Below, piece after piece: positions 1 to 64,000 of a stretch of DNA of 64,000 nt. Position 1 is the stretch's first letter. Each line of letters opens with the position of its first letter. The stretch lies in NCBI GenBank assembly GCA_016283355.1, contig JAEEMS010000008.1, positions 36,477 through 100,476 on the forward strand, written 5' to 3'. The notes below the pieces were generated by a model. The model saw only the letters and a list, made by a program, of their open reading frames with translations, did not search any database and had not been told where the DNA came from. This DNA is from Elusimicrobiaceae bacterium (lineage in GTDB: Bacteria > Elusimicrobiota > Elusimicrobia > Elusimicrobiales > Elusimicrobiaceae). The position numbers and the translations under genes are program-made.

Positions 1-316
1 TAATGCGGTGGAGAGCGCGTTCGGATAGGGCATAATCCGCTTTGAAAGAGTAGATGCCATTGTCATAAAAGACATTTCCGGAAAATTCTTCTTGTTGTTT
101 GTCTTTGTAAACGACCCACTGATCGCTTTTGACGACTCCTCCCAGGAGAGAAGGGAGTTCTTTGTTGGTTGTTTTTTTATCTTGCAGGGATTGTTTCACT
201 TGTTTAATACGACTTTTCACAGGAGCTGTTTGTACCTGTTTATCGTGGACTTGTACGGTTTTGGTACAGGCCCCAAGCAGGAAGGCAACAAAAATGAAAG
301 GCAAATAATAGCGCAT
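1..316 (-). CDS. LptA/OstA-like lipoprotein, partial (runs off window start)
   Basis: The minus-strand frame opens at an ATG at 316 and stays open to the window edge (105 codons seen). It begins with a lipoprotein signal peptide ending in LLGAC, then a Lys/Gln-rich linker, then a segment containing EEFSGNVFYDNG followed by FKADYALSERA, which resembles the GNV...A..A pattern of the OstA/LptA beta-jellyroll that carries LPS across the periplasm. The start lies three bases after the lptC stop, so it is the fourth gene of kdsA-kdsD-lptC. A lipidated LptA would be unusual because the enterobacterial protein is soluble. The C-terminus is missing, so a second LptC-like protein cannot be excluded. 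Confidence 0.6.
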   Translation of the reverse strand, partial: MRYYLPFIFVAFLLGACTKTVQVHDKQVQTAPVKSRIKQVKQSLQDKKTTNKELPSLLGGVVKSDQWVVYKDKQQEEFSGNVFYDNGIYSFKADYALSERALHRI

Positions 317-319
317 AGA

Positions 320-847
320 TTATTTTTTTGTAATGTCTTTGACGGAAGAAGGAACACGGGTAGTTTGTTTCCGGAATTCGATTTTAGTTAATTTAGAGTT
401 CGTTTCTACCCCTTTATCTGCGGTAATACTGGCTCCATCCCGTGTAATCAGTGTTTTTCCGTCGGACCAAATAGTATCGGTATCAATATTATAAAAAAAA
501 CGGTTTGTTTTAATCGTTAGGCGGTCGGTAAAAGATTTAATAACGGCATTTCCTTCAATTTTTACCAATCTTTTTAAATAATCAAAAGAGCCGATTTTAC
601 CGGTGATACTGGCACTGTCTTTCCCATCCTGTTTTAATAATAATGACGGACGCGACAGCGTGGCATTTTGTGCATCCGCAAAATTGACGGTATCGGCCAA
701 TAATATCCACTCTTTTTGGTTGTCTTTGGAAGCAAAAATAGAAACTTCTGTAGCCAGCTGCTCGTGTTCTTCGTCCTTTTGTACATCGTCCGCGCTCCCA
801 CAAGCAACCAACAACACAAGAGAAAAGAAAGATAAAAGTAGTTTCAT
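320..847 (-). CDS. lptC: LPS export protein LptC, lipoprotein form
   Basis: 175 residues. LptC is the periplasmic partner of the LptBFG transporter and passes LPS to LptA. The signal peptide MKLLLSFFSLVLLVAC ends in a lipobox (LVAC), so the protein is probably lipid-anchored instead of carrying the single membrane helix of the enterobacterial form. The body shows the LptC pattern: a segment rich in ADTVNFADAQNATL, then VKIEGNAVIKS, then a C-terminal ITADKGVET stretch. I chose the ATG at 847, one base after the kdsD stop; an upstream ATG at 862 would overlap kdsD and put a polar residue pair before the signal peptide. It sits between kdsD and an lptA-like gene. Confidence 0.75.
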   Translation of the reverse strand: MKLLLSFFSLVLLVACGSADDVQKDEEHEQLATEVSIFASKDNQKEWILLADTVNFADAQNATLSRPSLLLKQDGKDSASITGKIGSFDYLKRLVKIEGNAVIKSFTDRLTIKTNRFFYNIDTDTIWSDGKTLITRDGASITADKGVETNSKLTKIEFRKQTTRVPSSVKDITKK

Positions 848-848
848 T

Positions 849-1853
849 TTATTTCTTATCAAGCAATGCTAAAAACTCAATTAAATCTTTTTCATCAATA
901 ATACCAACTACTTTGCCTGTTTTATCCAATACGGGTAAATTATCTACGTGTGTACGGTGAATCATTTTTGCAGCTTCAATTGCCGGTAATGTGTCCAACA
1001 GATGATACGGGTTTTTAGTCATTACTTCCGTAATCTTTTTACTTAAAACATTGGTACCGTCTTTTTGTAAAATACGTCGTAAATCTCCGTCCGTAAAGTA
1101 ACCGAGGAGCTTTCCGTTTTTATCCACGACACTTGTGGCGCCAACGGCTCCGGTTTTTGTCATCACAAACAAAGCATCTTGTACTGTTTCTTTGGCGGTA
1201 ACAGTAGGATTATTTTTTCCTTTACGCATTAGATCTTTCACGGATTGCGTGAGTAATTTGCCCAAGGAACCACCCGGATGAAAAGTGGCAAAATCTTTTT
1301 TCTCAAAATGCTTAATTTCCATTAAGCAAACGGCCAAAGCATCTCCCACGGCCAAAGTGGCAGTGGTAGAAGCGGTAGGAGCTAAATTATATGGGCATGC
1401 TTCCCGTTCGATGTGGACGGTAACGGCAATATCGGACATCAATGCCAACTTAGAATGTCGGTGTCCGGTGATAGATATAATAGTGAGTTTGCGGCGTTCT
1501 AAAGAAGGTAAAATTTTATTGATTTCTTCCGTTTGCCCGGAAAAAGAAATAGCAATAATGATATCTCCCGGAGTAATCATTCCCAAATCTCCGTGCAATG
1601 CCTCTACCGGATGAACGAAAAAAGAAGGAGTGCCGGTAGAAGCTAATGTGGCAGAAATTTTTCGTCCGATAATACCACTTTTCCCGATACCGAGTACGAC
1701 GACACGTCCTTTACAAGCTGCAATTGCTTTTACCGCTTTTAAAAACTGGTCATCAACACTTTTATGACTCAATTTAAGAGCATCTGTTTCTATGTCCAGT
1801 ACATGTCGTGCGATGCGTTTTACTTGCGCAGGGGAAAAGTTTGTTTTTTTCAT
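849..1853 (-). CDS. kdsD: arabinose-5-phosphate isomerase KdsD
   Basis: 334 residues, the usual length. It interconverts ribulose 5-phosphate and arabinose 5-phosphate, the first step of Kdo synthesis for LPS. The N-terminal SIS domain (about residues 40-180) shows VLGIGKSGIIGRKISATLAS and a SFSGQTEE motif, with HPVEALHGDLGM between them. Two CBS domains follow (about 205-330), with GYFTDGDLRR and VVGIIDEKDL as typical CBS ends. It lies 8 bases downstream of kdsA and directly upstream of lptC, consistent with one LPS operon. Confidence 0.95.
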   Translation of the reverse strand: MKKTNFSPAQVKRIARHVLDIETDALKLSHKSVDDQFLKAVKAIAACKGRVVVLGIGKSGIIGRKISATLASTGTPSFFVHPVEALHGDLGMITPGDIIIAISFSGQTEEINKILPSLERRKLTIISITGHRHSKLALMSDIAVTVHIEREACPYNLAPTASTTATLAVGDALAVCLMEIKHFEKKDFATFHPGGSLGKLLTQSVKDLMRKGKNNPTVTAKETVQDALFVMTKTGAVGATSVVDKNGKLLGYFTDGDLRRILQKDGTNVLSKKITEVMTKNPYHLLDTLPAIEAAKMIHRTHVDNLPVLDKTGKVVGIIDEKDLIEFLALLDKK

Positions 1854-1861
1854 AAAGTATC

Positions 1862-2689
1862 CTATTTGAAATTTTTTACTACTTTGTCAATCGCGCATAA
1901 TTGTTTGACCATGGTGGCAGTTAATTTGAAATCCAAGGAATTGGGGCCGTCCGATAATGCCTTATCCGGATTGGGATGTGCCTCAAAAAATACCCCGGCA
2001 ATTCCCAACGCGACGGCAGCTTTTGCCAGGACGGGTGCCAATAGACGATTCCCTCCTGTTGCACTGCCCAGGGCCCCTGGCTTTTGAACGGAGTGAGTAG
2101 CATCAAAAATGACCGGATAACCAAATTGCTTCATAATCTCAAGAGAGCGCATATCTACCACCAAATCCCCGTAACCGAAACTGGCACCGCGTTCAGTTAA
2201 TAAGATTTTGTAATTACCGCGCGATTCTATTTTTTTGATGACTTGTTCCATGGAAGACGGGGCCAAAAATTGCCCTTTTTTCACGTTAATGGCTTTACCG
2301 GTATCTGCACAAGCCAACACTAAATCTGTTTGCCGACACAAAAAAGCCGGAATCTGCAAGATATCTGCCACTTGGGCGGCTTCTTCCGCTTGCCAAGGTT
2401 CATGTACATCTACCACAACCGGTAAACCCGTCAGGGCTTTTGCTTTCGCCAAAATTGCCAATCCCGCCGCTAACCCAGGCCCGCGATATGCATGAACGGA
2501 AGTGCGGTTGGCCTTGTCAAAGGATGCCTTTAAGATAAATGGGTGATGGGTGCGTGCCAAGATGTTTTTAAGCTGTTGAGCTGTGTCCAAATAGTGTTTT
2601 TCGCTTTCAATGACACACGTGCCCGCCATAAATGCCAACGGGCGGTTGTTAGATAGAGAGTACTTGCCGATTTTAATAGTTTTCTGCAT
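1862..2689 (-). CDS. kdsA: 3-deoxy-8-phosphooctulonate synthase KdsA
   Basis: 275 residues. KdsA condenses phosphoenolpyruvate with arabinose 5-phosphate to give Kdo-8-phosphate. Family motifs: AGTCVIES near the N-terminus, ILKASFDKANRTS (substrate-binding lysines), VDVHEPWQAEE, LTERGASFGYGDLVVDMRS, FDATHSVQKPG and FEAHPNPDKALSDGPNS. An ATG also exists at 2695, but a promoter -10 (TAATAT, 2696-2701) touches it directly; starting at 2689 gives the six-base gap seen at many other genes of this window, so I prefer the second ATG. First gene of the LPS operon. Confidence 0.93.
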   Translation of the reverse strand: MQKTIKIGKYSLSNNRPLAFMAGTCVIESEKHYLDTAQQLKNILARTHHPFILKASFDKANRTSVHAYRGPGLAAGLAILAKAKALTGLPVVVDVHEPWQAEEAAQVADILQIPAFLCRQTDLVLACADTGKAINVKKGQFLAPSSMEQVIKKIESRGNYKILLTERGASFGYGDLVVDMRSLEIMKQFGYPVIFDATHSVQKPGALGSATGGNRLLAPVLAKAAVALGIAGVFFEAHPNPDKALSDGPNSLDFKLTATMVKQLCAIDKVVKNFK

Positions 2690-2695
2690 ATCCAT

Positions 2696-2704
2696 ATATT
2701 AGCA
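2696..2704 (-). promoter_or_regulatory. extended -10 promoter of kdsA operon
   Basis: TGCTAATAT read on the minus strand. The -10 hexamer ends six bases before the preferred kdsA ATG at 2689, so the transcript should begin at or next to the start codon (leaderless). Confidence 0.55.
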
Positions 2705-2741
2705 AATTTATTGCCAAACTTCCCGCCTGTATCAGAATAGA

Positions 2742-2753
2742 TTTTGCTAAAAT
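2742..2753 (+). promoter_or_regulatory. extended -10 promoter, leaderless type
   Basis: TTTTGCTAAAAT, with hexamer TAAAAT at 2748-2753 and a TG one base upstream. Six bases separate it from the ATG at 2760, and no Shine-Dalgarno fits in that gap. No good -35 box is visible 17 bases upstream. Confidence 0.6.
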
Positions 2754-2759
2754 ACCTCT

Positions 2760-4778
2760 ATGAAGAAGAAAGGGTATTATATTGGGGTGTTGGGCCTCTT
2801 GTTTTTAGGTGGATGTGCACATACGACAGCCCAGCAGGAAACCATTTTGCAAATGGGACACGCCCCGCAGATTCCGGCGGAAGCATTTCTTTTCAAAAAT
2901 ACACTGTCGCTTAAATTTTTGCAAGGGCATAAACCTGTTTACTTAATAGCCAATTTAGATAAAACCGTTCAGGCCGGGAATGAAACGTTGGCTAAACTTT
3001 CTATCAAAAAAGAATGGGAGTTGTTCCCTTCAACCTCCACACAACCGGTATATTTTTTAGAAGAAAATATTGAGGAAATTATTCGTCAGGTTCTCTTGCC
3101 GCTTGTGCCGGAAGAGCCCAATAGGGGTATTTTGCTGTTTATTCAAAATTATGATTTATTTTTATTTAGGGATTCTCAAGGCGATCCTTCTTTAGTCCCG
3201 TTAAAAGATATTCCGCAAGGGGTGGAAGTAATCGGGCGTATTGAAGCTGCTACGTTCGTTCAATTGGTACAAGAGGAATTAAAAAAACATCTTTTGAAAT
3301 CCAACCATACCGGGACCCATTTTTTGCTGCCTTTACAAGGTATTCCGCAAACTCCTTATTTGTATATTGATATGGAGAATAAACAGGCCATTCAATTGCA
3401 ACTTCCCAATGTTTATAAAGCCAAAATGGAAATGTCTTCCTTGGGATATTCAGCCTCTTTTATTTACTCTTTTTTGGTAAAAAGCCATTTATGGGGAATT
3501 ATCAAAGCACCGCTGACATCCCTTCATCGGTTTGAAGCATATACCGCTTCCACCCTTTACACTTTTTTCCCTCCCAGTTTGCGGGATTTAAAAACAATTC
3601 CTCCGCTTGCTTTAGAATCTGGTGGTTTTGATTTGAAATCATTCAATGAATGGTTGAATAAAAACATCAGCCGCCAGGTATACAAGGGGAGGGTAAAATT
3701 ACTGATTGACGGGGCAGAATATTTTCCGCAGTTGATGTTGGCCATGCAACAAGCACGGGATAGTATTTTTGCGCAGCTTTATATTTTTCGGGCGGATCCC
3801 TATGGTTTAACAATTGCCGATTTAATGAAGAAACGCGCTGCGGAAGGAATTGATGTTCGGGTGGTGCTAGATGAATTGAATGTAGTTTGGACTTCCGATA
3901 AAGAACCCGAACTGCGGCCGGAAGAAGGATTCGTACAGCCACGTACGATTACCTCTTATTTACGTAAAAAATCACCTGTAAAAGTGCGGACCCATTTAAA
4001 TCCGTGGGGTACGTTTGACCATGGAAAAGTAATATTGGTGGATCGGCGTTTGGCTTATACGGGGGGAATGAATATCGGTCAGGAATACCGTTATATTTGG
4101 CATGATATGATGGTATCTTTGGAAGGACCTGTGGTAGGAAAACTGGTAAAGAATTATTATGAGAATTGGTCGTTTACCGGATGGGGCGGGGATTATGCGG
4201 CCGGATACCGCAAATTGTTTAGCCGTCGTAAAAGACCGATAAACCGTGAAACTCCGGATATGGTAAATGTGCGCTTAATGTATACCAAACCCAATGATGC
4301 AGAAATTTTTAAAGCCCAGCGCGAAGCGATGCGCCGTGCACAAAAACGTATCTATATGGAAAATCCTTATTTTTCGGATGACCGCATTATTAAGGAACTA
4401 ATAGAGGCCCGTGGAAGGGGGGTAGATGTGCGGGTTATTTTCCCGGACAATAACAATATACCGATTATGGACAAAAACAACCGCTACATTGCTAACAAAC
4501 TAATTAAAAACGGGGTACGTGTTTTCCTTTACAAAGGAATGACGCATGTGAAAGCAGCGTTGTTTGATGATTGGGCGGTAATCGGTTCGGCCAATGTGGA
4601 TAAGATGAGCTTGTATATTAACCGTGAAATGAGTTTGGGGATTGATGATCCTGCGTTGATTAATGAATTGCAAACTCGATTATTTGAAAAAGATTTTGCT
4701 TCTTCCGTAGAACTGTTGGAGCCGCTGCAAATAGGATGGTTGTACGGGGTTATTTCTTCTCTGGCAACGCAATTATAA
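2760..4778 (+). CDS. phospholipase D / cardiolipin synthase-family lipoprotein
   Basis: 672 residues. The signal peptide ends GLLFLGGCAH (lipobox LGGC), so the mature protein should be lipid-anchored in the periplasm. The first 300 residues match nothing I recognise. The C-terminal half holds two PLD domains with HKD motifs: HGKVILVDRRLAYTGG near residue 421 and HVKAALFDDWAVIGSANVD near residue 598. These form the phosphatidyl-transfer active site used by cardiolipin synthases and phospholipase D. Membrane phospholipid or lipoprotein modification is an inference. The 3' end overlaps the convergent rimO end by six bases. Confidence 0.8.
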   Translation: MKKKGYYIGVLGLLFLGGCAHTTAQQETILQMGHAPQIPAEAFLFKNTLSLKFLQGHKPVYLIANLDKTVQAGNETLAKLSIKKEWELFPSTSTQPVYFLEENIEEIIRQVLLPLVPEEPNRGILLFIQNYDLFLFRDSQGDPSLVPLKDIPQGVEVIGRIEAATFVQLVQEELKKHLLKSNHTGTHFLLPLQGIPQTPYLYIDMENKQAIQLQLPNVYKAKMEMSSLGYSASFIYSFLVKSHLWGIIKAPLTSLHRFEAYTASTLYTFFPPSLRDLKTIPPLALESGGFDLKSFNEWLNKNISRQVYKGRVKLLIDGAEYFPQLMLAMQQARDSIFAQLYIFRADPYGLTIADLMKKRAAEGIDVRVVLDELNVVWTSDKEPELRPEEGFVQPRTITSYLRKKSPVKVRTHLNPWGTFDHGKVILVDRRLAYTGGMNIGQEYRYIWHDMMVSLEGPVVGKLVKNYYENWSFTGWGGDYAAGYRKLFSRRKRPINRETPDMVNVRLMYTKPNDAEIFKAQREAMRRAQKRIYMENPYFSDDRIIKELIEARGRGVDVRVIFPDNNNIPIMDKNNRYIANKLIKNGVRVFLYKGMTHVKAALFDDWAVIGSANVDKMSLYINREMSLGIDDPALINELQTRLFEKDFASSVELLEPLQIGWLYGVISSLATQL

Positions 4779-6065
4779 TTTACGGGTAAGCGGTTCCACT
4801 TCCCGTTCATATCCTTGTGCAGCGACGATTCGGGCTTGGAAAACGCTGCCGGTTGGAACGACATCTGTAAAAGATACTTTTCCATCAATATCGGGGGCAT
4901 CTTTGTAAGTGCGCCCGAAATCGGGGCCATCTGCAATTACCTCTACAGTGGTTCCTAATAAGCGTTTGTTGATTTTATCAATTACGCGGCTTTGTATTTC
5001 CTCTAACTCAGCCGCACGTTCATGTTTGACGGCTGCCGGAACTTGTTTCATGGAATAGGCGGCAGTGCCTTTTTCCCGGAAATATTCAAATACGCCCATA
5101 TTGTCAAATTCGTACTCCCGTACAAATTTTTTGAGTTCATTGAAATCTTTTTTAGTTTCCTGCGGAAAACCTACAATAAAATTAGTGCGCAAAGAAATAT
5201 CGGGGATTTCTATTTTGAGCATATCGAGAGTATGTCGGATTTGGGCTGCGTTGCAGTGGCGATTCATTCGTTGAAGCACAGGATCGGCAATATGCTGTAA
5301 GGGAATGTCCAAATAGTGAAAAATCTTATCGGTGCTGGCTATGAGGCGTGCCAGTTCTTTGGTTACGCGGTGCGGATAAGCGTACATGATGCGTAATCGC
5401 CCCAGTTTTTTTAACTTCAGTAATTTTTCTAATAATGGAAGTAACGAGGGTTTGCCATACAAATCCATCCCGTAGGAAGTAGTATCTTGAGCGATTAACG
5501 AAATTTCTTTGACACCGTGATCAATCATCAGTTGCGCTTCCCGTACTACGTCTTCCATGGGTTTGGAACGGTAGGAACCGCGGATGAATGGAATGGTGCA
5601 ATAGGCGCAACGATTGTTGCAACCGTCCGCTACTTTTAGGTAAGCGGTATGCGAGGCCGTCAAACTCATTTTATACGGGGGAAGATAAAGATTTTTGGGC
5701 AGCGGCGACAATACAGATCCCTTATGACGAAGTACGGTTTCTATATTATCTTGTTCGGCAATAGAAAAGAGAGTATCAATTTCCGGGAATTCTTTGGTAA
5801 CTTGTTCTTTGAAACGTTCCACCAAACAACCCGTAACGGCTACTTTTTTAATAATTCCTTTTCGTTTTAATTCCAAAGCATAGCGAATTTCTTCTTTGGC
5901 TTCTTTAACGGCTGATGCAATAAACCCGCAGGTGTTGATAATGATTTCATCCGCTTTGTCGGGATCAAAAACCATTTGATGCCCTTTTGCAAGCAAGCGG
6001 GCAGAGAATTCTTCGCTGTTGGTCAGATTTTTCGGGCATCCTAAACTAATCAAATAAAATTTCAT
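4773..6065 (-). CDS. rimO: ribosomal protein S12 methylthiotransferase RimO
   Basis: 430 residues. A radical-SAM enzyme that adds a methylthio group to an aspartate of ribosomal protein S12. Order: N-terminal MTTase domain (ISLGCPKNLTNSEEF, INTCGFI, VTGCLVERF supply the cluster cysteines), radical-SAM domain with CNNRCAYC near residue 150, and a C-terminal TRAM domain (about 365-430). PFIRGSYRSKP and the size favour RimO over MiaB. It starts 11 bases after the trkH stop, so the two are probably co-transcribed. Confidence 0.93.
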   Translation of the reverse strand: MKFYLISLGCPKNLTNSEEFSARLLAKGHQMVFDPDKADEIIINTCGFIASAVKEAKEEIRYALELKRKGIIKKVAVTGCLVERFKEQVTKEFPEIDTLFSIAEQDNIETVLRHKGSVLSPLPKNLYLPPYKMSLTASHTAYLKVADGCNNRCAYCTIPFIRGSYRSKPMEDVVREAQLMIDHGVKEISLIAQDTTSYGMDLYGKPSLLPLLEKLLKLKKLGRLRIMYAYPHRVTKELARLIASTDKIFHYLDIPLQHIADPVLQRMNRHCNAAQIRHTLDMLKIEIPDISLRTNFIVGFPQETKKDFNELKKFVREYEFDNMGVFEYFREKGTAAYSMKQVPAAVKHERAAELEEIQSRVIDKINKRLLGTTVEVIADGPDFGRTYKDAPDIDGKVSFTDVVPTGSVFQARIVAAQGYEREVEPLTRKL

Positions 6066-6076
6066 ATAGTTTCCGA

Positions 6077-7462
6077 TTATACGGCAATATCCGTGGGGAG
6101 AACCGGTTTGTTGTCTTTGTCGTCATCTTCATCATCGTGGGCGAGTAATGCCATACCAAAAGTGACGACGCCAATACGTCCGATGATCATAGTAGCAATG
6201 ATGATTAATTTCCCCATCCAAGTAAGTTGAGCGGTAATTCCGGTGGAAAGCCCAGAGGTACTTAAGGCCGCGGCAGATTCAAACACCAGATTCAAAAACG
6301 ATAATTTTTCCGTCCAGCTGAGCAAGAAGACACTGATGAATAAAAATACCGTGTAGAGGAGAACAGAAGAAGTGGCCTCATACAAGCGCATCATGGAAAT
6401 ACGTTTTCCTAAAAATTCAACGTGAGGGTTCATGCGCAAACGATTGTAAATAAGCGCAAGAACGCTGGTAAAGGCCGTTGTTTTGAATCCACCTGCCGTT
6501 CCGGAAGGAGATCCTCCGATACACATCATCAAAATTAGAATTAGTAACGAACAGGAGGATAAGGAGGCAATATCTACCGAATAAAAGCCGGTAGTAGTAA
6601 TTGCGGCGACGGATTGAAAGAACGATTCCCCCAAGGAAAGTCCCGGAGACGTCACAAATAGTGTGAAAGTTCCAAAGGCCACAAGAATAATGGTGGTAAT
6701 CACAATGGTTTTTGTGGTGAAAGAAATTTCCTTTGTTTTTCGACGAATAAAATTGAATATATCCGCAGCAACGATAAAACCCATAGCTCCCGCCAGCGAT
6801 AAACAAGATACAACCGTATTCATGGTTTTACTATCGGCAAATCCTATTAAGCTATCGTTCCACAAGGAATATCCGGCGGTACAGAAAGAAGAGATACTAT
6901 GGAAAATACTATACCATAAGGCCTGAAAAATTCCGAAGTCATGATGGCGAAAATAGTTGAAAAAGAAAACGGCTCCGATGCTTTCCGCGATGCATGTAAA
7001 CACGACAGCCGCCCAGAGAAAATCCGATAATTGAAGAGTGTTGGGCAATTTTACTTCGGCCGACAGGGCCTCTGTTTGGCTTTTGCGTAAGCGGTGCTTT
7101 TTTGCCAAAGATAAGAAAAGGAAAGAAGTAAACGTCATGTAACCCACCCCGCCGATTTGAATGAGGATGAGAATTACTATTTTGCCAAGTAATGTGTAAG
7201 AATCGGCAAAATTTACCGTGGCTAATCCGGCCGTAGAAACAGCGGCTGCGGAAGTAAATAAATTATCCAACAAGGTTACATGTCCGCGCGTCATGAACGG
7301 AAGCGAAAGGACGATAAATCCCACCACCATGTACATTAGGATGATTTGCGCGACGTTTTGGTGCGGGGTTAGATGCAACAAGAATACCACATATTTTTTA
7401 AATGTGTGGCGGAGAAACTCTTTTGTTTTTTTGTAGGTCTCTTTCCAATCAATATGTGCCAT
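6077..7462 (-). CDS. TrkH/KtrB-type potassium uptake channel
   Basis: 461 residues, an integral membrane protein of the SKT superfamily. The four pore-loop filters, each with its key glycine, are visible: SAAAVSTAGLATV, SFCTAGYSLW, AITTTGFYS and ALSTSGLSTG. The length suits KtrB/TrkH translocating subunits, which normally need a cytoplasmic TrkA/KtrA gating ring; no such gene is in this window. The C-terminus is acidic (DDEDDDKDNK). The start is supported by a TATAAT box six bases upstream. Confidence 0.88.
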   Translation of the reverse strand: MAHIDWKETYKKTKEFLRHTFKKYVVFLLHLTPHQNVAQIILMYMVVGFIVLSLPFMTRGHVTLLDNLFTSAAAVSTAGLATVNFADSYTLLGKIVILILIQIGGVGYMTFTSFLFLSLAKKHRLRKSQTEALSAEVKLPNTLQLSDFLWAAVVFTCIAESIGAVFFFNYFRHHDFGIFQALWYSIFHSISSFCTAGYSLWNDSLIGFADSKTMNTVVSCLSLAGAMGFIVAADIFNFIRRKTKEISFTTKTIVITTIILVAFGTFTLFVTSPGLSLGESFFQSVAAITTTGFYSVDIASLSSCSLLILILMMCIGGSPSGTAGGFKTTAFTSVLALIYNRLRMNPHVEFLGKRISMMRLYEATSSVLLYTVFLFISVFLLSWTEKLSFLNLVFESAAALSTSGLSTGITAQLTWMGKLIIIATMIIGRIGVVTFGMALLAHDDEDDDKDNKPVLPTDIAV

Positions 7463-7468
7463 AGTTTT

Positions 7469-7477
7469 ATTATATCA
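7469..7477 (-). promoter_or_regulatory. extended -10 promoter of trkH, leaderless type
   Basis: TGATATAAT on the minus strand with TATAAT at 7469-7474, six bases before the trkH ATG at 7462. It fits the same short-gap architecture as other genes here. Confidence 0.55.
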
Positions 7478-7602
7478 ATTTGCCCAGCGGAGGCAAAAAA
7501 ATCCCAGGCCTTTGCGGGCCCGGGGGTCGTTTTCTCATTTAAAGGAGATATGCAATAAAACACTTCTTTTATGTGTTATACCCTTACAAAGGAGGTGTGT
7601 TT

Positions 7603-7833
7603 ATGAAACATTTTACATGGGTAGCAGTATTAATGGGAACGTTCGCCTTGAGCGGTTGTATGGCTACCATTAGTCCGGATGGTACAGTACGGGCAGGATA
7701 TATGTTCCCGGAGGTGGATGCGGTAGTGGTGGCCCACTCGATTCGGCCTGTTCATATTGCACATAAGCCAGCTCCTCGTCATCATCCTCGCCCTTCCGTT
7801 TATGGCCCGCGCGGGAAATATCACCCGTGGTAA
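7603..7833 (+). CDS. small predicted lipoprotein, unknown function
   Basis: 76 residues. The start is fixed by a strong Shine-Dalgarno (AAAGGAGGT) eight bases before ATG 7603. The signal peptide runs to FALSGCMA (lipobox LSGC). The mature part has a short conserved-looking patch (SPDGTVRAGYMFP) and ends in a His/Pro/Arg-rich tail (HKPAPRHHPRPS), which could bind metal. I do not recognise a family. A tRNA gene follows. Confidence 0.7.
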   Translation: MKHFTWVAVLMGTFALSGCMATISPDGTVRAGYMFPEVDAVVVAHSIRPVHIAHKPAPRHHPRPSVYGPRGKYHPW

Positions 7834-7864
7834 ACGGAGTTCGATGTTAAACCAAGAAATTTGG

Positions 7865-7870
7865 TAAAAT
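7865..7870 (+). promoter_or_regulatory. -10 box of tRNA-Arg
   Basis: TAAAAT preceded by TGG (extended -10), eight bases before the mature tRNA 5' end, so transcription should start almost at the mature end. Confidence 0.45.
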
Positions 7871-7878
7871 AAAAATAT

Positions 7879-7951
7879 GCCCCGTTAGCTCAACTGGATA
7901 GAGTACTGGTCTTCGGAACCAGGGATACGGGTTCAAATCCCATGCGGGGCA
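7879..7951 (+). tRNA. tRNA-Arg(TCG)
   Basis: Cloverleaf is visible: acceptor GCCCCGT pairs with GCGGGGC (one G-U), the anticodon stem CTGGT/ACCAG encloses loop CTTCGGA with anticodon TCG, and the T-loop is GTTCAAATC. After the discriminator A the genome reads TATC, so the CCA end is not encoded and must be added after transcription. Confidence 0.92.
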
Positions 7952-8108
7952 TATCTTTTGTAGCGCAATCATTCTCTCTACACAAAAATCTAATCATTTA
8001 AGATTATCTTATTTGGAATTTCTTTCAAATATTTTTAAAAGATATTTTTTGAATTTTTAACGAACGACGGAAAAATAAAAAAGGATAGCAAAACTAATCT
8101 TTTTTTGC

Positions 8109-8114
8109 TATAAC
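8109..8114 (+). promoter_or_regulatory. extended -10 promoter before CpXC gene
   Basis: TATAAC with TGC directly upstream (TTTTTTGCTATAAC), nine bases before the ATG at 8124; no Shine-Dalgarno between. Confidence 0.55.
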
Positions 8115-8123
8115 TATATACGT

Positions 8124-8765
8124 ATGAAATCAATTTGCAATGAGGCACCGGCTTGCTGCCCTAACGCATGCGAGCCATTTGATGTGGAGTATTGGTCGTT
8201 GGTCCGCGCGGACCAAGACCCGGATTTGAAAGATGCGGCGCTGGGAGGCGAGCTGAATTTGGTGCGTTGCCCGCAGTGCGGTACCTATTTTCATCACAAC
8301 GGAGAACTGATCTATTTTGATTCGTCGGCCGAGTTGCTCATTTTTGTGTTTGCAAAAGATACGCAAACCAAACAAGCATCCTTGCGCAAACGAATGGAAC
8401 GTGATTATCAAATCATCAAAAATACCTTATTAAAGCAGCTCGAAATGGATTATCCTCCTATTTTAGTGTTTGGATTAGATGAGTTGCAAGAACGGCTGCA
8501 CCATTTGGAAGAAATGGCGGCCGAGTCAGAAGTAGTTGCAGCATCTTGTGCGGCGCAAGGGTTTTCGATTGTCCGTTTGAAACCATCTTACGCACGCGAG
8601 CATCATTTCCCGTTGTATGTTCCTGTCTTGTCCTCTCATCCTACTGCAAACGATTATGCAGTCGCCGCCAGTAAAGTACTCAAGAGCGGCTTAAAAAGCA
8701 CATTATTGCTTAATTTTAAAGATATGATGAGTCAGGAGGGGGCAGAATTGCCAAAAATTGCATGA
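8124..8765 (+). CDS. CpXC domain protein
   Basis: 213 residues. The N-terminal 120 residues follow the CpXC domain pattern: a cysteine pair near the start (CCPNAC), DPDLKDAALGGELN, a CPQCG knuckle, then LIYFDSSAELLIFVF and an FGLDELQERL segment. The domain is thought to bind metal, and its role is unknown. The C-terminal half (about 120-213) matches nothing I know. Its last codon overlaps the start of the CCA-adding enzyme by four bases (ATGA), so the two are translationally coupled. Confidence 0.72.
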   Translation: MKSICNEAPACCPNACEPFDVEYWSLVRADQDPDLKDAALGGELNLVRCPQCGTYFHHNGELIYFDSSAELLIFVFAKDTQTKQASLRKRMERDYQIIKNTLLKQLEMDYPPILVFGLDELQERLHHLEEMAAESEVVAASCAAQGFSIVRLKPSYAREHHFPLYVPVLSSHPTANDYAVAASKVLKSGLKSTLLLNFKDMMSQEGAELPKIA

Positions 8766-9871
8766 AAGATTTTATCCCATCTTCATTAGGAGAGATGTTA
8801 GGTGCTGTTGGAGCGTACGCGAACAAACTGGGTTTAAATGCTTGGGTAGTCGGCGGAGGCGTACGTGATTTTTACCTTGGTAAAACAACGGAAGACCTCG
8901 ATTTGATTTTCAATGGGAATCAGGAATCCGTTGCAGGATTTTGTGTAAGAATTTGGGGGGGAGAAAAACATAAATTTTCTTCCTTTGGTACATTCCGGGT
9001 CGATTTGGATAATGAATTTAAGTTGGATTTAGCACGGCTTCGAAGTGAAATATATCCTTATCCGGGAGCGTTGCCGCAAGTGTCTTTTACGACGGATTTA
9101 AAGCAAGATTTATTTCGCCGGGATTTTACGGTAAATGCTTGGGCTTTGTCTATTTTACCGAATTCATTCGGAAAAAGTTATGATCCGTACGGTGCTAAAA
9201 AAGATATTGACAAAGGGTGGATCCGCATTCTGCACGAAAAGAGCTTTTTAGACGACCCAACCCGTATGTTTCGGGCGGTACGTTTTGCGGGTCGTTTTGG
9301 GTGGCGATTGGCACCTAAAACGGAGCAGTTGCTAAAAAACGCAGTACAGGAAGAATACCCCTTGTTAATATCGAGAGATCGCTTTTCGCACGAGCTAATC
9401 AAAATATTGGAAGAGCCGAATATCCGAGAAATTTTTGTGCTGCTGGAAACGTACGACTTATTAAAATTTGCATGGCCTGCCTTGCGTTATCATCCTGCTT
9501 TGGGAAAAACCAATGATGCTGACCTGCGTTTAGGTATCTTGGTTTTATCGTTGGGAGAAAAAGGGGATGATTTCTTAAAAACATTGCGTCTTCCCAAACA
9601 TTTATCTCATGAAATACATGCGGCTTGGCGTTTGATGCAAGAAAAAAAATCGCCGTTGGCTCCTATTTCTGCCTATCAAAATACGCTTGTTAGATATATG
9701 TGTCCGGATTTGCCCCCTGCGGCGTTAGAGCCGTGCTTTATTCATGGCAGAGAGCTTCAATCGTTGGGCTTATTGGGCCGCCGTATTTCCGGGGCGTTAA
9801 ACAGGGTGCGACGTGCACAATGGGAAGGGGCTGTTTCCAGCCGAGAAGAAGCTGTTAAACTTATCTCTTAA
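8762..9871 (+). CDS. cca: CCA-adding enzyme / tRNA nucleotidyltransferase family
   Basis: 369 residues. Class II nucleotidyltransferase that builds or repairs the tRNA 3' CCA. Motifs in order: VVGGGVRDFYLG then EDLDLIF (metal-binding DxD), RRDFTVNAWAL, and DDPTRMFRAVRFAGRFGW, followed by a helical RNA-binding part. Poly(A) polymerases share these motifs, so the assignment rests partly on context: the neighbouring tRNA-Arg lacks an encoded CCA, so such an enzyme is needed. A strong hairpin terminator follows. Confidence 0.85.
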   Translation: MKDFIPSSLGEMLGAVGAYANKLGLNAWVVGGGVRDFYLGKTTEDLDLIFNGNQESVAGFCVRIWGGEKHKFSSFGTFRVDLDNEFKLDLARLRSEIYPYPGALPQVSFTTDLKQDLFRRDFTVNAWALSILPNSFGKSYDPYGAKKDIDKGWIRILHEKSFLDDPTRMFRAVRFAGRFGWRLAPKTEQLLKNAVQEEYPLLISRDRFSHELIKILEEPNIREIFVLLETYDLLKFAWPALRYHPALGKTNDADLRLGILVLSLGEKGDDFLKTLRLPKHLSHEIHAAWRLMQEKKSPLAPISAYQNTLVRYMCPDLPPAALEPCFIHGRELQSLGLLGRRISGALNRVRRAQWEGAVSSREEAVKLIS

Positions 9872-9876
9872 TTTAA

Positions 9877-9905
9877 AAACCTCTCCCTAAATATGGGAGA
9901 GGTTT
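9877..9905. terminator. bidirectional hairpin between cca and dksA-like gene
   Basis: Arms AAACCTCTCCC and GGGAGAGGTTT (11 bp, perfect) around a seven-base loop, between two convergent genes. Confidence 0.85.
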
Positions 9906-9924
9906 AAAATCAGTAACAAAGTAA

Positions 9925-10302
9925 TTAATTCCCGTGACCTTCGTTTGTGTGTTGACAATTAACACAATAGCGCGCAAAGGGTAATGCTTTCATTCGTTTT
10001 TTGGCGATAGGTTTTCGGCAATATTCACAAATACCGTAAATCCCTTTATCGATTTTGCGCAAAGCCGCTTCGATTTGGTCAATTGTTTTGTGGGCATTGC
10101 TGGAGAGCTCGAAAAGAATTTCTTTATCCAAGCTTTTGCTGGCATTATCAATATCATCCCCAACTTCAGCTTCCGGCATGTCCATATTTTTGGTGTTTTT
10201 CAAACGAGACAAAGCATCTTCTTTCAATGCGGTTAAATGCTTTTTCAGTTCTTTAATTTCTGCAGCGGTAAAAGCTTCTTTGTTTGTTTTTTTGGTAGCC
10301 AT
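9925..10302 (-). CDS. DksA/TraR-family RNA polymerase-binding zinc protein
   Basis: 125 residues. A coiled-coil N-terminal part (about 10-85, AAEIKELKKHL and later DDIDNASKSLDKEI) is followed by a four-cysteine zinc finger: CEYC, then CVNC 21 residues later. DksA proteins enter the secondary channel of RNA polymerase and assist the stringent response. The acidic DxxDxA-like tip (DDIDNAS) is present. The start has a weak GAGG Shine-Dalgarno. Family membership is clear; the exact role among DksA-like proteins is not. Confidence 0.85.
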   Translation of the reverse strand: MATKKTNKEAFTAAEIKELKKHLTALKEDALSRLKNTKNMDMPEAEVGDDIDNASKSLDKEILFELSSNAHKTIDQIEAALRKIDKGIYGICEYCRKPIAKKRMKALPFARYCVNCQHTNEGHGN

Positions 10303-10445
10303 AACAACCTCTAAATAAAAAAATTTTCAGCTTAAAGTAATATAATTTCGCGTTGCTGTCCGATTAGTGTAGCATAAGTAAAATAGGTTTTGCAATAGTT
10401 TCCTGTGGTTAAGGATAAATTCATAAAGGAAAAGTTCTATTTTGC

Positions 10446-10451
10446 TACACT
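10446..10451 (+). promoter_or_regulatory. extended -10 promoter of queH
   Basis: TACACT preceded by TTTTGC, six bases before ATG 10458. Leaderless layout. Confidence 0.55.
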
Positions 10452-10457
10452 ATATAT

Positions 10458-11027
10458 ATGTGTAAAAAAATGAAGCTGCTTGTATTGTCTTGTTGTGCTC
10501 CTTGTTCATGTGCGGTATTGCATAAATTGGTGCAAGAAGAGGTAGATGTAACCGTCTATTTTTATAATCCTAATATTTTTCCGTCGGAAGAATACCGCAA
10601 ACGGATGGATGAACAAAAACGGATTTGTGCTCATTTTCAACTGAATTTTGTAGAGGGGCCTTATGAACCCGAGGTATGGAAGAAAGCGGTAAAAGGATTG
10701 GAAAACGAACCCGAGCGCGGAGAACGTTGTTCCAAATGTTTTTATTTGCGTTTGAAACAAGCTTCGGATTATGCGCGGAAACATAATTTTGATGCATTTA
10801 CTTCTGTTTTAGGTGTGTCTCGTTACAAAAACTTGTCGCAAGTGAACGAGGCAGCTCGGCGTGTGTGGATGGAAGGGGGAAAACCCTATTTGGCAAAGAA
10901 TTGGCGCAAAGGGGGCTTGGAGGAATTGCGGCGGGCATTAATTGCAGAATTAAAACTTTACCAACAGTCGTATTGCGGTTGCCAATACAGTAAGGAGCAA
11001 AATGAAAAAAATAGGAAGAATTGTTAG
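10458..11027 (+). CDS. queH: epoxyqueuosine reductase QueH
   Basis: 189 residues. QueH (formerly DUF208) reduces epoxyqueuosine to queuosine in tRNA and replaces the unrelated cobalamin enzyme QueG. It has the N-terminal CCAPC motif, YNPNIFPSEEYRKR, a second cysteine pair in GERCSKCFY, LGVSRYKN and a final YCGCQYS, matching the 4Fe-4S and metal ligands of the family. It is co-directional with, and overlaps by 26 bases, an AsmA-like gene. The other queuosine genes of the window (queD, queE) lie 26 kb away. Confidence 0.9.
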   Translation: MCKKMKLLVLSCCAPCSCAVLHKLVQEEVDVTVYFYNPNIFPSEEYRKRMDEQKRICAHFQLNFVEGPYEPEVWKKAVKGLENEPERGERCSKCFYLRLKQASDYARKHNFDAFTSVLGVSRYKNLSQVNEAARRVWMEGGKPYLAKNWRKGGLEELRRALIAELKLYQQSYCGCQYSKEQNEKNRKNC

Positions 11028-13356
11028 CTGGGGGTTGATAGCAGTTATTACCTTAGTATTGGGATTAGATTGGACGTTGCGCACGGTAACCAATCGACAG
11101 TGGTTCCGCAATTATGTATTGGAAAAAGTACAGCAAACGATACAACGTGAAGTACGTGCGGAAAAAATAAATGCCAGTTTGACGGGAATTCACTTAAAAG
11201 GGGTTGCCGTGGCGGAAGAAGGTGGGTTTGAAAAAGGAGAATTTTTAACCGTATCGCGGGCACAACTTTATTTTTCTTTGTTACACTTATTACACGCCCA
11301 TATTAAAATACCGCAGTTAACGTTGCAAGATGCTCAGTTGACGATTGTCCGTTCCAAAGATGGAAAATTTAATTTTGAAACGATGGGGAATTCTTCCAAA
11401 CAAGATACAACGCAAGAAGAATCCGATTCACAAGATTTCTCTTCTTTCTTTCGCATTACTTTAAAAGGTGTTGTATTTGATAAACTCGCGTTTACGTACA
11501 AGGACCAAGCCGGCGGACAAATTTTCTCTGCCCAAGACATTTATTTGAGTGTACGTGATTTCTGTTTGGATCAACTGTTTAGTTTTACGTTAAATACAAA
11601 ACTGGGATATCAGGATGAAGATCAAACGGTTTTTATCCCGATGGGAATTCATGCGAAGGCAAATTTGGCGAATTTGGATTTTTCAAAAGCTCATTTGGAA
11701 GTAATGGATTGGTCTGCCAAACATAACAAGGCATTAGTTCATTTAAAGGGGGAGGTAACAAATTGGCAGGAACCTACGTTTTGGGCACAGCTGTTTTCCC
11801 GCAAACTGTCTTCGGCCGTGGCTAGTCCGTGGGCTGAGCTTCCTTTGTTTGAAATTCCGGAAATTTCCATTTATACGGCCGGAAAATTTGCCCCTTCCGC
11901 ACATACGGTAACACTTTCCTCCGGAACAATTCATTTAACAGGGGGCGATGTCTTTTTGGAAGGGCGATATCAGTATGAAAAAAATGCGTATAATGCCAAT
12001 GGAACGTATGCTCTTAATCTAACGGATATATCTAAGTGGTTACCGAAAGAATATAAAGAAATGGGATTAGAAGGGTGGTTGGAGGGAAATTTATCGGCAG
12101 ACACACAACAAGCTAAATTGAAGTTGGATTGGAAAAACGGGGGTTATTTCAATCGTTCTACGGGGCGTTTTAGCGATGTTGTTGCTTCCGTAACAGCACG
12201 AGAAGCGATGAATTTTAAAGAAGGTTCGCTGGAAGGAAAAATAGAGGGGAATTTAAATCAGAATCCTTTTCAAACCTCGGTTACGATGGCGCAAACTGCA
12301 CAGCGTATAGACCTCAATTTGAAAGCGTTCGCGAAACGGGTTGTTTTACCCTCTGTTCCAACTTCCACCCAAGAAGAGCCGGAATTTGTGGAAGAAGCAA
12401 ATTTGGAGCCGATTCCCGAAAATTCCTGGAAATGCCCTCCTATTTACCTGAAATCAAACATTCAGATCGGCTCACTGGATGCTCCGTATTTGTATGGAAC
12501 GAATATCCAGTTTGCCTCTGATTTGCAATCCATTACCCCTAAACTGGACCAGGCCCACGGGGAACTTAAACTTGCGATGGGAAAAGGACAAATTTTAGAT
12601 TTGTATAAGTTGACCAACGCAAACGCAATTACAAAAGTGCTTTTCCTTTCTTTAAATGTGATAGGAAAGGTGTTTAATTCGTTAAATGTTTTTTCCGTAT
12701 TAAACGGGCTAGGGAAAGGAATGGTATCAGCCGTTACCGGCGGTCAAAAAGATGAGAAAGGCGAACGGATGATTATTCAAACTGTAATTGGCCCGGATGG
12801 GGAGCCAATGGAAGTAATGGTGCCGTATAGCGAGCAGAAAACGAAGGGACGATTATCGTATGAAAAGTTTGAAACGAAGGTAAATTTTGAAGAAGGAGTC
12901 GCCACTATTAAAGAAGGGACTTTTGTGTCGGATACGATGTCTTTCCGTTTGGATGGTACGACCGATTTTAATTCCGGGGCTATTAAAATGAAGGTACATG
13001 CTGCCCCCGGAAAACACGAAGTAGACGGGATGTTGCCGTTGGCGGTAAATATTGCCGGTACGGTGCAAGACCCTAAGGGAAGTATGAGTATGGTGGGTTC
13101 TGTAACCTCGTTAGTAAAGCAAACGGTAGCTAATAATGTGGTATCGCGTCAGGTGAAGAAAGGCGTGAAAGGAATTTTGGGGATTTTTAAAAAGAAAGAA
13201 GATGGGCAAGAAGTGGAGGAGGAGACCTCCCCTGAAATTTCTTCAGAAGATGCAGAGAACGAAGATATTTCGGTATCGCAGGAGGAGCAGAACGTTGATG
13301 TATCCTCCGCATCTGCGGAAGAAAATACAGTGGGTTCTGATGAATCTGTTTCTTAA
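11002..13356 (+). CDS. AsmA-family envelope protein
   Basis: 784 residues. One N-terminal membrane anchor (about residues 8-26) is followed by a long periplasmic part rich in beta-strand. The first 130 residues have the AsmA/TamB-like pattern (INASLTGIHLKGVAV, LTLQDAQLTIVRSKDGKFN). A C-terminal AsmA-like region (about 560-720) includes NSGAIKMKVHA and VDGMLPLAVNIAGT. The last 60 residues are an acidic Glu/Ser tail of low complexity. AsmA-like proteins are linked to phospholipid transport between membranes; that role here is inference. The start at 11002 is supported by AAGGAG four bases upstream, so the overlap with queH is real. Confidence 0.78.
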   Translation: MKKIGRIVSWGLIAVITLVLGLDWTLRTVTNRQWFRNYVLEKVQQTIQREVRAEKINASLTGIHLKGVAVAEEGGFEKGEFLTVSRAQLYFSLLHLLHAHIKIPQLTLQDAQLTIVRSKDGKFNFETMGNSSKQDTTQEESDSQDFSSFFRITLKGVVFDKLAFTYKDQAGGQIFSAQDIYLSVRDFCLDQLFSFTLNTKLGYQDEDQTVFIPMGIHAKANLANLDFSKAHLEVMDWSAKHNKALVHLKGEVTNWQEPTFWAQLFSRKLSSAVASPWAELPLFEIPEISIYTAGKFAPSAHTVTLSSGTIHLTGGDVFLEGRYQYEKNAYNANGTYALNLTDISKWLPKEYKEMGLEGWLEGNLSADTQQAKLKLDWKNGGYFNRSTGRFSDVVASVTAREAMNFKEGSLEGKIEGNLNQNPFQTSVTMAQTAQRIDLNLKAFAKRVVLPSVPTSTQEEPEFVEEANLEPIPENSWKCPPIYLKSNIQIGSLDAPYLYGTNIQFASDLQSITPKLDQAHGELKLAMGKGQILDLYKLTNANAITKVLFLSLNVIGKVFNSLNVFSVLNGLGKGMVSAVTGGQKDEKGERMIIQTVIGPDGEPMEVMVPYSEQKTKGRLSYEKFETKVNFEEGVATIKEGTFVSDTMSFRLDGTTDFNSGAIKMKVHAAPGKHEVDGMLPLAVNIAGTVQDPKGSMSMVGSVTSLVKQTVANNVVSRQVKKGVKGILGIFKKKEDGQEVEEETSPEISSEDAENEDISVSQEEQNVDVSSASAEENTVGSDESVS

Positions 13357-13384
13357 AAACGGTTTGTATTGAAAATGAGTCCAA

Positions 13385-13418
13385 AAATTCCCCGGCCTTA
13401 AAACCGGGGAAATTTTTT
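13385..13418. terminator. bidirectional hairpin between asmA-like gene and osmC
   Basis: GC core CCCCGG / CCGGGG around CCTTAAAA, flanked by A-rich and T-rich runs on the two sides, between convergent genes. Confidence 0.85.
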
Positions 13419-13421
13419 CAA

Positions 13422-13796
13422 TTATTTTACGGTGATAGTGTATTTAATATCTTCTCGCAGAGAGTTATGTACAGGACAGGTTTGCGCGGCACGTAGGTAA
13501 ACATCCTTTTGTTCTGAAGTGAAAGAAGATGGAAAATTAAGCACAATATCAAATGCGATAATACGCGTGTGTTTATCATCGAATTTTGTTGTAATATCCG
13601 CGGTAGTGCCTTGTGTGTTATCCCCGCGTTTTGCGGCCATATATCCCACCATGGTAAGCATACATGCACCCAAAGAGGCGGTGAGTAGTTCACCGGGGTT
13701 CATATGTTGGCGCTGGTTTCCAAAAGCAGTTTCCACCGGGGATAGTTCTTCCTGCATGGCGGAAGTGGTCAAATTTTCACCTAATGTTATTTTCAT
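13422..13796 (-). CDS. OsmC-family peroxiredoxin-like protein
   Basis: 124 residues. OsmC/Ohr proteins are thiol peroxidases acting on organic hydroperoxides. Both redox cysteines are visible: one in SLGACMLTM and one in CPVHNSL. ELLTASLGAC and the final EDIKYTITVK are typical. Start taken at 13796, where AAGGAG lies five bases upstream; a further in-frame ATG upstream lacks a ribosome site. Confidence 0.88.
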   Translation of the reverse strand: MKITLGENLTTSAMQEELSPVETAFGNQRQHMNPGELLTASLGACMLTMVGYMAAKRGDNTQGTTADITTKFDDKHTRIIAFDIVLNFPSSFTSEQKDVYLRAAQTCPVHNSLREDIKYTITVK

Positions 13797-13825
13797 TTTG
13801 TCTCCTTTTTTCAATTTGGCACATA

Positions 13826-14788
13826 TTAACCCAATTGGGCTAATTTGCTGAATAGTTCCTTCTGTTCCCGGGTCAAAGTGCGCGGAACGTCGATAGTGAG
13901 CGTGATGTATAAGCTACCTTTGGTACTTAGTCCTTTCCCGCTTAATTTGAGCTTTTTCCCGTTGTGGGTGCCGGCAGGAACTTTGACTTGTACGGGACCA
14001 TCTAACGTGGGTACATAAATGGTACCGCCCAATGCAGCTGTCCAAGGCATAATAACAACGGGGACATACAGGTCATCCCCTTCCAAACGAAATTGTGCAT
14101 GTGGACGGATTTTTACAATGAGGTAAAGATCGCCTGCTCCGCGTTGCGTGGGATTTCCCATCCCCTTGAGCTTTATTTTTTTTCCTTCGCTTACACCGGC
14201 CGGTAATTTGACAGTAACGGTCCGACCATTTGGGAGGGTAAGTTGCATATTTCCTCCTCGGTGAGCATCTTCCAGATTTAAGGCCAGTTCTGCTTCCACA
14301 TCTCCGGCGGCTTGACCGGATGCACTGCTACGGCCGAAATTTTGGCCAAATCCGTTCATCCCGCCCATACCACCGAATATGCTTTGAAAGAAATCACTAA
14401 ATCCACCCATCCCTTCTCCGCCAAAGTCAAACCCTTGGGCGCCATTGCCGGAATAGGTATATTGTTGGTAATTTTGATAAGGATTCCTTCCAAAACCGGA
14501 TGCGCGGGAAGAACTGCGTGCCCCTGCAGAGGCACCGCCACCGCGCGCATAATTTTGATATCCTTCTTGGCCTACTTGATCGTAAATCGTACGTTTTTGT
14601 TTATCGGACAAAACGGTGTATGCTTCGTTTAAATCTTTGAACTTTTCGGTCCATTTAGCTTTTTCATTTTCCGGGTGCATGTCCGGATGATATTTTCGGG
14701 CTTGTGTTTTAAATGCTTTTTTAATTTCGGCATCCGAAGCGGTTTTTCCAACACCTAAAATTTTGTAATAATCTTTATATTCTGTCAT
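13826..14788 (-). CDS. DnaJ-like co-chaperone, CbpA type (no zinc finger)
   Basis: 320 residues. N-terminal J domain (1-70) with the HPD motif in KYHPDMHPENE, a Gly/Phe/Ser-rich linker (about 80-165), then two C-terminal beta domains (about 170-315) with LPAGVSEGKKIKLKGMG and VPAGTHNGKKLKLSGKG. The cysteine-rich zinc domain of classical DnaJ is absent, so this is the CbpA/type II class that stimulates DnaK. No dnaK or grpE is adjacent. A GGGGG Shine-Dalgarno precedes the start. Confidence 0.87.
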   Translation of the reverse strand: MTEYKDYYKILGVGKTASDAEIKKAFKTQARKYHPDMHPENEKAKWTEKFKDLNEAYTVLSDKQKRTIYDQVGQEGYQNYARGGGASAGARSSSRASGFGRNPYQNYQQYTYSGNGAQGFDFGGEGMGGFSDFFQSIFGGMGGMNGFGQNFGRSSASGQAAGDVEAELALNLEDAHRGGNMQLTLPNGRTVTVKLPAGVSEGKKIKLKGMGNPTQRGAGDLYLIVKIRPHAQFRLEGDDLYVPVVIMPWTAALGGTIYVPTLDGPVQVKVPAGTHNGKKLKLSGKGLSTKGSLYITLTIDVPRTLTREQKELFSKLAQLG

Positions 14789-14989
14789 AGCAACACCCCC
14801 TTGCTACTTATCATTTTATATAATTTTTGTACACCCATGCTCTATCCGTTGGAGTAAATAAAAATTCTTGGTGTTTGATTTTTACTACAGATTCTATTTT
14901 AATAAATAACGGTGCGGTGCAAGATTATTTAATTGGGTTAGGGATATGAGTGGTTTTCCGTTTGCGTAGTGCAAGAGGATAAAAAAATA

Positions 14990-15018
14990 TTTACAAAGTA
15001 AAATTTATTTACTACAAT
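14990..15018 (+). promoter_or_regulatory. promoter of tRNA-Asn
   Basis: -35 TTTACA (14990-14995) and -10 TACAAT (15013-15018) with a 17-base spacer; predicted start about 20 bases before the mature tRNA. Confidence 0.7.
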
Positions 15019-15043
15019 ATGTATGTAGTTAAGAACAATTTAT

Positions 15044-15118
15044 TCGCCCTTAGCTCAATGGTGGAGCGACCGGCTGTTAACCGGTAGGTTGAAGGTTCGA
15101 GTCCTTCAGGGCGAGCCA
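15044..15118 (+). tRNA. tRNA-Asn(GTT)
   Basis: Acceptor TCGCCCT pairs with AGGGCGA, the anticodon stem CCGGC pairs with GCCGG-like bases around a GTT anticodon loop (CTGTTAA), and the T-loop is GTTCGAGTC. Discriminator G is followed by an encoded CCA (15116-15118), unlike the tRNA-Arg of this window. Confidence 0.93.
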
Positions 15119-15121
15119 TTT

Positions 15122-15147
15122 AAAATCCCCGAAAGGGGATTTTTTGT
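15122..15147 (+). terminator. terminator after tRNA-Asn
   Basis: AAAATCCCC, GAAA tetraloop, GGGGATTTT and further T residues: a classic intrinsic terminator. Confidence 0.9.
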
Positions 15148-15253
15148 TGCAAAACCTCTCCTTTTGATAAAACAAAAAAAGGACTGGTTTTTTTTTGGTT
15201 TTTTAGTATACTATTATAGTACAAGAAGTCCTTACATAAATAGGAGTGATACT

Positions 15254-15769
15254 ATGAAAAAAGGTTTTACCCTCGTTGAATTGTTGGTAGTTGTGTTGAT
15301 TATTGCTATTTTGGCCGCAGTGGCGTTGCCGCAGTATACTACTGCGGTGGAACGTTCCCGCGCTACAGAAGCGTTGACATTGATGGCGGCTATCGGGGAA
15401 TCGGCCCAGCGTTATCGTTTCCATCAAGGGGTATGGCCTACTCGGTGGTCGCAGTTGGATGTGGATATACCCAAACTTTCCGGAGAGACGAACAAATACG
15501 GTGGGAAAAATTTTCAGTTGTATTTGTGTAAAAGCCCCGATGCTTTTGATTGTTACATTACAGCCAACCGCCTTCTGAGTGAACAGGATGATCAATATCA
15601 TTTGACGTTACGATTGACGGATTCCAACGATAGTACAACGATAACGGTAAACCGTTGTTGCGGTTCGGGATCAGTGACCGAAGCGAAAAACTGCAATACC
15701 GTAGATAATAGTAAGAGGAGTAGTGTTTACTGTAACTCTATTACCGGCGGAAAGAATAGCAACTTTTAA
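15254..15769 (+). CDS. type IV prepilin-like protein (PilE family)
   Basis: 171 residues. A short prepilin leader (MKKG) is cut before FTLVELL, with the conserved Glu at mature position 5 and a hydrophobic helix ending ALPQYTTAVERSRATEA. The C-terminal globular part has six cysteines (LCKSPDAFDCY, NRCCGSG, KNCN, VYCNS), probably disulfide-bonded. A longer in-frame extension to 15089 reads through the tRNA region and lacks a ribosome site; AGGAG seven bases before 15254 fixes the start. It stands alone with its own terminator and no assembly genes nearby, as do two other prepilins in the window. Whether it builds a pilus or a type II-like pseudopilus is unknown. Confidence 0.88.
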   Translation: MKKGFTLVELLVVVLIIAILAAVALPQYTTAVERSRATEALTLMAAIGESAQRYRFHQGVWPTRWSQLDVDIPKLSGETNKYGGKNFQLYLCKSPDAFDCYITANRLLSEQDDQYHLTLRLTDSNDSTTITVNRCCGSGSVTEAKNCNTVDNSKRSSVYCNSITGGKNSNF

Positions 15770-15789
15770 AAGTATGCAAAGTTGTTTTT

Positions 15790-15819
15790 ACCCCGGGGGT
15801 TGTCCCCGGGGTTTTTTTG
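15790..15819 (+). terminator. terminator after prepilin
   Basis: CCCCGGGG arms around GTTGT, followed by seven T residues. Confidence 0.92.
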
Positions 15820-15899
15820 TCCTGGAACCATTATTTTGCCCTTTTGCTGGGGTTGATAATTTGCTAAAATAAATTATCTTACTATTAAGGAGTATACCT

Positions 15900-16658
15900 A
15901 TGGGTGGACACTCACACTGGGCTGGTATTAAACATAAAAAAGCCCTCGTAGATGCCAAAAAAGGCAAAGTATTTACCAAAATTTTGCGCGAAATTACGAT
16001 TGCCGCCAAAATGAGCGGCGGCAACCCGGACCAGAACCCGCGCCTTCGCAAAGCTATTGATGATGCCCGTGCTGCTAATATGCCTTCGGACAACGTAAAA
16101 CGTGCTATTATGAAAGGTACCGGCCAACTGCCCGGCGTTTCGTACGAAGAAATTACGTATGAAGGATACGGGCCCGGTTCGGTGGCAATCATTGTGGAAT
16201 GCACGACCGATAATAAAAACCGTACATTTTCCGAAATTCGCAAAATTTTCTCCAGCCACGGCGGTTCTATCGGAACGGCCGGGTGTGTATCGTACATGTT
16301 CAAAAGCAAAGGTATGGTAATTGTGAAGAAAGACGATATTTCCGAAGATGATTTGATGAACTTAGCGTTGGATGCCGGTGCGGAAGATGTTAAAACATCC
16401 GGCGATGTGTATGAAGTAATTACGAATCCGGATATGGCAGAACTGGATGCCGTGAAGAAAGCCATTGAATCCAAAGGGATTACCCCGGTGTCAGCTGATT
16501 TAACAATGATCCCGGATACGGACGTGGCTATTTCTGATGAGCACACAGCTGAAACGTTACTAAAAATGTTGGATGCGTTGGACGAGCACGATGATACGAA
16601 AAACGTCTACGATAATTCCGACATTCCGGAAGAGATTGTTGCTAAATTAGAATCATAA
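15900..16658 (+). CDS. yebC: YebC/PmpR (TACO1) family protein
   Basis: 252 residues, typical length. It starts MGGHSHWAGIKHKKALVDAK (family MAGHSKWANIKHKK), followed by GGNPDQNPRLRKAI, NMPSDNVKRAI and YEGYGPGSVAI. YebC proteins were described as transcriptional regulators, and newer work links the family to translation at difficult peptide sequences. AAGGAG stands eight bases before the ATG. It is followed after 10 bases by ruvC, the common yebC-ruvC pairing. Confidence 0.95.
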   Translation: MGGHSHWAGIKHKKALVDAKKGKVFTKILREITIAAKMSGGNPDQNPRLRKAIDDARAANMPSDNVKRAIMKGTGQLPGVSYEEITYEGYGPGSVAIIVECTTDNKNRTFSEIRKIFSSHGGSIGTAGCVSYMFKSKGMVIVKKDDISEDDLMNLALDAGAEDVKTSGDVYEVITNPDMAELDAVKKAIESKGITPVSADLTMIPDTDVAISDEHTAETLLKMLDALDEHDDTKNVYDNSDIPEEIVAKLES

Positions 16659-16668
16659 GAGGCATTTA

Positions 16669-17229
16669 ATGCCAATAACCACCGCTTTAGGTATAGACCC
16701 CGGTTTAGATAGAACGGGATGGGCCATCCTTACAAGGGACGCCCGTTCCGTTCTTTCTTTACGTGCGTGCGGATTGATTCACACCGACGCGGGAGAGGAA
16801 TTGCCGAGACGGCTGAATTATATCTTTCAGGAATTTCAAAAAATTTTGAGCACGTACCAACCGGACCAGGTAGCCATGGAGCAAAATTTCTTTTTGAAAC
16901 GTGCTACTACCATGGCCAATACGGTAATGACGCGCGGTGTAATCCTCCTGGCGTGCGAACAGAGCGGAAAACCGATTACTTTTTATCCGCCGCGGCGCGT
17001 AAAACTTATGTTGTGTGGCACCGGTACGGCCGATAAAAAACAAGTGCAACGTATGGTGCAACTCACGCTACATTTAGACAAACCCCCTACACCGGATGAC
17101 ACGGCAGATGCCGTGGCCATTGGGATTTGCCACTTAAAAACGGCTCCGCTTTCCAGCCGTTTAAACGTAAAAACAGCTTTTTTGGAAAAATTAAAACAAG
17201 CACGGGCGTGCCAAGTTAAAAAAAGATAA
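16669..17229 (+). CDS. ruvC: Holliday junction resolvase RuvC
   Basis: 186 residues. RuvC cuts four-way junctions during recombination. The four acidic catalytic positions are visible: Asp in GIDPGLDRTGW, Glu in MEQNFF, and two Asp in PDDTADAVAIGICH. It is co-directional with yebC, but the usual ruvA and ruvB do not follow; three membrane-protein genes come next. Confidence 0.94.
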   Translation: MPITTALGIDPGLDRTGWAILTRDARSVLSLRACGLIHTDAGEELPRRLNYIFQEFQKILSTYQPDQVAMEQNFFLKRATTMANTVMTRGVILLACEQSGKPITFYPPRRVKLMLCGTGTADKKQVQRMVQLTLHLDKPPTPDDTADAVAIGICHLKTAPLSSRLNVKTAFLEKLKQARACQVKKR

Positions 17230-17265
17230 AAAATTACAATATTTAATCCGGTGTGAAAAATATAT

Positions 17266-17973
17266 ATGAAAAAAATTAAAAAGAAAATCAAAGACGTAAT
17301 CAAAAAGATTGCAGATTGGATTGACCCTTATCACCAAAGTTTTTTGTTTTTTCCGTGGAAATTTTGGAGTATTTTGATAGTGGGGTTTCTTTGTGTGTGG
17401 ATGACAAAACAAGTGGAGTATGTCCAGGGGTACCCCGCCGGTTTTCTTCTTCTAATTAACAATCCTGTCACCCATTTTGTTGTTTTCCTTGTGCACGAAA
17501 TGCTGGGGCATAATATTGTAGGGGTAATTTTGTTCCTTATTTTTTCCAATTTTAATGTGGCTGTGGGGGCATGGTTACATACTTTTGCGGGTGACGGGGT
17601 TTCAATTCTTTTGCCGTTATCTTTGTATGTGGGAATGCTCCGCATACAGGGGGGGCGGTGGCTAATGCCGCTGTTTCTTTATTGGTTGTCTTTTGCATTT
17701 TTACATGCGGGTATATATGCATCGGATGCAACAGCGTGTTCATTTAGGTTGGCTTCATCGGATATGATGACAGTTCACCGTGCGGGCAGTGGCGTTTGTG
17801 GGGATTACCATAATCTTTTGGGACCGCTTGGATTGCTTCCCTACGACCAATGGGTCGCAGGGCTATTGGTAGGACTGGGTATGTTTTGTTTCATAATGGC
17901 TGTGTGGAGTTTGTATCGCTACATTTATCACGCGGAAGAGGATTATAAAAATACCCCAAAAACTCAATTTTAA
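17266..17973 (+). CDS. membrane protein, 'HQSF' paralog 1, unknown function
   Basis: 235 residues, family not recognised. A Lys-rich amphipathic N-terminus is followed by the signature WIDPYHQSFLFFPWKFWS at the first membrane segment, then about five further hydrophobic segments and a charged C-terminal tail after LYRYIYHAEED. It shares that signature and the tail layout with the next two genes, so the three are tandem paralogs. Only this copy carries a His/Glu-rich membrane stretch (VHEMLGHNIVG) and a loop with GDYHNLLGPLG. Spacing within the trio is 14 and 55 bases, suggesting one transcript downstream of ruvC. Confidence 0.75.
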   Translation: MKKIKKKIKDVIKKIADWIDPYHQSFLFFPWKFWSILIVGFLCVWMTKQVEYVQGYPAGFLLLINNPVTHFVVFLVHEMLGHNIVGVILFLIFSNFNVAVGAWLHTFAGDGVSILLPLSLYVGMLRIQGGRWLMPLFLYWLSFAFLHAGIYASDATACSFRLASSDMMTVHRAGSGVCGDYHNLLGPLGLLPYDQWVAGLLVGLGMFCFIMAVWSLYRYIYHAEEDYKNTPKTQF

Positions 17974-17987
17974 GGAACCTCATAACA

Positions 17988-18575
17988 ATGACACTTACGA
18001 AAGATAAAATCAAAACATGGTTTAAGGAGTTTATGGAATGGTTTGACCCTGACCATCAAAGTTTCCTCTATTTCCCTTGGGATCTTTGGAGCGTTTCGAT
18101 GATGGCAATCTTTGATGTATGGCTGGTGACACAACCGAAATCTTTTTTGGGCGGCTTATTGATGATATTATCTCCACTTTGGGGAATAATACTGTTTTTT
18201 TGGGGGGGTGCGTTTGTGCAGCTTGAATTTGCATTTCGCCCGCCGGTAATCAATGGAGAACTTGTGTTGCCAAAGGAACGAATAAATGAAATGTTTTATT
18301 TAGGGGGATTGTTCGGTTATTTGGGAACCATTGCCCTCTTAGTTTATTTATATAGAATAACTTTGCAAAGGGATAGCACGTGGTGGAGGGCAGTTCTCTT
18401 ATTTATGTTAGCTTCGTGTTTGTGGTGTTGTGGAGCACATCTGCACCATGTAACGCATATAGGAGGAATCTTTTTCTCATCTTTGGGGGGATGCTTCTTA
18501 TTTATTTCGCTATGGACCATGTGGCGTATGATTCGGCATGAAAAAAATCAAGAATCGAATGAGGAAAATTGGTAG
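17988..18575 (+). CDS. membrane protein, 'HQSF' paralog 2, unknown function
   Basis: 195 residues. Same plan as its neighbours: amphipathic start, signature WFDPDHQSFLYFPWDLWS, then VWLV, about four membrane segments and a charged tail after WTMWRMIRHEK. It lacks the VHEMLGH stretch of copy 1 and instead has a CLWCCGAHLHHVTHIGG segment rich in Cys and His near a membrane helix. Aromatic residues are very frequent. No function can be assigned. Confidence 0.72.
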   Translation: MTLTKDKIKTWFKEFMEWFDPDHQSFLYFPWDLWSVSMMAIFDVWLVTQPKSFLGGLLMILSPLWGIILFFWGGAFVQLEFAFRPPVINGELVLPKERINEMFYLGGLFGYLGTIALLVYLYRITLQRDSTWWRAVLLFMLASCLWCCGAHLHHVTHIGGIFFSSLGGCFLFISLWTMWRMIRHEKNQESNEENW

Positions 18576-18630
18576 AGTGGTTTTCTTCAATGAGAAAATA
18601 AAATTGACTGAATAACGGAATGTTAGTAAC

Positions 18631-19287
18631 ATGAAAGCAATAAGTGCGTGCAAAGAAAAAATTAAAAGATTTATGGAATGGTTTGATCCATGGCACCAAA
18701 GTTTCTTCTATTTGCCATGGAACTTTTGGAGTATTTTATTAATGGTGGGGTTGGATGTATGGTTGGTAAACCCCAAGTCGTCTAACCTGGCGTTTCACCT
18801 GTATTTTGTAATATTTTCCGTAGGCATGGCAGTGGAGAAATTTTTTGTGTATGGTACGAAAACCTTTTTGTACCTTATCATATTTTTCGTGACGTTATTC
18901 GGTAAGTTTGTGCGGACGGGTTCTTATCGTATAGTGGATTATTTTTTCGTTTTCCGTGAAGATAAAATAAGTTATGTGAATTTTTTGTCTTCTCTCGATT
19001 CTGTATTACTTTTTTGTTGTCGGCTTATGTGGATTGTGATTTTGCTTTTACTTTACAGAAGAGCCCTACACAGGAACGGTGGGCGGCTATTTGGTGCTCC
19101 CTTTTTATTTGTGCTTTCTTCTTGTTGCCTGTGGTGGTCTATAAATGCTTCTTCGCCTATTGTAAAAATGCTCTTGATAGCATTAAGTGGGTTTTTCTTA
19201 TTTGTAATACTATGGTCCGTATGGGATTCTTTTTGGCACAGTGAAGAACATTTGGAAGAGAATATGAAAAGACATGAAGAAATATAA
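18631..19287 (+). CDS. membrane protein, 'HQSF' paralog 3, unknown function
   Basis: 218 residues. Third member of the tandem set, closest to copy 2: signature WFDPWHQSFFYLPWNFWS and DVWLV, several membrane segments, and a charged tail after LWSVWDSFWHSEE. The middle part (about 60-130) differs from both other copies. It is followed by a strong terminator that closes the group. Confidence 0.72.
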   Translation: MKAISACKEKIKRFMEWFDPWHQSFFYLPWNFWSILLMVGLDVWLVNPKSSNLAFHLYFVIFSVGMAVEKFFVYGTKTFLYLIIFFVTLFGKFVRTGSYRIVDYFFVFREDKISYVNFLSSLDSVLLFCCRLMWIVILLLLYRRALHRNGGRLFGAPFLFVLSSCCLWWSINASSPIVKMLLIALSGFFLFVILWSVWDSFWHSEEHLEENMKRHEEI

Positions 19288-19302
19288 TGCGTTTTGAAAT
19301 AA

Positions 19303-19337
19303 TTAAAAACCCCTGCAAAAATTGCAGGGGTTTTTAA
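19303..19337. terminator. bidirectional terminator after membrane trio and nifJ
   Basis: Near-perfect palindrome: AAAAACCCCTGCAA and TTGCAGGGGTTTTT around AAA, between convergent genes. Confidence 0.92.
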
Positions 19338-19365
19338 TTTCTAGTACGCGCAATGCGGCACAGTA

Positions 19366-22300
19366 TTATTTTTCTACTTTTTCAGCCGGTTGAATAGCAG
19401 CCAGTTGCTTGTAGAGGTCTCTGCGCCAGGCATATTCGGATTCGGCACGTTTAATAAGTTGTTTGGCCAATTCCGGATTGTCGCGCATTAAACCTTTGAA
19501 GCGGTTTTCACCACTCATGTAGTCCGCCAACGGCAAGGTAGGCGCGCCCAAGGAAGAATCCACATGGAGCGGGTTTTTGCCTTCGTAACGGGCTTCGGGG
19601 TTGAAGCGGTAGAGGATCCAGCGCCCGGCTTGTACCGCGCGTTTGGCTTCGCCCATACCTTTGGACATATCAATCCCGTGTGCAATACAGTGTGAGTAGG
19701 CAATTACGAGGGCCGGTCCGTCGTAAGCGTCCGCTTCCGCTAGCGCTTGGATGGTTTGATTCATGTTGGCCCCCAAAGCTACTTGCGCTACATAAATGTT
19801 GCCATAGGTCATCGCAATCATACCGAGGTCTTTTTTCGGCATTTGTTTACCGCCGGCCGCAAACAAGGCCTTGGCACCTAACGGCGTGGCTTTGGACATT
19901 TGACCACCGGTGTTGGAGTATACCTCGGTATCCAAGACCAAGATTTTGATGTTCTTGCCGGAGGCGAGTACATGGTCCAAACCGCCGTAGCCGATATCGT
20001 AGGCCCAGCCGTCACCGCCGAGAATCCAAACGGATTTGCGGACGAGGTAGTCCGCTAAGCTGAGGATACGTTTGCAGGTTTCGCAACCTTTTTCGGCTCC
20101 TTTGTTCAAAATAGCTTTAAGATCCGCAATGCGTTTGCGTTGTTCTTCTACGCCGGCATCCGTGGTTTGATCGGCATTTAAAATTGCGTCAATCAAAGAA
20201 GAATGGGCTTTGAAGTTTTCATCTTCCTTGGCAGCAGTCAAAGCAGCTTTTGCATCGTGGTTTAACTGATCAAAGGCCAAGCGGATACCCAAACCGAATT
20301 CCGCATTGTCTTCAAACAAGGAGTTGGCCCAAGCCGGCCCTTTTCCATCGTCACGTTTGCAATAGGGTGTGGTGGGTAAGTTACCACCGTAAATAGAGGA
20401 ACAACCCGTTGCGTTGGCGATGGCTAAGCGGTCTCCAAACAATTGCGTTAAGAGTTTGACGTACGGTGTTTCGCCGCAGCCGGCACACGCGCCCGAGAAC
20501 TCGAAAAGCGGTTGTTTGAGTTGAGACCCTTTGACGGATTCTTTCTTGGTTTTTACATCGGCTTGTTTGAGCCCCAAGAAGAAGGCAAAGTTGTCAATTT
20601 CGTTTTCCCGTACGGAGAGTTGGTGTACCATGTTGATGGCTTTTTTCTCCGGGTTTTCTTTATTTTTGCCGGGGCAGTTAAATACACACGCACCGCAACC
20701 GGTACAATCTTCTACGGCTACTTGTACGGTGAATTTTTTGCCTGCGAGATCGGCTTTTCCGTCGGCAGATTTAAAGGTTTTGGGTGCGTTTTTGAGTTCG
20801 CTTTCGTCATACGCTTTGACGCGGATTGCCGCGTGCGGGCAGACGATAGAGCAGAACGCGCATTGAATACAAGCATTGGGATCCCATTGCGGTACCATGA
20901 GCGCCACATTGCGTTTTTCGTATTGAGTGGTGCCTGTGGGGAATACGCCGCCTTCCGGCATTTTGCTGGTGGGCAAATCGTCCCCGCGGCCGGCGATCAT
21001 TTCGCCTAATACGTCTTTTACAAATGCAGGGGCATCGGCCGGTACCGGCGCTTTGGTGTGCAGTTTGGAAGTAACTTTTTTGTCATATTTTACTTCTTGC
21101 AATCCTGCCAAGGCCGCGTCCACGGCTTTGTAGTTCTTCTGCACCACTTCTTCACCTTTTTTGGAATAGGTTTTTTCAATGGCGTGTTTAATATCCGCAA
21201 TAGCTTTTTCGGTAGGGATTACGCCCGCAATACCAAAGAATGCTGTTTGCATAATGGTGTTGGTGCGGGAGCCCATACCGGTTTTGAGCGCGATTTCGGA
21301 AGCGTCAATGGTGTAAACTTTCAATTCGCGGTCAATAATCGTTTTTTGTACTTCGGCCGTTAAGTGATTCCAGATTTCAGTGGCGTTGTACGGAGCATTG
21401 ATAAGTACCGTGGCGCCTTTTTTGGCTTTGCCGAGTACGTCGTATTTTTCCAAGAAATCAAACATGTGTACACCGATAAAATCAGCTTCTTGGATGAGGT
21501 ACGGAGCGCGGATATATTCTTTACCGAAGCGAATATGGGAAGTAGTCATAGACCCGGATTTTTTAGAGTCATAGACGAAATATCCTTGGGCAAAGAAACC
21601 ATTGGCGCTGATAATTTTCATCGTGTTCTTGTTAGCACCGACGGTACCGTCAGAACCTAAACCGTAGAACATAGCAGCAAAAACATCTTTGCCTTTTTTG
21701 CTTTCTAATTTGGCTTTGGGTAAAGATAGGTTGGTCAAATCATCCACAATTCCGACAGTGAAGTGGACTTTGGGTTCTTTTTGAGCCAAATTATCAAAAA
21801 TAGATTTTACATCAGAGGGGGTAAAATCTTTGGAGCCGATTCCATAGCGACCGCCGGTAATAAGCGGAGTGGTCGGGAATTTGGCTTTAGCTTCCTTGGA
21901 CAGGAACGCAGAGCAAACGTCTTGGAAGAGCGGTTCGCCTAAAGAGCCGGGCTCTTTGGTGCGATCCATCACGGCTATTTTCTTAACGGTGCTCGGGATG
22001 ACTTTGATGAAATCTTCGATAGAGAAGGGGCGGAACAATTTAATCTTGAGTACACCCACTTTTTCGCCTTTCATGGCTTCCACGGCGTTTTGGGCTACAT
22101 CGGCACCGGAACCCATGATGACGACCAAGCGTTCGGCGTCTTTGTCCCCAACGTATTGGAACAAATCATAGTGGCGGCCGGCAATTTTCTCAAATTTGGC
22201 CATTTCTTCTTTTACGATTTGCGGAACGGCATTGTAGAATTTGTTGACAGCTTCGCGAGATTGAAAGTAAACATCCGGGTTGGCGGCAGTACCGCGCACG

Positions 22301-22938
22301 GTAGGATGTTCCGGGTTCAAACCGCGGGCTTTGTGCTGGGCTACCAATTTATCGTCAATCATTTCCTTCATTTGTTCTTTTGTGAGCGGTTCCACCATGT
22401 TGAGTTCGTGGCTGGTGCGGAACCCATCAAAAAAGTGCATAAATGGTACTCTGGCACGCAAGGTAGACGCCTGGGAAATAAGCGCCATATCCATGGCTTC
22501 TTGAGGATTATCGGAACAAAGCATGGCCCAGCCGGTGTGGCGTACGGACATTACATCGGAATGATCACCGAAAATAGACAAAGCGGTGGTGGCTAAGGCA
22601 CGGGCCGAAACGTGAAATACGGTTGGCGTGAGTTCCCCGGCGATTTTATACATGTTCGGGATCATCAAAAGTAAACCTTGAGAAGCCGTAAAGGTGGTGG
22701 TAAGTGCCCCGGCTGTCAAAGAACCGTGCACGGCACCGGAAGCACCGCCTTCGGATTGCAACTCATTTACAGAGGGGATATTTCCCCAGATGTTGGTTTC
22801 GCCTTTGGCACTTTTGGCGTCACAGATTTCGCCCATCGTAGAAGAAGGCGTAATCGGGTAAATAGCGATTACTTCGTTGGTGGCATGGGCGACGTGCGAT
22901 ACCGCGCTATTGCCGTCCATAGCAACTAATTTGGCCAT
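19366..22938 (-). CDS. nifJ: pyruvate:ferredoxin (flavodoxin) oxidoreductase
   Basis: 1190 residues, the single-chain form. It oxidises pyruvate to acetyl-CoA and CO2 and reduces ferredoxin. Order: pyrimidine-binding TPP domain (YPITPSSTMGE at the start), a second alpha/beta domain, the gamma domain (GLGSDGTVGANKN), a two-cluster ferredoxin domain with CIQCAFC...CP and CTGCGACVFNCPG (about 680-760), and the PP-binding TPP domain with CAGCGETPYVKL, GGDGWAYDIGYGG and YSNTGGQMSKAT. With hydF it points to fermentative hydrogen formation. It is transcribed alone from a good promoter. Confidence 0.96.
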   Translation of the reverse strand: MAKLVAMDGNSAVSHVAHATNEVIAIYPITPSSTMGEICDAKSAKGETNIWGNIPSVNELQSEGGASGAVHGSLTAGALTTTFTASQGLLLMIPNMYKIAGELTPTVFHVSARALATTALSIFGDHSDVMSVRHTGWAMLCSDNPQEAMDMALISQASTLRARVPFMHFFDGFRTSHELNMVEPLTKEQMKEMIDDKLVAQHKARGLNPEHPTVRGTAANPDVYFQSREAVNKFYNAVPQIVKEEMAKFEKIAGRHYDLFQYVGDKDAERLVVIMGSGADVAQNAVEAMKGEKVGVLKIKLFRPFSIEDFIKVIPSTVKKIAVMDRTKEPGSLGEPLFQDVCSAFLSKEAKAKFPTTPLITGGRYGIGSKDFTPSDVKSIFDNLAQKEPKVHFTVGIVDDLTNLSLPKAKLESKKGKDVFAAMFYGLGSDGTVGANKNTMKIISANGFFAQGYFVYDSKKSGSMTTSHIRFGKEYIRAPYLIQEADFIGVHMFDFLEKYDVLGKAKKGATVLINAPYNATEIWNHLTAEVQKTIIDRELKVYTIDASEIALKTGMGSRTNTIMQTAFFGIAGVIPTEKAIADIKHAIEKTYSKKGEEVVQKNYKAVDAALAGLQEVKYDKKVTSKLHTKAPVPADAPAFVKDVLGEMIAGRGDDLPTSKMPEGGVFPTGTTQYEKRNVALMVPQWDPNACIQCAFCSIVCPHAAIRVKAYDESELKNAPKTFKSADGKADLAGKKFTVQVAVEDCTGCGACVFNCPGKNKENPEKKAINMVHQLSVRENEIDNFAFFLGLKQADVKTKKESVKGSQLKQPLFEFSGACAGCGETPYVKLLTQLFGDRLAIANATGCSSIYGGNLPTTPYCKRDDGKGPAWANSLFEDNAEFGLGIRLAFDQLNHDAKAALTAAKEDENFKAHSSLIDAILNADQTTDAGVEEQRKRIADLKAILNKGAEKGCETCKRILSLADYLVRKSVWILGGDGWAYDIGYGGLDHVLASGKNIKILVLDTEVYSNTGGQMSKATPLGAKALFAAGGKQMPKKDLGMIAMTYGNIYVAQVALGANMNQTIQALAEADAYDGPALVIAYSHCIAHGIDMSKGMGEAKRAVQAGRWILYRFNPEARYEGKNPLHVDSSLGAPTLPLADYMSGENRFKGLMRDNPELAKQLIKRAESEYAWRRDLYKQLAAIQPAEKVEK

Positions 22939-23019
22939 AATAGGAAGTCTCCTTAGTTTGAATTAAAAAGGTTGTACTGCATTGTGTGCAGCGGTAGAAT
23001 GAAAATCCTACTTACTTAC

Positions 23020-23048
23020 ATTATAGAATTTTAGGATGTACTTGGCAA
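23020..23048 (-). promoter_or_regulatory. promoter of nifJ
   Basis: On the minus strand: -35 TTGCCA (23043-23048), 17-base spacer, -10 TATAAT (23020-23025). This gives a leader of about 75 bases with a Shine-Dalgarno (AAGGAG) before the ATG, unlike the leaderless genes. Confidence 0.75.
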
Positions 23049-23064
23049 TTTACGGGAAAAAGCA

Positions 23065-23093
23065 AAAAACCCGCCTTTTGGGCAGGTTTTTCG
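23065..23093. terminator. hairpin terminator after secreted protein gene
   Basis: Stem ACCCGCC / GGCAGGT with one mismatch, flanked by A run and T run; it lies 18 bases beyond the stop of the gene at 23111. Confidence 0.65.
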
Positions 23094-23110
23094 ATAAAAA
23101 CACATAAAAC

Positions 23111-23677
23111 TTACAACTCTAACAAAGCATTTATCCAATGCTCGGAAAGGGAGCGAACGGTCGATTTAAATACTTCCGCGGGCGGCAGGGAAACAAGATT
23201 GTCATATTCGTCCGTTAAAGGTACAAAAGGAACTTGTAAATCCATCGAAAAAGAAAATTCATATACGCGGATTCCTTTTGATGTTTCCTTTGCTCTTGTT
23301 ATGGTAAAAACGGCTTTTTCCGCTTTGTCATTATTGTTGATTAAATAATAACGGTTTTGAATGTAGAAATCTTGTTTGCCCGGTTCTTTGGAAACGAAAG
23401 TCGGTTCTTTGGTTTGATAGTTTCCGTTTTCATCTCGTTCATTTAACTCCGACCAAAAGAAAATTTCAAAATCATCCTTCTCCATATTTGTGATAGTCAA
23501 AGAAACTTCGCGATACGGATTCTTGGGGGATAATTGATAAACTATTTCGTCCTCGGAAGATTTGGTCAGTTCCAAAGGGAAACGGTCAAACAGGAGAGTA
23601 TTCTGTGCGGAAGGAATATGGGCCATTGCCGATATGTTTAGTAAACACAAAGAAATTAAACAAATTAGTTTTTTCAT
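23111..23677 (-). CDS. secreted protein, unknown function
   Basis: 188 residues. A Sec signal peptide (MKKLICLISLCLLNISAMA) is followed by a mature domain that looks beta-rich: EVSLTITNMEKDDFEIFFW, FYIQNRYYLINNN and IRVYEFSFSMDLQVP. I recognise no family. AAGGAG precedes the start. An unexplained 13-bp inverted repeat lies upstream, between this gene and the divergent glycosyltransferase. Confidence 0.65.
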   Translation of the reverse strand: MKKLICLISLCLLNISAMAHIPSAQNTLLFDRFPLELTKSSEDEIVYQLSPKNPYREVSLTITNMEKDDFEIFFWSELNERDENGNYQTKEPTFVSKEPGKQDFYIQNRYYLINNNDKAEKAVFTITRAKETSKGIRVYEFSFSMDLQVPFVPLTDEYDNLVSLPPAEVFKSTVRSLSEHWINALLEL

Positions 23678-23735
23678 GCTTTTGCTCCTTTTATTTTTCT
23701 ATATTTTAAAATTTAATGTTTAAAAGCGGCAAGGG

Positions 23736-23768
23736 CCATTAGACCTAATTGTTTCTTAGGTCTAATGG
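23736..23768. repeat. perfect 13-bp inverted repeat in divergent intergenic region
   Basis: CCATTAGACCTAA, loop TTGTTTC, TTAGGTCTAATGG. No T tract follows on either strand, so an intrinsic terminator is unlikely; an operator or RNA hairpin is possible. Confidence 0.7.
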
Positions 23769-23824
23769 GAATTTAAGGTATTTATAACCTCTTTGCTAAT
23801 TTGGTGCTTAGGGGCGGTCTTTTG

Positions 23825-23830
23825 TATACT
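23825..23830 (+). promoter_or_regulatory. -10 box, leaderless type
   Basis: TATACT after TTTTG, six bases before ATG 23837. Confidence 0.5.
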
Positions 23831-23836
23831 ATAAAT

Positions 23837-25036
23837 ATGAAGAGTTTTGAACGGTTTCTCCGACAACATCGGCTTTTGTGTGTCGCCTATGAAAGTGTGC
23901 GCTATGGGTGGCATAAGATTTGTCCGATTTCTACGCCTACGCCTGTTTGGTACGGATTTGATAAACGGCCCTCCCAAATGGCAATAGAAAAAATGCCGTT
24001 GGACCATGACTGGTATCACATTAATCGCTCTCTATACCGCCACGAACATATATACTACAATCTACAAAATGCACTTCGGGTAAACCCAAAAGTGAAAGGG
24101 ATCGCGTTTGTCTTCTTCATGGGAATTGGGGATTACCTGTATACCACTCCTATTTGGGAAAAATTAAAAGAGCAATTTCCGCATATTCCTTTTTATGCAT
24201 ATGTGGGAGGACAATTTGATCGAAATAATTCTCCGTTGGTAGGAAAATTATTAGAAGAAAATCCTCATTTTGAGAAAATTTTTTATTTCAAAGGAACACG
24301 CCATCCGCTTATTTGGAAAAACTATGACTATTGCGAAGTTTTTTCTAAAGTACCAGCGGACTTTTTAGTTATTCCTGTTTACTATGAATATAGTGTGCGC
24401 ACTTCTCACAGGGTGTATAGTTTATTTGAAACTTTTGGCTTATCTGTCCCGCAAGAGGTCCCTGCACCCCAAATGTATTTTCCTAAAGAGGTAGCACCTG
24501 TAGTGCAGTTTTATTTGGAGCAAATACGTCAGGGAGCTCAGGATAAAAAACGAATCGTGTTTCTACAGTTGGATTCACGTAGCTCCAGTTACACGTATCC
24601 ATATGTGCGGGAGCTAGCAAACGGACTTATTGCACAAGGATATTATGTGATCAGTGTTACCAAAGGTGGCCCCGTTGAGAATTCGGCTTATTTGGAACTT
24701 GATATCAAAAAACTGGCTATTAATCAAACCTGGCAATTGTTATATTTGCTGAAAAAAGAATATTCCGTGTATGTTGTAGCGGTTAATTCTGTATTTTGGG
24801 CGGCATCAGCCGGGCTTGATTTGAAAAATCTAGGACTTCAACATTGGATAGATAAAAAAGTCCATAATTTGTGGTACCCAAACATAGAGGTGGTAACAAA
24901 TTATGTTTATCCATTGTTACCTCGGGATAAACAGATTATTGCTCCTCCGGAAAGTTTCACTCCCTACAATCGAAAAATGGTTAATTATAAACCGGAGTGG
25001 ATAATCAGATGGTTTAAAGAAAAGTTCGAACGTTAG
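23837..25036 (+). CDS. GT9 (heptosyltransferase)-like protein, copy 1
   Basis: 399 residues. It looks like a GT-B fold glycosyltransferase related to family 9: FFMGIGDYLYTTPIWEKL matches the N-terminal GxGD...TP pattern of heptosyltransferases, and IVFLQLDSRSSSYTYP starts a second Rossmann-like domain with VISVTKGGPVE. The exact acceptor is unknown, with LPS or capsule plausible. The start was moved from 23801 to 23837 because this matches the paralog at 25301 in length and a -10 lies six bases upstream. The paralog 3' of it shares two stretches of identical DNA. No membrane segment. Confidence 0.68.
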   Translation: MKSFERFLRQHRLLCVAYESVRYGWHKICPISTPTPVWYGFDKRPSQMAIEKMPLDHDWYHINRSLYRHEHIYYNLQNALRVNPKVKGIAFVFFMGIGDYLYTTPIWEKLKEQFPHIPFYAYVGGQFDRNNSPLVGKLLEENPHFEKIFYFKGTRHPLIWKNYDYCEVFSKVPADFLVIPVYYEYSVRTSHRVYSLFETFGLSVPQEVPAPQMYFPKEVAPVVQFYLEQIRQGAQDKKRIVFLQLDSRSSSYTYPYVRELANGLIAQGYYVISVTKGGPVENSAYLELDIKKLAINQTWQLLYLLKKEYSVYVVAVNSVFWAASAGLDLKNLGLQHWIDKKVHNLWYPNIEVVTNYVYPLLPRDKQIIAPPESFTPYNRKMVNYKPEWIIRWFKEKFER

Positions 25037-25037
25037 A

Positions 25038-25064
25038 AAAATCCCGTCCAATGGATGGGATTTT
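25038..25064. terminator. hairpin after GT9-like copy 1
   Basis: AAAATCCC-G-TCC paired with GGA-T-GGGATTTT. It is a diverged duplicate of the terminator at 26499-26533. Confidence 0.75.
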
Positions 25065-25066
25065 AA

Positions 25067-25228
25067 TTAGAATTTATTATAAGTGACAATTTCTTCTAAC
25101 TTGGCGTGGGGGAGCGGATCGGGCGTTTCCGCAGGGTAGCCCAACGCAAATAAATGTTCTATTTCCCCCTTTGGATAACTTGAAATTTTAGTATCAGCTA
25201 TCTTCTTATAATGTACGTAGAATTTCCG
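25067..25228 (-). pseudogene. nitroreductase relic (C-terminal fragment)
   Basis: On the minus strand this stretch encodes YPKGEIEHLFALGYPAETP then a tail ending EEIVTYNKF and a stop, aligning with the C-terminus of the intact nitroreductase at 26535 (IEHLFALGYPAEDP, ending TEIVSYNKF). An in-frame TAG at 25229-25231 and no upstream homology show that the rest is lost. With the duplicated glycosyltransferase and terminator it marks an old tandem duplication of a GT9-nitroreductase unit. Confidence 0.85.
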
Positions 25229-25287
25229 CTAAGATTTATTAAAATGAGTTGCTTTCGCCAGTGTTGCATACGAATATGATATTTTGC

Positions 25288-25293
25288 TATACT
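25288..25293 (+). promoter_or_regulatory. extended -10 promoter, leaderless type
   Basis: TATACT preceded by TTTTGC, seven bases before ATG 25301. Confidence 0.55.
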
Positions 25294-25300
25294 GTCAAAT

Positions 25301-26500
25301 ATGAATGGGTTCAAACGTCTTCTTCAAAAACATTCTTTTTTGTGCTGTACATATGAAGATGTGCGTTGCGCATGGCATAAAATCTTTCCTGTTTCTACCC
25401 CAACGCCTGTTTGGTATAAGTATAATGAGCATCCTTCCACGGAGACAACAGAGAAAATGCCGCTAAACCATGAGTGGTATCATATCAACCGTTCTCTGTA
25501 CCGTAAAGAACACGTATATTACAATTTGCAAAATGCCTTGCGTGTAAATCCAAATGTGAAAGGATTTGCCTTTGTTTTTTTTATGGGAATCGGAGATTAT
25601 TTGTATACCACTCCGATGTGGGAAAAATTAAAGGAACAATTTCCTCATATTCCCTTTTATGCGTATGTGGGCGCACAATTTGATAAAACAAATTCTCCGT
25701 TGGTGGGGAAGGTGTTAGAAGACAATCCCTATTTTGAAAAGGTTTTCTATTTTAATGGGGCACGTTATCCACGTGTTTGGAAAAATTACGATTATTCGGA
25801 AGTTTTTTCAAAAGCTCCGTCTGACTTTTTAATCATTCCCGTCTATTACGAATATAGTGTAAATACTTCTCACCGGGTGCATAGTTTATTTGAAACTTTT
25901 GATTTGTCGGTTCCGCAAGATATACCTGTGCCCAAAATGTATTTTCCCAAAGAGATAGCACCTGTAGTGCAGTTTTATTTGGAGCAAATACGTCAGGGAG
26001 CTCAGGATAAAAAACGAATCGTGTTTCTACAGTTGGATTCACGTAGTTCCGATTATACGTATCCGTATGTGCTAGAGTTAGCGAACGGACTGATTGCACA
26101 AGGATATTATGTGATCAGTGTTACCAAAGGTGGCCCCGTTGAGAATTCGGCTTATTTGGAACTTGATATCAAAAAATTGTCTATCAATCAAACTTGGCAA
26201 CTCTTATCTATGTTGAAAAAAGAATATCCGCTCTACGTGATTTCCGTTGTTTCCGTCTTTTGGGCGGCGAGTGCGGGACTTGGATTGCCCAATTTGGGGA
26301 TGCAACATTGGGTAGATCAAAAAATACATAATGTGTGGTATCCCAATATAGAAGTGATAACGAATTATATGTACCCGCTGTTGCCTCGGGATAAACAAAT
26401 TGTGGCTCCCCCGGAAAGTTTTACCCCCTACAATAAAAAAATGGTTAATTATAAGCCAGAGTGGGTAATCAGATGGTTTAAAGAAAAATTCGAACATTAG
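25301..26500 (+). CDS. GT9 (heptosyltransferase)-like protein, copy 2
   Basis: 399 residues, same length as the copy at 23837 and similar throughout; both have FFMGIGDYLYTTP, the VTKGGPVENSAYLELDIKKL stretch and the C-terminal PRDKQI.APPESFTPYN. Differences are spread over the gene, except for two DNA blocks (25956-26046 and 26093-26176) identical to copy 1. Likely a GT-B sugar transferase of surface polysaccharide synthesis; substrate unknown. Confidence 0.68.
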   Translation: MNGFKRLLQKHSFLCCTYEDVRCAWHKIFPVSTPTPVWYKYNEHPSTETTEKMPLNHEWYHINRSLYRKEHVYYNLQNALRVNPNVKGFAFVFFMGIGDYLYTTPMWEKLKEQFPHIPFYAYVGAQFDKTNSPLVGKVLEDNPYFEKVFYFNGARYPRVWKNYDYSEVFSKAPSDFLIIPVYYEYSVNTSHRVHSLFETFDLSVPQDIPVPKMYFPKEIAPVVQFYLEQIRQGAQDKKRIVFLQLDSRSSDYTYPYVLELANGLIAQGYYVISVTKGGPVENSAYLELDIKKLSINQTWQLLSMLKKEYPLYVISVVSVFWAASAGLGLPNLGMQHWVDQKIHNVWYPNIEVITNYMYPLLPRDKQIVAPPESFTPYNKKMVNYKPEWVIRWFKEKFEH

Positions 26501-26533
26501 AGAAAATCCCGTCCAAATGACGGGATTTTCTCT
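26499..26533. terminator. bidirectional terminator between GT9-like copy 2 and nitroreductase
   Basis: Perfect arms AGAGAAAATCCCGTC and GACGGGATTTTCTCT around CAAAT, between convergent genes. Confidence 0.92.
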
Positions 26534-26534
26534 A

Positions 26535-27074
26535 TTAGAACTTGTTATAACTGACTATCTCTGTCAGTGCGGCACGTGGACGGGGGGCGGGGTCTTCTGC
26601 CGGGTAACCTAACGCAAACAAGTGCTCTATTTTTTTGCCCTTAGGTAAGTGAAGAAATTGCGCGGCTTTATCGGAATTGAGCCATCCAATCCAACATGTT
26701 CCCAATCCTAAATCGTGGGCTCTCAATACAAGGTGTTCGCCGGAAATACCCTGATCTACCAGAAAAAATTCCGTTTTTCTAAAAAAATTTCCGACACGGC
26801 TGGTAAAGTTTCCTCTATCGGAAACGACCGCTATGAGTACCGGAGCTTTGGCTGCCCATTGGCTCATTTTATAAACACCGGTAAAAACTTCGTTGCAAAA
26901 ATCCGCTTTAGTTTTTGGGTCATCCAGTACAACGTAATGCCAGGGTTGTGAATTGCAAGCCGAAGGCGCTAAACGGGCGGCTTCCAAACACATATTTATT
27001 TTTTCCCGTTCTACGGGTTTATCCAAAAACTTGCGGATACTTCTGCGTTGTGCGATTACTTTTTCCAGTTCCAT
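26535..27074 (-). CDS. nitroreductase-family flavoprotein
   Basis: 179 residues. FMN-dependent NAD(P)H oxidoreductase fold: RRSIRKFLDKPVE at the N-terminus, LAPSACNSQPWHYVV, ISGEHLVLRAHDLGLGTCWIG and the C-terminal LFALGYPAEDP. Substrate cannot be told. A Shine-Dalgarno (AAGGGGG) precedes the start. The C-terminal part is duplicated as a relic at 25067-25228. Confidence 0.88.
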   Translation of the reverse strand: MELEKVIAQRRSIRKFLDKPVEREKINMCLEAARLAPSACNSQPWHYVVLDDPKTKADFCNEVFTGVYKMSQWAAKAPVLIAVVSDRGNFTSRVGNFFRKTEFFLVDQGISGEHLVLRAHDLGLGTCWIGWLNSDKAAQFLHLPKGKKIEHLFALGYPAEDPAPRPRAALTEIVSYNKF

Positions 27075-27120
27075 AAAACCCCCTTGTAAAAATATCTTAC
27101 CAAATTGAGGATTGTTTTTA

Positions 27121-27126
27121 TAAAAT
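27121..27126 (+). promoter_or_regulatory. -10 box of dapF, leaderless type
   Basis: TAAAAT seven bases before ATG 27134, in an A/T run; the gap AAGGTAT could also act as a weak ribosome site. Confidence 0.4.
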
Positions 27127-27133
27127 AAGGTAT

Positions 27134-27964
27134 ATGGAATTTACAAAATATACCGGACTGGGAAATGATTTTATTTTTTTGGATGGAGCGACGGCTTTAG
27201 CCGTTCAAAATCCTTTTTCCTTGGCAAAACGACTTTGCGATCGGCGTTTGGGAATTGGAGCGGACGGACTGGTGCTTTTGTTGCCTTCACAAAAAGCGGA
27301 TATCCGTATGCGCATTATTAATTCGGATGGTACCGAAGCCGAAATGTGCGGTAATGCATCGCGTTGTGTACCGTTGCATTTGCTTTCAAAGGGACTTGTG
27401 AAAGAGAAGGAGGTTTCTTTAGAAACTTTGGCGGGAATTATTCAAACCGAAGTGCTTGATTTTGACAAAGGGTTTGTGCGTGTTAATATGGGCGTTCCGC
27501 GTTTGACACGGGGGGAGATTCCGGTAACGGGGAATGCGCGAGAAAGGGCGGTCGGTATGACAGTTGAGACAAACGGACATCAATGGATCGGAACGGCTGT
27601 TTCTATGGGAAATCCTCATTTCGTAATTTTTGTAGAGGACCTTAGCCAAGTAGATGTGTCCCGGTGGGGGGCACAATTGGAAATACATCCATTATTCCCA
27701 CGGAAAACAAATGTAGAATTTGTTCAGATTTTGAATGAGGAAAATGTACGGATGCGTGTATGGGAGCGCGGGGCCGGTATTACGCAAGCTTGCGGAACAG
27801 GCGCTTGCGCTACGGCGGCAGCTTGCGTGCTTAACCACAAAACAAAAAATGCACTTACGGTTCATTTGGACGGTGGGGAGTTGAGAATTGAGTGGCCGGA
27901 TCAAAAAGAAATTTGGATGACCGGACATGCTTGCCGCGTATTTACAGGGGATATTACGTTATGA
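27134..27964 (+). CDS. dapF: diaminopimelate epimerase
   Basis: 276 residues. It converts LL- to meso-diaminopimelate for peptidoglycan and lysine. Both catalytic cysteines are present: CGNASRC near residue 74 and ACGTGAC near residue 218, with GLGNDFIFLDG at the start. It overlaps dapL by four bases (ATGA), so the last two steps of the aminotransferase variant of the pathway are translationally coupled. Confidence 0.95.
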   Translation: MEFTKYTGLGNDFIFLDGATALAVQNPFSLAKRLCDRRLGIGADGLVLLLPSQKADIRMRIINSDGTEAEMCGNASRCVPLHLLSKGLVKEKEVSLETLAGIIQTEVLDFDKGFVRVNMGVPRLTRGEIPVTGNARERAVGMTVETNGHQWIGTAVSMGNPHFVIFVEDLSQVDVSRWGAQLEIHPLFPRKTNVEFVQILNEENVRMRVWERGAGITQACGTGACATAAACVLNHKTKNALTVHLDGGELRIEWPDQKEIWMTGHACRVFTGDITL

Positions 27965-29190
27965 CACAAATAAATGCCCACTATTTAAAATTACAAGGGA
28001 GTTACTTGTTTTCCACGATCGGGAAAAAAGTGGCTGCCTATAAAGAAGCCCACCCTTCTCAAAAGGTAATCAGTTTGGGAATTGGGGATGTAAGTCAGCC
28101 ATTAGTTCCTGCGGTAGTGAAGGCCTTGCGTGCTGCCGTGGACGAAATGGGGAATGCAGATACTTTCCGTGGGTATGGCCCAGAACAGGGATATTCTTTT
28201 TTGAGAGAAGCTATTGCAAAAGCCGATTATCAGGCGCGAAATATTGCTATAGACAAAGATGAAATTTTTATAAGTGACGGGGCTAAAAGTGATGTAGCCA
28301 ATTTTCAAGAATTATTTTCTTCTCAAGTAAAAGTGGCACTGCAGGATCCTGTTTATCCGGTTTATTTGGATACCAATGTCATGGCCGGGCGTACAGGGGT
28401 TTTTCAAGAGGGACGTTTTACGAATCTTATTTATTTGTCTTGTACGGAAGAAAATAATTTTATGCCGCAAATTCCCGCCGAACACGCAGATATTATTTAT
28501 TTGTGTTCGCCCAATAATCCGACGGGAGCTGCCCTTAATCGAGAGCAGCTAACGTCTTGGGTAAAGTATGCGCAAGCCAACGAAAGTATTATCCTTTATG
28601 ACAGTGCGTATGAAGCATACATTACTCAACCGAAAATTCCTCACTCTATTTATGAAATTGCGGGGGCTGAAAAAGTGGCGGTAGAATTCCGCTCTTTCTC
28701 TAAAACGGCCGGATTTACCGGTACACGTTGTGCTTACACCGTAGTTCCTCGAGGAGTACAAGTAAAAGACGAACAAGGGAGTACCCATTCCTTGCGTGAT
28801 TTGTGGCTGCGCCGACAAACCACTAAGTTTAATGGGGTTCCTTACATTGTACAGCGCGGTGCCGAAGCCGTTTATAGTGAAAAAGGCCAGGCACAAATCC
28901 GTGCGGTTATCTTGCAATATATGCAAAATGCTCATATTATTTTGGAAGCATTGAAGACGGCAGGTATTCGTGCGTTTGGAGGGGAAAATGCTCCATATAT
29001 TTGGTTAAAAACGCCGGGGGGGTTGAAATCTTGGGATTTTTTTGAAATACTATTGGAGAATGCTCAAGTGGTGGGGACACCAGGTGTAGGGTTTGGCCAA
29101 TGCGGAGAGGGGTATTTCCGTTTAACCGCTTTTAATACACCGCAACTTACGCAAGAAGCCGCGGCCCGCATTACACAATTAAAATTTTAA
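27961..29190 (+). CDS. dapL: LL-diaminopimelate aminotransferase
   Basis: 409 residues. A class I PLP enzyme that makes LL-diaminopimelate directly from tetrahydrodipicolinate, bypassing the succinyl or acetyl branch. Motifs: ISLGIGDVSQPL, RGYGPEQGYSFLREAI, SDGAKSD, CSPNNPTGA and the PLP-lysine region FRSFSKTAGFTGTRCAY. The start was placed at 27961, where the ATGA overlap with dapF and the N-terminus INAHYLKLQGSYLF fit the family. Confidence 0.95.
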   Translation: MTQINAHYLKLQGSYLFSTIGKKVAAYKEAHPSQKVISLGIGDVSQPLVPAVVKALRAAVDEMGNADTFRGYGPEQGYSFLREAIAKADYQARNIAIDKDEIFISDGAKSDVANFQELFSSQVKVALQDPVYPVYLDTNVMAGRTGVFQEGRFTNLIYLSCTEENNFMPQIPAEHADIIYLCSPNNPTGAALNREQLTSWVKYAQANESIILYDSAYEAYITQPKIPHSIYEIAGAEKVAVEFRSFSKTAGFTGTRCAYTVVPRGVQVKDEQGSTHSLRDLWLRRQTTKFNGVPYIVQRGAEAVYSEKGQAQIRAVILQYMQNAHIILEALKTAGIRAFGGENAPYIWLKTPGGLKSWDFFEILLENAQVVGTPGVGFGQCGEGYFRLTAFNTPQLTQEAAARITQLKF

Positions 29191-29208
29191 GTATTTAACG
29201 GAGGTCCT

Positions 29209-29799
29209 ATGAAAAAAGAGAAGGGTTTTACACTAATTGAACTATTGATGGTGGTAATTATCGTGGCGGTGTTGGTTTCTATGGGGGTTCCCCAATATAC
29301 CAAAGCCATTGAACGTTCTCGTGCTACGGAAGCAATGGCCTTGGTAAAGGTTATTAATGATGCCATCTATGCGCATGCGGCAGGGCGGAACCAAGATTAT
29401 AACTGTAAAGACATTCAATATGATAAATTGTCTATTGCGTTGCCAGCAGAAACTGCGTCCTCCTTTCAAGGAAGAGTCCTCGAAACGCAATATTTTAGAT
29501 ATGTTATACCGCAATACACTCTCCCCACCGAACCCAACAATATAAAAACCGTTATTCCCGGAACCAGATGTAAAGGGGTCTACGCGCAGCGTATCAACGG
29601 GGGAAAATATGATTATGTTATTTGGAATCCTTATCAAGTGGGTCGTAATAAAAAATTAGCTTGTTTTTCAGATGGTGATAAGAATGATAGTAAAAGTTTG
29701 TGTGAATCTATCGGTTTGATTCCTTTTAAGAATTCTGACGGAACCCCGAGATGGACGGACGCTAGGTTGTGGAGTGTAGGAAATACTCCGATATTGTAG
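29209..29799 (+). CDS. type IV prepilin-like protein (PilE family)
   Basis: 196 residues. Leader MKKEKG is cut before FTLIELLMVV, Glu5 is present, and VPQYTKAIERSRATEAMAL matches the prepilin at 15254. The globular part has three or four cysteines (YNCKDI, TRCKGV, LACFSDG, SLCESIG). CGGAGGTCC-type ribosome site lies seven bases before the ATG. It is 18 bases after dapL and may share its transcript, then ends in its own strong terminator. No assembly genes nearby. Confidence 0.88.
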   Translation: MKKEKGFTLIELLMVVIIVAVLVSMGVPQYTKAIERSRATEAMALVKVINDAIYAHAAGRNQDYNCKDIQYDKLSIALPAETASSFQGRVLETQYFRYVIPQYTLPTEPNNIKTVIPGTRCKGVYAQRINGGKYDYVIWNPYQVGRNKKLACFSDGDKNDSKSLCESIGLIPFKNSDGTPRWTDARLWSVGNTPIL

Positions 29800-29819
29800 T
29801 CCATGAATTTATTAGTCAC

Positions 29820-29850
29820 AAAAACCCCGGGTGGTAAACCCGGGGTTTTT
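29820..29850. terminator. bidirectional terminator
   Basis: AAAAACCCCGGG, loop TGGTAAA, CCCGGGGTTTTT between the prepilin and the convergent SPFH gene. Confidence 0.92.
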
Positions 29851-29863
29851 CATTATTCTTATT

Positions 29864-30877
29864 TTATTTCGATTGGATATGTGCGCTGCCACCCGTTAAA
29901 TCTTTGATGGCGGCTACGGCACCTAACACATTGGAGGCCTCATAGGGCATATAGATAATCTTATTATCTTTCCCTTCAGTCATTGCTTGTAAGGCATCAA
30001 TATATTTAAGCGAAATCATGTAGCTGGCAGGATTGGAAGATTGGGCTACCGATTCTGCCACAATTTTTACGGATTGGGCCTCCGCTTGGGCCACTTTGAT
30101 TTTGGCTTCCGCTTCCCCTTCCGCTTCTAAAATAGCAGCTTGTTTTTGCCCTTCTGCTTGTTTGATAGCCGCTTCGCGTACAGCTTCCGCTTTTAAAATT
30201 TGAGCGGTTTTAGTACCTTCGGCTTCGGTCACCATGGCGCGACGGTCGCGTTCGGCTTTCATCTGTTTTTCCATGGCTTCACGAATGGCGGTAGGGGGGA
30301 TAATGTCTTGCAATTCTACACGGTTGACCTTTACACCCCATTTATTGGAAGCATCATCTAAGATAACTTGCAATTTCCCGTTGATAATTTCGCGAGAAGT
30401 AAGCGTTTGGTCCAAATCCATTTCACCGATAATGTTACGCAAAGTAGTTTGTGTTAATTTTTCAATAGCCGTTGGCAACGATTCTACTTGGTACACCGCT
30501 TTTTCAGGATCGGTAATTTGGAAATATAAAAGAGCGTTGATTTCAATACCGACGTTATCGCGTGTAATCACGTTTTGGCGTGGGAAATCGTAAACCGTTT
30601 CACGCATATCGATAGTATCACGCAATTCAATGTACGGAACAGAACGCGTGCGCCCGCCAACGTCCATATATTCGCGGCTTTGGCGCCATTCCATCAAGTG
30701 GGGTTTATCCATAATCGGGATAATCCAGTTGATACCCGGTCGCAGGGTGCGTTGATACTTACCGAAGCGTTCGATAATAACTACTTGGGCTTCTTTTACA
30801 ATTACAATCCCTTTCCAAATAATAACTACTATAAAGAAAAAGACTGCCCCAATGAAAATAAGACCTAGTTCTTCCAT
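29864..30877 (-). CDS. SPFH/stomatin-family membrane protein (QmcA-like)
   Basis: 337 residues. One N-terminal membrane helix (about 4-26), then the SPFH domain (IVIKEAQ-like VKEAQVVIIERFGKYQRTL and PGINWIIP) and a long Ala/Glu/Lys-rich coiled coil (about 195-285, repeated AEAVREAAIKQAEGQKQAA). Such proteins form large cage-like membrane assemblies. It follows an NfeD gene by 11 bases, the usual SPFH-NfeD pairing. Shine-Dalgarno GGAG before the start. Confidence 0.9.
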   Translation of the reverse strand: MEELGLIFIGAVFFFIVVIIWKGIVIVKEAQVVIIERFGKYQRTLRPGINWIIPIMDKPHLMEWRQSREYMDVGGRTRSVPYIELRDTIDMRETVYDFPRQNVITRDNVGIEINALLYFQITDPEKAVYQVESLPTAIEKLTQTTLRNIIGEMDLDQTLTSREIINGKLQVILDDASNKWGVKVNRVELQDIIPPTAIREAMEKQMKAERDRRAMVTEAEGTKTAQILKAEAVREAAIKQAEGQKQAAILEAEGEAEAKIKVAQAEAQSVKIVAESVAQSSNPASYMISLKYIDALQAMTEGKDNKIIYMPYEASNVLGAVAAIKDLTGGSAHIQSK

Positions 30878-30888
30878 TGATTTCTCCT

Positions 30889-31317
30889 TTAATTAATTTT
30901 TTTTACAAAGAGTGTAACCCCGTCTAACTTTTCCACTATGCACGGCGTTCCTTTGGCAAGCGCTTCCGTAGCGGTAGCTTTCCAACTTTCACCTTCTACC
31001 TTGACGCGTCCTGTATTTTGTGTGGGGTTAATTTCAATTTCTACCATGGCTTTTTTGCCAATTACATTTTGGGCCGGGGTTTTGATGGTTTTTGTATTAC
31101 GATATAAATAGCGTAGCGCCAACGGGCGAATAGTCAACCAAAAAAGCACGGATATGATGGTAAATATTCCTAATTGGCCCCACAAACCGAGTCCTAAATA
31201 AGAGGCAACGGCCGCTCCACAAAATCCGAGCCCCAAGCATGTGAGAGAAAATTCCATAGTGAAAGTTTCTCCCACAAAGAAGAGAACAGCTGCAATAAGG
31301 TAGATGTAGTAATTCAT
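30889..31317 (-). CDS. NfeD-family protein, short form
   Basis: 142 residues. Three or four membrane segments (about 5-75) then a C-terminal OB-fold domain with GKKAMVEIEINPTQNTGRVKVEGESWKA, typical of NfeD1b, which lacks the ClpP-like protease domain of long NfeD. It works with the SPFH protein encoded next to it, probably in membrane organisation. Confidence 0.9.
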   Translation of the reverse strand: MNYYIYLIAAVLFFVGETFTMEFSLTCLGLGFCGAAVASYLGLGLWGQLGIFTIISVLFWLTIRPLALRYLYRNTKTIKTPAQNVIGKKAMVEIEINPTQNTGRVKVEGESWKATATEALAKGTPCIVEKLDGVTLFVKKIN

Positions 31318-31328
31318 ACTTTCTCCAG

Positions 31329-32174
31329 TTAGTTTTTAATGATTTCTAAGTAACTACGTAAATAATTTAACCTTCGTGTATCATGTATTTTGTTAAGTAA
31401 ATAAATCATATTTGCCAAAAAGCGCCGTACGATTAAACGAGAAGATAAAAAGGTAAATTCCGCCGTATTCCAATGTAAATTACGAGCTTTAAGATAATTT
31501 TGACAATCATCAATGGATAAAATTTTTCCGTTATCCAACGGGTCAATGGCGAAGGTGTCATTATGCGGTTTATCTTGCACGTGTAACAAAATGCGGCCTG
31601 CTAAATCGACTACTTCTATTTCGATACCGTAACGTTGGCCGATACAAGCGTACAGACACGCGATACATAAAGAAGAACCGCTTTTGGTGCGTAAGAAATA
31701 GGGAAAAGCCAGTTCATTTAAATTTTTTGCACTGGAAAGAGCGGTAAATTTTTTTACGTTAAAAATGTAACGCCCCATTGCCTCAACAGCTTCCCGCGCG
31801 GTAGTGGTATTAAGCAAAACAGGGCGTAATTCCAAAGCCATGTCATCCAACGGTTGTGCAATTTTCCCGCGGGGAGTTGTAGGGGAAGCAAATTTAGCCA
31901 ACAAAGAAAGCCCCTCTTCGATATTGGGATTAATTTTAGCGGCGAAATGTGCCAAAGCTTCAGACAAATCTTCCCAACAAATCTCTTCTAAAACCTCTAC
32001 AATGGGGCGAGGGGCTGTACGGGCAAAATCTTGTTCAAGTACGCCTTGTACGGCGGCAGGATCTGTTTTTATTGCGGAAGCAAGTGCCTGTTTTAAAACA
32101 GGGCGGTTATGATCTGCTTCTGTTTCCAATAATCGCAATAAAGCGCGTACTTGTTCTTGGCTCAAAGAGTGCAT
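31329..32174 (-). CDS. SirB1-like transglutaminase-fold protein
   Basis: 281 residues. The middle part (about 90-200) matches the SirB1/transglutaminase-like pattern: a leading helical region, then KNLNELAFPYFLRTKSGSSLCIACLYACIGQRYGI... with Cys and a later His (ILLHVQDKP) and Asp (FAIDPLDNGKIL) where a Cys-His-Asp triad would lie. Function unknown. It is the first gene of an operon with NfeD and SPFH (11-base spacing), an unusual partner for that pair. Confidence 0.7.
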   Translation of the reverse strand: MHSLSQEQVRALLRLLETEADHNRPVLKQALASAIKTDPAAVQGVLEQDFARTAPRPIVEVLEEICWEDLSEALAHFAAKINPNIEEGLSLLAKFASPTTPRGKIAQPLDDMALELRPVLLNTTTAREAVEAMGRYIFNVKKFTALSSAKNLNELAFPYFLRTKSGSSLCIACLYACIGQRYGIEIEVVDLAGRILLHVQDKPHNDTFAIDPLDNGKILSIDDCQNYLKARNLHWNTAEFTFLSSRLIVRRFLANMIYLLNKIHDTRRLNYLRSYLEIIKN

Positions 32175-32179
32175 AATTA

Positions 32180-32188
32180 ATCATACCA
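32180..32188 (-). promoter_or_regulatory. extended -10 promoter of SirB1-NfeD-SPFH operon
   Basis: TGGTATGAT on the minus strand with hexamer TATGAT (32180-32185), five bases before ATG 32174. Leaderless layout. Confidence 0.5.
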
Positions 32189-32224
32189 AATTTAAGGTAG
32201 AAGTTACTACTTTTTTTGACGAAA

Positions 32225-32249
32225 GAAAGGGGCCCTACGGGCCCCTTTC
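32225..32249. terminator. hairpin after OmpA-like gene at 32267
   Basis: Arms GAAAGGGGCCC and GGGCCCCTTTC around TAC. Confidence 0.8.
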
Positions 32250-32266
32250 GCAAAAAATAATATTTT

Positions 32267-32905
32267 TTATTGTGCGATGTCTTTTTCGTTGGCGGTAATG
32301 GCCAAAACTACGCGGCGGTTTTTAGCACGCCCTTCTTCGGTATCGTTGCTGGCAATCGGGTTGGATTTGCCGTAACCGACGTAAGAGATGCTCAAGGTTT
32401 TTAAACCTGTGCCGACCAAGTAGTTATAGACAGCTTGTGCACGTTGGGTGGATAATCTTTGGTTCAATTCATCGGAACCGGTAGAATCCGTATATCCTTG
32501 TACGACGATGCGGTTTTTCGGATATTTTTTGAGTACTTTGTTTAAATCCGTCAATGTTTGAATGGCATTGGAAGATAATTCGGCGCTGCCGATATCAAAC
32601 AAAATATCATTTTTCAAAAATACTTGGATTCCGTTATCTCCTTTTACTACATCTGCGATAGCGGCAAGTTCTTTGGCTTGCTTATCATAATAGTTCCCTA
32701 AAGCTCCACCCGCTGCTAAACCGGTTAAACCACCGATTAAAGCACCGGTACCGCTTTTGCCACCTGTGGTGTGGGAGATTACGGCTCCGGCAGCAGCACC
32801 GATGGCAGCGCCGCTTGCGGCTCCGATAGCGGTTCTTTTACCGGGAGTGGTACAAGCCGCGACTAAAAACGCACAGATTGTGCAGAGTAACAACGTCTTT
32901 TTCAT
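32267..32905 (-). CDS. OmpA-family lipoprotein (YiaD-like)
   Basis: 212 residues. Lipobox VAAC after a short signal peptide, a Gly/Ala-rich glycine-zipper segment (about 25-75, GAASGAAIGAAAGAV), then an OmpA domain (about 90-205) with VVQGYTDSTGSDELNQRLS and NRRVVLAI that binds peptidoglycan. Outer-membrane stabilising role inferred from the family. GGAG ribosome site present. Confidence 0.9.
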   Translation of the reverse strand: MKKTLLLCTICAFLVAACTTPGKRTAIGAASGAAIGAAAGAVISHTTGGKSGTGALIGGLTGLAAGGALGNYYDKQAKELAAIADVVKGDNGIQVFLKNDILFDIGSAELSSNAIQTLTDLNKVLKKYPKNRIVVQGYTDSTGSDELNQRLSTQRAQAVYNYLVGTGLKTLSISYVGYGKSNPIASNDTEEGRAKNRRVVLAITANEKDIAQ

Positions 32906-32980
32906 ACAGTTCTCCTTTATTTAAAATAGACAGTTATATTGTACTTAATTTTGCAAATTAGGAAAATGATTTTTAAATAC

Positions 32981-33010
32981 AAAAAAGGGTCCCCTTTCGG
33001 GAACCCTTTT
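32981..33010. terminator. hairpin after OmpA-like gene at 33032
   Basis: AAAAGGGTTCCC and its partner GGGACCCTTTT (minus strand) around CGAAAG, followed by T residues on the minus strand. Confidence 0.8.
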
Positions 33011-33031
33011 GAAACTTATAATACCCGTGAA

Positions 33032-33586
33032 TTAGTTGTTGGTTACTTCTAATTCTACGCGGCGGTTCAAAGCGCGGCCTTCAGCGGTTTCGTTGGTGGC
33101 AATCGGGTTGGCAGAACCGTAACCCACGAAGGATACGTTATCGGCGTTTACACCGTCGTTTACGAGTTGCAACGCAACGGCTTTGGCGCGGCGTTGAGAG
33201 AGATCCAAGTTATAGTCCGGGTTACCGATAGAATCGGTGTAACCAGCGGTGCGGATGGTGGCATTGGGATATTTTTTCAATGCATCCGCTACTTTCTGGA
33301 TGTTGTCCAAGGAATCTTCTTGGATGACATCGCTGTTAAAAGCAAAGTGAATCGGTTCTTTGAAGTTCAAGACAACTTTGTTTTCAGCTTGTTGGTTGAC
33401 AACAGCCACTTCTTTGAAGTCTTCAGCTTCCACTTTGGGTTGCGGTTTCGGAGCAGGCGGTAACGGTTTCGGCGCAACGACAACCGGGGCTACCGGAGCT
33501 TTTTGGCACGATTTTTTCGTGCATTTGGTGCAGTGGCAGGCGCCTAAAAACAGAGCGGCTACCAAAAGAGTCATTACTTTTTTCAT
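33032..33586 (-). CDS. OmpA/Pal-family lipoprotein with cysteine-rich N-terminus
   Basis: 184 residues. Lipobox LGAC, then three further cysteines within ten residues (HCTKCTKKSC), a Pro/Lys linker (PKPLPPAPKPQPK) that could span the peptidoglycan, and a C-terminal OmpA domain (about 70-182) with IRTAGYTDSIGNPDYNLDLS and NRRVELEV. The Cys cluster right after the lipid anchor is unusual. Shine-Dalgarno AAGGAG present. It differs from the neighbour at 32267 in its linker and lacks the glycine zipper. Confidence 0.9.
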   Translation of the reverse strand: MKKVMTLLVAALFLGACHCTKCTKKSCQKAPVAPVVVAPKPLPPAPKPQPKVEAEDFKEVAVVNQQAENKVVLNFKEPIHFAFNSDVIQEDSLDNIQKVADALKKYPNATIRTAGYTDSIGNPDYNLDLSQRRAKAVALQLVNDGVNADNVSFVGYGSANPIATNETAEGRALNRRVELEVTNN

Positions 33587-33635
33587 TCTGTTCTTTCTCC
33601 TTACTAAAATGGTACAACTATCTTACTGTTATATT

Positions 33636-34133
33636 TTACAATATTTGGCAAGTAGGTAAACCCTTTTTTTTCATAAGGGCGCGGTAGAGCCGATAAACAG
33701 GTTGGCCGAACTTCGGGTGAACATAATCCGGCAGGATGTAAGAAAGGGGTTTTAATACAAATTCCCTCTCGTGTAAATGGGGGTGGGGAATACACAACGT
33801 ATAGGTGTCGCTATCTTGGAAAATGGTTTGGTCATCATAAAATAGGATGTCAATATCAATTACCCGGGGGCCATTGGGAAACGTAGGGGTCCTGCCAAGC
33901 TGTTTTTCAAGATCTTTGAGACGGTGTAACAGTGGCATTGGTTCGTACGAAGTGTCCATAATTAGGACCGTATTTACAAAATCGGGTTGATGTGTATATC
34001 CTTCCGGTTTGGATAAAATATAGGGCGCTATTTCTTTAATGGTGCCAATAGAGGATAGGGCTTTTACTGCCTTATCTATGTTTTCTTTGGCAGGAGCAAT
34101 GTTGCTGCCCAATGCTAAAACGACGGTGGCCAT
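33636..34133 (-). CDS. folK: 6-hydroxymethyl-dihydropterin pyrophosphokinase FolK
   Basis: 165 residues. Adds pyrophosphate to 6-hydroxymethyl-dihydropterin ahead of FolP. Motifs: LALGSNIAP at the start, FVNTVLIMDT, LGRTPTFPNGPRVIDIDILFYDD and PHPHLHEREFVLKPL. It is the last gene of the queuosine/folate operon, one base after the PTPS-like gene. Confidence 0.95.
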   Translation of the reverse strand: MATVVLALGSNIAPAKENIDKAVKALSSIGTIKEIAPYILSKPEGYTHQPDFVNTVLIMDTSYEPMPLLHRLKDLEKQLGRTPTFPNGPRVIDIDILFYDDQTIFQDSDTYTLCIPHPHLHEREFVLKPLSYILPDYVHPKFGQPVYRLYRALMKKKGLPTCQIL

Positions 34134-34134
34134 T

Positions 34135-34482
34135 TTATTTTTCTCCTTTGTATATTATCCAGCGGTCAGGGGCTTCCGCTACTTTAACACTATATAAATG
34201 CGGGAGTGATTTGTCCGCTTTTTTATAGAGCCAAATGCAGACGTTTTCCGTTGTCGGATTTTTGAAGAATGTGCTTAAATTTTGTTTTTCTAACGGTTTG
34301 ACAATTTGCAAGAGTACTTTTTGTACTTCCCGAAAATCCAAGAGGAATCCTTCCTCGTTTAAAGGGCCATGGAAAGTGACTTCATACGTAAAGGTGTGTT
34401 CATGCAAAGATTCGTTTAAAGAGCCGTCATGGCTATGAGATGCTGTGAAAGAACCCGTCTGCGTGAGGTAAACTTTTGTCAT
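34135..34482 (-). CDS. PTPS-III-like 6-pyruvoyltetrahydropterin synthase paralog (probable FolB bypass)
   Basis: 115 residues with the tunnelling fold of QueD/PTPS. Metal-ligand histidines are visible (ASHSHDG and LHEH). At the active site, true QueD has Cys at the first position of CxxxHGH (the copy at 37336 has CHDLHGH); here the stretch reads NESLHEH, so Cys is replaced by Asn and a Glu stands next to it. A Glu replacing or accompanying this Cys defines PTPS-III, which turns dihydroneopterin triphosphate directly into 6-hydroxymethyl-dihydropterin and replaces FolB. Its position between folP and folK fits exactly, and no folB is present here. Overlaps folP by four bases. Confidence 0.8.
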   Translation of the reverse strand: MTKVYLTQTGSFTASHSHDGSLNESLHEHTFTYEVTFHGPLNEEGFLLDFREVQKVLLQIVKPLEKQNLSTFFKNPTTENVCIWLYKKADKSLPHLYSVKVAEAPDRWIIYKGEK

Positions 34483-35270
34483 TTTGCATTCTCCAATTCT
34501 TTGTAAAAATCGATGACTTTGTGTGTATCTCGTACATCGTGCACGCGTAAAATATCAGCCCCTTGCTCCAGGGCGATTAAATTGGCGGCTAACGTTTGTG
34601 CTTTGCGTTTGGGGGGGAGTTCCCGTTTTTGTGCCAGGAATGTTTTGCGGGAAAGCCCAACTAGTACGCGTACACCCAATTCTTTAAAAAAATGTATATT
34701 TTTGAGGAGTAAATAATTTTGTTCCCGCGTCTTTGCAAAACCAAATCCGGGGTCTATAATAATTTTTTCGTCGGGAATGCCACAATTGCGGGCTTGTGTA
34801 ATTTTTTCTGCCAAAAAATTTTTAATTTCACCAATCAAATCGTTATAAGAGGTAAGCGTTTGCATGTTTTGTGGGTTTCCGCGTGTATGCATTACGACGA
34901 TCTGTGCATTAAAATCTTTTACAAGCCGGAACATGTCTTTACCAGTTGTGCCGCTGACATCATTTATAATAGACACGCCATTTTTGAGACCTTCTAACGC
35001 AACGACCGGTTTAGTAGTATCTAGCGAAAGAGGAATTTTTGGCCATTTCTTATGCGCCTCTTTAATAAGCGGCAATACGCGTGATAATTCTTCTTCGGCG
35101 GATACCGGGGATGCTCCGGGACGGGTGGATTCTCCGCCGATATCTAAAATATCGGCGCCATCCGCAACAAAATCCGTGCACTTTTTTACAAGTGCATCTA
35201 AATTATTTTGTGGATTCCCGTCGTAAAATGAATCCGGTGTGGCATTCACGATACCCATCAGTTGTGTCAT
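34479..35270 (-). CDS. folP: dihydropteroate synthase
   Basis: 263 residues, TIM barrel. Joins hydroxymethyl-dihydropterin pyrophosphate with p-aminobenzoate; target of sulfonamides. Motifs: MGIVNATPDSFYDG, DILDIGGESTRPGA, SIINDVSG, IIDPGFGFAKT, VGLSRKTFL and ILRVHDV. It lies three bases after the TraB-like gene and overlaps the PTPS-III-like gene (ATGA). Confidence 0.95.
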   Translation of the reverse strand: MTQLMGIVNATPDSFYDGNPQNNLDALVKKCTDFVADGADILDIGGESTRPGASPVSAEEELSRVLPLIKEAHKKWPKIPLSLDTTKPVVALEGLKNGVSIINDVSGTTGKDMFRLVKDFNAQIVVMHTRGNPQNMQTLTSYNDLIGEIKNFLAEKITQARNCGIPDEKIIIDPGFGFAKTREQNYLLLKNIHFFKELGVRVLVGLSRKTFLAQKRELPPKRKAQTLAANLIALEQGADILRVHDVRDTHKVIDFYKELENAK

Positions 35271-35273
35271 AAG

Positions 35274-36209
35274 TTAATCCTCTATGAGTACTTTTTCTTG
35301 TAAGCCGTCCAGTGAGCACTCCTGCCACAACTCCTGCGGAGAAATTTGATCCATCCGAACGTAACGGGGGTTTCCGAGCATTTTTTTGAGTGCTTTGTGG
35401 ATGTCTACGAAATGTCCGGATCCCATTTCACTGAATACGATTTCATATTCATTTAAGGCTGCGGCTATGTTCTCTAGCATAAATACGCTTCGTACATCAG
35501 GTATTCCGCGTAGCAGTTTATAAAAAGGAGTCCTCGTTACCCACTTTTTGGGGGTTACTTCCATTAAATCTAAGTAGAACGATATAAAATCAGTTGTGTT
35601 GAAATCTCTGCCATAGTGCTCTTGGAAATAAGCCAGCAGACGATCTTCAGTAAATAATTCGCCCCATGCCGGATTGTGCACTGTGCGTTTGTAATCTCTA
35701 ATTTCTTGTGCAGCGCTCGTTTGTTTTCCCTCGTACTTGGCAAAACCGTATGCACTACGAATTATCCAGAACATTTGAAAATCCTCATATGAAAAACCGT
35801 GCTGCTCAGCATATTTCCATTGCGTTTCCAAATCAGCGTCCGTTCGTACTAGTGGGATATTGTTCTTGGCACTCAGAGCAGCTGTATAAGCGTCCTCATG
35901 TTGCGTGCAATTTCCCAGAGGGAACCCCGGCTCTCTTTCAATAAGTGCAACTTGCGGATGATAGGTATCAAAAGCGTACTGTACGGCAGGTAAAGATTGA
36001 GGGCCGTGTTTGGCTGCCAATAGTACAAGGGTTCGTCCGTTCTTTTGATAAATGGCTAAAAAAGGGGGAAGGCCCACTTTTTTGAGAAGATCACTCGTTT
36101 GTTTCGGAGTAGGATTAATGACCAAACGAGTATCTGCTGTAAAGGTTTGTGCCAATGTTCCACAACAGGTGCAACCGAGGAAGATAATCAATGCAAGGAT
36201 TTTTTTCAT
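35274..36209 (-). CDS. secreted TraB/Tiki-like protein (tentative)
   Basis: 311 residues. A Sec signal peptide (MKKILALIIFLGCTCCGTLAQ) precedes a domain whose start, LVLLAAKHGPQSLPAVQYAF followed by PQVALIERE, resembles the GxxH...S...V...P..V.vE pattern of the TraB/Tiki fold, with Ala in place of the Gly. The C-terminal FSEMGSGHFVDIHKAL resembles the closing GxGH motif of that fold. Some members are metalloproteases; activity here is unproven. It is embedded between folE (13 bases) and folP (3 bases), so it is co-transcribed with cytoplasmic folate enzymes for no clear reason. Confidence 0.5.
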   Translation of the reverse strand: MKKILALIIFLGCTCCGTLAQTFTADTRLVINPTPKQTSDLLKKVGLPPFLAIYQKNGRTLVLLAAKHGPQSLPAVQYAFDTYHPQVALIEREPGFPLGNCTQHEDAYTAALSAKNNIPLVRTDADLETQWKYAEQHGFSYEDFQMFWIIRSAYGFAKYEGKQTSAAQEIRDYKRTVHNPAWGELFTEDRLLAYFQEHYGRDFNTTDFISFYLDLMEVTPKKWVTRTPFYKLLRGIPDVRSVFMLENIAAALNEYEIVFSEMGSGHFVDIHKALKKMLGNPRYVRMDQISPQELWQECSLDGLQEKVLIED

Positions 36210-36222
36210 GCGACGCCCTCAC

Positions 36223-36843
36223 TTATTTAATCATTTCTAAAAATTCGCTGCGTACTTCCATCTTTTTAAATGCACCGCGGATGGCACTGGTAACCATTAC
36301 TGCGTTGTGCTTTTCAATTCCGCGTGAGCTGATACACATGTGTTTGGCTTTGCAAACCACCATTACGCCGTGCGGATGGAGCGTTTGCATTAAACTGTCG
36401 GCAATTTGGGCTACCAATTTTTCTTGGATTTGTAACCGGCGGGCAAACACTTCCACGAGCCGTGCCAATTTGGAAATGCCCAGCACGCGCCCGTTGGGCA
36501 AGTAACCAATGCTAATCGTACCGAAGAAAGGTTGCAAATGGTGTTCACAGGTGGAATAGAACTCAATGTCTTTGAGTACCACCATTTCCTCGCAAGAACC
36601 TTCTACAAATGTTTTCAAAACATCTTGCGGTTTTTGGGTATACCCGCCGTAAAGTTTCTTCCAGCTTTTCACGATACGTTTGGGCGTTTCCAATAACCCT
36701 TCACGGGAAGGATCATCCCCGATATAGGATAAAATTTCGCGCAAATTTTGCAGAACTTTTTCTTCCGTTATTTTACGTTTATTAGTTTGTGCAGTTGCAC
36801 GCTTAGCCGAGCGCTTGGATGTTGTTTGATTAGTTTTACGCAT
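36223..36843 (-). CDS. folE: GTP cyclohydrolase I
   Basis: 206 residues. Converts GTP to dihydroneopterin triphosphate, the common precursor for QueD and the PTPS-III-like enzyme. Zinc and active-site motifs: STCEHHLQPFFG and HMCISSRGI, with DPSREGLLETPKRI at the start of the domain. The first 25 residues are a basic Thr/Lys/Arg tail encoded inside queE (76-base overlap); no other in-frame start exists before the conserved domain, and CAGGAG lies 12 bases upstream of the ATG. Confidence 0.94.
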   Translation of the reverse strand: MRKTNQTTSKRSAKRATAQTNKRKITEEKVLQNLREILSYIGDDPSREGLLETPKRIVKSWKKLYGGYTQKPQDVLKTFVEGSCEEMVVLKDIEFYSTCEHHLQPFFGTISIGYLPNGRVLGISKLARLVEVFARRLQIQEKLVAQIADSLMQTLHPHGVMVVCKAKHMCISSRGIEKHNAVMVTSAIRGAFKKMEVRSEFLEMIK

Positions 36844-37367
36844 AGGTCTATATTCTCCTGTTTGTTACTTTCCGGTTGTAGGTAAATTTGTGTCTTTTCG
36901 TTTTCATATAAGTAATATTTTTGCAAATCTTTCAAATCGGTTTGTTGGGTGATCACCAATTTAATGATATCGGCTTTGGCGAGCATTTCTTTTGCTACGT
37001 ATTTTTTAGGGGAAACGCATACAAAATCAGCTTTGCTTACATCACAATCCTTGGCACCGTTTGTTTCAATGTGTACGATATGCCCGGCACTTTTTAATGC
37101 ATTAATGAGTGCGGGCAAATCTTGTTCCGTGGGTTCTCCGCCCGTGATGACAACTGTTTTGCATGGGAACTGTGCCAATGCTACTAAAATCTGCAAACTG
37201 TTCATTTCTTCCCCGTCGGAAAATGCATATTTCGTATCGCAAAAATTACACCCCATGGAGCAGCCGGCCAAGCGCAAGAACACCGCAGGCATACCGGTAT
37301 GTTTACCCTCACCTTGAATGGAATAGAAAATTTCGTTAATTTTCCACGATAGCGGCTGCATTTTCAC
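36768..37367 (-). CDS. queE: 7-carboxy-7-deazaguanine synthase QueE
   Basis: 199 residues. Radical-SAM enzyme forming 7-carboxy-7-deazaguanine from the QueD product. It shows IFYSIQGEG, the CxxxCxxC-type motif CSMGCNFC, VVITGGEPTEQ and the family-typical ending SVQLHKLINVK, so its C-terminus is genuine although it overlaps folE. It overlaps queD upstream by 32 bases. An alternative ATG six bases further in (37361) cannot be excluded. Confidence 0.94.
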   Translation of the reverse strand: MKMQPLSWKINEIFYSIQGEGKHTGMPAVFLRLAGCSMGCNFCDTKYAFSDGEEMNSLQILVALAQFPCKTVVITGGEPTEQDLPALINALKSAGHIVHIETNGAKDCDVSKADFVCVSPKKYVAKEMLAKADIIKLVITQQTDLKDLQKYYLYENEKTQIYLQPESNKQENIDLCVKLIKQHPSARLSVQLHKLINVK

Positions 37368-37680
37368 TCTCCCAAATTTCGAGCGTTTTTAAAGTCAGTT
37401 TTTGTTTTTTCAATTTCGTACCGATTTTTTTGAAATAGAATTGAGCTAAATTTTCGGCGGTCGGGTTGGGTACAATTTTGTTAAGAAGTTCATGATCGGG
37501 TAGGTTGTCGTCTAACAATTTTTTTAATTTCTTAAAATCACATACCATCCCGTCGGATTTTACCTTGCCTTCAATAATGAAAACGGCCTTCCACGTATGC
37601 CCATGTAAATCATGGCATAGCCCTTTATAGTGAGGCAAGTGATGGGCGGCTGAAAAAAAGCGGATAATTTTAATGCGCAT
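37336..37680 (-). CDS. queD: 6-carboxy-tetrahydropterin synthase QueD
   Basis: 114 residues. Converts dihydroneopterin triphosphate to 6-carboxy-tetrahydropterin. Full QueD signature: FSAAHHLPHY, the catalytic Cys with zinc histidines in CHDLHGHTW, DFKKLKKLLDD, DHELLN, PTAENLA and a C-terminal LEIWESENAAA. It contrasts with the Cys-less paralog at 34135. Overlaps the DUF1189-like gene by 11 bases and queE by 32. Confidence 0.95.
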   Translation of the reverse strand: MRIKIIRFFSAAHHLPHYKGLCHDLHGHTWKAVFIIEGKVKSDGMVCDFKKLKKLLDDNLPDHELLNKIVPNPTAENLAQFYFKKIGTKLKKQKLTLKTLEIWESENAAAIVEN

Positions 37681-38416
37681 GAGAGGAATCCTCCGGGATG
37701 AGATTAAAGATTTGTTGCATATAAATGATACACAAAATTAGCTGAGCAAATGAAAAAAGAGGAATGTTTATCCATAATCGGATATACCACAAAACGGATA
37801 AGGGTCCCAATAGAAAAAAAGCCCAACGTGCTAAAACAACATAAGGAACGGCGATGTTGCGAAGAAATTTAAATAAGAGTCCGGTGGCAAAAGCTAAACA
37901 AAAAGATAAAGACATAACAAATATAATCAGAAAAAATGAGGCAATTAACGTGGATAGCCGCAATGAAAGGGCAATAGAATCTTGGTATTTTTCTAAGTTT
38001 TGCTGTGAAGTAACAAAAGTAAGTTCCGCAGGCAATGTTTGGCTTTGTTGGCGACCATTGGCAAAGAAATGTAACTGGTTTTCATGGATCCAAACAAGCG
38101 TATTTTGTTCATCGGGTTGAGGGGAGACCGCATTTTTAGAAGCATCAAAAATTAATTTAATCCCGGAACTCGGAACTTTGAAAGAAACCGGCGTTTGCGG
38201 GGCAGTTAAAAAACCTTTTTCAAAAGTTACTTCAGGGAAGTTTTTAAGAAGAACCGGTAATTTGCGCCGAATCTGGGAGCCGCTTGCAAAATAAACCAGT
38301 AATAAGGATAAAAAGAACAGATAAATCCCAAAAAACACCATCAACCCCTTTCGAACGAAAGATAGTTGATGATAAAAATGGAAAGAAAATAGCGTGCGCA
38401 AATGAATCAATAACAT
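37670..38416 (-). CDS. DUF1189-like membrane protein
   Basis: 248 residues. One membrane helix near the N-terminus (about 27-46), an extracytoplasmic domain of about 100 residues, then a cluster of about four helices (about 150-240). The early VRKGLMVFFGIYLFFL and the domain with LIFDASKNAV and VWIHENQLHFFANG suggest DUF1189, by memory of the family only. First gene of the queuosine/folate operon; possible transport role is guesswork. A TATAAT lies five bases before the ATG. Confidence 0.6.
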   Translation of the reverse strand: MLLIHLRTLFSFHFYHQLSFVRKGLMVFFGIYLFFLSLLLVYFASGSQIRRKLPVLLKNFPEVTFEKGFLTAPQTPVSFKVPSSGIKLIFDASKNAVSPQPDEQNTLVWIHENQLHFFANGRQQSQTLPAELTFVTSQQNLEKYQDSIALSLRLSTLIASFFLIIFVMSLSFCLAFATGLLFKFLRNIAVPYVVLARWAFFLLGPLSVLWYIRLWINIPLFSFAQLILCIIYMQQIFNLIPEDSSHAH

Positions 38417-38421
38417 ACTAT

Positions 38422-38430
38422 ATTATAGCA
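38422..38430 (-). promoter_or_regulatory. extended -10 promoter of the queuosine/folate operon
   Basis: TGCTATAAT on the minus strand, consensus in every position; hexamer 38422-38427, five bases before ATG 38416. Confidence 0.65.
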
Positions 38431-38441
38431 ATTGTGAACGC

Positions 38442-39014
38442 TTATTTTGTGCGTATGGATTTTGTGTTTTGGCAAGTGATTTGTGTGCCTAAAAAGAAAG
38501 TTTGTTCCTTTTTGTACACACACATCAATTTGGTAGATTGTGTTTCCCCGGATGATGTGGGGGAAAGTGGTTTCCAACAAGCAATACGGGTGCAAGTATA
38601 TGTTTGTTCACATTGCGCGAACGAAGAGGAGGGAAAATTGGTGATAAACCAGGAAAAATCTAAATTGTATTTTAAAGAAGCTAAAAAATTCTCACAGCTT
38701 AGCGCTCCCTCAAAGTTACAAGTGGGTTCTGCGGTATTCATTTGTGTGGAGATATTTTCATCCAGCAACGTATATCGTTGGGAAGGGGGTGGATCTCCTT
38801 CGACTTCGTAAACATCAAAACAAGAAAATCCATTTGCTTGCTTTTTGCTGCAAGAAAAGGGGAGCCGGATATCTTTCCCGGGGCATGTGTCTTGTACCTG
38901 ATCCGCGTGGACGGAGAGATATTGTGCCGGGGTGCGCTGAGTTGTAATTTTTGCTTCAAGAGGCAATGAGCAGAAAGCAACACATAAAAAGATAAATACG
39001 GACTGTTTTATCAT
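38442..39014 (-). CDS. cysteine-rich secreted protein, unknown function
   Basis: 190 residues. Signal peptide (MIKQSVFIFLCVAFCSLPLEA) then a mature part with about ten cysteines (DTCPG, FSCSKK, FSCFD, PTCNF, LSCENF, AQCEQTYTCTRIACW, LMCVY, ITCQN), probably disulfide-bonded. No family recognised. A plus-strand reading frame covers much of the same DNA, but the signal peptide and upstream -10 favour this strand. Confidence 0.6.
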   Translation of the reverse strand: MIKQSVFIFLCVAFCSLPLEAKITTQRTPAQYLSVHADQVQDTCPGKDIRLPFSCSKKQANGFSCFDVYEVEGDPPPSQRYTLLDENISTQMNTAEPTCNFEGALSCENFLASLKYNLDFSWFITNFPSSSFAQCEQTYTCTRIACWKPLSPTSSGETQSTKLMCVYKKEQTFFLGTQITCQNTKSIRTK

Positions 39015-39020
39015 GCCCCT

Positions 39021-39029
39021 ATCTTAACA
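39021..39029 (-). promoter_or_regulatory. extended -10 promoter of cysteine-rich secreted protein
   Basis: TGTTAAGAT on the minus strand; hexamer TAAGAT at 39021-39026, six bases (AGGGGC) before ATG 39014. Confidence 0.45.
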
Positions 39030-39099
39030 AATTTTGTATTTTAAAGCATAATAAAATTTATCTATTTTTCGTACGCGCTCCTGCAGGCGCGTTTGGGGA

Positions 39100-39127
39100 T
39101 TGCATAGTTTCTCATATTTTATATACC
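39100..39127 (+). promoter_or_regulatory. possible promoter of PAS-array gene
   Basis: TTGCAT (39100-39105) and TATACC (39122-39127), spacer 16 bases; the -10 is weak. Confidence 0.35.
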
Positions 39128-39159
39128 ATATAACCAACTTGTACCAAAAGAGGAAAAGT

Positions 39160-42100
39160 ATGCCCATCCCATTTTTCTTTCGTAAAAGTGCCAAAATGGC
39201 AGATGTACGCTTCTTAACAGAGGAGATGCGGTCTTTTTTCGACCAATATCCCTATCCTATTCTGTTGGTAGACAAGAAAGATAAAATTGTATTAGCTAAC
39301 CCGGCGGTATGTGCGTTAATGGCTTGTACGAAAGAACAAATGATGGGTACCGGGTTGGAACAATGGGGTTTGTCTTTTAGCGATATTAAAAAATTGGCAA
39401 AACAATATTCCACAGATCCTCACTTGTACGAGGTTGTTACGCCTCAGGCGGATGCTATTTTGGTCAACATGACCGTAACCGCTTTAGCCCAAACACAATT
39501 ACTGATGATTACGCTGGATAAGCAAACGCAAACCCCGGTGGGGACTTCATTTTTGGAAAATTGTTTGCAAGCGTATCCGATGGCGGTTGTTTTACAGGAC
39601 GTGCAAGGAAAAGCTATTTTGTGTAATCGATACGCGGAGAAGATGTTTGCCATTTCTTCTAAACGCATTCATGGACAATCCCTTTATTCCTTTTTGCCCA
39701 AAGAATTAGTCCCTTCTTTGCGGCGAGTTGATGATACGATTGCGCAAACGGAATCTTTTGAAACGGTTTCTCTCTCGTACATGAACCCGCAAGGGGAAGA
39801 AGTGCAATTGGAAGTAACGAAGGCCTTTGTTCCGGCGGAAAACGGTGCGGAAGATATAATTGCCACTGTTTTTCGCAATGTAACTGCCGATCGTCGGGAA
39901 ATAGAACGTTTGATGCAGACCAAAGAGATGTTGCAGCGTATTTTGGATCATATACCTTTGGGAATCTATGTGCGGGATGAATTACAACGGATTATTTACC
40001 TGAATAAGACGGCCTCCCAACTCCTTACTGAATTTGATACGACAACCGGTAATACGGGGAGTTCTTTCAATGATTTGCAACAAAATAAAACAGTTGCCGC
40101 TCGCGAAAAAAAGGTTTGGCTCGATGGAAAAGCATGTGAATTCCCGGAGGAAGAATATACGGATAATTTGGGAAATAAGAAAATTTTACGTCTGTGTAAA
40201 GTTCCATTGAAAGAAGATCCTTCCCGGCAATTGGTTTTGTCAATTGTAGAGGATGTTACCCAAGAACGCCAGCAACAAAAAGAAAGCAAACGTATCAATA
40301 GTATTTTGAGCGCTATTGTGCACAATATGCCAATCGGTTTGTATGCCCGTACGGAAAACGGAGATTTGTTGTTGCGTAACAAACAATGCGAAACTATTTT
40401 TAATGTTACATCGGTCACCTTGTTTGATAAAACGGGAACACTACCGCACGAAACGCCGGAACAAATCCGAGGATACATAGAACGGGAACGTAAGCTATTA
40501 GCTTCGGGGCAGACGTTGGATATTGCGGAAGAAGAATATATAGCGGAAGATGGCGAAAAGAAAATATTGCACATGGTAAAAGTTCCGGTAAAGGAAGAAA
40601 CAAAATTTGTCATTACTTTAACGGAAGATATTACGCGGCGTAAAATGCAGGAAAAGGAAATTATAGATGCCAAAAACTTTTTGCAGACCATTATTAACCA
40701 TCTGCCGGTTTCTCTATCCGTTAAAGATGCAAAGGGAAAGTATATCTTGTGGAACAAGAAAAGTGAAGAGCTCTTTGGAGCCAAGGCAGCGGATGTAATC
40801 GGAAAGATGTCATACCGAGATGACCTAAACCAAGATCAAAAAGATTTTTTGCGTGAGAAAGATTTGCGGGTATTTGAGAGCGGCAAGGTGCAGGATATCG
40901 CACAAGAATTGATTTCTTCCGCCGCGGAAGGGGCAAAAATCATGCATACGGTGCATACTCCTGTTTTTCATGAGGACGGGACACCTGATTGTTTGTTGAC
41001 AATTTCGGAAGATATTACGGCGAAAACTAGAATGGAAAAGCAGATTCGTGAAGCCAATGATAAAAATGCGTTACTTTTGGATCATGCGCGGGAAGCTATT
41101 TTGATTGTAGAAAATCGCAAAGTAATATATTCCAATAGTGCATTTTTTAAAATGTTGGGGTATGAAAGCGTTGAAAAAATAAAGGGCCATTTATTAACAG
41201 ATTTTGTGGATAAGGAGTTTCACGTATTTTTAAATGATAAGTATGACAACACTTTAGCCGGAACGGCACAGCCGGGTAGAGCTATTTCCCTGCGTTTGTT
41301 AAAGAAGAATGGGCAGTTAATAGAAGTGGAATTTGATGCGGTGGCGGCGCGTTATCTCGGCCGGCGCGTTGTTTTGTGTTTCTGCCGGGATATCACATCA
41401 GATAACCGTATCCTACGGGAGTTAAGAGAGGATAAACATACACTTAAAGCGGTGTTTGAACACAGTATACTCCCTTCATTCCGATTGCAGGAAAACGGAT
41501 ACATCAAAGTGATGAATAAGGCGTGTCGTGAATTGTTCGGTTTTACACCGGAAGATAAAAATTTCTATTGCAATGTTTACATCCGTCCGGCGATATCGTT
41601 GGCGACGCGTAAGTTGCTTAAACAAGGGAAAATGGCAGAGATGGATTATGTATTTGATTTCGACCGTGCAAAAGCAAAATTCCATGATCGTATCCACGGG
41701 AGTGGAAAATTACCGCTTCATATTACATTCGTGCCGATTAATAAACGCGATACCAAAGAAGGGGTTGCCGCTGATTTTGTAGTTTTTGTTCAACCGCAGA
41801 ATCAACGGTTAGTCTCGAATATCACTTCTTCACAGAGCGAAACCGCTGTTGATGACACGAAGAAAGTTCCCGTTGAAGATGGATTACTGATTTTACCGGA
41901 TAGTGAACCGTACGTTTTATGCGATGCGAATTTTAATATGCAATCTTGTAATGCGTTATTCTGTTCGTTATGTCAGATGAAGAAAGAAGATTTGATTGGG
42001 CAGAACATACGTGTATTGGTGGATGAAAAATCTTTGACGCAGTTTGAGGAAGATTTGAAACTCCTCATGCAAACAGGTTCTTTGTCTCATCGGGATTATC

Positions 42101-43809
42101 AGGTGGGCTTGCCGGGGGCGGATAAGAATTCAGTATGTCTAATGGGAAAAAGAGAGCAGGACGGACGATATTTGTTTGTCTTGCGCAACATGGCTTTCCA
42201 CCAACAGATTTTGCATGTTTTAGAAGAGCGTTCTGCTCAACTTAACGCTTTGTTGGATGCAACGGATGGAATCGTTTTTACCGTGTTTATTCAAAATGGC
42301 AGATTAGGAGGAATTTCCCACGCAAACCAATTTTTAATTAAGAAATTGGGATTCTCCGCTGCCGCCCTTGCGGGAAAGCGTTTTCAGGATTTGTTTGAGG
42401 ATACGGCCAAAAAGCAAGTTGTGCCAGCTTTTAAACAATTTGAAAAAGAATTACAAGAAAAAGGAAAAGTGTCTTTTGCGTGGAATATGCTGATGGCTTC
42501 CGGCCAAACCTTTGAAGCGGAGGTAACGGTAACGGTATTGGATTTACCCAAGCAGGAAACAGCTTTGGTAGTTGTTCGAGATTTGTCCGAAAAACAAAAT
42601 GAATGGGCGCGTTCCTCAAAAACCGCTTTGGAATTGAATAGTATACGGCGAGCTTTGCCGGGTTTATACGTAAAAATGAATTGGGCAGGAACGGTATTGG
42701 ATATTTGCTCGAATCTGTCCTATTGGAACAATACCCAAGCACAGCAGGTGCGCAATCGAAATGTCAATGAGTTTTTACCGGAAGAATTGGCCGGAAGAGT
42801 AATTGCGGCTGTGAAAGAATCTTTGGCGGTGAATATTAGCACTCATTTTGACCTGCCGTTAAAACTATCCGGCAAACCTCGGCATTTTGAGATGACGGTG
42901 TCTCCTATTACCGGCCAAGAAGAAGTTGTGTTGTGGGGAACGGATGTTTCTGCAGAACGTGAGAATGACCGACACCTGCGCCATGTTTATCGTTTGTTGG
43001 ATGAATCGCATACATCCTTAGATAAGCAAGTAGATAAAATTTTGCAATTCGGGGTAAGTGCTTTCCATATGGAGGTTGGCTGTGTATTGCGTTTGGAAGA
43101 AAAACCGTATGGAACGGAAAGTTGTGTGATGCACGTTACGCAAAATGACGCACAGTTGAAGCAAGGAATGACTTTTGAAGTCGGGGAATGCTTGCAGACA
43201 GTGCAAGACGGTAACGTGATTTTATGGCAAGATTTAGAAGTGTGCAGATCCACCAAATGCATTCATCACAAGCAAAAATGGAAATCCATGGTGGCGGCTC
43301 CTCTCTACGTAGGAAGTTCGGTGGTGGGCATTTTATGTTTTGCTTCCCAAGAGTATCATGTTCCCTTTTCGAATGGAGCGGAAGAGTTGGCCGGAATTTT
43401 AGCTCGCTGGTTGGGACTACGCATTGAGTTGCGTAAGACAGGGAAAATGTTGGATGAGGCCTCCCGTTCCTTTGCACGCACGCTAGAGTACGTTGAGAAA
43501 CCGGCGGTAATGTTAGATTTGGATTACTGCATGACTTTTGTGAACCAACCGTTATTGGATTTGACCGGCCGTCATAGCGGTAATATGTTGGGGCGCAATT
43601 TCTTTAATGAAATCGTGCATGATGAAAAGAAATCGATGAAGTATTTTCAACAAACCTGTGAAACAACTAAAAAGAACATATTTGAAGTACATTTAGATGT
43701 TTATCACAAAAACGGATTATACCAAGATACTCAATGGGAGGTATTTGTGTGCAAAGATGCTAACGGAAAAGTAGCTGGGTATGGTCTGATACAAGAATCT
43801 CGTTCGTGA
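39160..43809 (+). CDS. multi-PAS/GAF sensory protein without output domain
   Basis: 1549 residues, no signal peptide or membrane helix, so cytoplasmic. I count about 11 PAS domains in a row, each ending near an I.EDIT or similar PAC segment (LSIVEDVTQER, LTEDITRRK, ISEDITAKT, CRDITSDN, VRDLSEKQN), with one GAF domain near residues 1290-1450 (SMVAAPLYVGSSVVGILCF) before the last PAS. The protein stops right after that PAS: no histidine kinase, GGDEF, EAL, HTH or phosphatase domain is present. The start at 39160 is chosen for GAGGAAAAG upstream. It may act as a scaffold or partner protein; ligand unknown. The next gene starts 18 bases later with its own -10. Confidence 0.85.
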   Translation: MPIPFFFRKSAKMADVRFLTEEMRSFFDQYPYPILLVDKKDKIVLANPAVCALMACTKEQMMGTGLEQWGLSFSDIKKLAKQYSTDPHLYEVVTPQADAILVNMTVTALAQTQLLMITLDKQTQTPVGTSFLENCLQAYPMAVVLQDVQGKAILCNRYAEKMFAISSKRIHGQSLYSFLPKELVPSLRRVDDTIAQTESFETVSLSYMNPQGEEVQLEVTKAFVPAENGAEDIIATVFRNVTADRREIERLMQTKEMLQRILDHIPLGIYVRDELQRIIYLNKTASQLLTEFDTTTGNTGSSFNDLQQNKTVAAREKKVWLDGKACEFPEEEYTDNLGNKKILRLCKVPLKEDPSRQLVLSIVEDVTQERQQQKESKRINSILSAIVHNMPIGLYARTENGDLLLRNKQCETIFNVTSVTLFDKTGTLPHETPEQIRGYIERERKLLASGQTLDIAEEEYIAEDGEKKILHMVKVPVKEETKFVITLTEDITRRKMQEKEIIDAKNFLQTIINHLPVSLSVKDAKGKYILWNKKSEELFGAKAADVIGKMSYRDDLNQDQKDFLREKDLRVFESGKVQDIAQELISSAAEGAKIMHTVHTPVFHEDGTPDCLLTISEDITAKTRMEKQIREANDKNALLLDHAREAILIVENRKVIYSNSAFFKMLGYESVEKIKGHLLTDFVDKEFHVFLNDKYDNTLAGTAQPGRAISLRLLKKNGQLIEVEFDAVAARYLGRRVVLCFCRDITSDNRILRELREDKHTLKAVFEHSILPSFRLQENGYIKVMNKACRELFGFTPEDKNFYCNVYIRPAISLATRKLLKQGKMAEMDYVFDFDRAKAKFHDRIHGSGKLPLHITFVPINKRDTKEGVAADFVVFVQPQNQRLVSNITSSQSETAVDDTKKVPVEDGLLILPDSEPYVLCDANFNMQSCNALFCSLCQMKKEDLIGQNIRVLVDEKSLTQFEEDLKLLMQTGSLSHRDYQVGLPGADKNSVCLMGKREQDGRYLFVLRNMAFHQQILHVLEERSAQLNALLDATDGIVFTVFIQNGRLGGISHANQFLIKKLGFSAAALAGKRFQDLFEDTAKKQVVPAFKQFEKELQEKGKVSFAWNMLMASGQTFEAEVTVTVLDLPKQETALVVVRDLSEKQNEWARSSKTALELNSIRRALPGLYVKMNWAGTVLDICSNLSYWNNTQAQQVRNRNVNEFLPEELAGRVIAAVKESLAVNISTHFDLPLKLSGKPRHFEMTVSPITGQEEVVLWGTDVSAERENDRHLRHVYRLLDESHTSLDKQVDKILQFGVSAFHMEVGCVLRLEEKPYGTESCVMHVTQNDAQLKQGMTFEVGECLQTVQDGNVILWQDLEVCRSTKCIHHKQKWKSMVAAPLYVGSSVVGILCFASQEYHVPFSNGAEELAGILARWLGLRIELRKTGKMLDEASRSFARTLEYVEKPAVMLDLDYCMTFVNQPLLDLTGRHSGNMLGRNFFNEIVHDEKKSMKYFQQTCETTKKNIFEVHLDVYHKNGLYQDTQWEVFVCKDANGKVAGYGLIQESRS

Positions 43810-43815
43810 GTTTGC

Positions 43816-43821
43816 TATAAT
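43816..43821 (+). promoter_or_regulatory. extended -10 promoter of SpoIID-GT4-acd-etfBA operon
   Basis: TATAAT after TTTGC (43811-43821), six bases before ATG 43828. Confidence 0.65.
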
Positions 43822-43827
43822 TTATAT

Positions 43828-46035
43828 ATGAAAAAAGGGTTATTATTTTTGGCCTTATGTGTCGGTTTTATACCGTTGAAAGCGCAAGAAGTGGAGCCGT
43901 TCTCAGCACAGCCGCTACCTTGGCAAGCAACGGTGGAGGAACCCTTGGTCAAGGGGGAAGATTCCTCTGTTACACCGCCTCAGAAGCAATCCATTTCAAA
44001 ATCATCTTTGACGACCACTCGGGCGGACAGCAAACTGAACGAAAAATTGCTACACAAAAGTGTATTGAACTACGCTTTGCCCGTTGAAATTTCATCGGTG
44101 ATGGACAAGTGTGTGGTCGGCGATGTGGATGGATGTTATTTTTCCTTGAAAACCTATGAAACCAACGAAGATACTGAGGTGGCGGCAGTCGCCAATTTAG
44201 AATTGGCTATTTTATCGTTACAACGCGGTTTGGTTAAACAAGCAATAAATTACATTGAGAAAGCCGGAGAGCTTGCTCCGGAAGATCCTTTTGTGGAATT
44301 AACGCACGGCTGGATATTGCTTTGTTCCGGCCAACATAAACGGGCCCGAGAAATTTTTGAACATTTACTTTATCTTACAGCAGATTTTGAATACGTATCT
44401 TCAGCCAAACTGGGAACGGCGTTATCTTACTATTTTTCCGGCAATAAAGAAAAAGCTGCGGCCTCTTTTCAATATGTATATACTTCAAATCCGTATATGA
44501 TTTCCTTTGTTTCTTACATGTTGGGTCGCATCGCTTCCGAAATGAAAGCGGCGCGTCATTTGGCCCCCGTTTTTCTACAACAATCTCTCACACACGATGA
44601 AAAAAATTATGCGGCAGCGGCTTTGTATGCTAAGCTTTCAGAGAAAAAGAAAGAAAAATTACAAGCATGGCAATATTATGCCACTTTATTCAGTTTGGAT
44701 CCACAAAATGAGATGTTATCCAAAAAAGTGGAGAAGTATGGAAAAGAGTTGGGCGACAAAACAAATGATTATTTGTTTTATTTGCGCTTAGAACAACCCA
44801 TTGTACATGAGATTGCATCTGTCCCTTCGGAATTAGTGCGAATAGCACTATATGCCAATAGAGAGCAAATTCCGCAAGAGGTACAGCAATTATCTGTCAT
44901 GGGGTCCGGCACACTACAAGTGACGGATGAAAAATTAGGAGAAGTACTCCGTTCACCGGCTTATGTGGAAAAAATAATTGCTTTCAACCCACAGACCAAA
45001 GGCATTGATTTTAAAAATGCAAAAGGGCAGGTGGAATTTTCTTCCGTTCGTCCTATTCGGATTCAACCGGATTCAACCCATAAGACGCTATTGGTGAAAA
45101 ATTTACAAGCGGCCAATTTATTTGCCGCAAATTGGAGTGACAAAGAATTAAAAGGCACATTGATTGTTATTCCAACTTCCACGGGTATAAAGTTGACAAA
45201 TGAAGTATACGCGGAGGATTTAATTCCTGCTTTGTTAGCTGCAAAAGTGCAAAATATTACACAGGAAGCTGCCCTACGGGCATTGGCAGTTGTATTACGT
45301 TCTGCCTTAGCTGCCGCAGTAGCGCAACATCCGCAAGCACCTTATCATATTACCGATAATGATGAACAATTCTCTTTTAAAGGAATTAACTTGATGTTTA
45401 AAGGTTTGATAGAAGCTTCGCAAGAATCCGCCCAAATCCATCTAACGGAAGCAGTGGCGGGAGCTTATGAAAGTTGTGGGGTGGTAACGGCCGATGCAAT
45501 TGAAAATACGGAACAAAAGCCGAATTACCAATTTTCTCCGGCGAACGTTAGCAAATATATGTTGTCTAATCCCCCGGCTGATTTATATGCCCGCCCGCAA
45601 GATCCCACACAATGGTCGAGTGTGAAATGGATATATCTGTATGAAGTCAAGGATATCCAACAACGTATTTCTTACAAAAAGAACATTGGTGCATTGCGAG
45701 CGATTGCTCCCATTAAATTTTCACCCAATGGACGTATTTTAGGGATGCGTTTTGAGGGAAGTAAAGGAAGTTATGAAACGCAAGATCCGCAGGAGATTCT
45801 GTTCATTCTAAGTGCGGGAACGATGCGTTCTAATTTCTTCGATATTCTTCCTTTCTACAAAGGGAAAGATATTCAATCGGTGTTAGTACGTGGTTATGAC
45901 ACAGGGCTGGGAAATGGTTTATGCCTACGCGGAGCAGAAGGATTAGCAAAAACGGGAGCAGATTATATGGCGATTATTAAATACTATTTCCCGCAAGCAC
46001 GCATTATCAACACCACTACAGGGATGATTAACTAA
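43828..46035 (+). CDS. SpoIID/LytB-like protein with TPR region
   Basis: 735 residues. Signal peptide (MKKGLLFLALCVGFIPLKAQ), a TPR-like helical region (about 120-310, LAILSLQRGLVKQAINYIEKA and following), then a SpoIID-like C-terminal domain (about 420-735). The end GAEGLAKTGADYMAIIKYYFPQARI matches the SpoIID closing pattern, but the GHGVGMSQ-type motif before it reads GYDTGLGNGLCLR and the expected EdY..GVvp.E region reads AEDLIPALLAAK, so catalytic residues for glycan lysis look altered. It may be a peptidoglycan-binding relative. Its stop codon overlaps the ATG of the GT4 gene by one base. Confidence 0.68.
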   Translation: MKKGLLFLALCVGFIPLKAQEVEPFSAQPLPWQATVEEPLVKGEDSSVTPPQKQSISKSSLTTTRADSKLNEKLLHKSVLNYALPVEISSVMDKCVVGDVDGCYFSLKTYETNEDTEVAAVANLELAILSLQRGLVKQAINYIEKAGELAPEDPFVELTHGWILLCSGQHKRAREIFEHLLYLTADFEYVSSAKLGTALSYYFSGNKEKAAASFQYVYTSNPYMISFVSYMLGRIASEMKAARHLAPVFLQQSLTHDEKNYAAAALYAKLSEKKKEKLQAWQYYATLFSLDPQNEMLSKKVEKYGKELGDKTNDYLFYLRLEQPIVHEIASVPSELVRIALYANREQIPQEVQQLSVMGSGTLQVTDEKLGEVLRSPAYVEKIIAFNPQTKGIDFKNAKGQVEFSSVRPIRIQPDSTHKTLLVKNLQAANLFAANWSDKELKGTLIVIPTSTGIKLTNEVYAEDLIPALLAAKVQNITQEAALRALAVVLRSALAAAVAQHPQAPYHITDNDEQFSFKGINLMFKGLIEASQESAQIHLTEAVAGAYESCGVVTADAIENTEQKPNYQFSPANVSKYMLSNPPADLYARPQDPTQWSSVKWIYLYEVKDIQQRISYKKNIGALRAIAPIKFSPNGRILGMRFEGSKGSYETQDPQEILFILSAGTMRSNFFDILPFYKGKDIQSVLVRGYDTGLGNGLCLRGAEGLAKTGADYMAIIKYYFPQARIINTTTGMIN

Positions 46036-47267
46036 TGGAAAAGACAAAAATTTTATATTTTATTACGCGTATGGACCAAGGTGGCGCACAAGCCAGTGTG
46101 CTGACTACATTCAAAACAATTAACAAGCAACAGTTTGAAGCATTTCTTGCTACGGGTCCGGGTGGCCGGTTGGACGGGAAAATACAACATGATAAAGAAC
46201 ATGTATATTTCTTGTCGGCCCTAAAGCATGATACCTGTTTAAAATATATGTTTCATGATTTGGTGGCTATTTGTCAGATGGGGCGCGTATTGCGAAAAGT
46301 AAAACCGGATATTGTGCATACAAACGCTCCCAAAGCAGGTATTTTAGGAAGAATAGCAGCGCGTATATTTTGGCGTAAAGCCAAAGTGGTGCATACATTT
46401 CACGGTCTCGGTTTTGCGCGTGAGCAAGGGGAAAAACAATTTAAATTTTTTGTATCCGTAGAAAAATTTTGTGCGAAATTTACGGATGTGCTTGTTTTTG
46501 TTTCCCGTAAAAATGCACAAGAAGCCAAAGAATTGGGCATTGGGAAAGGAATTCGGACGGAAATTATTCGGGCAGGGGTTAATTTTAATCCCATTTTGCC
46601 TCTCAAATTTGATCCGGTAGCCAAAAAAGCTTCTTTTAATATTCCGCCCAACGCAAAAGTAGTATTGGCCCTAGCCAATTGTAAACCACTTAAAAATCCT
46701 TTGCATTTTGTGTTTGCTGCCTACAAAGTGCTTAACCAAATGAAGAATGTATATTTTATTTTTACGGGAGACGGGCCGCTGCGGGAGCAAGTTTCGCATT
46801 TGGTAGAAAATTTAAATATCAAGAAAAATGTTCTGTTCCCCGGTTGGCGTAACGATGCTTTGGAATTATTGGCGATCAGTGATGTGTATGCCAGTGTGTC
46901 GTTGCGTGAGGGGTTGCCGATGTCTTTGTTGGAGGCAATGTCTATGCGGGTGCCGGCCGTCTGCTACGATGTGGATGGTATTAGCGAAGTAATTACGAAT
47001 AATAAAACCGGATTTTTAGTACGTCCGAAAGATATCGACAAATTCGCTGAAAAATTGAAAGTCCTTCTGCGCCATAATAACCTACGGGAAAGATTTGAAG
47101 CCGCGATTGACCATCGCGATTTTTCCGAATTTACTGCCAATACCATGGTGAAAAAACAGGAGCGTTTATACCGCGGTTTGGTACCTCCTACCAAGAAAAG
47201 CGCGGGGCATCGTCGGTTTTTTCGCAAACGCCGAAGCCACAAAAGATTTGAAGGGAGAGCGCGATGA
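46035..47267 (+). CDS. glycosyltransferase family 4
   Basis: 410 residues, GT-B fold. Motifs: RMDQGGAQASVLT at the N-terminus, VHTNAPKAGILGRIAAR, VHTFHGLGF, IIRAGVNF, FTGDGPLREQV and the donor-site SLREGLPMSLLEAMSMRVPAVCYD. Likely adds a sugar to a surface polysaccharide or lipid. The C-terminus is very basic (KKSAGHRRFFRKRRSHKRF). Overlaps the acyl-CoA dehydrogenase gene by four bases. Confidence 0.9.
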   Translation: MEKTKILYFITRMDQGGAQASVLTTFKTINKQQFEAFLATGPGGRLDGKIQHDKEHVYFLSALKHDTCLKYMFHDLVAICQMGRVLRKVKPDIVHTNAPKAGILGRIAARIFWRKAKVVHTFHGLGFAREQGEKQFKFFVSVEKFCAKFTDVLVFVSRKNAQEAKELGIGKGIRTEIIRAGVNFNPILPLKFDPVAKKASFNIPPNAKVVLALANCKPLKNPLHFVFAAYKVLNQMKNVYFIFTGDGPLREQVSHLVENLNIKKNVLFPGWRNDALELLAISDVYASVSLREGLPMSLLEAMSMRVPAVCYDVDGISEVITNNKTGFLVRPKDIDKFAEKLKVLLRHNNLRERFEAAIDHRDFSEFTANTMVKKQERLYRGLVPPTKKSAGHRRFFRKRRSHKRFEGRAR

Positions 47268-48496
47268 ATTACGCAATCAACGAGATAGAAGAAGCGGTTC
47301 TTCAAACAACACGTGAGTTTGCCCAGAAAAAGATTAAACCCATCCGTGCGGAAATGGATGAGAAGGAGCAATTTTCCAAGCAGTTATGGCAGGAATATTG
47401 TAAATCCGGTTTATTTGGGTTATGGTTGCCGGAATTCTATGGGGGATTAGGCGGTGGTATTACGTGTTTGGCCATGGCGTTTGAAGAGCTTTCCCGTGCT
47501 TGTGCCGGATTGGCATTAACGCCGGGGACTTCGGCTTTGGGAGCTATCCCTATGTTTTTGGCCGCTACTGCGCAGCAACGAGAACGGTGGTGCCCTGATT
47601 TGGCTAGCGGCAAAAAGTTGTGGGCTTTTGCCCTTACAGAGCCGGAGGCCGGCTCGGATGCGACCGCTTTGAAAACCACGGCCATCCGGGATGGCGACTA
47701 TTATGTAGTCAATGGAACAAAACATTTTATTTCTACCGGTAAAGAAGCTGATTTTTATACGGTTGCCGTGAATACGAATCCTTCCCGTGGTGCACGAGGA
47801 ATTTCTTTGCTTGTGATTGAAAAGGGAACGCCCGGATTTTCTTTCGGAAAGAAAGAAGTAAAAATGGGAATTCGTTCTAACCCGACGTACGAGTTGATTT
47901 TTGAAAATGTTCGTGTGCCGAAAGAAAATTTACTGGGGAGTGAAGGGCGTGGGTTGTTGTATGTGCAGGAAACGCTCGATTATTCACGGCCCGGTGTGGC
48001 AGCGCAAGCAATAGGTATTGCACAAGGGGCCCTGGATACAACAATTCCTTATTTGCGTACGCGTAAACAGTTCGGACAGCCGCTCATTACTTTTCAGGCG
48101 TTGGGTCACAAAGTGGCGGAATTGTCTGCGAAAATAGAAGCGGGACGTTCTTTAGTATACACTTTAACACATCAAATGGATAAAGAATTCATTCCGGCGG
48201 TTCAAAATGCATTGGCGAATCAAACAACTGTACACGACGAACTTAAAAAACTGAAAGGCGCTCGTTGGACAAAATACAGTGCCCAAGCTAAACTTTTCTG
48301 TTCCAATGTGGCAATGGAAGTAGCGGACGAATGTGTAACATTATGCGGCGGTATTGCATACATGAGAGATTTTCCGTTAGAAAAATATATGCGTGATGCC
48401 AAAATTACCCAAATATACGAAGGGACGGTGCATATCCAGAAAAACGAGATTCTAACAGCTCTTATTAAAGAGTACGCGGCCAAGGGAGAAGAATAA
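47264..48496 (+). CDS. acyl-CoA dehydrogenase
   Basis: 410 residues. FAD enzyme of the acyl-CoA dehydrogenase family: LWLPEFYGGLGGG, FALTEPEAGSDATALKT, GTKHFISTGKEADF, RKQFGQPLITFQALGH, and the catalytic-Glu region IYEGTVHIQKNEI. A stretch of about 20 extra residues (around 310-330) precedes the final helices. With etfBA directly downstream it resembles butyryl-CoA dehydrogenase/Etf clusters, which can bifurcate electrons to ferredoxin; substrate and bifurcation are inference. No thiolase or crotonase is nearby. Confidence 0.9.
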   Translation: MNYAINEIEEAVLQTTREFAQKKIKPIRAEMDEKEQFSKQLWQEYCKSGLFGLWLPEFYGGLGGGITCLAMAFEELSRACAGLALTPGTSALGAIPMFLAATAQQRERWCPDLASGKKLWAFALTEPEAGSDATALKTTAIRDGDYYVVNGTKHFISTGKEADFYTVAVNTNPSRGARGISLLVIEKGTPGFSFGKKEVKMGIRSNPTYELIFENVRVPKENLLGSEGRGLLYVQETLDYSRPGVAAQAIGIAQGALDTTIPYLRTRKQFGQPLITFQALGHKVAELSAKIEAGRSLVYTLTHQMDKEFIPAVQNALANQTTVHDELKKLKGARWTKYSAQAKLFCSNVAMEVADECVTLCGGIAYMRDFPLEKYMRDAKITQIYEGTVHIQKNEILTALIKEYAAKGEE

Positions 48497-49293
48497 TGCA
48501 TATCGTTACATGCGTCAAGCAGACGCCCAAATCCGAAAATATCAAAATTGATCCGGTTACGGGATGTTTAATTCGTGCCGGTGCCGATAGCGCAATGAAT
48601 CCGTTTGATGAATACGCTTTGGAAGCCGCGGTAACACTCAAAGAACAAGTTGGGGGAACGGTGTCAGCCCTTACGATGGGCCCGCCGCAAGCAGAAACAG
48701 TATTGCGAGACAGTATTGCGCGCGGAGCGGACCGGATTTACCAATTGGGGGATAGAGCCCTGGCTGGATCCGACACGTGGTCTACCAGTTATGCCCTTTC
48801 CAAAGGAATTGAAAAAATCAATGCGTTGCAGAAAGTAGATGTTGTCATTTGCGGCAAGCAAACCAACGATAGCGATACCGGCCATATTGGCCCGCAAATT
48901 TCAGCATGGCTGCAATGGCCAAACGCGGCATTTGTAAAAAAAATAGTACGCGTAAACCAAAAATCCATTGTGGTGGAACGATTGACCGAAGACGGAAGTG
49001 AAATTTTAGAGTTGCCTTTTCCGTGTGTTCTTTCCGTGGTGAAAGAAATCAGCAATCCCCGGGTGCGCAGCGTAAAAGGACGTATTGCGGCCAAGCGCGC
49101 AATCATTACGGCTTGGACGGCGGATGACATTGGAGCCGATAAAGAAAAACTGGGAATTGCTCATTGCCCGACCCGTGTGGTAAAATCTTTTACTCCTACG
49201 CGAGAAAATACCGCTCAAATAGTAGACGGAACGAACGGCCGGGAAAAAGGAAAAAATTTAGTTTCTCTTTTGAAGGAAAATCATTTGATTTGA
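48496..49293 (+). CDS. etfB: electron transfer flavoprotein beta subunit
   Basis: 265 residues. Begins MHIVTCVKQTPKSENIKID, with NPFDEYALEAAVTLKE, TMGPPQAETVLRDSIARGAD and VICGKQTNDSDTGHIGPQI, the nucleotide-binding signature of EtfB. Its ATG touches the stop of the acyl-CoA dehydrogenase (one-base overlap). Forms a heterodimer with EtfA encoded next. Confidence 0.94.
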   Translation: MHIVTCVKQTPKSENIKIDPVTGCLIRAGADSAMNPFDEYALEAAVTLKEQVGGTVSALTMGPPQAETVLRDSIARGADRIYQLGDRALAGSDTWSTSYALSKGIEKINALQKVDVVICGKQTNDSDTGHIGPQISAWLQWPNAAFVKKIVRVNQKSIVVERLTEDGSEILELPFPCVLSVVKEISNPRVRSVKGRIAAKRAIITAWTADDIGADKEKLGIAHCPTRVVKSFTPTRENTAQIVDGTNGREKGKNLVSLLKENHLI

Positions 49294-49300
49294 GGAATTT

Positions 49301-50293
49301 ATGCCAGTGAAGGATTGTAAAAATGTATGGATTTTGGCGGAAGTGCAGCATGGGAAATTGAGCCCAACGGCTTATGAGTTACTCCATGCCGGCCGTAAAT
49401 TAGCCGACGATTTGGAAGAGAAATTGTGCGCGGTTGTATTAGGAAATCACGTCGGGAAATATGCGCGGGATTTGATAGAGCACGGGGCAGATGTCGTTTA
49501 TGTGTGTGAGAGTGACCAATTGGAAAATTATGTGGATGATACTTATGCTAAAGTATTAACCGATTTGGTGCAAACATATCACCCCAACAAATTATTAATC
49601 CCCGCCACCAATTGCGGCCGTGCCTTGTCCGCCAAGACCGCTGTGTTTGTGGGAACAGGGTTAACGGCCGACGCAACACAAGTGCAAATTAACAAAGCGG
49701 ATGGGCAACTTTATGCTACGCGTCCTACGTTTGGCGGAAATTTGATGGCAACCATTACCTGTGCAAAAACACGGCCGGAGATGTGTTCGTTACGCCCAAT
49801 GGCTTATGACAAAGCTCCCTTGCAAAAAGGACGAAAGGGGGAAATCGTTAAATTCCCATTTACCAAAGGAAAACATGCTTCCCTTGCTAAATTTTTAGAA
49901 TTCATCAAAAGTAAAGAAGAAGGATTAGATCTTTCCGAGGTGACAGTTATTGTAGCCGGAGGGAGGGGAGTTGGTAAGAAAGAAGGATTTCATCTTTTAC
50001 ACCAGTTAGCGCAACGGTTGGGAGGTGCAGTGGGGGCTTCTCGCGGCCCGGTGGATAGTGGCTGGATTGACTATCGGTATCAAATTGGTTTAACGGGCCG
50101 TACGGTAAAACCCAAACTTTATATCGCATGTGGTATTTCTGGGCAGATTCAACATATGGCCGGTGTAAGCGGAGCGGATGTAATTGTTGCTATTAACAAA
50201 GATCCAAATGCTCCTATTATGAAGATGGCACATTACGCTGTGGAAGGGGATATGTATGAAGTAATCCCTGCTATGTTGGAAGCGCTGTCTTAG
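49301..50293 (+). CDS. etfA: electron transfer flavoprotein alpha subunit
   Basis: 330 residues. N-terminal alpha/beta domain, then the FAD domain (about 200-330) with VIVAGGRGVGKKEGF, GASRGPVDSGWI, the FAD signature GRTVKPKLYIACGISGQIQH and VAINKDPNAPIMKMAHYAV. GAGG ribosome site before the ATG. Last gene of the operon that starts at 43828; a strong terminator follows. Confidence 0.95.
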   Translation: MPVKDCKNVWILAEVQHGKLSPTAYELLHAGRKLADDLEEKLCAVVLGNHVGKYARDLIEHGADVVYVCESDQLENYVDDTYAKVLTDLVQTYHPNKLLIPATNCGRALSAKTAVFVGTGLTADATQVQINKADGQLYATRPTFGGNLMATITCAKTRPEMCSLRPMAYDKAPLQKGRKGEIVKFPFTKGKHASLAKFLEFIKSKEEGLDLSEVTVIVAGGRGVGKKEGFHLLHQLAQRLGGAVGASRGPVDSGWIDYRYQIGLTGRTVKPKLYIACGISGQIQHMAGVSGADVIVAINKDPNAPIMKMAHYAVEGDMYEVIPAMLEALS

Positions 50294-50309
50294 TGTACAA
50301 TTTGCAAAA

Positions 50310-50339
50310 CGCCCCGGGAATTTCCCGGGGCGTTTTTTT
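50310..50339. terminator. bidirectional terminator after etfA
   Basis: Perfect palindrome CGCCCCGGGAA / TTCCCGGGGCG followed by seven T residues; shared with the convergent prepilin gene. Confidence 0.93.
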
Positions 50340-50340
50340 G

Positions 50341-50793
50341 TTATTTAATCAGGTAAGCATCTTCGCCGTTTAAATCGAAGGGGTCTTCTTGGTTGGCCTG
50401 CGACTCACAGAAGTTTTTTCCTGCAGAGTTGAGAGGAATACAGGCCAATCGGCGAAAATTTTGAGTGGTTTGTATTTTGTACTGCAAAGGTTCATCAGCA
50501 TCCTTCTTTATAAATTCCGCTTCCCAACAAATCCCTGTGCTGTTTTCAGCGCAAAAAATGCGCCCTGTAAAATGTTTTAGGTTGCTGTGTTGTAATTTGC
50601 TTGTCCACGAATCGGCCTGTGCTTGAGAGAAGTTTACGCCTGTTGCAAAGTTTTTTTGGTGTCCCCATAAAATCACTAATTCCGTCAATCGTGCACTCTC
50701 GACCGCATTACGGTAATAGGGTAATGCAACTGCGATTAGGACAGCAATAATGAGGACGACAACTAACATTTCCAAAAGGGTAAATCCTTTCAT
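50341..50793 (-). CDS. type IV prepilin-like protein, third copy
   Basis: 150 residues. Leader MKG is cut before FTLLEMLVVV; Glu5 is present, and ALPYYRNAVESARLTE parallels the other two prepilins but is more diverged. Four cysteines in the globular part (IFCAEN, GICWEA, LACIPL, FCES). Its start overlaps the stop of an AlbA_2-domain gene (ATGA), so it is translated from that gene's mRNA, which is an odd partner. Confidence 0.87.
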   Translation of the reverse strand: MKGFTLLEMLVVVLIIAVLIAVALPYYRNAVESARLTELVILWGHQKNFATGVNFSQAQADSWTSKLQHSNLKHFTGRIFCAENSTGICWEAEFIKKDADEPLQYKIQTTQNFRRLACIPLNSAGKNFCESQANQEDPFDLNGEDAYLIK

Positions 50794-51977
50794 AGTTGGA
50801 CCTCAGCCAAACAATGGTGTACCAAGTGTTGTAATTCTTCCTCGGACACGATGAGCCCTAACGACCACGCAATCTCGTGCATCATATTTTGTAACAGGGC
50901 AGGTAAACTGTTCTGTAATTCAGACAAAGTAAGCGAACGGTCCATGCGTAAGTAATCTTCCAATACGGTGGCTTGTTTCTTTGCCAATAACGCTCGTACT
51001 GCACGGATATTATTTAATTTAAAACGCAGTTCAAATGTACCGGCACACGGGAGTTTTTCTAAAAATTTGCGAGCCGTTACCAAGAACAACGTTAAATTTT
51101 GGGCCAATGTTTCTACATGGATGGTTTTAGAAGAATGACCATTGACGGTTTCGGCACAGGAAACCACTTGCTTGTTCATCAACAGACCATAGGCATTGAA
51201 TTCTGTCATTTTATAGACGTTGCGTGTGTTGGAAATAATAGTGGCTCCGTCCTGAACGGGAATAAGCGGATAATGTGGGTTGGCCATGATGCCGTAACTG
51301 GCTTTAGCGGAAGATTGTCGAATGAGTTCCGGTAAAAATTTATAGGCAGCTAGCGGTTCTTCAGGATAGAGCGGAACGATGGACATGGTACAAATGCTTT
51401 CTTCCGACACAGAGGCCGTTAGAGTTTTAAGATAGTTGTCAAAGTGCCTTTCTGCTTTATCCTGTAAAATATGGCGTAAGCGTTCGGATTTTTGTCGATG
51501 ATCCAATAACCAGGGTAATTTTTCCGGGTGGACAATCGCTTCCGGACGGCTGGATTGGCCGGTGCGGATATAAGCACGTTTGAGTTTACCTACCAAATGA
51601 GGGGTTAAGTTGCTTTGCGGAATATTCACAACAATAAACATACGTTCTCTGTCGGGGCTGACACAAATATTAATATCCACAAATACAACAGGATCAATAT
51701 AGGTTTGAATAATATCTTCTATCGAATTACGGATTTTTTCGTGGTAGGCAATTCCATTATAAGGCGGGCACGGTTTGTCATTTTTATCGTCCTGCACCCC
51801 TACGATGATTGTACCCCCCAATGCATTGGCAAAAGAAGCGATGGTCTTCGCGAATTTTTCATGATTTTTGGGTAACATGTATTTATAATCCAACTGCTTA
51901 TTTTCCGGCAGTTGGCGTTCACAGAAGGCAACGATATCCTTAAATGTCAATTCGTGAATTGGTTTGTTGAACAACAT
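50790..51977 (-). CDS. AlbA_2 (Schlafen-like) domain protein
   Basis: 395 residues. The N-terminal AlbA_2 domain (about 10-150) shows ENKQLDYKYMLPKNHEKFAK and IASFANALGGTIIVGVQDD, as in proteins thought to bind ATP or nucleic acid. The C-terminal 240 residues match nothing I recognise. The start at 51977 is preferred over 52046 because GAGGGG lies three to eight bases upstream and the longer form would run through the divergent promoter palindrome. Translationally coupled with the prepilin downstream. Confidence 0.8.
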   Translation of the reverse strand: MLFNKPIHELTFKDIVAFCERQLPENKQLDYKYMLPKNHEKFAKTIASFANALGGTIIVGVQDDKNDKPCPPYNGIAYHEKIRNSIEDIIQTYIDPVVFVDINICVSPDRERMFIVVNIPQSNLTPHLVGKLKRAYIRTGQSSRPEAIVHPEKLPWLLDHRQKSERLRHILQDKAERHFDNYLKTLTASVSEESICTMSIVPLYPEEPLAAYKFLPELIRQSSAKASYGIMANPHYPLIPVQDGATIISNTRNVYKMTEFNAYGLLMNKQVVSCAETVNGHSSKTIHVETLAQNLTLFLVTARKFLEKLPCAGTFELRFKLNNIRAVRALLAKKQATVLEDYLRMDRSLTLSELQNSLPALLQNMMHEIAWSLGLIVSEEELQHLVHHCLAEVQL

Positions 51978-52008
51978 AGGCCCCTCGTTATTAGCCCGCA
52001 GGCGTTTT

Positions 52009-52026
52009 AATTTATTATAATAAATT
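52009..52026. promoter_or_regulatory. 18-bp palindrome with overlapping divergent -10 boxes
   Basis: AATTTATTATAATAAATT is perfectly palindromic. It holds TATAAT on the plus strand (52016-52021, seven bases before ATG 52029) and TATAAT on the minus strand (52014-52019, 36 bases before the AlbA_2 start). The two promoters cannot be used at once. Confidence 0.65.
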
Positions 52027-52028
52027 AT

Positions 52029-52775
52029 ATGAATAATCCTATGCAAAATTTAGCCACCGTGATAACCGAAAAGTTCATTGCGGCCGACTCTGTATCGGCG
52101 GCGAAAGCATTGGAATCTTTGGCTACGCATGAAATTATTTTGCTGGTAGGCACACTTAAAGCGCATACGTTAGTATCTTGTTTTAACCCGATGAATCCGG
52201 CGAAAGCAGCCGCTGTACTACGGCGTTTGCCGCTTAAGCAAGCTTCCTACGTGCTAATGCACTTGGAGGTGCCCCAAGCCGCCAAATTGTGGAAGGAATT
52301 TTCTGCTCCGTACCGAGAGCGCTTGCGTATGGGATTAGAAAAACCATTTATTGCGTTACTGGAGCAAGCCGGAGGATATCCCAAGGATAGCGTGGGTTGT
52401 TTGATGAAAACGGATTTTGTAGCGATTCGCACGGATGTAAAAGTGGGTGCACTTGTGGAACGGCTTAAAAATTTGCCACGTAAAAAACTCCCGTTGGCCT
52501 GTTGGATAACAGGAAAAGAGGGGGAGTTAAAAGGTGTTATCCGCACTGCAGAGTTGGTGTTTTATAACGCAAATTCCGTGTGTGGTTCTGTTATGGAAGC
52601 GGTTTCCCCGTTGCATTTGCAGGACAACGTTCTTAAAGCGCGAGCGCAATTTGAGCATCAACAAACAGCCATCTTGCCTGTAGTAGACGAACAGAATGTT
52701 ATGTTGGGTGTATTGGAAAAGATTCAACTTCCGCCGGAAGAGAAAAATTCTCTTTGGAAACGTCTGACACATTAA
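52029..52775 (+). CDS. MgtE-type N-domain plus CBS pair, no membrane part
   Basis: 248 residues, soluble. The first 125 residues resemble the MgtE intracellular N domain (FNPMNPAKAAAVLRRLPLKQASYVLMHL, repeated Leu/Ala helical units), followed by two CBS domains (about 128-240) with GCLMKTDFVAIRTDVKV and VCGSVMEAVSPLHLQDNV. In MgtE this part senses Mg2+ and closes the channel; here the channel domain is missing and the frame ends cleanly before a terminator. Role unknown; it may regulate another protein or bind nucleotide. Confidence 0.78.
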   Translation: MNNPMQNLATVITEKFIAADSVSAAKALESLATHEIILLVGTLKAHTLVSCFNPMNPAKAAAVLRRLPLKQASYVLMHLEVPQAAKLWKEFSAPYRERLRMGLEKPFIALLEQAGGYPKDSVGCLMKTDFVAIRTDVKVGALVERLKNLPRKKLPLACWITGKEGELKGVIRTAELVFYNANSVCGSVMEAVSPLHLQDNVLKARAQFEHQQTAILPVVDEQNVMLGVLEKIQLPPEEKNSLWKRLTH

Positions 52776-52790
52776 ATTTCTTTTCCTTTT

Positions 52791-52822
52791 AAAAAGGGCC
52801 CAGATTTTTCTGGGCCCTTTTT
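52791..52822 (+). terminator. terminator after MgtE-like gene
   Basis: AAAAAGGGCCCAGA, TTTT loop, TCTGGGCCCTTTTT. Confidence 0.92.
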
Positions 52823-52897
52823 GCCTTTACACGTAGGCCCAAAGACCCTTGAGTTTATTCCTCTTAACTCATATACTGAAGGAAAGGAGAGAAGAAA

Positions 52898-54379
52898 ATG
52901 AAAAAAGTTATTTATTTATTCGTGGGTATATTGTTCGCGTTGCCGTTATCCTTATCGGCCAAAACACTTACTATTTATCATACAAGCGATACCCATGGTT
53001 TTTTCTATCAAGAAGCAGGGAGAGGAGGATTTGGTGTTTTATCTTCCTTAATTCGTAGTGGCTCTAAAAACTACTTGTTGCTGGACAGCGGGGATTTTGC
53101 CAACGGTTCCCCCGAGGCAAAAAATTCAAAAGGTGAAAAATCCGTTGTAATGTTTAATAAGCTGAGATACCACGCCACAACCATCGGAGATCATGAATTT
53201 GATTTTAAAGAAGAAGGGTTAGAAAAGATATTAGCGTCGCTTACTATGCCAGTACTTGCAGCTAATTTTGTGTTTAAGGATACACAGACATACCCAGACC
53301 ACGTGCAACCCTACAAAATATACGATGTAGATGGAGTACGTGTGGCGGTAATCGGGTTGGCGAACGCTACTCCTACCAAACCTGTGACTCGCTATGAGTT
53401 TTTGGATCCGTTGAAAAGTATTGAACGGGTTTTGCCGGAAGTAGAAGCGCAAAATCCCTCTTTGGTGGTGGTAATCGTGCACGATTCTGTACAAGATGAT
53501 GTTCATAACGTGGAAAATTATACGTTAGATATTGCACATCGTTTTCCGGGGCGCATTCATTTAGTATTGGGAGGGCACGCTCACAAAGTAATTCAAAATT
53601 ACAGAGAGGGTAAAACGGTTTATGTGGAAAGCGGTTATGCTCTAAGAGGAGTAAGTAAGGTTTCTGTTTCTATTAACGATGAAACCGGAAAAGTAGAAAA
53701 AATTTCATCTTCTTACGTGCCGCTATTTGCAGCTACGTTTGGTGAAGATCCAGATGTTTCGTTTTGGTCCGATAATTTGAAAGATCCGTGCCAGGATATC
53801 TATGTGGGGAAGATTCCTGTACCCTTAGTTAAAAAACAAAAATACGGATTTATTTTGGATTCTCCTATTAGCAATTGGCTAGCAGACCTGATGCGGCAAG
53901 AAGTGGGTACCCCTATTGCCATTAACAACAATGGAGGGCTGCGGAACGATTTAGCGGCAAATATGGCAATAACAGAATGTGACCTGTTAGAACTCTTTCC
54001 GTTTGATAACCAATTGATGGTTGTTGAAGTGGATGGAAAATTTTTGAAAGAATTCGTTTCAAGCACACTTGGTCTGTTTTCTTATTCGGGTATGAAGATA
54101 GGCGTATTGAAAGATGAAGATGGAAATTGGTACGTGGATGCTATCACGGTTAACGGAGAACCGTTAAAAGAAACAAAAATTTATCAGGTAGCCGTTTCCG
54201 ATTTTGTGGCATCGGGGCAAATGGAGGCGCGGTTGTTTTCCCAAATTGATGAAGGGAAAAAACACGAAGTGGGTATATTCTTGCGAGAATTGTTACGACG
54301 GGATCTGAAGAATTCGCAACCAAGTGAGCATTATGCGGAAATATATATTCCGCGTATTTTTCGCGAGATAGACCATTAA
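52898..54379 (+). CDS. periplasmic 5'-nucleotidase / UshA-family metallophosphatase
   Basis: 493 residues. Signal peptide (MKKVIYLFVGILFALPLSLSA), metallophosphoesterase domain (about 24-280) with YHTSDTHGFF, LLDSGDFANGSP, TIGDHEFDF and LGGHAHKVI, then the C-terminal 5'-nucleotidase domain (about 310-480) with NNNGGLRNDL and LFPFDNQLMVVEVDG. It hydrolyses nucleotides or related phosphate esters in the periplasm for salvage. AAAGGAG before the start. Confidence 0.92.
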   Translation: MKKVIYLFVGILFALPLSLSAKTLTIYHTSDTHGFFYQEAGRGGFGVLSSLIRSGSKNYLLLDSGDFANGSPEAKNSKGEKSVVMFNKLRYHATTIGDHEFDFKEEGLEKILASLTMPVLAANFVFKDTQTYPDHVQPYKIYDVDGVRVAVIGLANATPTKPVTRYEFLDPLKSIERVLPEVEAQNPSLVVVIVHDSVQDDVHNVENYTLDIAHRFPGRIHLVLGGHAHKVIQNYREGKTVYVESGYALRGVSKVSVSINDETGKVEKISSSYVPLFAATFGEDPDVSFWSDNLKDPCQDIYVGKIPVPLVKKQKYGFILDSPISNWLADLMRQEVGTPIAINNNGGLRNDLAANMAITECDLLELFPFDNQLMVVEVDGKFLKEFVSSTLGLFSYSGMKIGVLKDEDGNWYVDAITVNGEPLKETKIYQVAVSDFVASGQMEARLFSQIDEGKKHEVGIFLRELLRRDLKNSQPSEHYAEIYIPRIFREIDH

Positions 54380-54410
54380 GCATGTAAGGGTAATGTAATA
54401 AATTTTGCAT

Positions 54411-54440
54411 AAAATTCCCGGGTTTTAACCCGGGAATTTT
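54411..54440. terminator. bidirectional terminator
   Basis: Perfect palindrome AAAATTCCCGGGTT / AACCCGGGAATTTT between convergent genes. Confidence 0.92.
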
Positions 54441-55246
54441 TATTTTTTATAGAACTTTTCGATTTCTTTCCATGCTTCTTCGGCTGTTTCCACAATTGGT
54501 ATGGCCTTTGCATCTTCGTGCGAGATAACGCCGTAACGGGCCAAAGCATTGATATTTATAACGTCATTCCAAAATTCTTTTCCTACAAGAATAACGGGAA
54601 TCCGTGTTTTTTTGCCGGTTTGTACCAGCGTTAAAATTTCAAAAAGTTCGTCGAAAGTTCCAAATCCGCCGGGGAAAACCACAAACGCTTTTGAACGCAT
54701 GACAAAGTGTATTTTGCGGATGGCGAAATAATGGAACAAAAATGCCATGTTGGGGGAAATATATTTATTGGGAAATTGTTCGTGCGGCAGTGTGATATTT
54801 AACCCAATAGAAGTACCACCGGTTTCGTATGCACCGCGGTTTGCGGCTTCCATCATACCGGGACCTCCGCCGGTAACTACGGCAAAACGTTTTTTAGATT
54901 TTTTAATAACGATTTGAGCGAAACGGCGAGCTTCCTCATAATAATGAGAGAGACTTGCCAATCCTTTTGCCTCTTCTAACTTATGTTGCAAATTTTTGTT
55001 GGAAGGATTTTGTTTGAGGGCTTTTTCCGCCAATTTTACTTTTTGTAAAGCTGCTTTTTTGTCCCCAATACGAGCACTACCGAAACAGACGATGGTATCG
55101 GTAATATTGAAGTGCTTAAAATATAATTCCGGCTTTAGCACTTCCAATTCCATACGAACGGGACGCATAATATCGTGTTTAAGCAGTTCCACATCTTCGT
55201 ATGCTTTGATATAAGAATTAGGATGATTGGTTGTTTTTGGTGCCAT
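54440..55246 (-). CDS. LOG-family protein (TIGR00730-like)
   Basis: 268 residues. VVTGGGPGMMEAANRGAYETGG and PGGFGTFDELFEIL are the two LOG signature motifs (GGGxGxM and PGGxGTxxE); members cleave nucleotide 5'-monophosphates to free base and ribose 5-phosphate. The N-terminal 80 residues are an extension with Lys/Glu-rich helix. It follows dxs by nine bases, in the ispA-dxs-LOG operon. Confidence 0.88.
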   Translation of the reverse strand: MAPKTTNHPNSYIKAYEDVELLKHDIMRPVRMELEVLKPELYFKHFNITDTIVCFGSARIGDKKAALQKVKLAEKALKQNPSNKNLQHKLEEAKGLASLSHYYEEARRFAQIVIKKSKKRFAVVTGGGPGMMEAANRGAYETGGTSIGLNITLPHEQFPNKYISPNMAFLFHYFAIRKIHFVMRSKAFVVFPGGFGTFDELFEILTLVQTGKKTRIPVILVGKEFWNDVININALARYGVISHEDAKAIPIVETAEEAWKEIEKFYKK

Positions 55247-55255
55247 AATTCCTCT

Positions 55256-57109
55256 CTATTTTGTTTGTTGTAAAATCGTCTCGGCAATTTTTTGTACCGA
55301 TATCCCTAGTTGATCGTAAAGTAGTGCGCTTTTTCCATGCTCCACAAACTCGTCCCCAATGCCCAACCGGGTAAGCTGGACGGAAGATTTTTGATCAGCT
55401 AAGTATTCAGCCACAGCCGAACCAAAACCGCCGGCAAGCATGTTATCTTCCACTGTAAATAAACGGGGGGATGTTCCAATGGCTTCTTCGATAACACATG
55501 TATCAAGTGGTTTAACAAAACGCATATCGATTACACCACAATCTATACCGTGTTCTTTGAGTAGTGCGGCGGCTTCGACTGCAGGATGTACACGGTTGCC
55601 GATAGCCAAAATAGTAGCATCTTTTCCTTTTTTCATCCAGCGGCCTTTTCCGATAGGAAGTTTTTTTAGTTCTTCATCTAATGCTACTCCAAAACCGGCT
55701 CCCCGCGGATAGCGAAGTACGAAGGGAGCTTTGGCTTCAAAAGCGGTTTTAAGCAAATGTTGCAATTCGTTTTCATCAGCCGGTGCTGCCATAATTAAAT
55801 TGGGGATGGAACGTAAGAAACTGATATCAAATACGCCGTGATGTGTAGGGCCGTCTTCCCCGACAATTCCACTGCGATCTAGCGCAAATACAACGGGTAG
55901 ATTTTGTAAGCAAATGTCGTGCAAAATTTGGTCATAACAGCGTTGTGCAAATGTGGAATAGAGTGCAACGACGGGTTTTACGCCGCCGGCCGCTAATCCG
56001 GCCGCAAAAGTGGCAGCGTGTTCTTCCGCAATTCCTACATCAAAATAGCGGGAGGGAAATTTGTCGCGGAAGGCATCCAGCCCGGTGCCTTCTGGCATGG
56101 CCGCGGTAATGGCTGCGATAGAAGGATCTTTCTCTGCCAGCTTTACCAAAGCGTTAGAAAATGCCTTAGTAAAAGTAACTGTATTGGATTTGCCCAGCAT
56201 GTCTCCGGTATCTACATCAAAAATGCCTACGCCGTGGAATTTGGTGGGGTTGAGTTCGGCGGGTTCGTATCCTTTTCCTTTTTTCGTTACCGTGTGTAAG
56301 ATAACAGGCCCCTTGATATCTTTAATCGTTTCCAATACTTCCAAGAGCGCAGCCAAATCGTTACCGTTGACCGGGCCGAAATAGCGAAACCCCATTTCTT
56401 CAAATAAGGTCCCCGGAAATAAAATGGAGCGGGCCCGTTTGGCCAGTTTGGCAGCATTGTTACCCAGTTCATCAAAACGTTTTAAAAAATTGGTGGCTTT
56501 TTCTTCCGCCAGTTGCACGTATTTGGTAGCCAGTAGTTTAGTTAAAGCTTTCCCCAGAGCACCCACCCGTTGTGAGATGAACATTTGATTATCATTCAAA
56601 ATAACAAGTAAATCTGTGCGTAACAGCCCCGCATTTTGCATGGCTTCGTAGGCCATGCCTCCCGTCAAACAACCGTCCCCTACTAAGGCAATTACTTTGT
56701 GATTTTGCTTGCGTTGATCGCGCGCAATGGCCAATCCGAGTGCTGCGGATATGGCGGTGGAAGCGTGACCCACACCAAAAGCATCATAGGGGCTTTCTTT
56801 GCGTTTTGGAAAACCGCTGAGTCCCCCTTTGGTGCGAATGGTAGAAAATTTTTTTTGCCGTCCGGTTAGCAGTTTATGCGCATACGCTTGGTGCCCGGTA
56901 TCAAAAACGATTTGATCTTCCGGCGTGTTGAAAACATAGTGAAGGGCTGTAATAAGTTCAACAGCTCCCAAACTGGACCCCAAATGCCCCCCATTTTTAC
57001 TGGCAGTAGCCAAAATGGTTTCGCGCAGTTCTTGGCACAACGTCGGTAAAAGCTCTTTTTTAATCAAACGCAAATCGTGCGGAGTTTGAATGTTGGGCAG
57101 TACTTTCAT
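55256..57109 (-). CDS. dxs: 1-deoxy-D-xylulose-5-phosphate synthase
   Basis: 617 residues. TPP enzyme that starts the MEP isoprenoid pathway from pyruvate and glyceraldehyde 3-phosphate. Motifs: GHLGSSLGAVELITALHYVF, FDTGHQAYAHKLLTGR, GDGCLTGGMAYEAMQNAG, DNQMFIS, VGIAEEHAATFAAG and HHGVFDISFLRSIPN. It lies nine bases after the prenyl synthase gene, as in many bacteria. Confidence 0.96.
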   Translation of the reverse strand: MKVLPNIQTPHDLRLIKKELLPTLCQELRETILATASKNGGHLGSSLGAVELITALHYVFNTPEDQIVFDTGHQAYAHKLLTGRQKKFSTIRTKGGLSGFPKRKESPYDAFGVGHASTAISAALGLAIARDQRKQNHKVIALVGDGCLTGGMAYEAMQNAGLLRTDLLVILNDNQMFISQRVGALGKALTKLLATKYVQLAEEKATNFLKRFDELGNNAAKLAKRARSILFPGTLFEEMGFRYFGPVNGNDLAALLEVLETIKDIKGPVILHTVTKKGKGYEPAELNPTKFHGVGIFDVDTGDMLGKSNTVTFTKAFSNALVKLAEKDPSIAAITAAMPEGTGLDAFRDKFPSRYFDVGIAEEHAATFAAGLAAGGVKPVVALYSTFAQRCYDQILHDICLQNLPVVFALDRSGIVGEDGPTHHGVFDISFLRSIPNLIMAAPADENELQHLLKTAFEAKAPFVLRYPRGAGFGVALDEELKKLPIGKGRWMKKGKDATILAIGNRVHPAVEAAALLKEHGIDCGVIDMRFVKPLDTCVIEEAIGTSPRLFTVEDNMLAGGFGSAVAEYLADQKSSVQLTRLGIGDEFVEHGKSALLYDQLGISVQKIAETILQQTK

Positions 57110-57118
57110 AGAAACCTC

Positions 57119-58129
57119 TTAATACGTGCGTGTTTTGAAAAATTCGGCCATTTCGTAGAGTGGCCATAAATTTTTCTTCTTGACGGTTTTCAATTTGTTT
57201 AATGCTTTTTGGGCATTTGCAATTAAAAGTTGGGCATGCTTGCGGCTCCCTTCCAAACCATACAAACTGACGAAGGTTAATTTACCGTTTTCTTTGTCGC
57301 TATTGGATTTGCCTAACTGTTTTGCGCTGGAGGTCACATCCAGAATATCATCTACTATCTGAAATACTAAACCGATGTTGTTGGCGTAAGTTTTGATGTG
57401 TTTTAAATCCGCTCCTTTTACGCCGGCTAACAATGCTCCGCTTTCTACACTTCCGCGGATAAGCGCCCCTGTTTTGTTGGCATGGATGTAATTTAAAATT
57501 GTTTCCGGCGTTGTTTCGGCCGTGTGGGGGGGAAGCATAAAATAACGCAACGATTTATCTGCTAAGGGTTTGGATATTTTGCGGATTTTTTCTGCCCGGA
57601 AGCTACGCGCATCCTGCGTTCCCATCCCTTCGGCGTACACATCGGCCACTTGTCCGCCCACCATCCCGGAAGCTCCGGCACAGTTTGCAAAATTTAAAAG
57701 AGCATTTAGGGTATTTTCAGCCCCGATAGATTTTACTTTTCCGTTTTGCGCAAATACTTCAAAAACATAAGTAAGTAATGCATCACCGGCCAATAAAGAT
57801 AAATCTTCCCCGAAAATCTTGTGATTGGTGGGTTTGCCACGGCGCAAGGAATCGTTATCCATAGAAGGTAAGTCATCATGAATAAGTGAATAGGTATGCA
57901 ACATTTCCACCGCACATGCTGCGGGTAATACATCAGTGGCTTTTTTGCCAAAAGCTTCCGCTGTGGCCATCAATAGAATGGGGCGCACACGTTTGCCTCC
58001 CGCTTGAAGTGAATAATTCATAGCATCCGTTAAAATTTTAGGAGCATTTTTAATCTTGCCGATGTATTTGGTAAGATTTTTCTCAATCAATTTGGCACGT
58101 TCTTTTTGATAATTTTGAAATTGGTTCAT
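57119..58129 (-). CDS. ispA: polyprenyl (farnesyl/geranylgeranyl) diphosphate synthase
   Basis: 336 residues. All-helical prenyltransferase. First Asp-rich motif in SLIHDDLPSMDNDSLRRGKP, second in FQIVDDILDVTSS, plus GGKRVRPILL. DDLPSMDND (DDxxxxD) marks the bacterial short-chain class; chain length cannot be settled by eye. First gene of the operon with dxs and LOG. GAGG ribosome site. Confidence 0.9.
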   Translation of the reverse strand: MNQFQNYQKERAKLIEKNLTKYIGKIKNAPKILTDAMNYSLQAGGKRVRPILLMATAEAFGKKATDVLPAACAVEMLHTYSLIHDDLPSMDNDSLRRGKPTNHKIFGEDLSLLAGDALLTYVFEVFAQNGKVKSIGAENTLNALLNFANCAGASGMVGGQVADVYAEGMGTQDARSFRAEKIRKISKPLADKSLRYFMLPPHTAETTPETILNYIHANKTGALIRGSVESGALLAGVKGADLKHIKTYANNIGLVFQIVDDILDVTSSAKQLGKSNSDKENGKLTFVSLYGLEGSRKHAQLLIANAQKALNKLKTVKKKNLWPLYEMAEFFKTRTY

Positions 58130-58197
58130 AAATTCCTCTTTTTTAAGGACTTTCTTCTATTATACCTTAATTTGCTGCATAGTCGTTTTCTTTTTTA

Positions 58198-58203
58198 TAT
58201 ACT
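58198..58203 (+). promoter_or_regulatory. -10 box of hydF, leaderless type
   Basis: TATACT six bases before ATG 58210; no Shine-Dalgarno in the gap. Confidence 0.5.
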
Positions 58204-58209
58204 TAAAAT

Positions 58210-59382
58210 ATGGTACAAATCAATCGGCCGCATATCGGCATTTTCGGAAAAATGAACGCGGGGAAAAGCTCGCTGATCAATGCACTTGTAGGACAAGATG
58301 TATCTGTTGTATCGGAAACACCCGGCACAACTACGGATCCCGTCAAAAAAACGATGGAAATTTTGGGTATCGGGCCGGTAGTGTTGGTAGATACGGCTGG
58401 GATTGATGATGTTTCTGTGTTGGGAACCAAACGTGTACAACGTACGCAAGACGCATTGGACCAAGTAGATTTGGCGATTTTGGTCTTTGCCGGAAATTTT
58501 GATGAATACGACAGGGGCCTCATGGAAACATGTTTGTCACGCCGGGTCCCGTTTTTCTTTGTGCAAAATAAAACAGATTTACAACATACCAATGTGGAAA
58601 TCAAAGGGGTAGAGGTAATTGATTTCAGTTGTCAGCAACCCAATGTCAATGTGCTTTTGCGTGCCATTCAAACCTACTTGCCTAAGAGTTCTTACTCCGC
58701 AGAGGTGATTTTGGATGACTATGTAAAAGCCGGAGAAGAAGTGGTACTAGTGATCCCCATTGATGCTTCTGCGCCTGAGGGGCGGTTAATTTTACCGCAA
58801 GTGCAAACCATTCGTAATTTGTTAGATATCGGTGCGACGGCTGTTTGTGTAAAGGATACAGAGTTGCGGTCTTATTTACAGCAACATACCCCTAAACTTA
58901 TTGTGACCGATTCTCAAGCATTTAAATACGTCAGTTCTGTCGTGCCTGTTACCATTCCTTTGACCAGTTTTAGTATTTTATTTTCCCGATTAAAAGGAGA
59001 TTTTCCGGCATTTTTGAAAGGGACGCCCGTCATCAGTCGTTTGCAAGATGGAGATAAAATTTTAATGTTGGAATCTTGCTCGCACAGCATCAATAAATGC
59101 GATGATATCGGGCGGGTAAAAATTCCGGCGTTGCTTGAGCAATTTACCGGGAAAAATTTGTATTTTGATATGGTAACTAATTTGGATCCGTTACCGGAGG
59201 ATTTATCCTCCTATCGTTTGGCGATCCAATGCGGCGGATGTATGGTAACGCGCACGCAGATTATGCGACGATTGGAAATTTTAAAAACAGCCGGCGTGCC
59301 TATTTCCAATTATGGGATGACCATTGCCTATTGTAGCGGTATTTTTGAGCGGGTAACAGAAATTTTCCGCAAAAGACGGTAA
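58210..59382 (+). CDS. hydF: [FeFe]-hydrogenase maturation GTPase HydF
   Basis: 390 residues. HydF is the scaffold that assembles the 2Fe part of the H-cluster. N-terminal GTPase domain (1-165): Walker A in GKMNAGKSSL, DTAGIDD, NKTD. Dimerisation domain, then the C-terminal cluster domain with CSHSINKCDDIGRVKIP and CGGC, giving the conserved cluster ligands. HydE, HydG and the hydrogenase itself are not in the window but are implied. Confidence 0.93.
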   Translation: MVQINRPHIGIFGKMNAGKSSLINALVGQDVSVVSETPGTTTDPVKKTMEILGIGPVVLVDTAGIDDVSVLGTKRVQRTQDALDQVDLAILVFAGNFDEYDRGLMETCLSRRVPFFFVQNKTDLQHTNVEIKGVEVIDFSCQQPNVNVLLRAIQTYLPKSSYSAEVILDDYVKAGEEVVLVIPIDASAPEGRLILPQVQTIRNLLDIGATAVCVKDTELRSYLQQHTPKLIVTDSQAFKYVSSVVPVTIPLTSFSILFSRLKGDFPAFLKGTPVISRLQDGDKILMLESCSHSINKCDDIGRVKIPALLEQFTGKNLYFDMVTNLDPLPEDLSSYRLAIQCGGCMVTRTQIMRRLEILKTAGVPISNYGMTIAYCSGIFERVTEIFRKRR

Positions 59383-59409
59383 CGTATGTAATTTGTTTTG
59401 AAGTATTAT

Positions 59410-59439
59410 AAAAACCCCCGTCCGCTGACGGGGGTTTTT
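59410..59439. terminator. bidirectional terminator between hydF and fba
   Basis: AAAAACCCCCGTC, loop CGCT, GACGGGGGTTTTT. Confidence 0.92.
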
Positions 59440-59454
59440 ATCTGTGAAATTTTA

Positions 59455-60432
59455 TTATTTCACGCGTCCAGCGGAACCGAATACGTTTTCGTTCTTTTCG
59501 GCGTACATTTTAATCAATTCTTCGCGGGCCGGGCCCAAATATTTGCGCGGGTCAAATTCAGCCGGTTTGGTGGCGAAGATTTTGCGGATCGTGGCGGTCA
59601 TTACGAGGCGGCCGTCAGAATCTACATTGATTTTGCACACAGCCGATTTGGCTGCCTTGCGCAGTTGTTCTTCCGGAATACCGGCGGTGTTATCGAGTTT
59701 TCCACCGTATTCGTTGATTTGCTTGACAGCCCATTGCGGCACGGAGGAAGAACCGTGTAATACAATCGGGAAACCCGGCAAACGTTTGGAAACTTCTTCC
59801 AAAATATCAAAGCGAAGCTCGGGGAGTTTTTCACCCGGTTTTACTTTAAATTTATAAGCACCGTGAGAAGTGCCGATAGAAATCGCCAAGGAATCTACCC
59901 CTGTGCGTTTTACGAAATCTTCTACTTGAGCAGGATCTGTATAGGTGTGATGTTCGGCGGAAACTTCATCTTCAATACCGGCCAAAACGCCTAATTCCCC
60001 TTCTACGGTTACATCATGTTGATGCGCATATTCCACTACTTTTTTGGTAAGGGCTACGTTTTCTTCGTACGGCAAGTGGGAGCCGTCAATCATTACAGAG
60101 GAAAACCCGTTATCGATACAATCTTTGCACAGTTCAAAGCTATCTCCGTGATCCAAGTGCAAGCAGAGTGGCACCGGTTTACCAATTTCCGCCATCATTT
60201 CCACAGCACCGCGGGCCATCCAGCGTAGCAACGTAGAGTTGGCATATTGACGGGCACCTTTGGAAACTTGCAAGATTACCGGGGAGCCAGTTTGTACACA
60301 AGCGGTTACGATGGCTTGTAATTGTTCCATATTGTTGAAGTTATAAGCCGGAATAGCATAACCGCCGGCCATAGCTTCTTTGAACATTTGGCGCGTATTT
60401 ACGAGGCCAAGTTCTTTGTAAGAAACGGTCAT
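59455..60432 (-). CDS. fba: class II fructose-bisphosphate aldolase
   Basis: 325 residues. Zinc-dependent aldolase of glycolysis/gluconeogenesis. Motifs: YAIPAYNFNNMEQLQAI, LHLDHGDSFE (catalytic Asp and zinc His), FSSVMIDGSHLPYEENV, HTYTDPAQVEDF, ISIGTSHGAYK and LHGSSSVPQ. The start was moved in from 60498 to 60432, where GGAGG lies eight bases upstream; the longer frame runs into the promoter. Confidence 0.95.
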   Translation of the reverse strand: MTVSYKELGLVNTRQMFKEAMAGGYAIPAYNFNNMEQLQAIVTACVQTGSPVILQVSKGARQYANSTLLRWMARGAVEMMAEIGKPVPLCLHLDHGDSFELCKDCIDNGFSSVMIDGSHLPYEENVALTKKVVEYAHQHDVTVEGELGVLAGIEDEVSAEHHTYTDPAQVEDFVKRTGVDSLAISIGTSHGAYKFKVKPGEKLPELRFDILEEVSKRLPGFPIVLHGSSSVPQWAVKQINEYGGKLDNTAGIPEEQLRKAAKSAVCKINVDSDGRLVMTATIRKIFATKPAEFDPRKYLGPAREELIKMYAEKNENVFGSAGRVK

Positions 60433-60469
60433 TTTCAATTCCTCCAAGGGATAAATTAAAGTCACCTTT

Positions 60470-60498
60470 ATTGTACTTTTATTTGAAGGGGGTTGCAA
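60470..60498 (-). promoter_or_regulatory. promoter of fba
   Basis: On the minus strand: -35 TTGCAA (60493-60498), 17-base spacer, -10 TACAAT (60470-60475). Leader of about 30 bases with a Shine-Dalgarno. Confidence 0.75.
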
Positions 60499-60551
60499 TG
60501 GGCCTCCCCGAATATGCTTAAACGCGCGTACCGGTCATAAGAAGAAAAAAC

Positions 60552-60580
60552 TTGCAAAAAAAAAGGGTTATGAGTATAAT
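60552..60580 (+). promoter_or_regulatory. promoter of transketolase-like gene
   Basis: -35 TTGCAA (60552-60557), 17-base spacer, -10 TATAAT (60575-60580). Same boxes as fba, which diverges from it. Confidence 0.78.
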
Positions 60581-60642
60581 GTAAGGACCTAAGTGTCAAA
60601 AAATGAGGAAAAATTTCATTCTTTACCGTCTAAGGGGGAACT

Positions 60643-62982
60643 ATGAGCCGTGCTTTCCAAGTAAGTAAAAAACGCGCTGAATATTTTGATGTAACTGACT
60701 ATCTGGAAAACCCTTCTTACAATTTGTCGGATGCTGATGAGAAAAATTTAACACAGTTGGACGTTATTTATAGAGCACTTGTGTCCATATTGTTTAACTA
60801 TGTGCCTACTTCCGGCCATCCGGGGGGCAGTATTTCCAGCGGACGGTTTGTGTCTCACCTTTTATACCACGCCATGGATTATGATTTTTCCAATCCTCTT
60901 CGGTTAGATAACGATATCATTTCTTACACAGCCGGGCACAAAGCATTGGGGCTTTATGCGATGTGGGCCCTTCGCAATGAATGCGTTCGTGCAACCGGTT
61001 CTGCCCTTTTACCCAAAACAGAAAAAATGCAACTGCGGCTAGAAGATTTGCTTGGATTTCGCCGTAACACGGTGCAAGGTACACCGTTATTTATCAAATT
61101 TCATGCCAAACCGTTAGGTGGTCATCCGGAACCTTTAGTACCGTTTGTGCGCACCAGTACCGGTGCCAGCGGCGTGGGAGTGGGAAGTGGCGTCGGCCTG
61201 GCTTTTGGGGCGGCCGATGCGTACGGTGAAAATTGCCCGAGAGTAAATATGGTGGAAGGGGAAGGCGGTTTGACGGCGGGTCGTGTAAGTGAGGCCGTTG
61301 CAATGGCTTCCACGGCGCAACTTAAAAATGCTGTTTTCCATTTGGATTGGAACGAAGCATCCATTGAAAGTGAACGTGTAACAGCGGAAAACGGCAATCC
61401 CGGGGATTACGTTCAATGGACGCCGTTAGAGTTTTTCTACATTCACGATGTAAACGTAATCTACGTTCCCAACGGACATGATTTTCAACAAATTCACATT
61501 GCCCAACAATTGGCCAAAGAAATAAAAAATCACCAGCCTACGGCCATTGTGTACCGCACTACAAAAGGTTGGAAATACGGTATTGAGGGAAAGGCCTCCC
61601 ACGGCGGTGGACATAAGTTTGCATCAGACGGATTTTACGCATCCCTGGAAGAATTTGAAAAAACATTTAATGTTAAAGTTCCGCATTTTGAAGGAGATAA
61701 AACGCCGGAAAATGTGGAAAAATATTTCTGGGAAAGTTTGCAAACCGTTCGCCAAGCTGTGGAAAAAAATAAAGAATTGGCCTCCTATGTTGCAAAGAAA
61801 TTACAGGATAGCGTAGCGCGTCTTGACGGACAAAAACGTATCGTGCGAGAGGATTTGGGAGACGTAGAAAAATTGTTCCAATTTGATCCCAAAAAAGTGC
61901 CGGCCCAATTTAGCTTGAAAGTAGGGGAAAGCTACACCACCCGCGGTATCTTGGGGGATGTATTGGGATACCTTAATAAAGAGACAAACGGATCTATTTT
62001 GATGGCTTCGGCCGATTTGTACGGTTCTACTGGCGCGGCGGGGGTTGCAAAACCGTTTGCCGCCGGAAATTTCAATACACAAACCAATCCCAAATCACGC
62101 CGTTTGAGTGCGGGGGGGATTTGTGAGGACGGCATGGCCGCCGTGTGTACGGGAATTTCCGCATTTGGGAAACATGTAGGGGTGTCTTCTTCCTACGGTG
62201 CGTTTCTAGCGTTCGAACATGTGGCAGCCCGTTTGCATGCTATCGGTGTGCAAGCCGCTCGCGAAGCCGGGCAAAAAGCCAACACTTTTATATTATTTAA
62301 CGGGCATGCCAGTTTGCCTACCGGAGAGGATGGTCCTACGCACGCCGACCCGCAAGCATTGCAATTGGTGCAAGATAATTTCCCGAAAGGGTCTTGTATT
62401 ACGGCCACTCCTTTAGAGGTGGATGAAATTTGGCCGCTTGTTGCGAAATCACTTTCGTTGAAGCCGGCGGTATTTTCGCCGTTTGTGATTCGCCCTTCCA
62501 ATAAACTGATGGACCGCACCGCTTTGGGGGTGGAAGATGCGCAGCGCGCTACACAAGGGGTATATTATTTGCGCCGCGCCAAAGGAAAAGCGGACGGTAC
62601 AATTTTTGTACAAGGGGCCGGTGTGGGCCGCGAAGTAATTGAAAAAGTCCTTCCGGTACTAAAAGAAAACGTAAACATCATTTATATTACTAGCCGGGAA
62701 CTTTTTGAACAATTGCCGCAAGCGGAACAAGAAAAACTTGTTCCTACGGAATTATTAAAAACCGCAATGGGCATTACCGATTTTACCCTGCCTACACTGG
62801 ATTGTTGGCTTAATAGTGTGGCAGGGCGGAAACATTCGTTATATCCGCACAAGGATGGGAAATTCCTTTCCAGCGGATCTTCCGCCAAAGTGTATGAGGA
62901 AGCACATTTGGACGGAGCGTCGATTCTCACGGCTATCAAAGCGTATGTGAACGATTTAAAAAAGGCGAGCCACTGGTGCTAG
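60643..62982 (+). CDS. transketolase-like TPP enzyme, long form
   Basis: 779 residues, over 100 longer than ordinary transketolase. N-terminal TPP domain: PTSGHPGGSISSGRF, SYTAGHKALGLYAMWAL, VEGEGGLTAGRVSEAVA and HLDWNEASIES. Pyrimidine domain: MASADLYGSTGAAG, GISAFGKHVGVSSSYGAF and NGHASLPTGEDGPTHADPQAL. The DGPTH motif favours transketolase over phosphoketolase. Probably moves two-carbon units in the pentose phosphate branch; substrate specificity of the long form is uncertain. Own promoter with GGGGG ribosome site. Confidence 0.83.
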   Translation: MSRAFQVSKKRAEYFDVTDYLENPSYNLSDADEKNLTQLDVIYRALVSILFNYVPTSGHPGGSISSGRFVSHLLYHAMDYDFSNPLRLDNDIISYTAGHKALGLYAMWALRNECVRATGSALLPKTEKMQLRLEDLLGFRRNTVQGTPLFIKFHAKPLGGHPEPLVPFVRTSTGASGVGVGSGVGLAFGAADAYGENCPRVNMVEGEGGLTAGRVSEAVAMASTAQLKNAVFHLDWNEASIESERVTAENGNPGDYVQWTPLEFFYIHDVNVIYVPNGHDFQQIHIAQQLAKEIKNHQPTAIVYRTTKGWKYGIEGKASHGGGHKFASDGFYASLEEFEKTFNVKVPHFEGDKTPENVEKYFWESLQTVRQAVEKNKELASYVAKKLQDSVARLDGQKRIVREDLGDVEKLFQFDPKKVPAQFSLKVGESYTTRGILGDVLGYLNKETNGSILMASADLYGSTGAAGVAKPFAAGNFNTQTNPKSRRLSAGGICEDGMAAVCTGISAFGKHVGVSSSYGAFLAFEHVAARLHAIGVQAAREAGQKANTFILFNGHASLPTGEDGPTHADPQALQLVQDNFPKGSCITATPLEVDEIWPLVAKSLSLKPAVFSPFVIRPSNKLMDRTALGVEDAQRATQGVYYLRRAKGKADGTIFVQGAGVGREVIEKVLPVLKENVNIIYITSRELFEQLPQAEQEKLVPTELLKTAMGITDFTLPTLDCWLNSVAGRKHSLYPHKDGKFLSSGSSAKVYEEAHLDGASILTAIKAYVNDLKKASHWC

Positions 62983-63000
62983 GCCTTAGAGGAGATAATT

Positions 63001-63429
63001 ATGGCTGAAGAAAGACCTTACTTAACCGGCAGAACGTATTTGTTCCGCCTTCCGAAAGGGAAAGACCTTTTGGAAGAACTGATTGATTTTTGTCATGACA
63101 ATCAAGTGAAATGCGGAATCGTTCATGTGACCGGGATGTTATCTAATGCTACCATCGGTTATTACGACCAATCCAAAAAGAAATTCGAAAAATCTATTTT
63201 TGAAGAAGAACTGGAATTGGTACACTGCAGCGGGAACATCAGCATTCAAGATAACCGCCCGATTGTGCATGCCAGCGTGGTGCTTGCCGATAATGAACAT
63301 AATACGGTAGGCGGAGAACTGTTGCCGGGAACCAAAATTTATGTGTGTGAAGCATATATTCAGGAACTTGTCGGCGAACCGAAAGTCCGCCGTTCGGACA
63401 AAGTAACCAAGTTAGCACTTTGGAACTAA
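63001..63429 (+). CDS. PPC/DUF296-domain protein
   Basis: 142 residues, a single PPC domain: GRTYLFRLPKGKDLLEEL at the start, VTGMLSNATIGYYD, HASVVLADNEHNTVGGELL, then PGTKIYVCEAYIQEL and a final R.SD.VTKLALW. In plants the domain accompanies AT-hooks; the bacterial single-domain form has no settled function. It follows the transketolase-like gene by 18 bases with GGAG in the gap, so the two are co-transcribed. Confidence 0.88.
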   Translation: MAEERPYLTGRTYLFRLPKGKDLLEELIDFCHDNQVKCGIVHVTGMLSNATIGYYDQSKKKFEKSIFEEELELVHCSGNISIQDNRPIVHASVVLADNEHNTVGGELLPGTKIYVCEAYIQELVGEPKVRRSDKVTKLALWN

Positions 63430-63450
63430 CGTGTTGAAATGAGTTTATAC

Positions 63451-63479
63451 AAGCCCTCGGGTTGCACCGAGGGCTTTTA
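63451..63479 (+). terminator. terminator after PPC gene
   Basis: AAGCCCTCGG, loop GTTGCA, CCGAGGGCTTTT. Confidence 0.9.
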
Positions 63480-63495
63480 TATTGCAAAGCTCTCT

Positions 63496-63522
63496 AATGT
63501 AACACATTACATTTTTAAATGT
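63496..63522. promoter_or_regulatory. overlapping inverted repeats upstream of outer-membrane protein gene
   Basis: AATGTAA-CACA-TTACATT (63496-63513) overlaps ACATTT-TT-AAATGT (63509-63522). Both are perfect and lie about 85-110 bases before the ATG at 63608, where a regulator could bind. Confidence 0.45.
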
Positions 63523-63607
63523 CAAGTGCAATTTAAAAAAAGTATTGCAAATGTTTTTGCAATAAGTTTTAATAATAAATGTAGTTAATTTATTAGGAGG
63601 ATATTAC

Positions 63608-64000
63608 ATGAAGAAACTACTCGGCTTGTTACTCGTAGCCGTTGTTGCCTTCCCGGCCAACGCTGCAGTAATTAAGAATGTAGAACTCAAAGGCGAAGTG
63701 CAAACGATCGCTTCTGATGTAAAATATAGCTTGGAGAATACCTTCAACCGCGGTGCCAAAACGCGCGCGATTGCCGGTTTATCCTTTGACGTCGTAGAAG
63801 ACGTTAAAGCCAACTTGTTGTTCCAATATGCTTACAATTGGGGCGACCACAACTATACCAACAACGGTTTTGACAGTGCCGAAGGTATGCGCTTGGTCAA
63901 TGCTAACTTGGTATTATCCAATTTATTCTGCTGCTTAGAAGCGACCATCGGTCGCCAATTCTACGGTGAAGACAACAGCCCGATCATTTACTTTGGGCCG
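63608..64000 (+). CDS. outer-membrane beta-barrel protein, partial (runs off window end)
   Basis: 131 codons seen, open to the edge. Signal peptide MKKLLGLLLVAVVAFPANA, then alternating hydrophobic strands typical of a porin-like barrel (NLLFQYAYNWGDHNY, ANLVLSNLF, ATIGRQFYG). AGGAGG seven bases before the ATG indicates strong translation. Aromatic strand ends support an outer-membrane barrel; substrate and family are unknown because the rest is missing. Confidence 0.7.
   Translation, partial: MKKLLGLLLVAVVAFPANAAVIKNVELKGEVQTIASDVKYSLENTFNRGAKTRAIAGLSFDVVEDVKANLLFQYAYNWGDHNYTNNGFDSAEGMRLVNANLVLSNLFCCLEATIGRQFYGEDNSPIIYFGP

What the first reader, a model, noticed from the sequence alone, without database searches (positions are those of the whole stretch)
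34135..34482. PTPS-III-like FolB bypass next to a true QueD paralog
Two PTPS-fold enzymes sit 3 kb apart in one operon. One has the QueD motif CHDLHGH; the other reads NESLHEH, lacking the catalytic Cys and carrying the Glu that defines PTPS-III, plus an unusual Gly-to-Glu change between the zinc histidines. It lies exactly between folP and folK, where folB would be expected. PTPS-III as a folB replacement is established in some bacterial phyla and Plasmodium; the Asn and HEH variant appears divergent.
Basis: partly seen in the sequence, partly recalled or inferred. Interest (0 to 1): 0.7.

Follow-up and report, generated by a model that had tools for sequence, protein, structure and literature searches.

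The report
Divergent PTPS-III replacing folate enzyme FolB
A gut bacterium of the Elusimicrobia lacks the usual folate (vitamin B9) enzyme FolB and very probably makes the same intermediate with a reworked relative of a tRNA-modification enzyme, a known type of replacement seen here in an unusual form that, in close relatives, is fused to the next enzyme of the pathway.

Summary
Confirmed. The ORF at 34135-34482 (-) is a 115-aa PTPS-fold protein with NESLHEH where QueD, 2.9 kb upstream, has CHDLHGH. It overlaps folP by 4 bases and ends 1 base before folK. The 96%-complete genome has no FolB and no transaldolase-type substitute.

Comparison across the phylum supports the FolB-bypass reading strongly. 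None of 22 FolB-bearing genomes examined has a PTPS with the Glu. Every FolB-less, FolK-bearing genome whose PTPS I read has it: as a CExxHGH hybrid, or as a separate Cys-less paralog beside a Glu-less QueD. In the sister family, FolK-bearing genomes keep Glu in 16 of 16 sequences; after FolK loss most do not. Six relatives fuse this PTPS in frame to FolK.

The variant is a conserved clade (over 50 genomes, including what looks like Elusimicrobium minutum). Glu and three zinc histidines are invariant. The Cys, the Asp-His partner pair and the HGH glycine are gone. The Gly-to-Glu change is one of many at a now variable position. The strict published signature ExxHGH therefore fails, so motif-based annotation would miss it. 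A new variant of a known kind; activity is untested.

The parts
34135..34482 (-). PTPS-III-like protein, 115 aa, proposed FolB replacement
   Evidence: PF01242 76.5 bits; AlphaFold2 pLDDT 95.7; best PDB match PH0634 2dj6, TM 0.89
34411..34413 (-). Codon of Glu24, proposed catalytic base (position Cys+1 of QueD)
   Evidence: Invariant in all 56 Cys-less sequences of the set; aligns with the Glu of PH0634 WEDVHGH
34396..34404 (-). HEH: zinc positions His27 and His29, with Glu28 where other PTPS have Gly
   Evidence: Both His invariant; residue 28 variable in the clade
34429..34437 (-). HSH: first zinc position His16 and clade-invariant extra His18
   Evidence: 52 of 52 clade sequences
34285..34290 (-). 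Residues 65-66 (Glu-Lys), where QueD and hybrids have the catalytic Asp-His
   Evidence: Asp-His in 86/86 QueD and 56/56 hybrids, lost in the Cys-less proteins
34479..35270 (-). folP, dihydropteroate synthase; its stop overlaps the start of the PTPS gene by 4 bases
   Evidence: TIGR01496 302.6 bits
33636..34133 (-). folK, hydroxymethyl-dihydropterin pyrophosphokinase; starts 1 base after the PTPS stop; fused to the PTPS in six relatives
   Evidence: TIGR01498 116.9 bits; fusions
35274..36209 (-). 311-aa ORF of unknown function between folE and folP
   Evidence: No Pfam or NCBIfam match
36223..36843 (-). folE, GTP cyclohydrolase I, shared first step of folate and queuosine synthesis
   Evidence: TIGR00063 230.5 bits
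36768..37367 (-). [quoted passage not shown]
   Evidence: Radical SAM; best NCBIfam matches are QueE models, under their cut-offs
37336..37680 (-). queD (PTPS-I), CHDLHGH with Asp-His retained and no Glu at Cys+1
   Evidence: PF01242 98.1 bits; QueD model 78.7 bits, cut-off 89.25

Best explanation
The gene encodes a zinc-dependent PTPS-fold aldolase that takes the place of FolB. FolE makes 7,8-dihydroneopterin triphosphate; the PTPS-III-like protein binds the pterin through Glu103 and holds Zn with His16, His27 and His29. Glu24 acts as the base for a retro-aldol cut of the side chain, giving 6-hydroxymethyl-7,8-dihydropterin, which FolK uses next. Queuosine synthesis is left to the neighbouring QueD, which keeps Cys-Asp-His and has lost the Glu. 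Shown here: fold, conserved residues, operon, FolB absence, co-variation of the Glu with pathway content, FolK fusions, purifying selection. Inferred: the chemistry, zinc binding, and whether the substrate is the triphosphate or the monophosphate.
For: No FolB in the genome or in 61 genomes of the order, while FolB is found elsewhere in the phylum. No transaldolase-family substitute; folP, folK, folE and folC present. Glu in none of 22 FolB-bearing genomes and in all FolB-less, FolK-bearing genomes read. In f2, Glu in 16/16 sequences with FolK against 3/14 without. PTPS-FolK fusions in six genomes. Median dN/dS 0.10, like QueD 0.13, FolK 0.12 and FolP 0.15. Closest solved relative PH0634 by sequence and fold. 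The Plasmodium enzyme needs its Glu for this product (PMC2229834); Pyrococcus furiosus PF1278 is given as a folate PTPS-III (PMC5041015).
Against: No activity data. The published signature ExxHGH is not fully met (HEH). Asp-His is lost, whereas PH0634 keeps it. The f2 correlation is not corrected for ancestry beyond two well-supported independent pairs. No DHFR_1 match in the genome, so the end of the pathway is not fully accounted for. G118 (FolK found, FolB not) has a PTPS that I could not read.
Confidence: 0.9

Rival explanations
1. A second QueD-type or biopterin-type (PTPS-I or PTPS-II) enzyme that merely sits among folate genes.
For: Same fold and family; the operon also holds queuosine genes.
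Against: The Cys essential to PTPS-I and PTPS-II is absent in the whole clade and the Asp-His pair is gone. A complete QueD is already in the operon. Fused to FolK, not to queuosine genes. FolB is otherwise missing.
Confidence: 0.03
2. A catalytically dead PTPS that serves as a scaffold or regulator for FolP and FolK, with an unknown protein doing the FolB step.
For: Loss of Cys, Asp-His and the HGH Gly looks like decay of the QueD machinery; the FolK fusion also fits a scaffold.
Against: Glu24, the zinc histidines and the pterin anchor Glu103 are invariant, and dN/dS is low. In other families the Glu follows the folate pathway. No FolB or transaldolase candidate found.
Confidence: 0.04
3. A sub-reading of the favoured one: a FolB replacement whose true substrate is dihydroneopterin monophosphate, as suggested for archaeal PTPS-III, not the triphosphate.
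For: The nearest solved relative is archaeal, PH0634. [quoted passage not shown]
Against: Bacterial PTPS-III and the Plasmodium enzyme are described with the triphosphate (PMC2229834, PMC5041015). Sequence does not decide it.
Confidence: 0.25

Closest known systems
PTPS-III, the FolB-replacing subfamily of COG0720 (Pribat et al. 2009, not readable here; described in PMC5041015; Plasmodium enzyme in PMC2229834)
   Same: PTPS fold, Glu at the PTPS-III position, no catalytic Cys, clustering with folate genes, FolB absent
   Different: HGH glycine replaced and variable across the clade, Asp-His pair lost, extra invariant His18, fusion to FolK in six genomes
PH0634 of Pyrococcus horikoshii (2dj6, 2dtt)
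   Same: Closest solved structure by sequence and fold; Cys-less with Glu (WEDVHGH)
   Different: 33% identity; keeps HGH and Asp-His (LDHRNLN)
PTPS-I/III hybrid (CExxHGH), as in the other folate-making families of this phylum
   Same: Carries the same Glu; the only PTPS in FolB-less, FolK-bearing relatives
   Different: Keeps Cys, Asp-His and HGH, and presumably serves queuosine as well
QueD (PTPS-I)
   Same: Fold, zinc histidines, pterin-anchor Glu
   Different: CxxxHGH with Asp-His and no Glu at Cys+1; queuosine pathway
FolB (dihydroneopterin aldolase, PF02152)
   Same: Presumed product and pathway position; distantly similar T-fold (TM about 0.5)
   Different: Different family; no sequence match

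Membership tests
PTPS-III | PTPS fold (COG0720 / PF01242) | tested here: met
   PF01242 76.5 bits; TM 0.89 to 2dj6
PTPS-III | Glu at the PTPS-III position with no catalytic Cys | tested here: met
   Glu24 invariant in the clade; Cys position is A, N, S or D
PTPS-III | Strict signature ExxHGH (PMC5041015) | tested here: not met
   Window reads ESLHEH; 52 unique clade sequences lack the Gly and only G209 keeps it
PTPS-III | Linked to folate genes in a genome without FolB | tested here: met
   Between folP and folK; no FolB; FolK fusions
PTPS-III | Forms 6-hydroxymethyl-7,8-dihydropterin | not testable with these tools
   Needs an enzyme assay or complementation
PTPS-I (QueD) | CxxxHGH motif | tested here: not met
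   NESLHEH
PTPS-II (biopterin) | CxxxxxHGH motif | tested here: not met
   No Cys before the HxH in the sequence
FolB | PF02152 match | tested here: not met
   Only PF01242 is matched; no PF02152 match in the genome
PTPS-VI (folate enzyme named in PMC5041015) | Its own signature motif | not tested

The most novel reading that the evidence does not exclude
A mechanistically pared-down branch of PTPS-III in which the whole Cys-Asp-His machinery and the HGH glycine are gone, leaving zinc, Glu24 and a new invariant His18. It hands its product directly to FolK, to the point of becoming one bifunctional protein in six species, and its substrate preference or product ratio may differ from known PTPS-III.
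Probability: 0.35. Interest if true: 0.5.

Novelty: new variant of a known kind. Interest (0 to 1): 0.42.

Why it matters
It closes a gap in folate synthesis for a whole bacterial family, and shows that the published ExxHGH signature is too strict and would leave these genes unassigned. The phylum also offers a natural series from FolB plus QueD, through one hybrid enzyme that presumably does both jobs, to two specialised paralogs and finally a fusion with FolK. That makes the roles of Glu, Cys, Asp-His and the HGH glycine testable by simple swaps.

Tried and rejected
Transaldolase-type FolB substitute: none in the genome. Recent duplication of QueD within the family: the PTPS-III clade is monophyletic (100/99) and not nested in the family's QueD, which instead is sister to the g14 hybrid (100/93); whether it arose by old duplication or transfer is not resolved, with only 142 columns. 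Close relatives outside the phylum: the one genome-contig scan, made with a single sequence, returned only an Elusimicrobiales MAG, and plasmid and phage searches gave only matches of 27-33% identity, mostly annotated QueD. Pribat et al. 2009 not held. No paper found that links Elusimicrobiota with this step. One alignment call failed on wrong coordinates and was redone.

Full report
What is there. The ORF at 34135-34482 on the minus strand encodes 115 residues that match PTPS (PF01242, 76.5 bits, cut-off 22.4). Where the QueD protein at 37336-37680 reads CHDLHGH, it reads NESLHEH. All genes from queD to folK lie on one strand and are closely packed: queD, queE, folE, a 311-aa ORF without family match, folP, this ORF and folK. 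The folP stop and the ORF's start overlap by four bases, and folK begins one base after its stop.

FolB is missing. The genome (1.4 Mb, 29 contigs, 96% complete) has no FolB match, exactly two PTPS genes and no transaldolase-family protein, which has been suggested as another FolB substitute (suggestion reported in PMC4224340). folP, folK, folE and folC are present, so the step is needed. None of 61 genomes from the same order has FolB. The same search finds FolB in 33 of 248 genomes drawn from the phylum, so the model can find it in this phylum. The genome also has no DHFR_1 match, so another enzyme must be assumed for the last reduction or that gene is in the unassembled part.

The Glu tracks the need for the step. 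I read the PTPS motif of genomes across the phylum. All 22 FolB-bearing genomes examined lack a Glu after the Cys. Outside families f1 (the window's) and f2, 34 FolB-less, FolK-bearing genomes with a CExxHGH protein were read, the published PTPS-I/III hybrid motif. Four genomes with two PTPS genes (f4: G105, G147, G251; f11: G242) have a Glu-less QueD plus a Cys-less EPLHGH protein. In f2, the sister family, 16 sequences from FolK-bearing genomes all have CE, while 11 of 14 sequences from FolK-less genomes have R, K, A, G or S there (Fisher p = 6.7e-6). That p-value ignores shared ancestry, and only two independent comparisons on well-supported branches exist, so on its own it is suggestive. 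One genome (G118, FolK present, FolB not found) has a weak PTPS match that I could not read.

The window's family. In f1, the two PTPS genes are present in nearly all genomes of genera g1, g12 and g13. One of these, G090, is a single contig of 1,643,562 bases, which from memory is the size of the E. minutum Pei191 chromosome; its copy reads LNEAQHTHTF next to folK. Genera g14 and g16 have one hybrid each (CEALHGH, CERLHGH). In g14 the operon is queD-queE-folE-folP-folK with no PTPS between folP and folK, which looks like the state before the specialised gene was inserted.

What is unusual. In 52 unique clade sequences Glu24, zinc positions His16, His27 and His29, and the pterin anchor Glu103 are invariant. 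The Asp-His pair that completes the catalytic triad is present in 86 of 86 QueD and 56 of 56 hybrids but lost in the Cys-less proteins of f1 and also of f4 (Tyr at the His position). PH0634 shows that this loss is not obligatory, since it lacks the Cys but keeps Asp-His. An extra His18 is invariant in the clade. Median dN/dS is 0.10, like the neighbouring genes, so the gene is under functional constraint.

Fusion to FolK. In six genomes (G004, G015, G019, G022, G031, G083) the PTPS domain and FolK form one open frame of 285-334 codons, and in the two scanned both domains pass their Pfam cut-offs. Fusion with the enzyme that uses the predicted product is strong independent support. I found no report of such a fusion in the papers searched, but that search was limited to open-licence papers.

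Structure and relatives. AlphaFold2 gives a confident model (pLDDT 95.7, pTM 0.87). The closest solved structure by fold and by sequence is PH0634 (2dj6; TM 0.89, 33% identity), which reads WEDVHGH. Plasmodium PTPS, in which the Glu was shown by mutation to be needed for 6-hydroxymethyl-dihydropterin (PMC2229834), is also matched. His27 and His29 lie in one strand, so residue 28 should face away from the metal (inference); this would explain why it can vary.

Origin. The f1 PTPS-III proteins form one clade (100/99) apart from the family's QueD, which is sister to the g14 hybrid (100/93). This fits a gain of a specialised PTPS-III followed by loss of the Glu from the formerly bifunctional QueD. 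Whether the gain was an old duplication or a transfer is not resolved.

Verdict. The protein very probably does the FolB job as a PTPS-III-type enzyme. It fails the strict published signature (ExxHGH), so I describe it as working like PTPS-III and as a new variant of that kind. A subfamily called PTPS-VI is also said to be a folate enzyme (PMC5041015); its motif was not available to me, so part of the novelty could shrink. Substrate (tri- or monophosphate) and activity are open.

Noticed in passing
Whole genome G000: No DHFR_1 (PF00186) match although folC, folP, folK and folE are present; the reduction of dihydrofolate must be done by another enzyme or the gene is in the missing 4%.
   Followed up: no
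35274-36209 (-): A 311-aa protein with a signal-peptide-like start sits between folE and folP; no Pfam or NCBIfam match. Seen at the same place in only a few relatives (G004, G015, G019).
   Followed up: partly
L230, L238, L241 (G111, G187, G202; family f5): Weak FolB matches (22-25 bits, cut-off 31.8) lie directly beside a Glu-less QueD: probably divergent FolB proteins.
   Followed up: partly
L070-L079 (sister family f2): FolK lies in open frames of 545-672 codons, long enough for a FolK-FolP fusion.
   Followed up: no
L242 (G213): A PTPS-II-like protein (CDNPNGHGH) in a FolB-bearing genome of family f7.
   Followed up: no
L151 (G209): Only member of the family's PTPS-III clade that keeps HGH (LNEGAHGHDF); next to folK.
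   Followed up: partly
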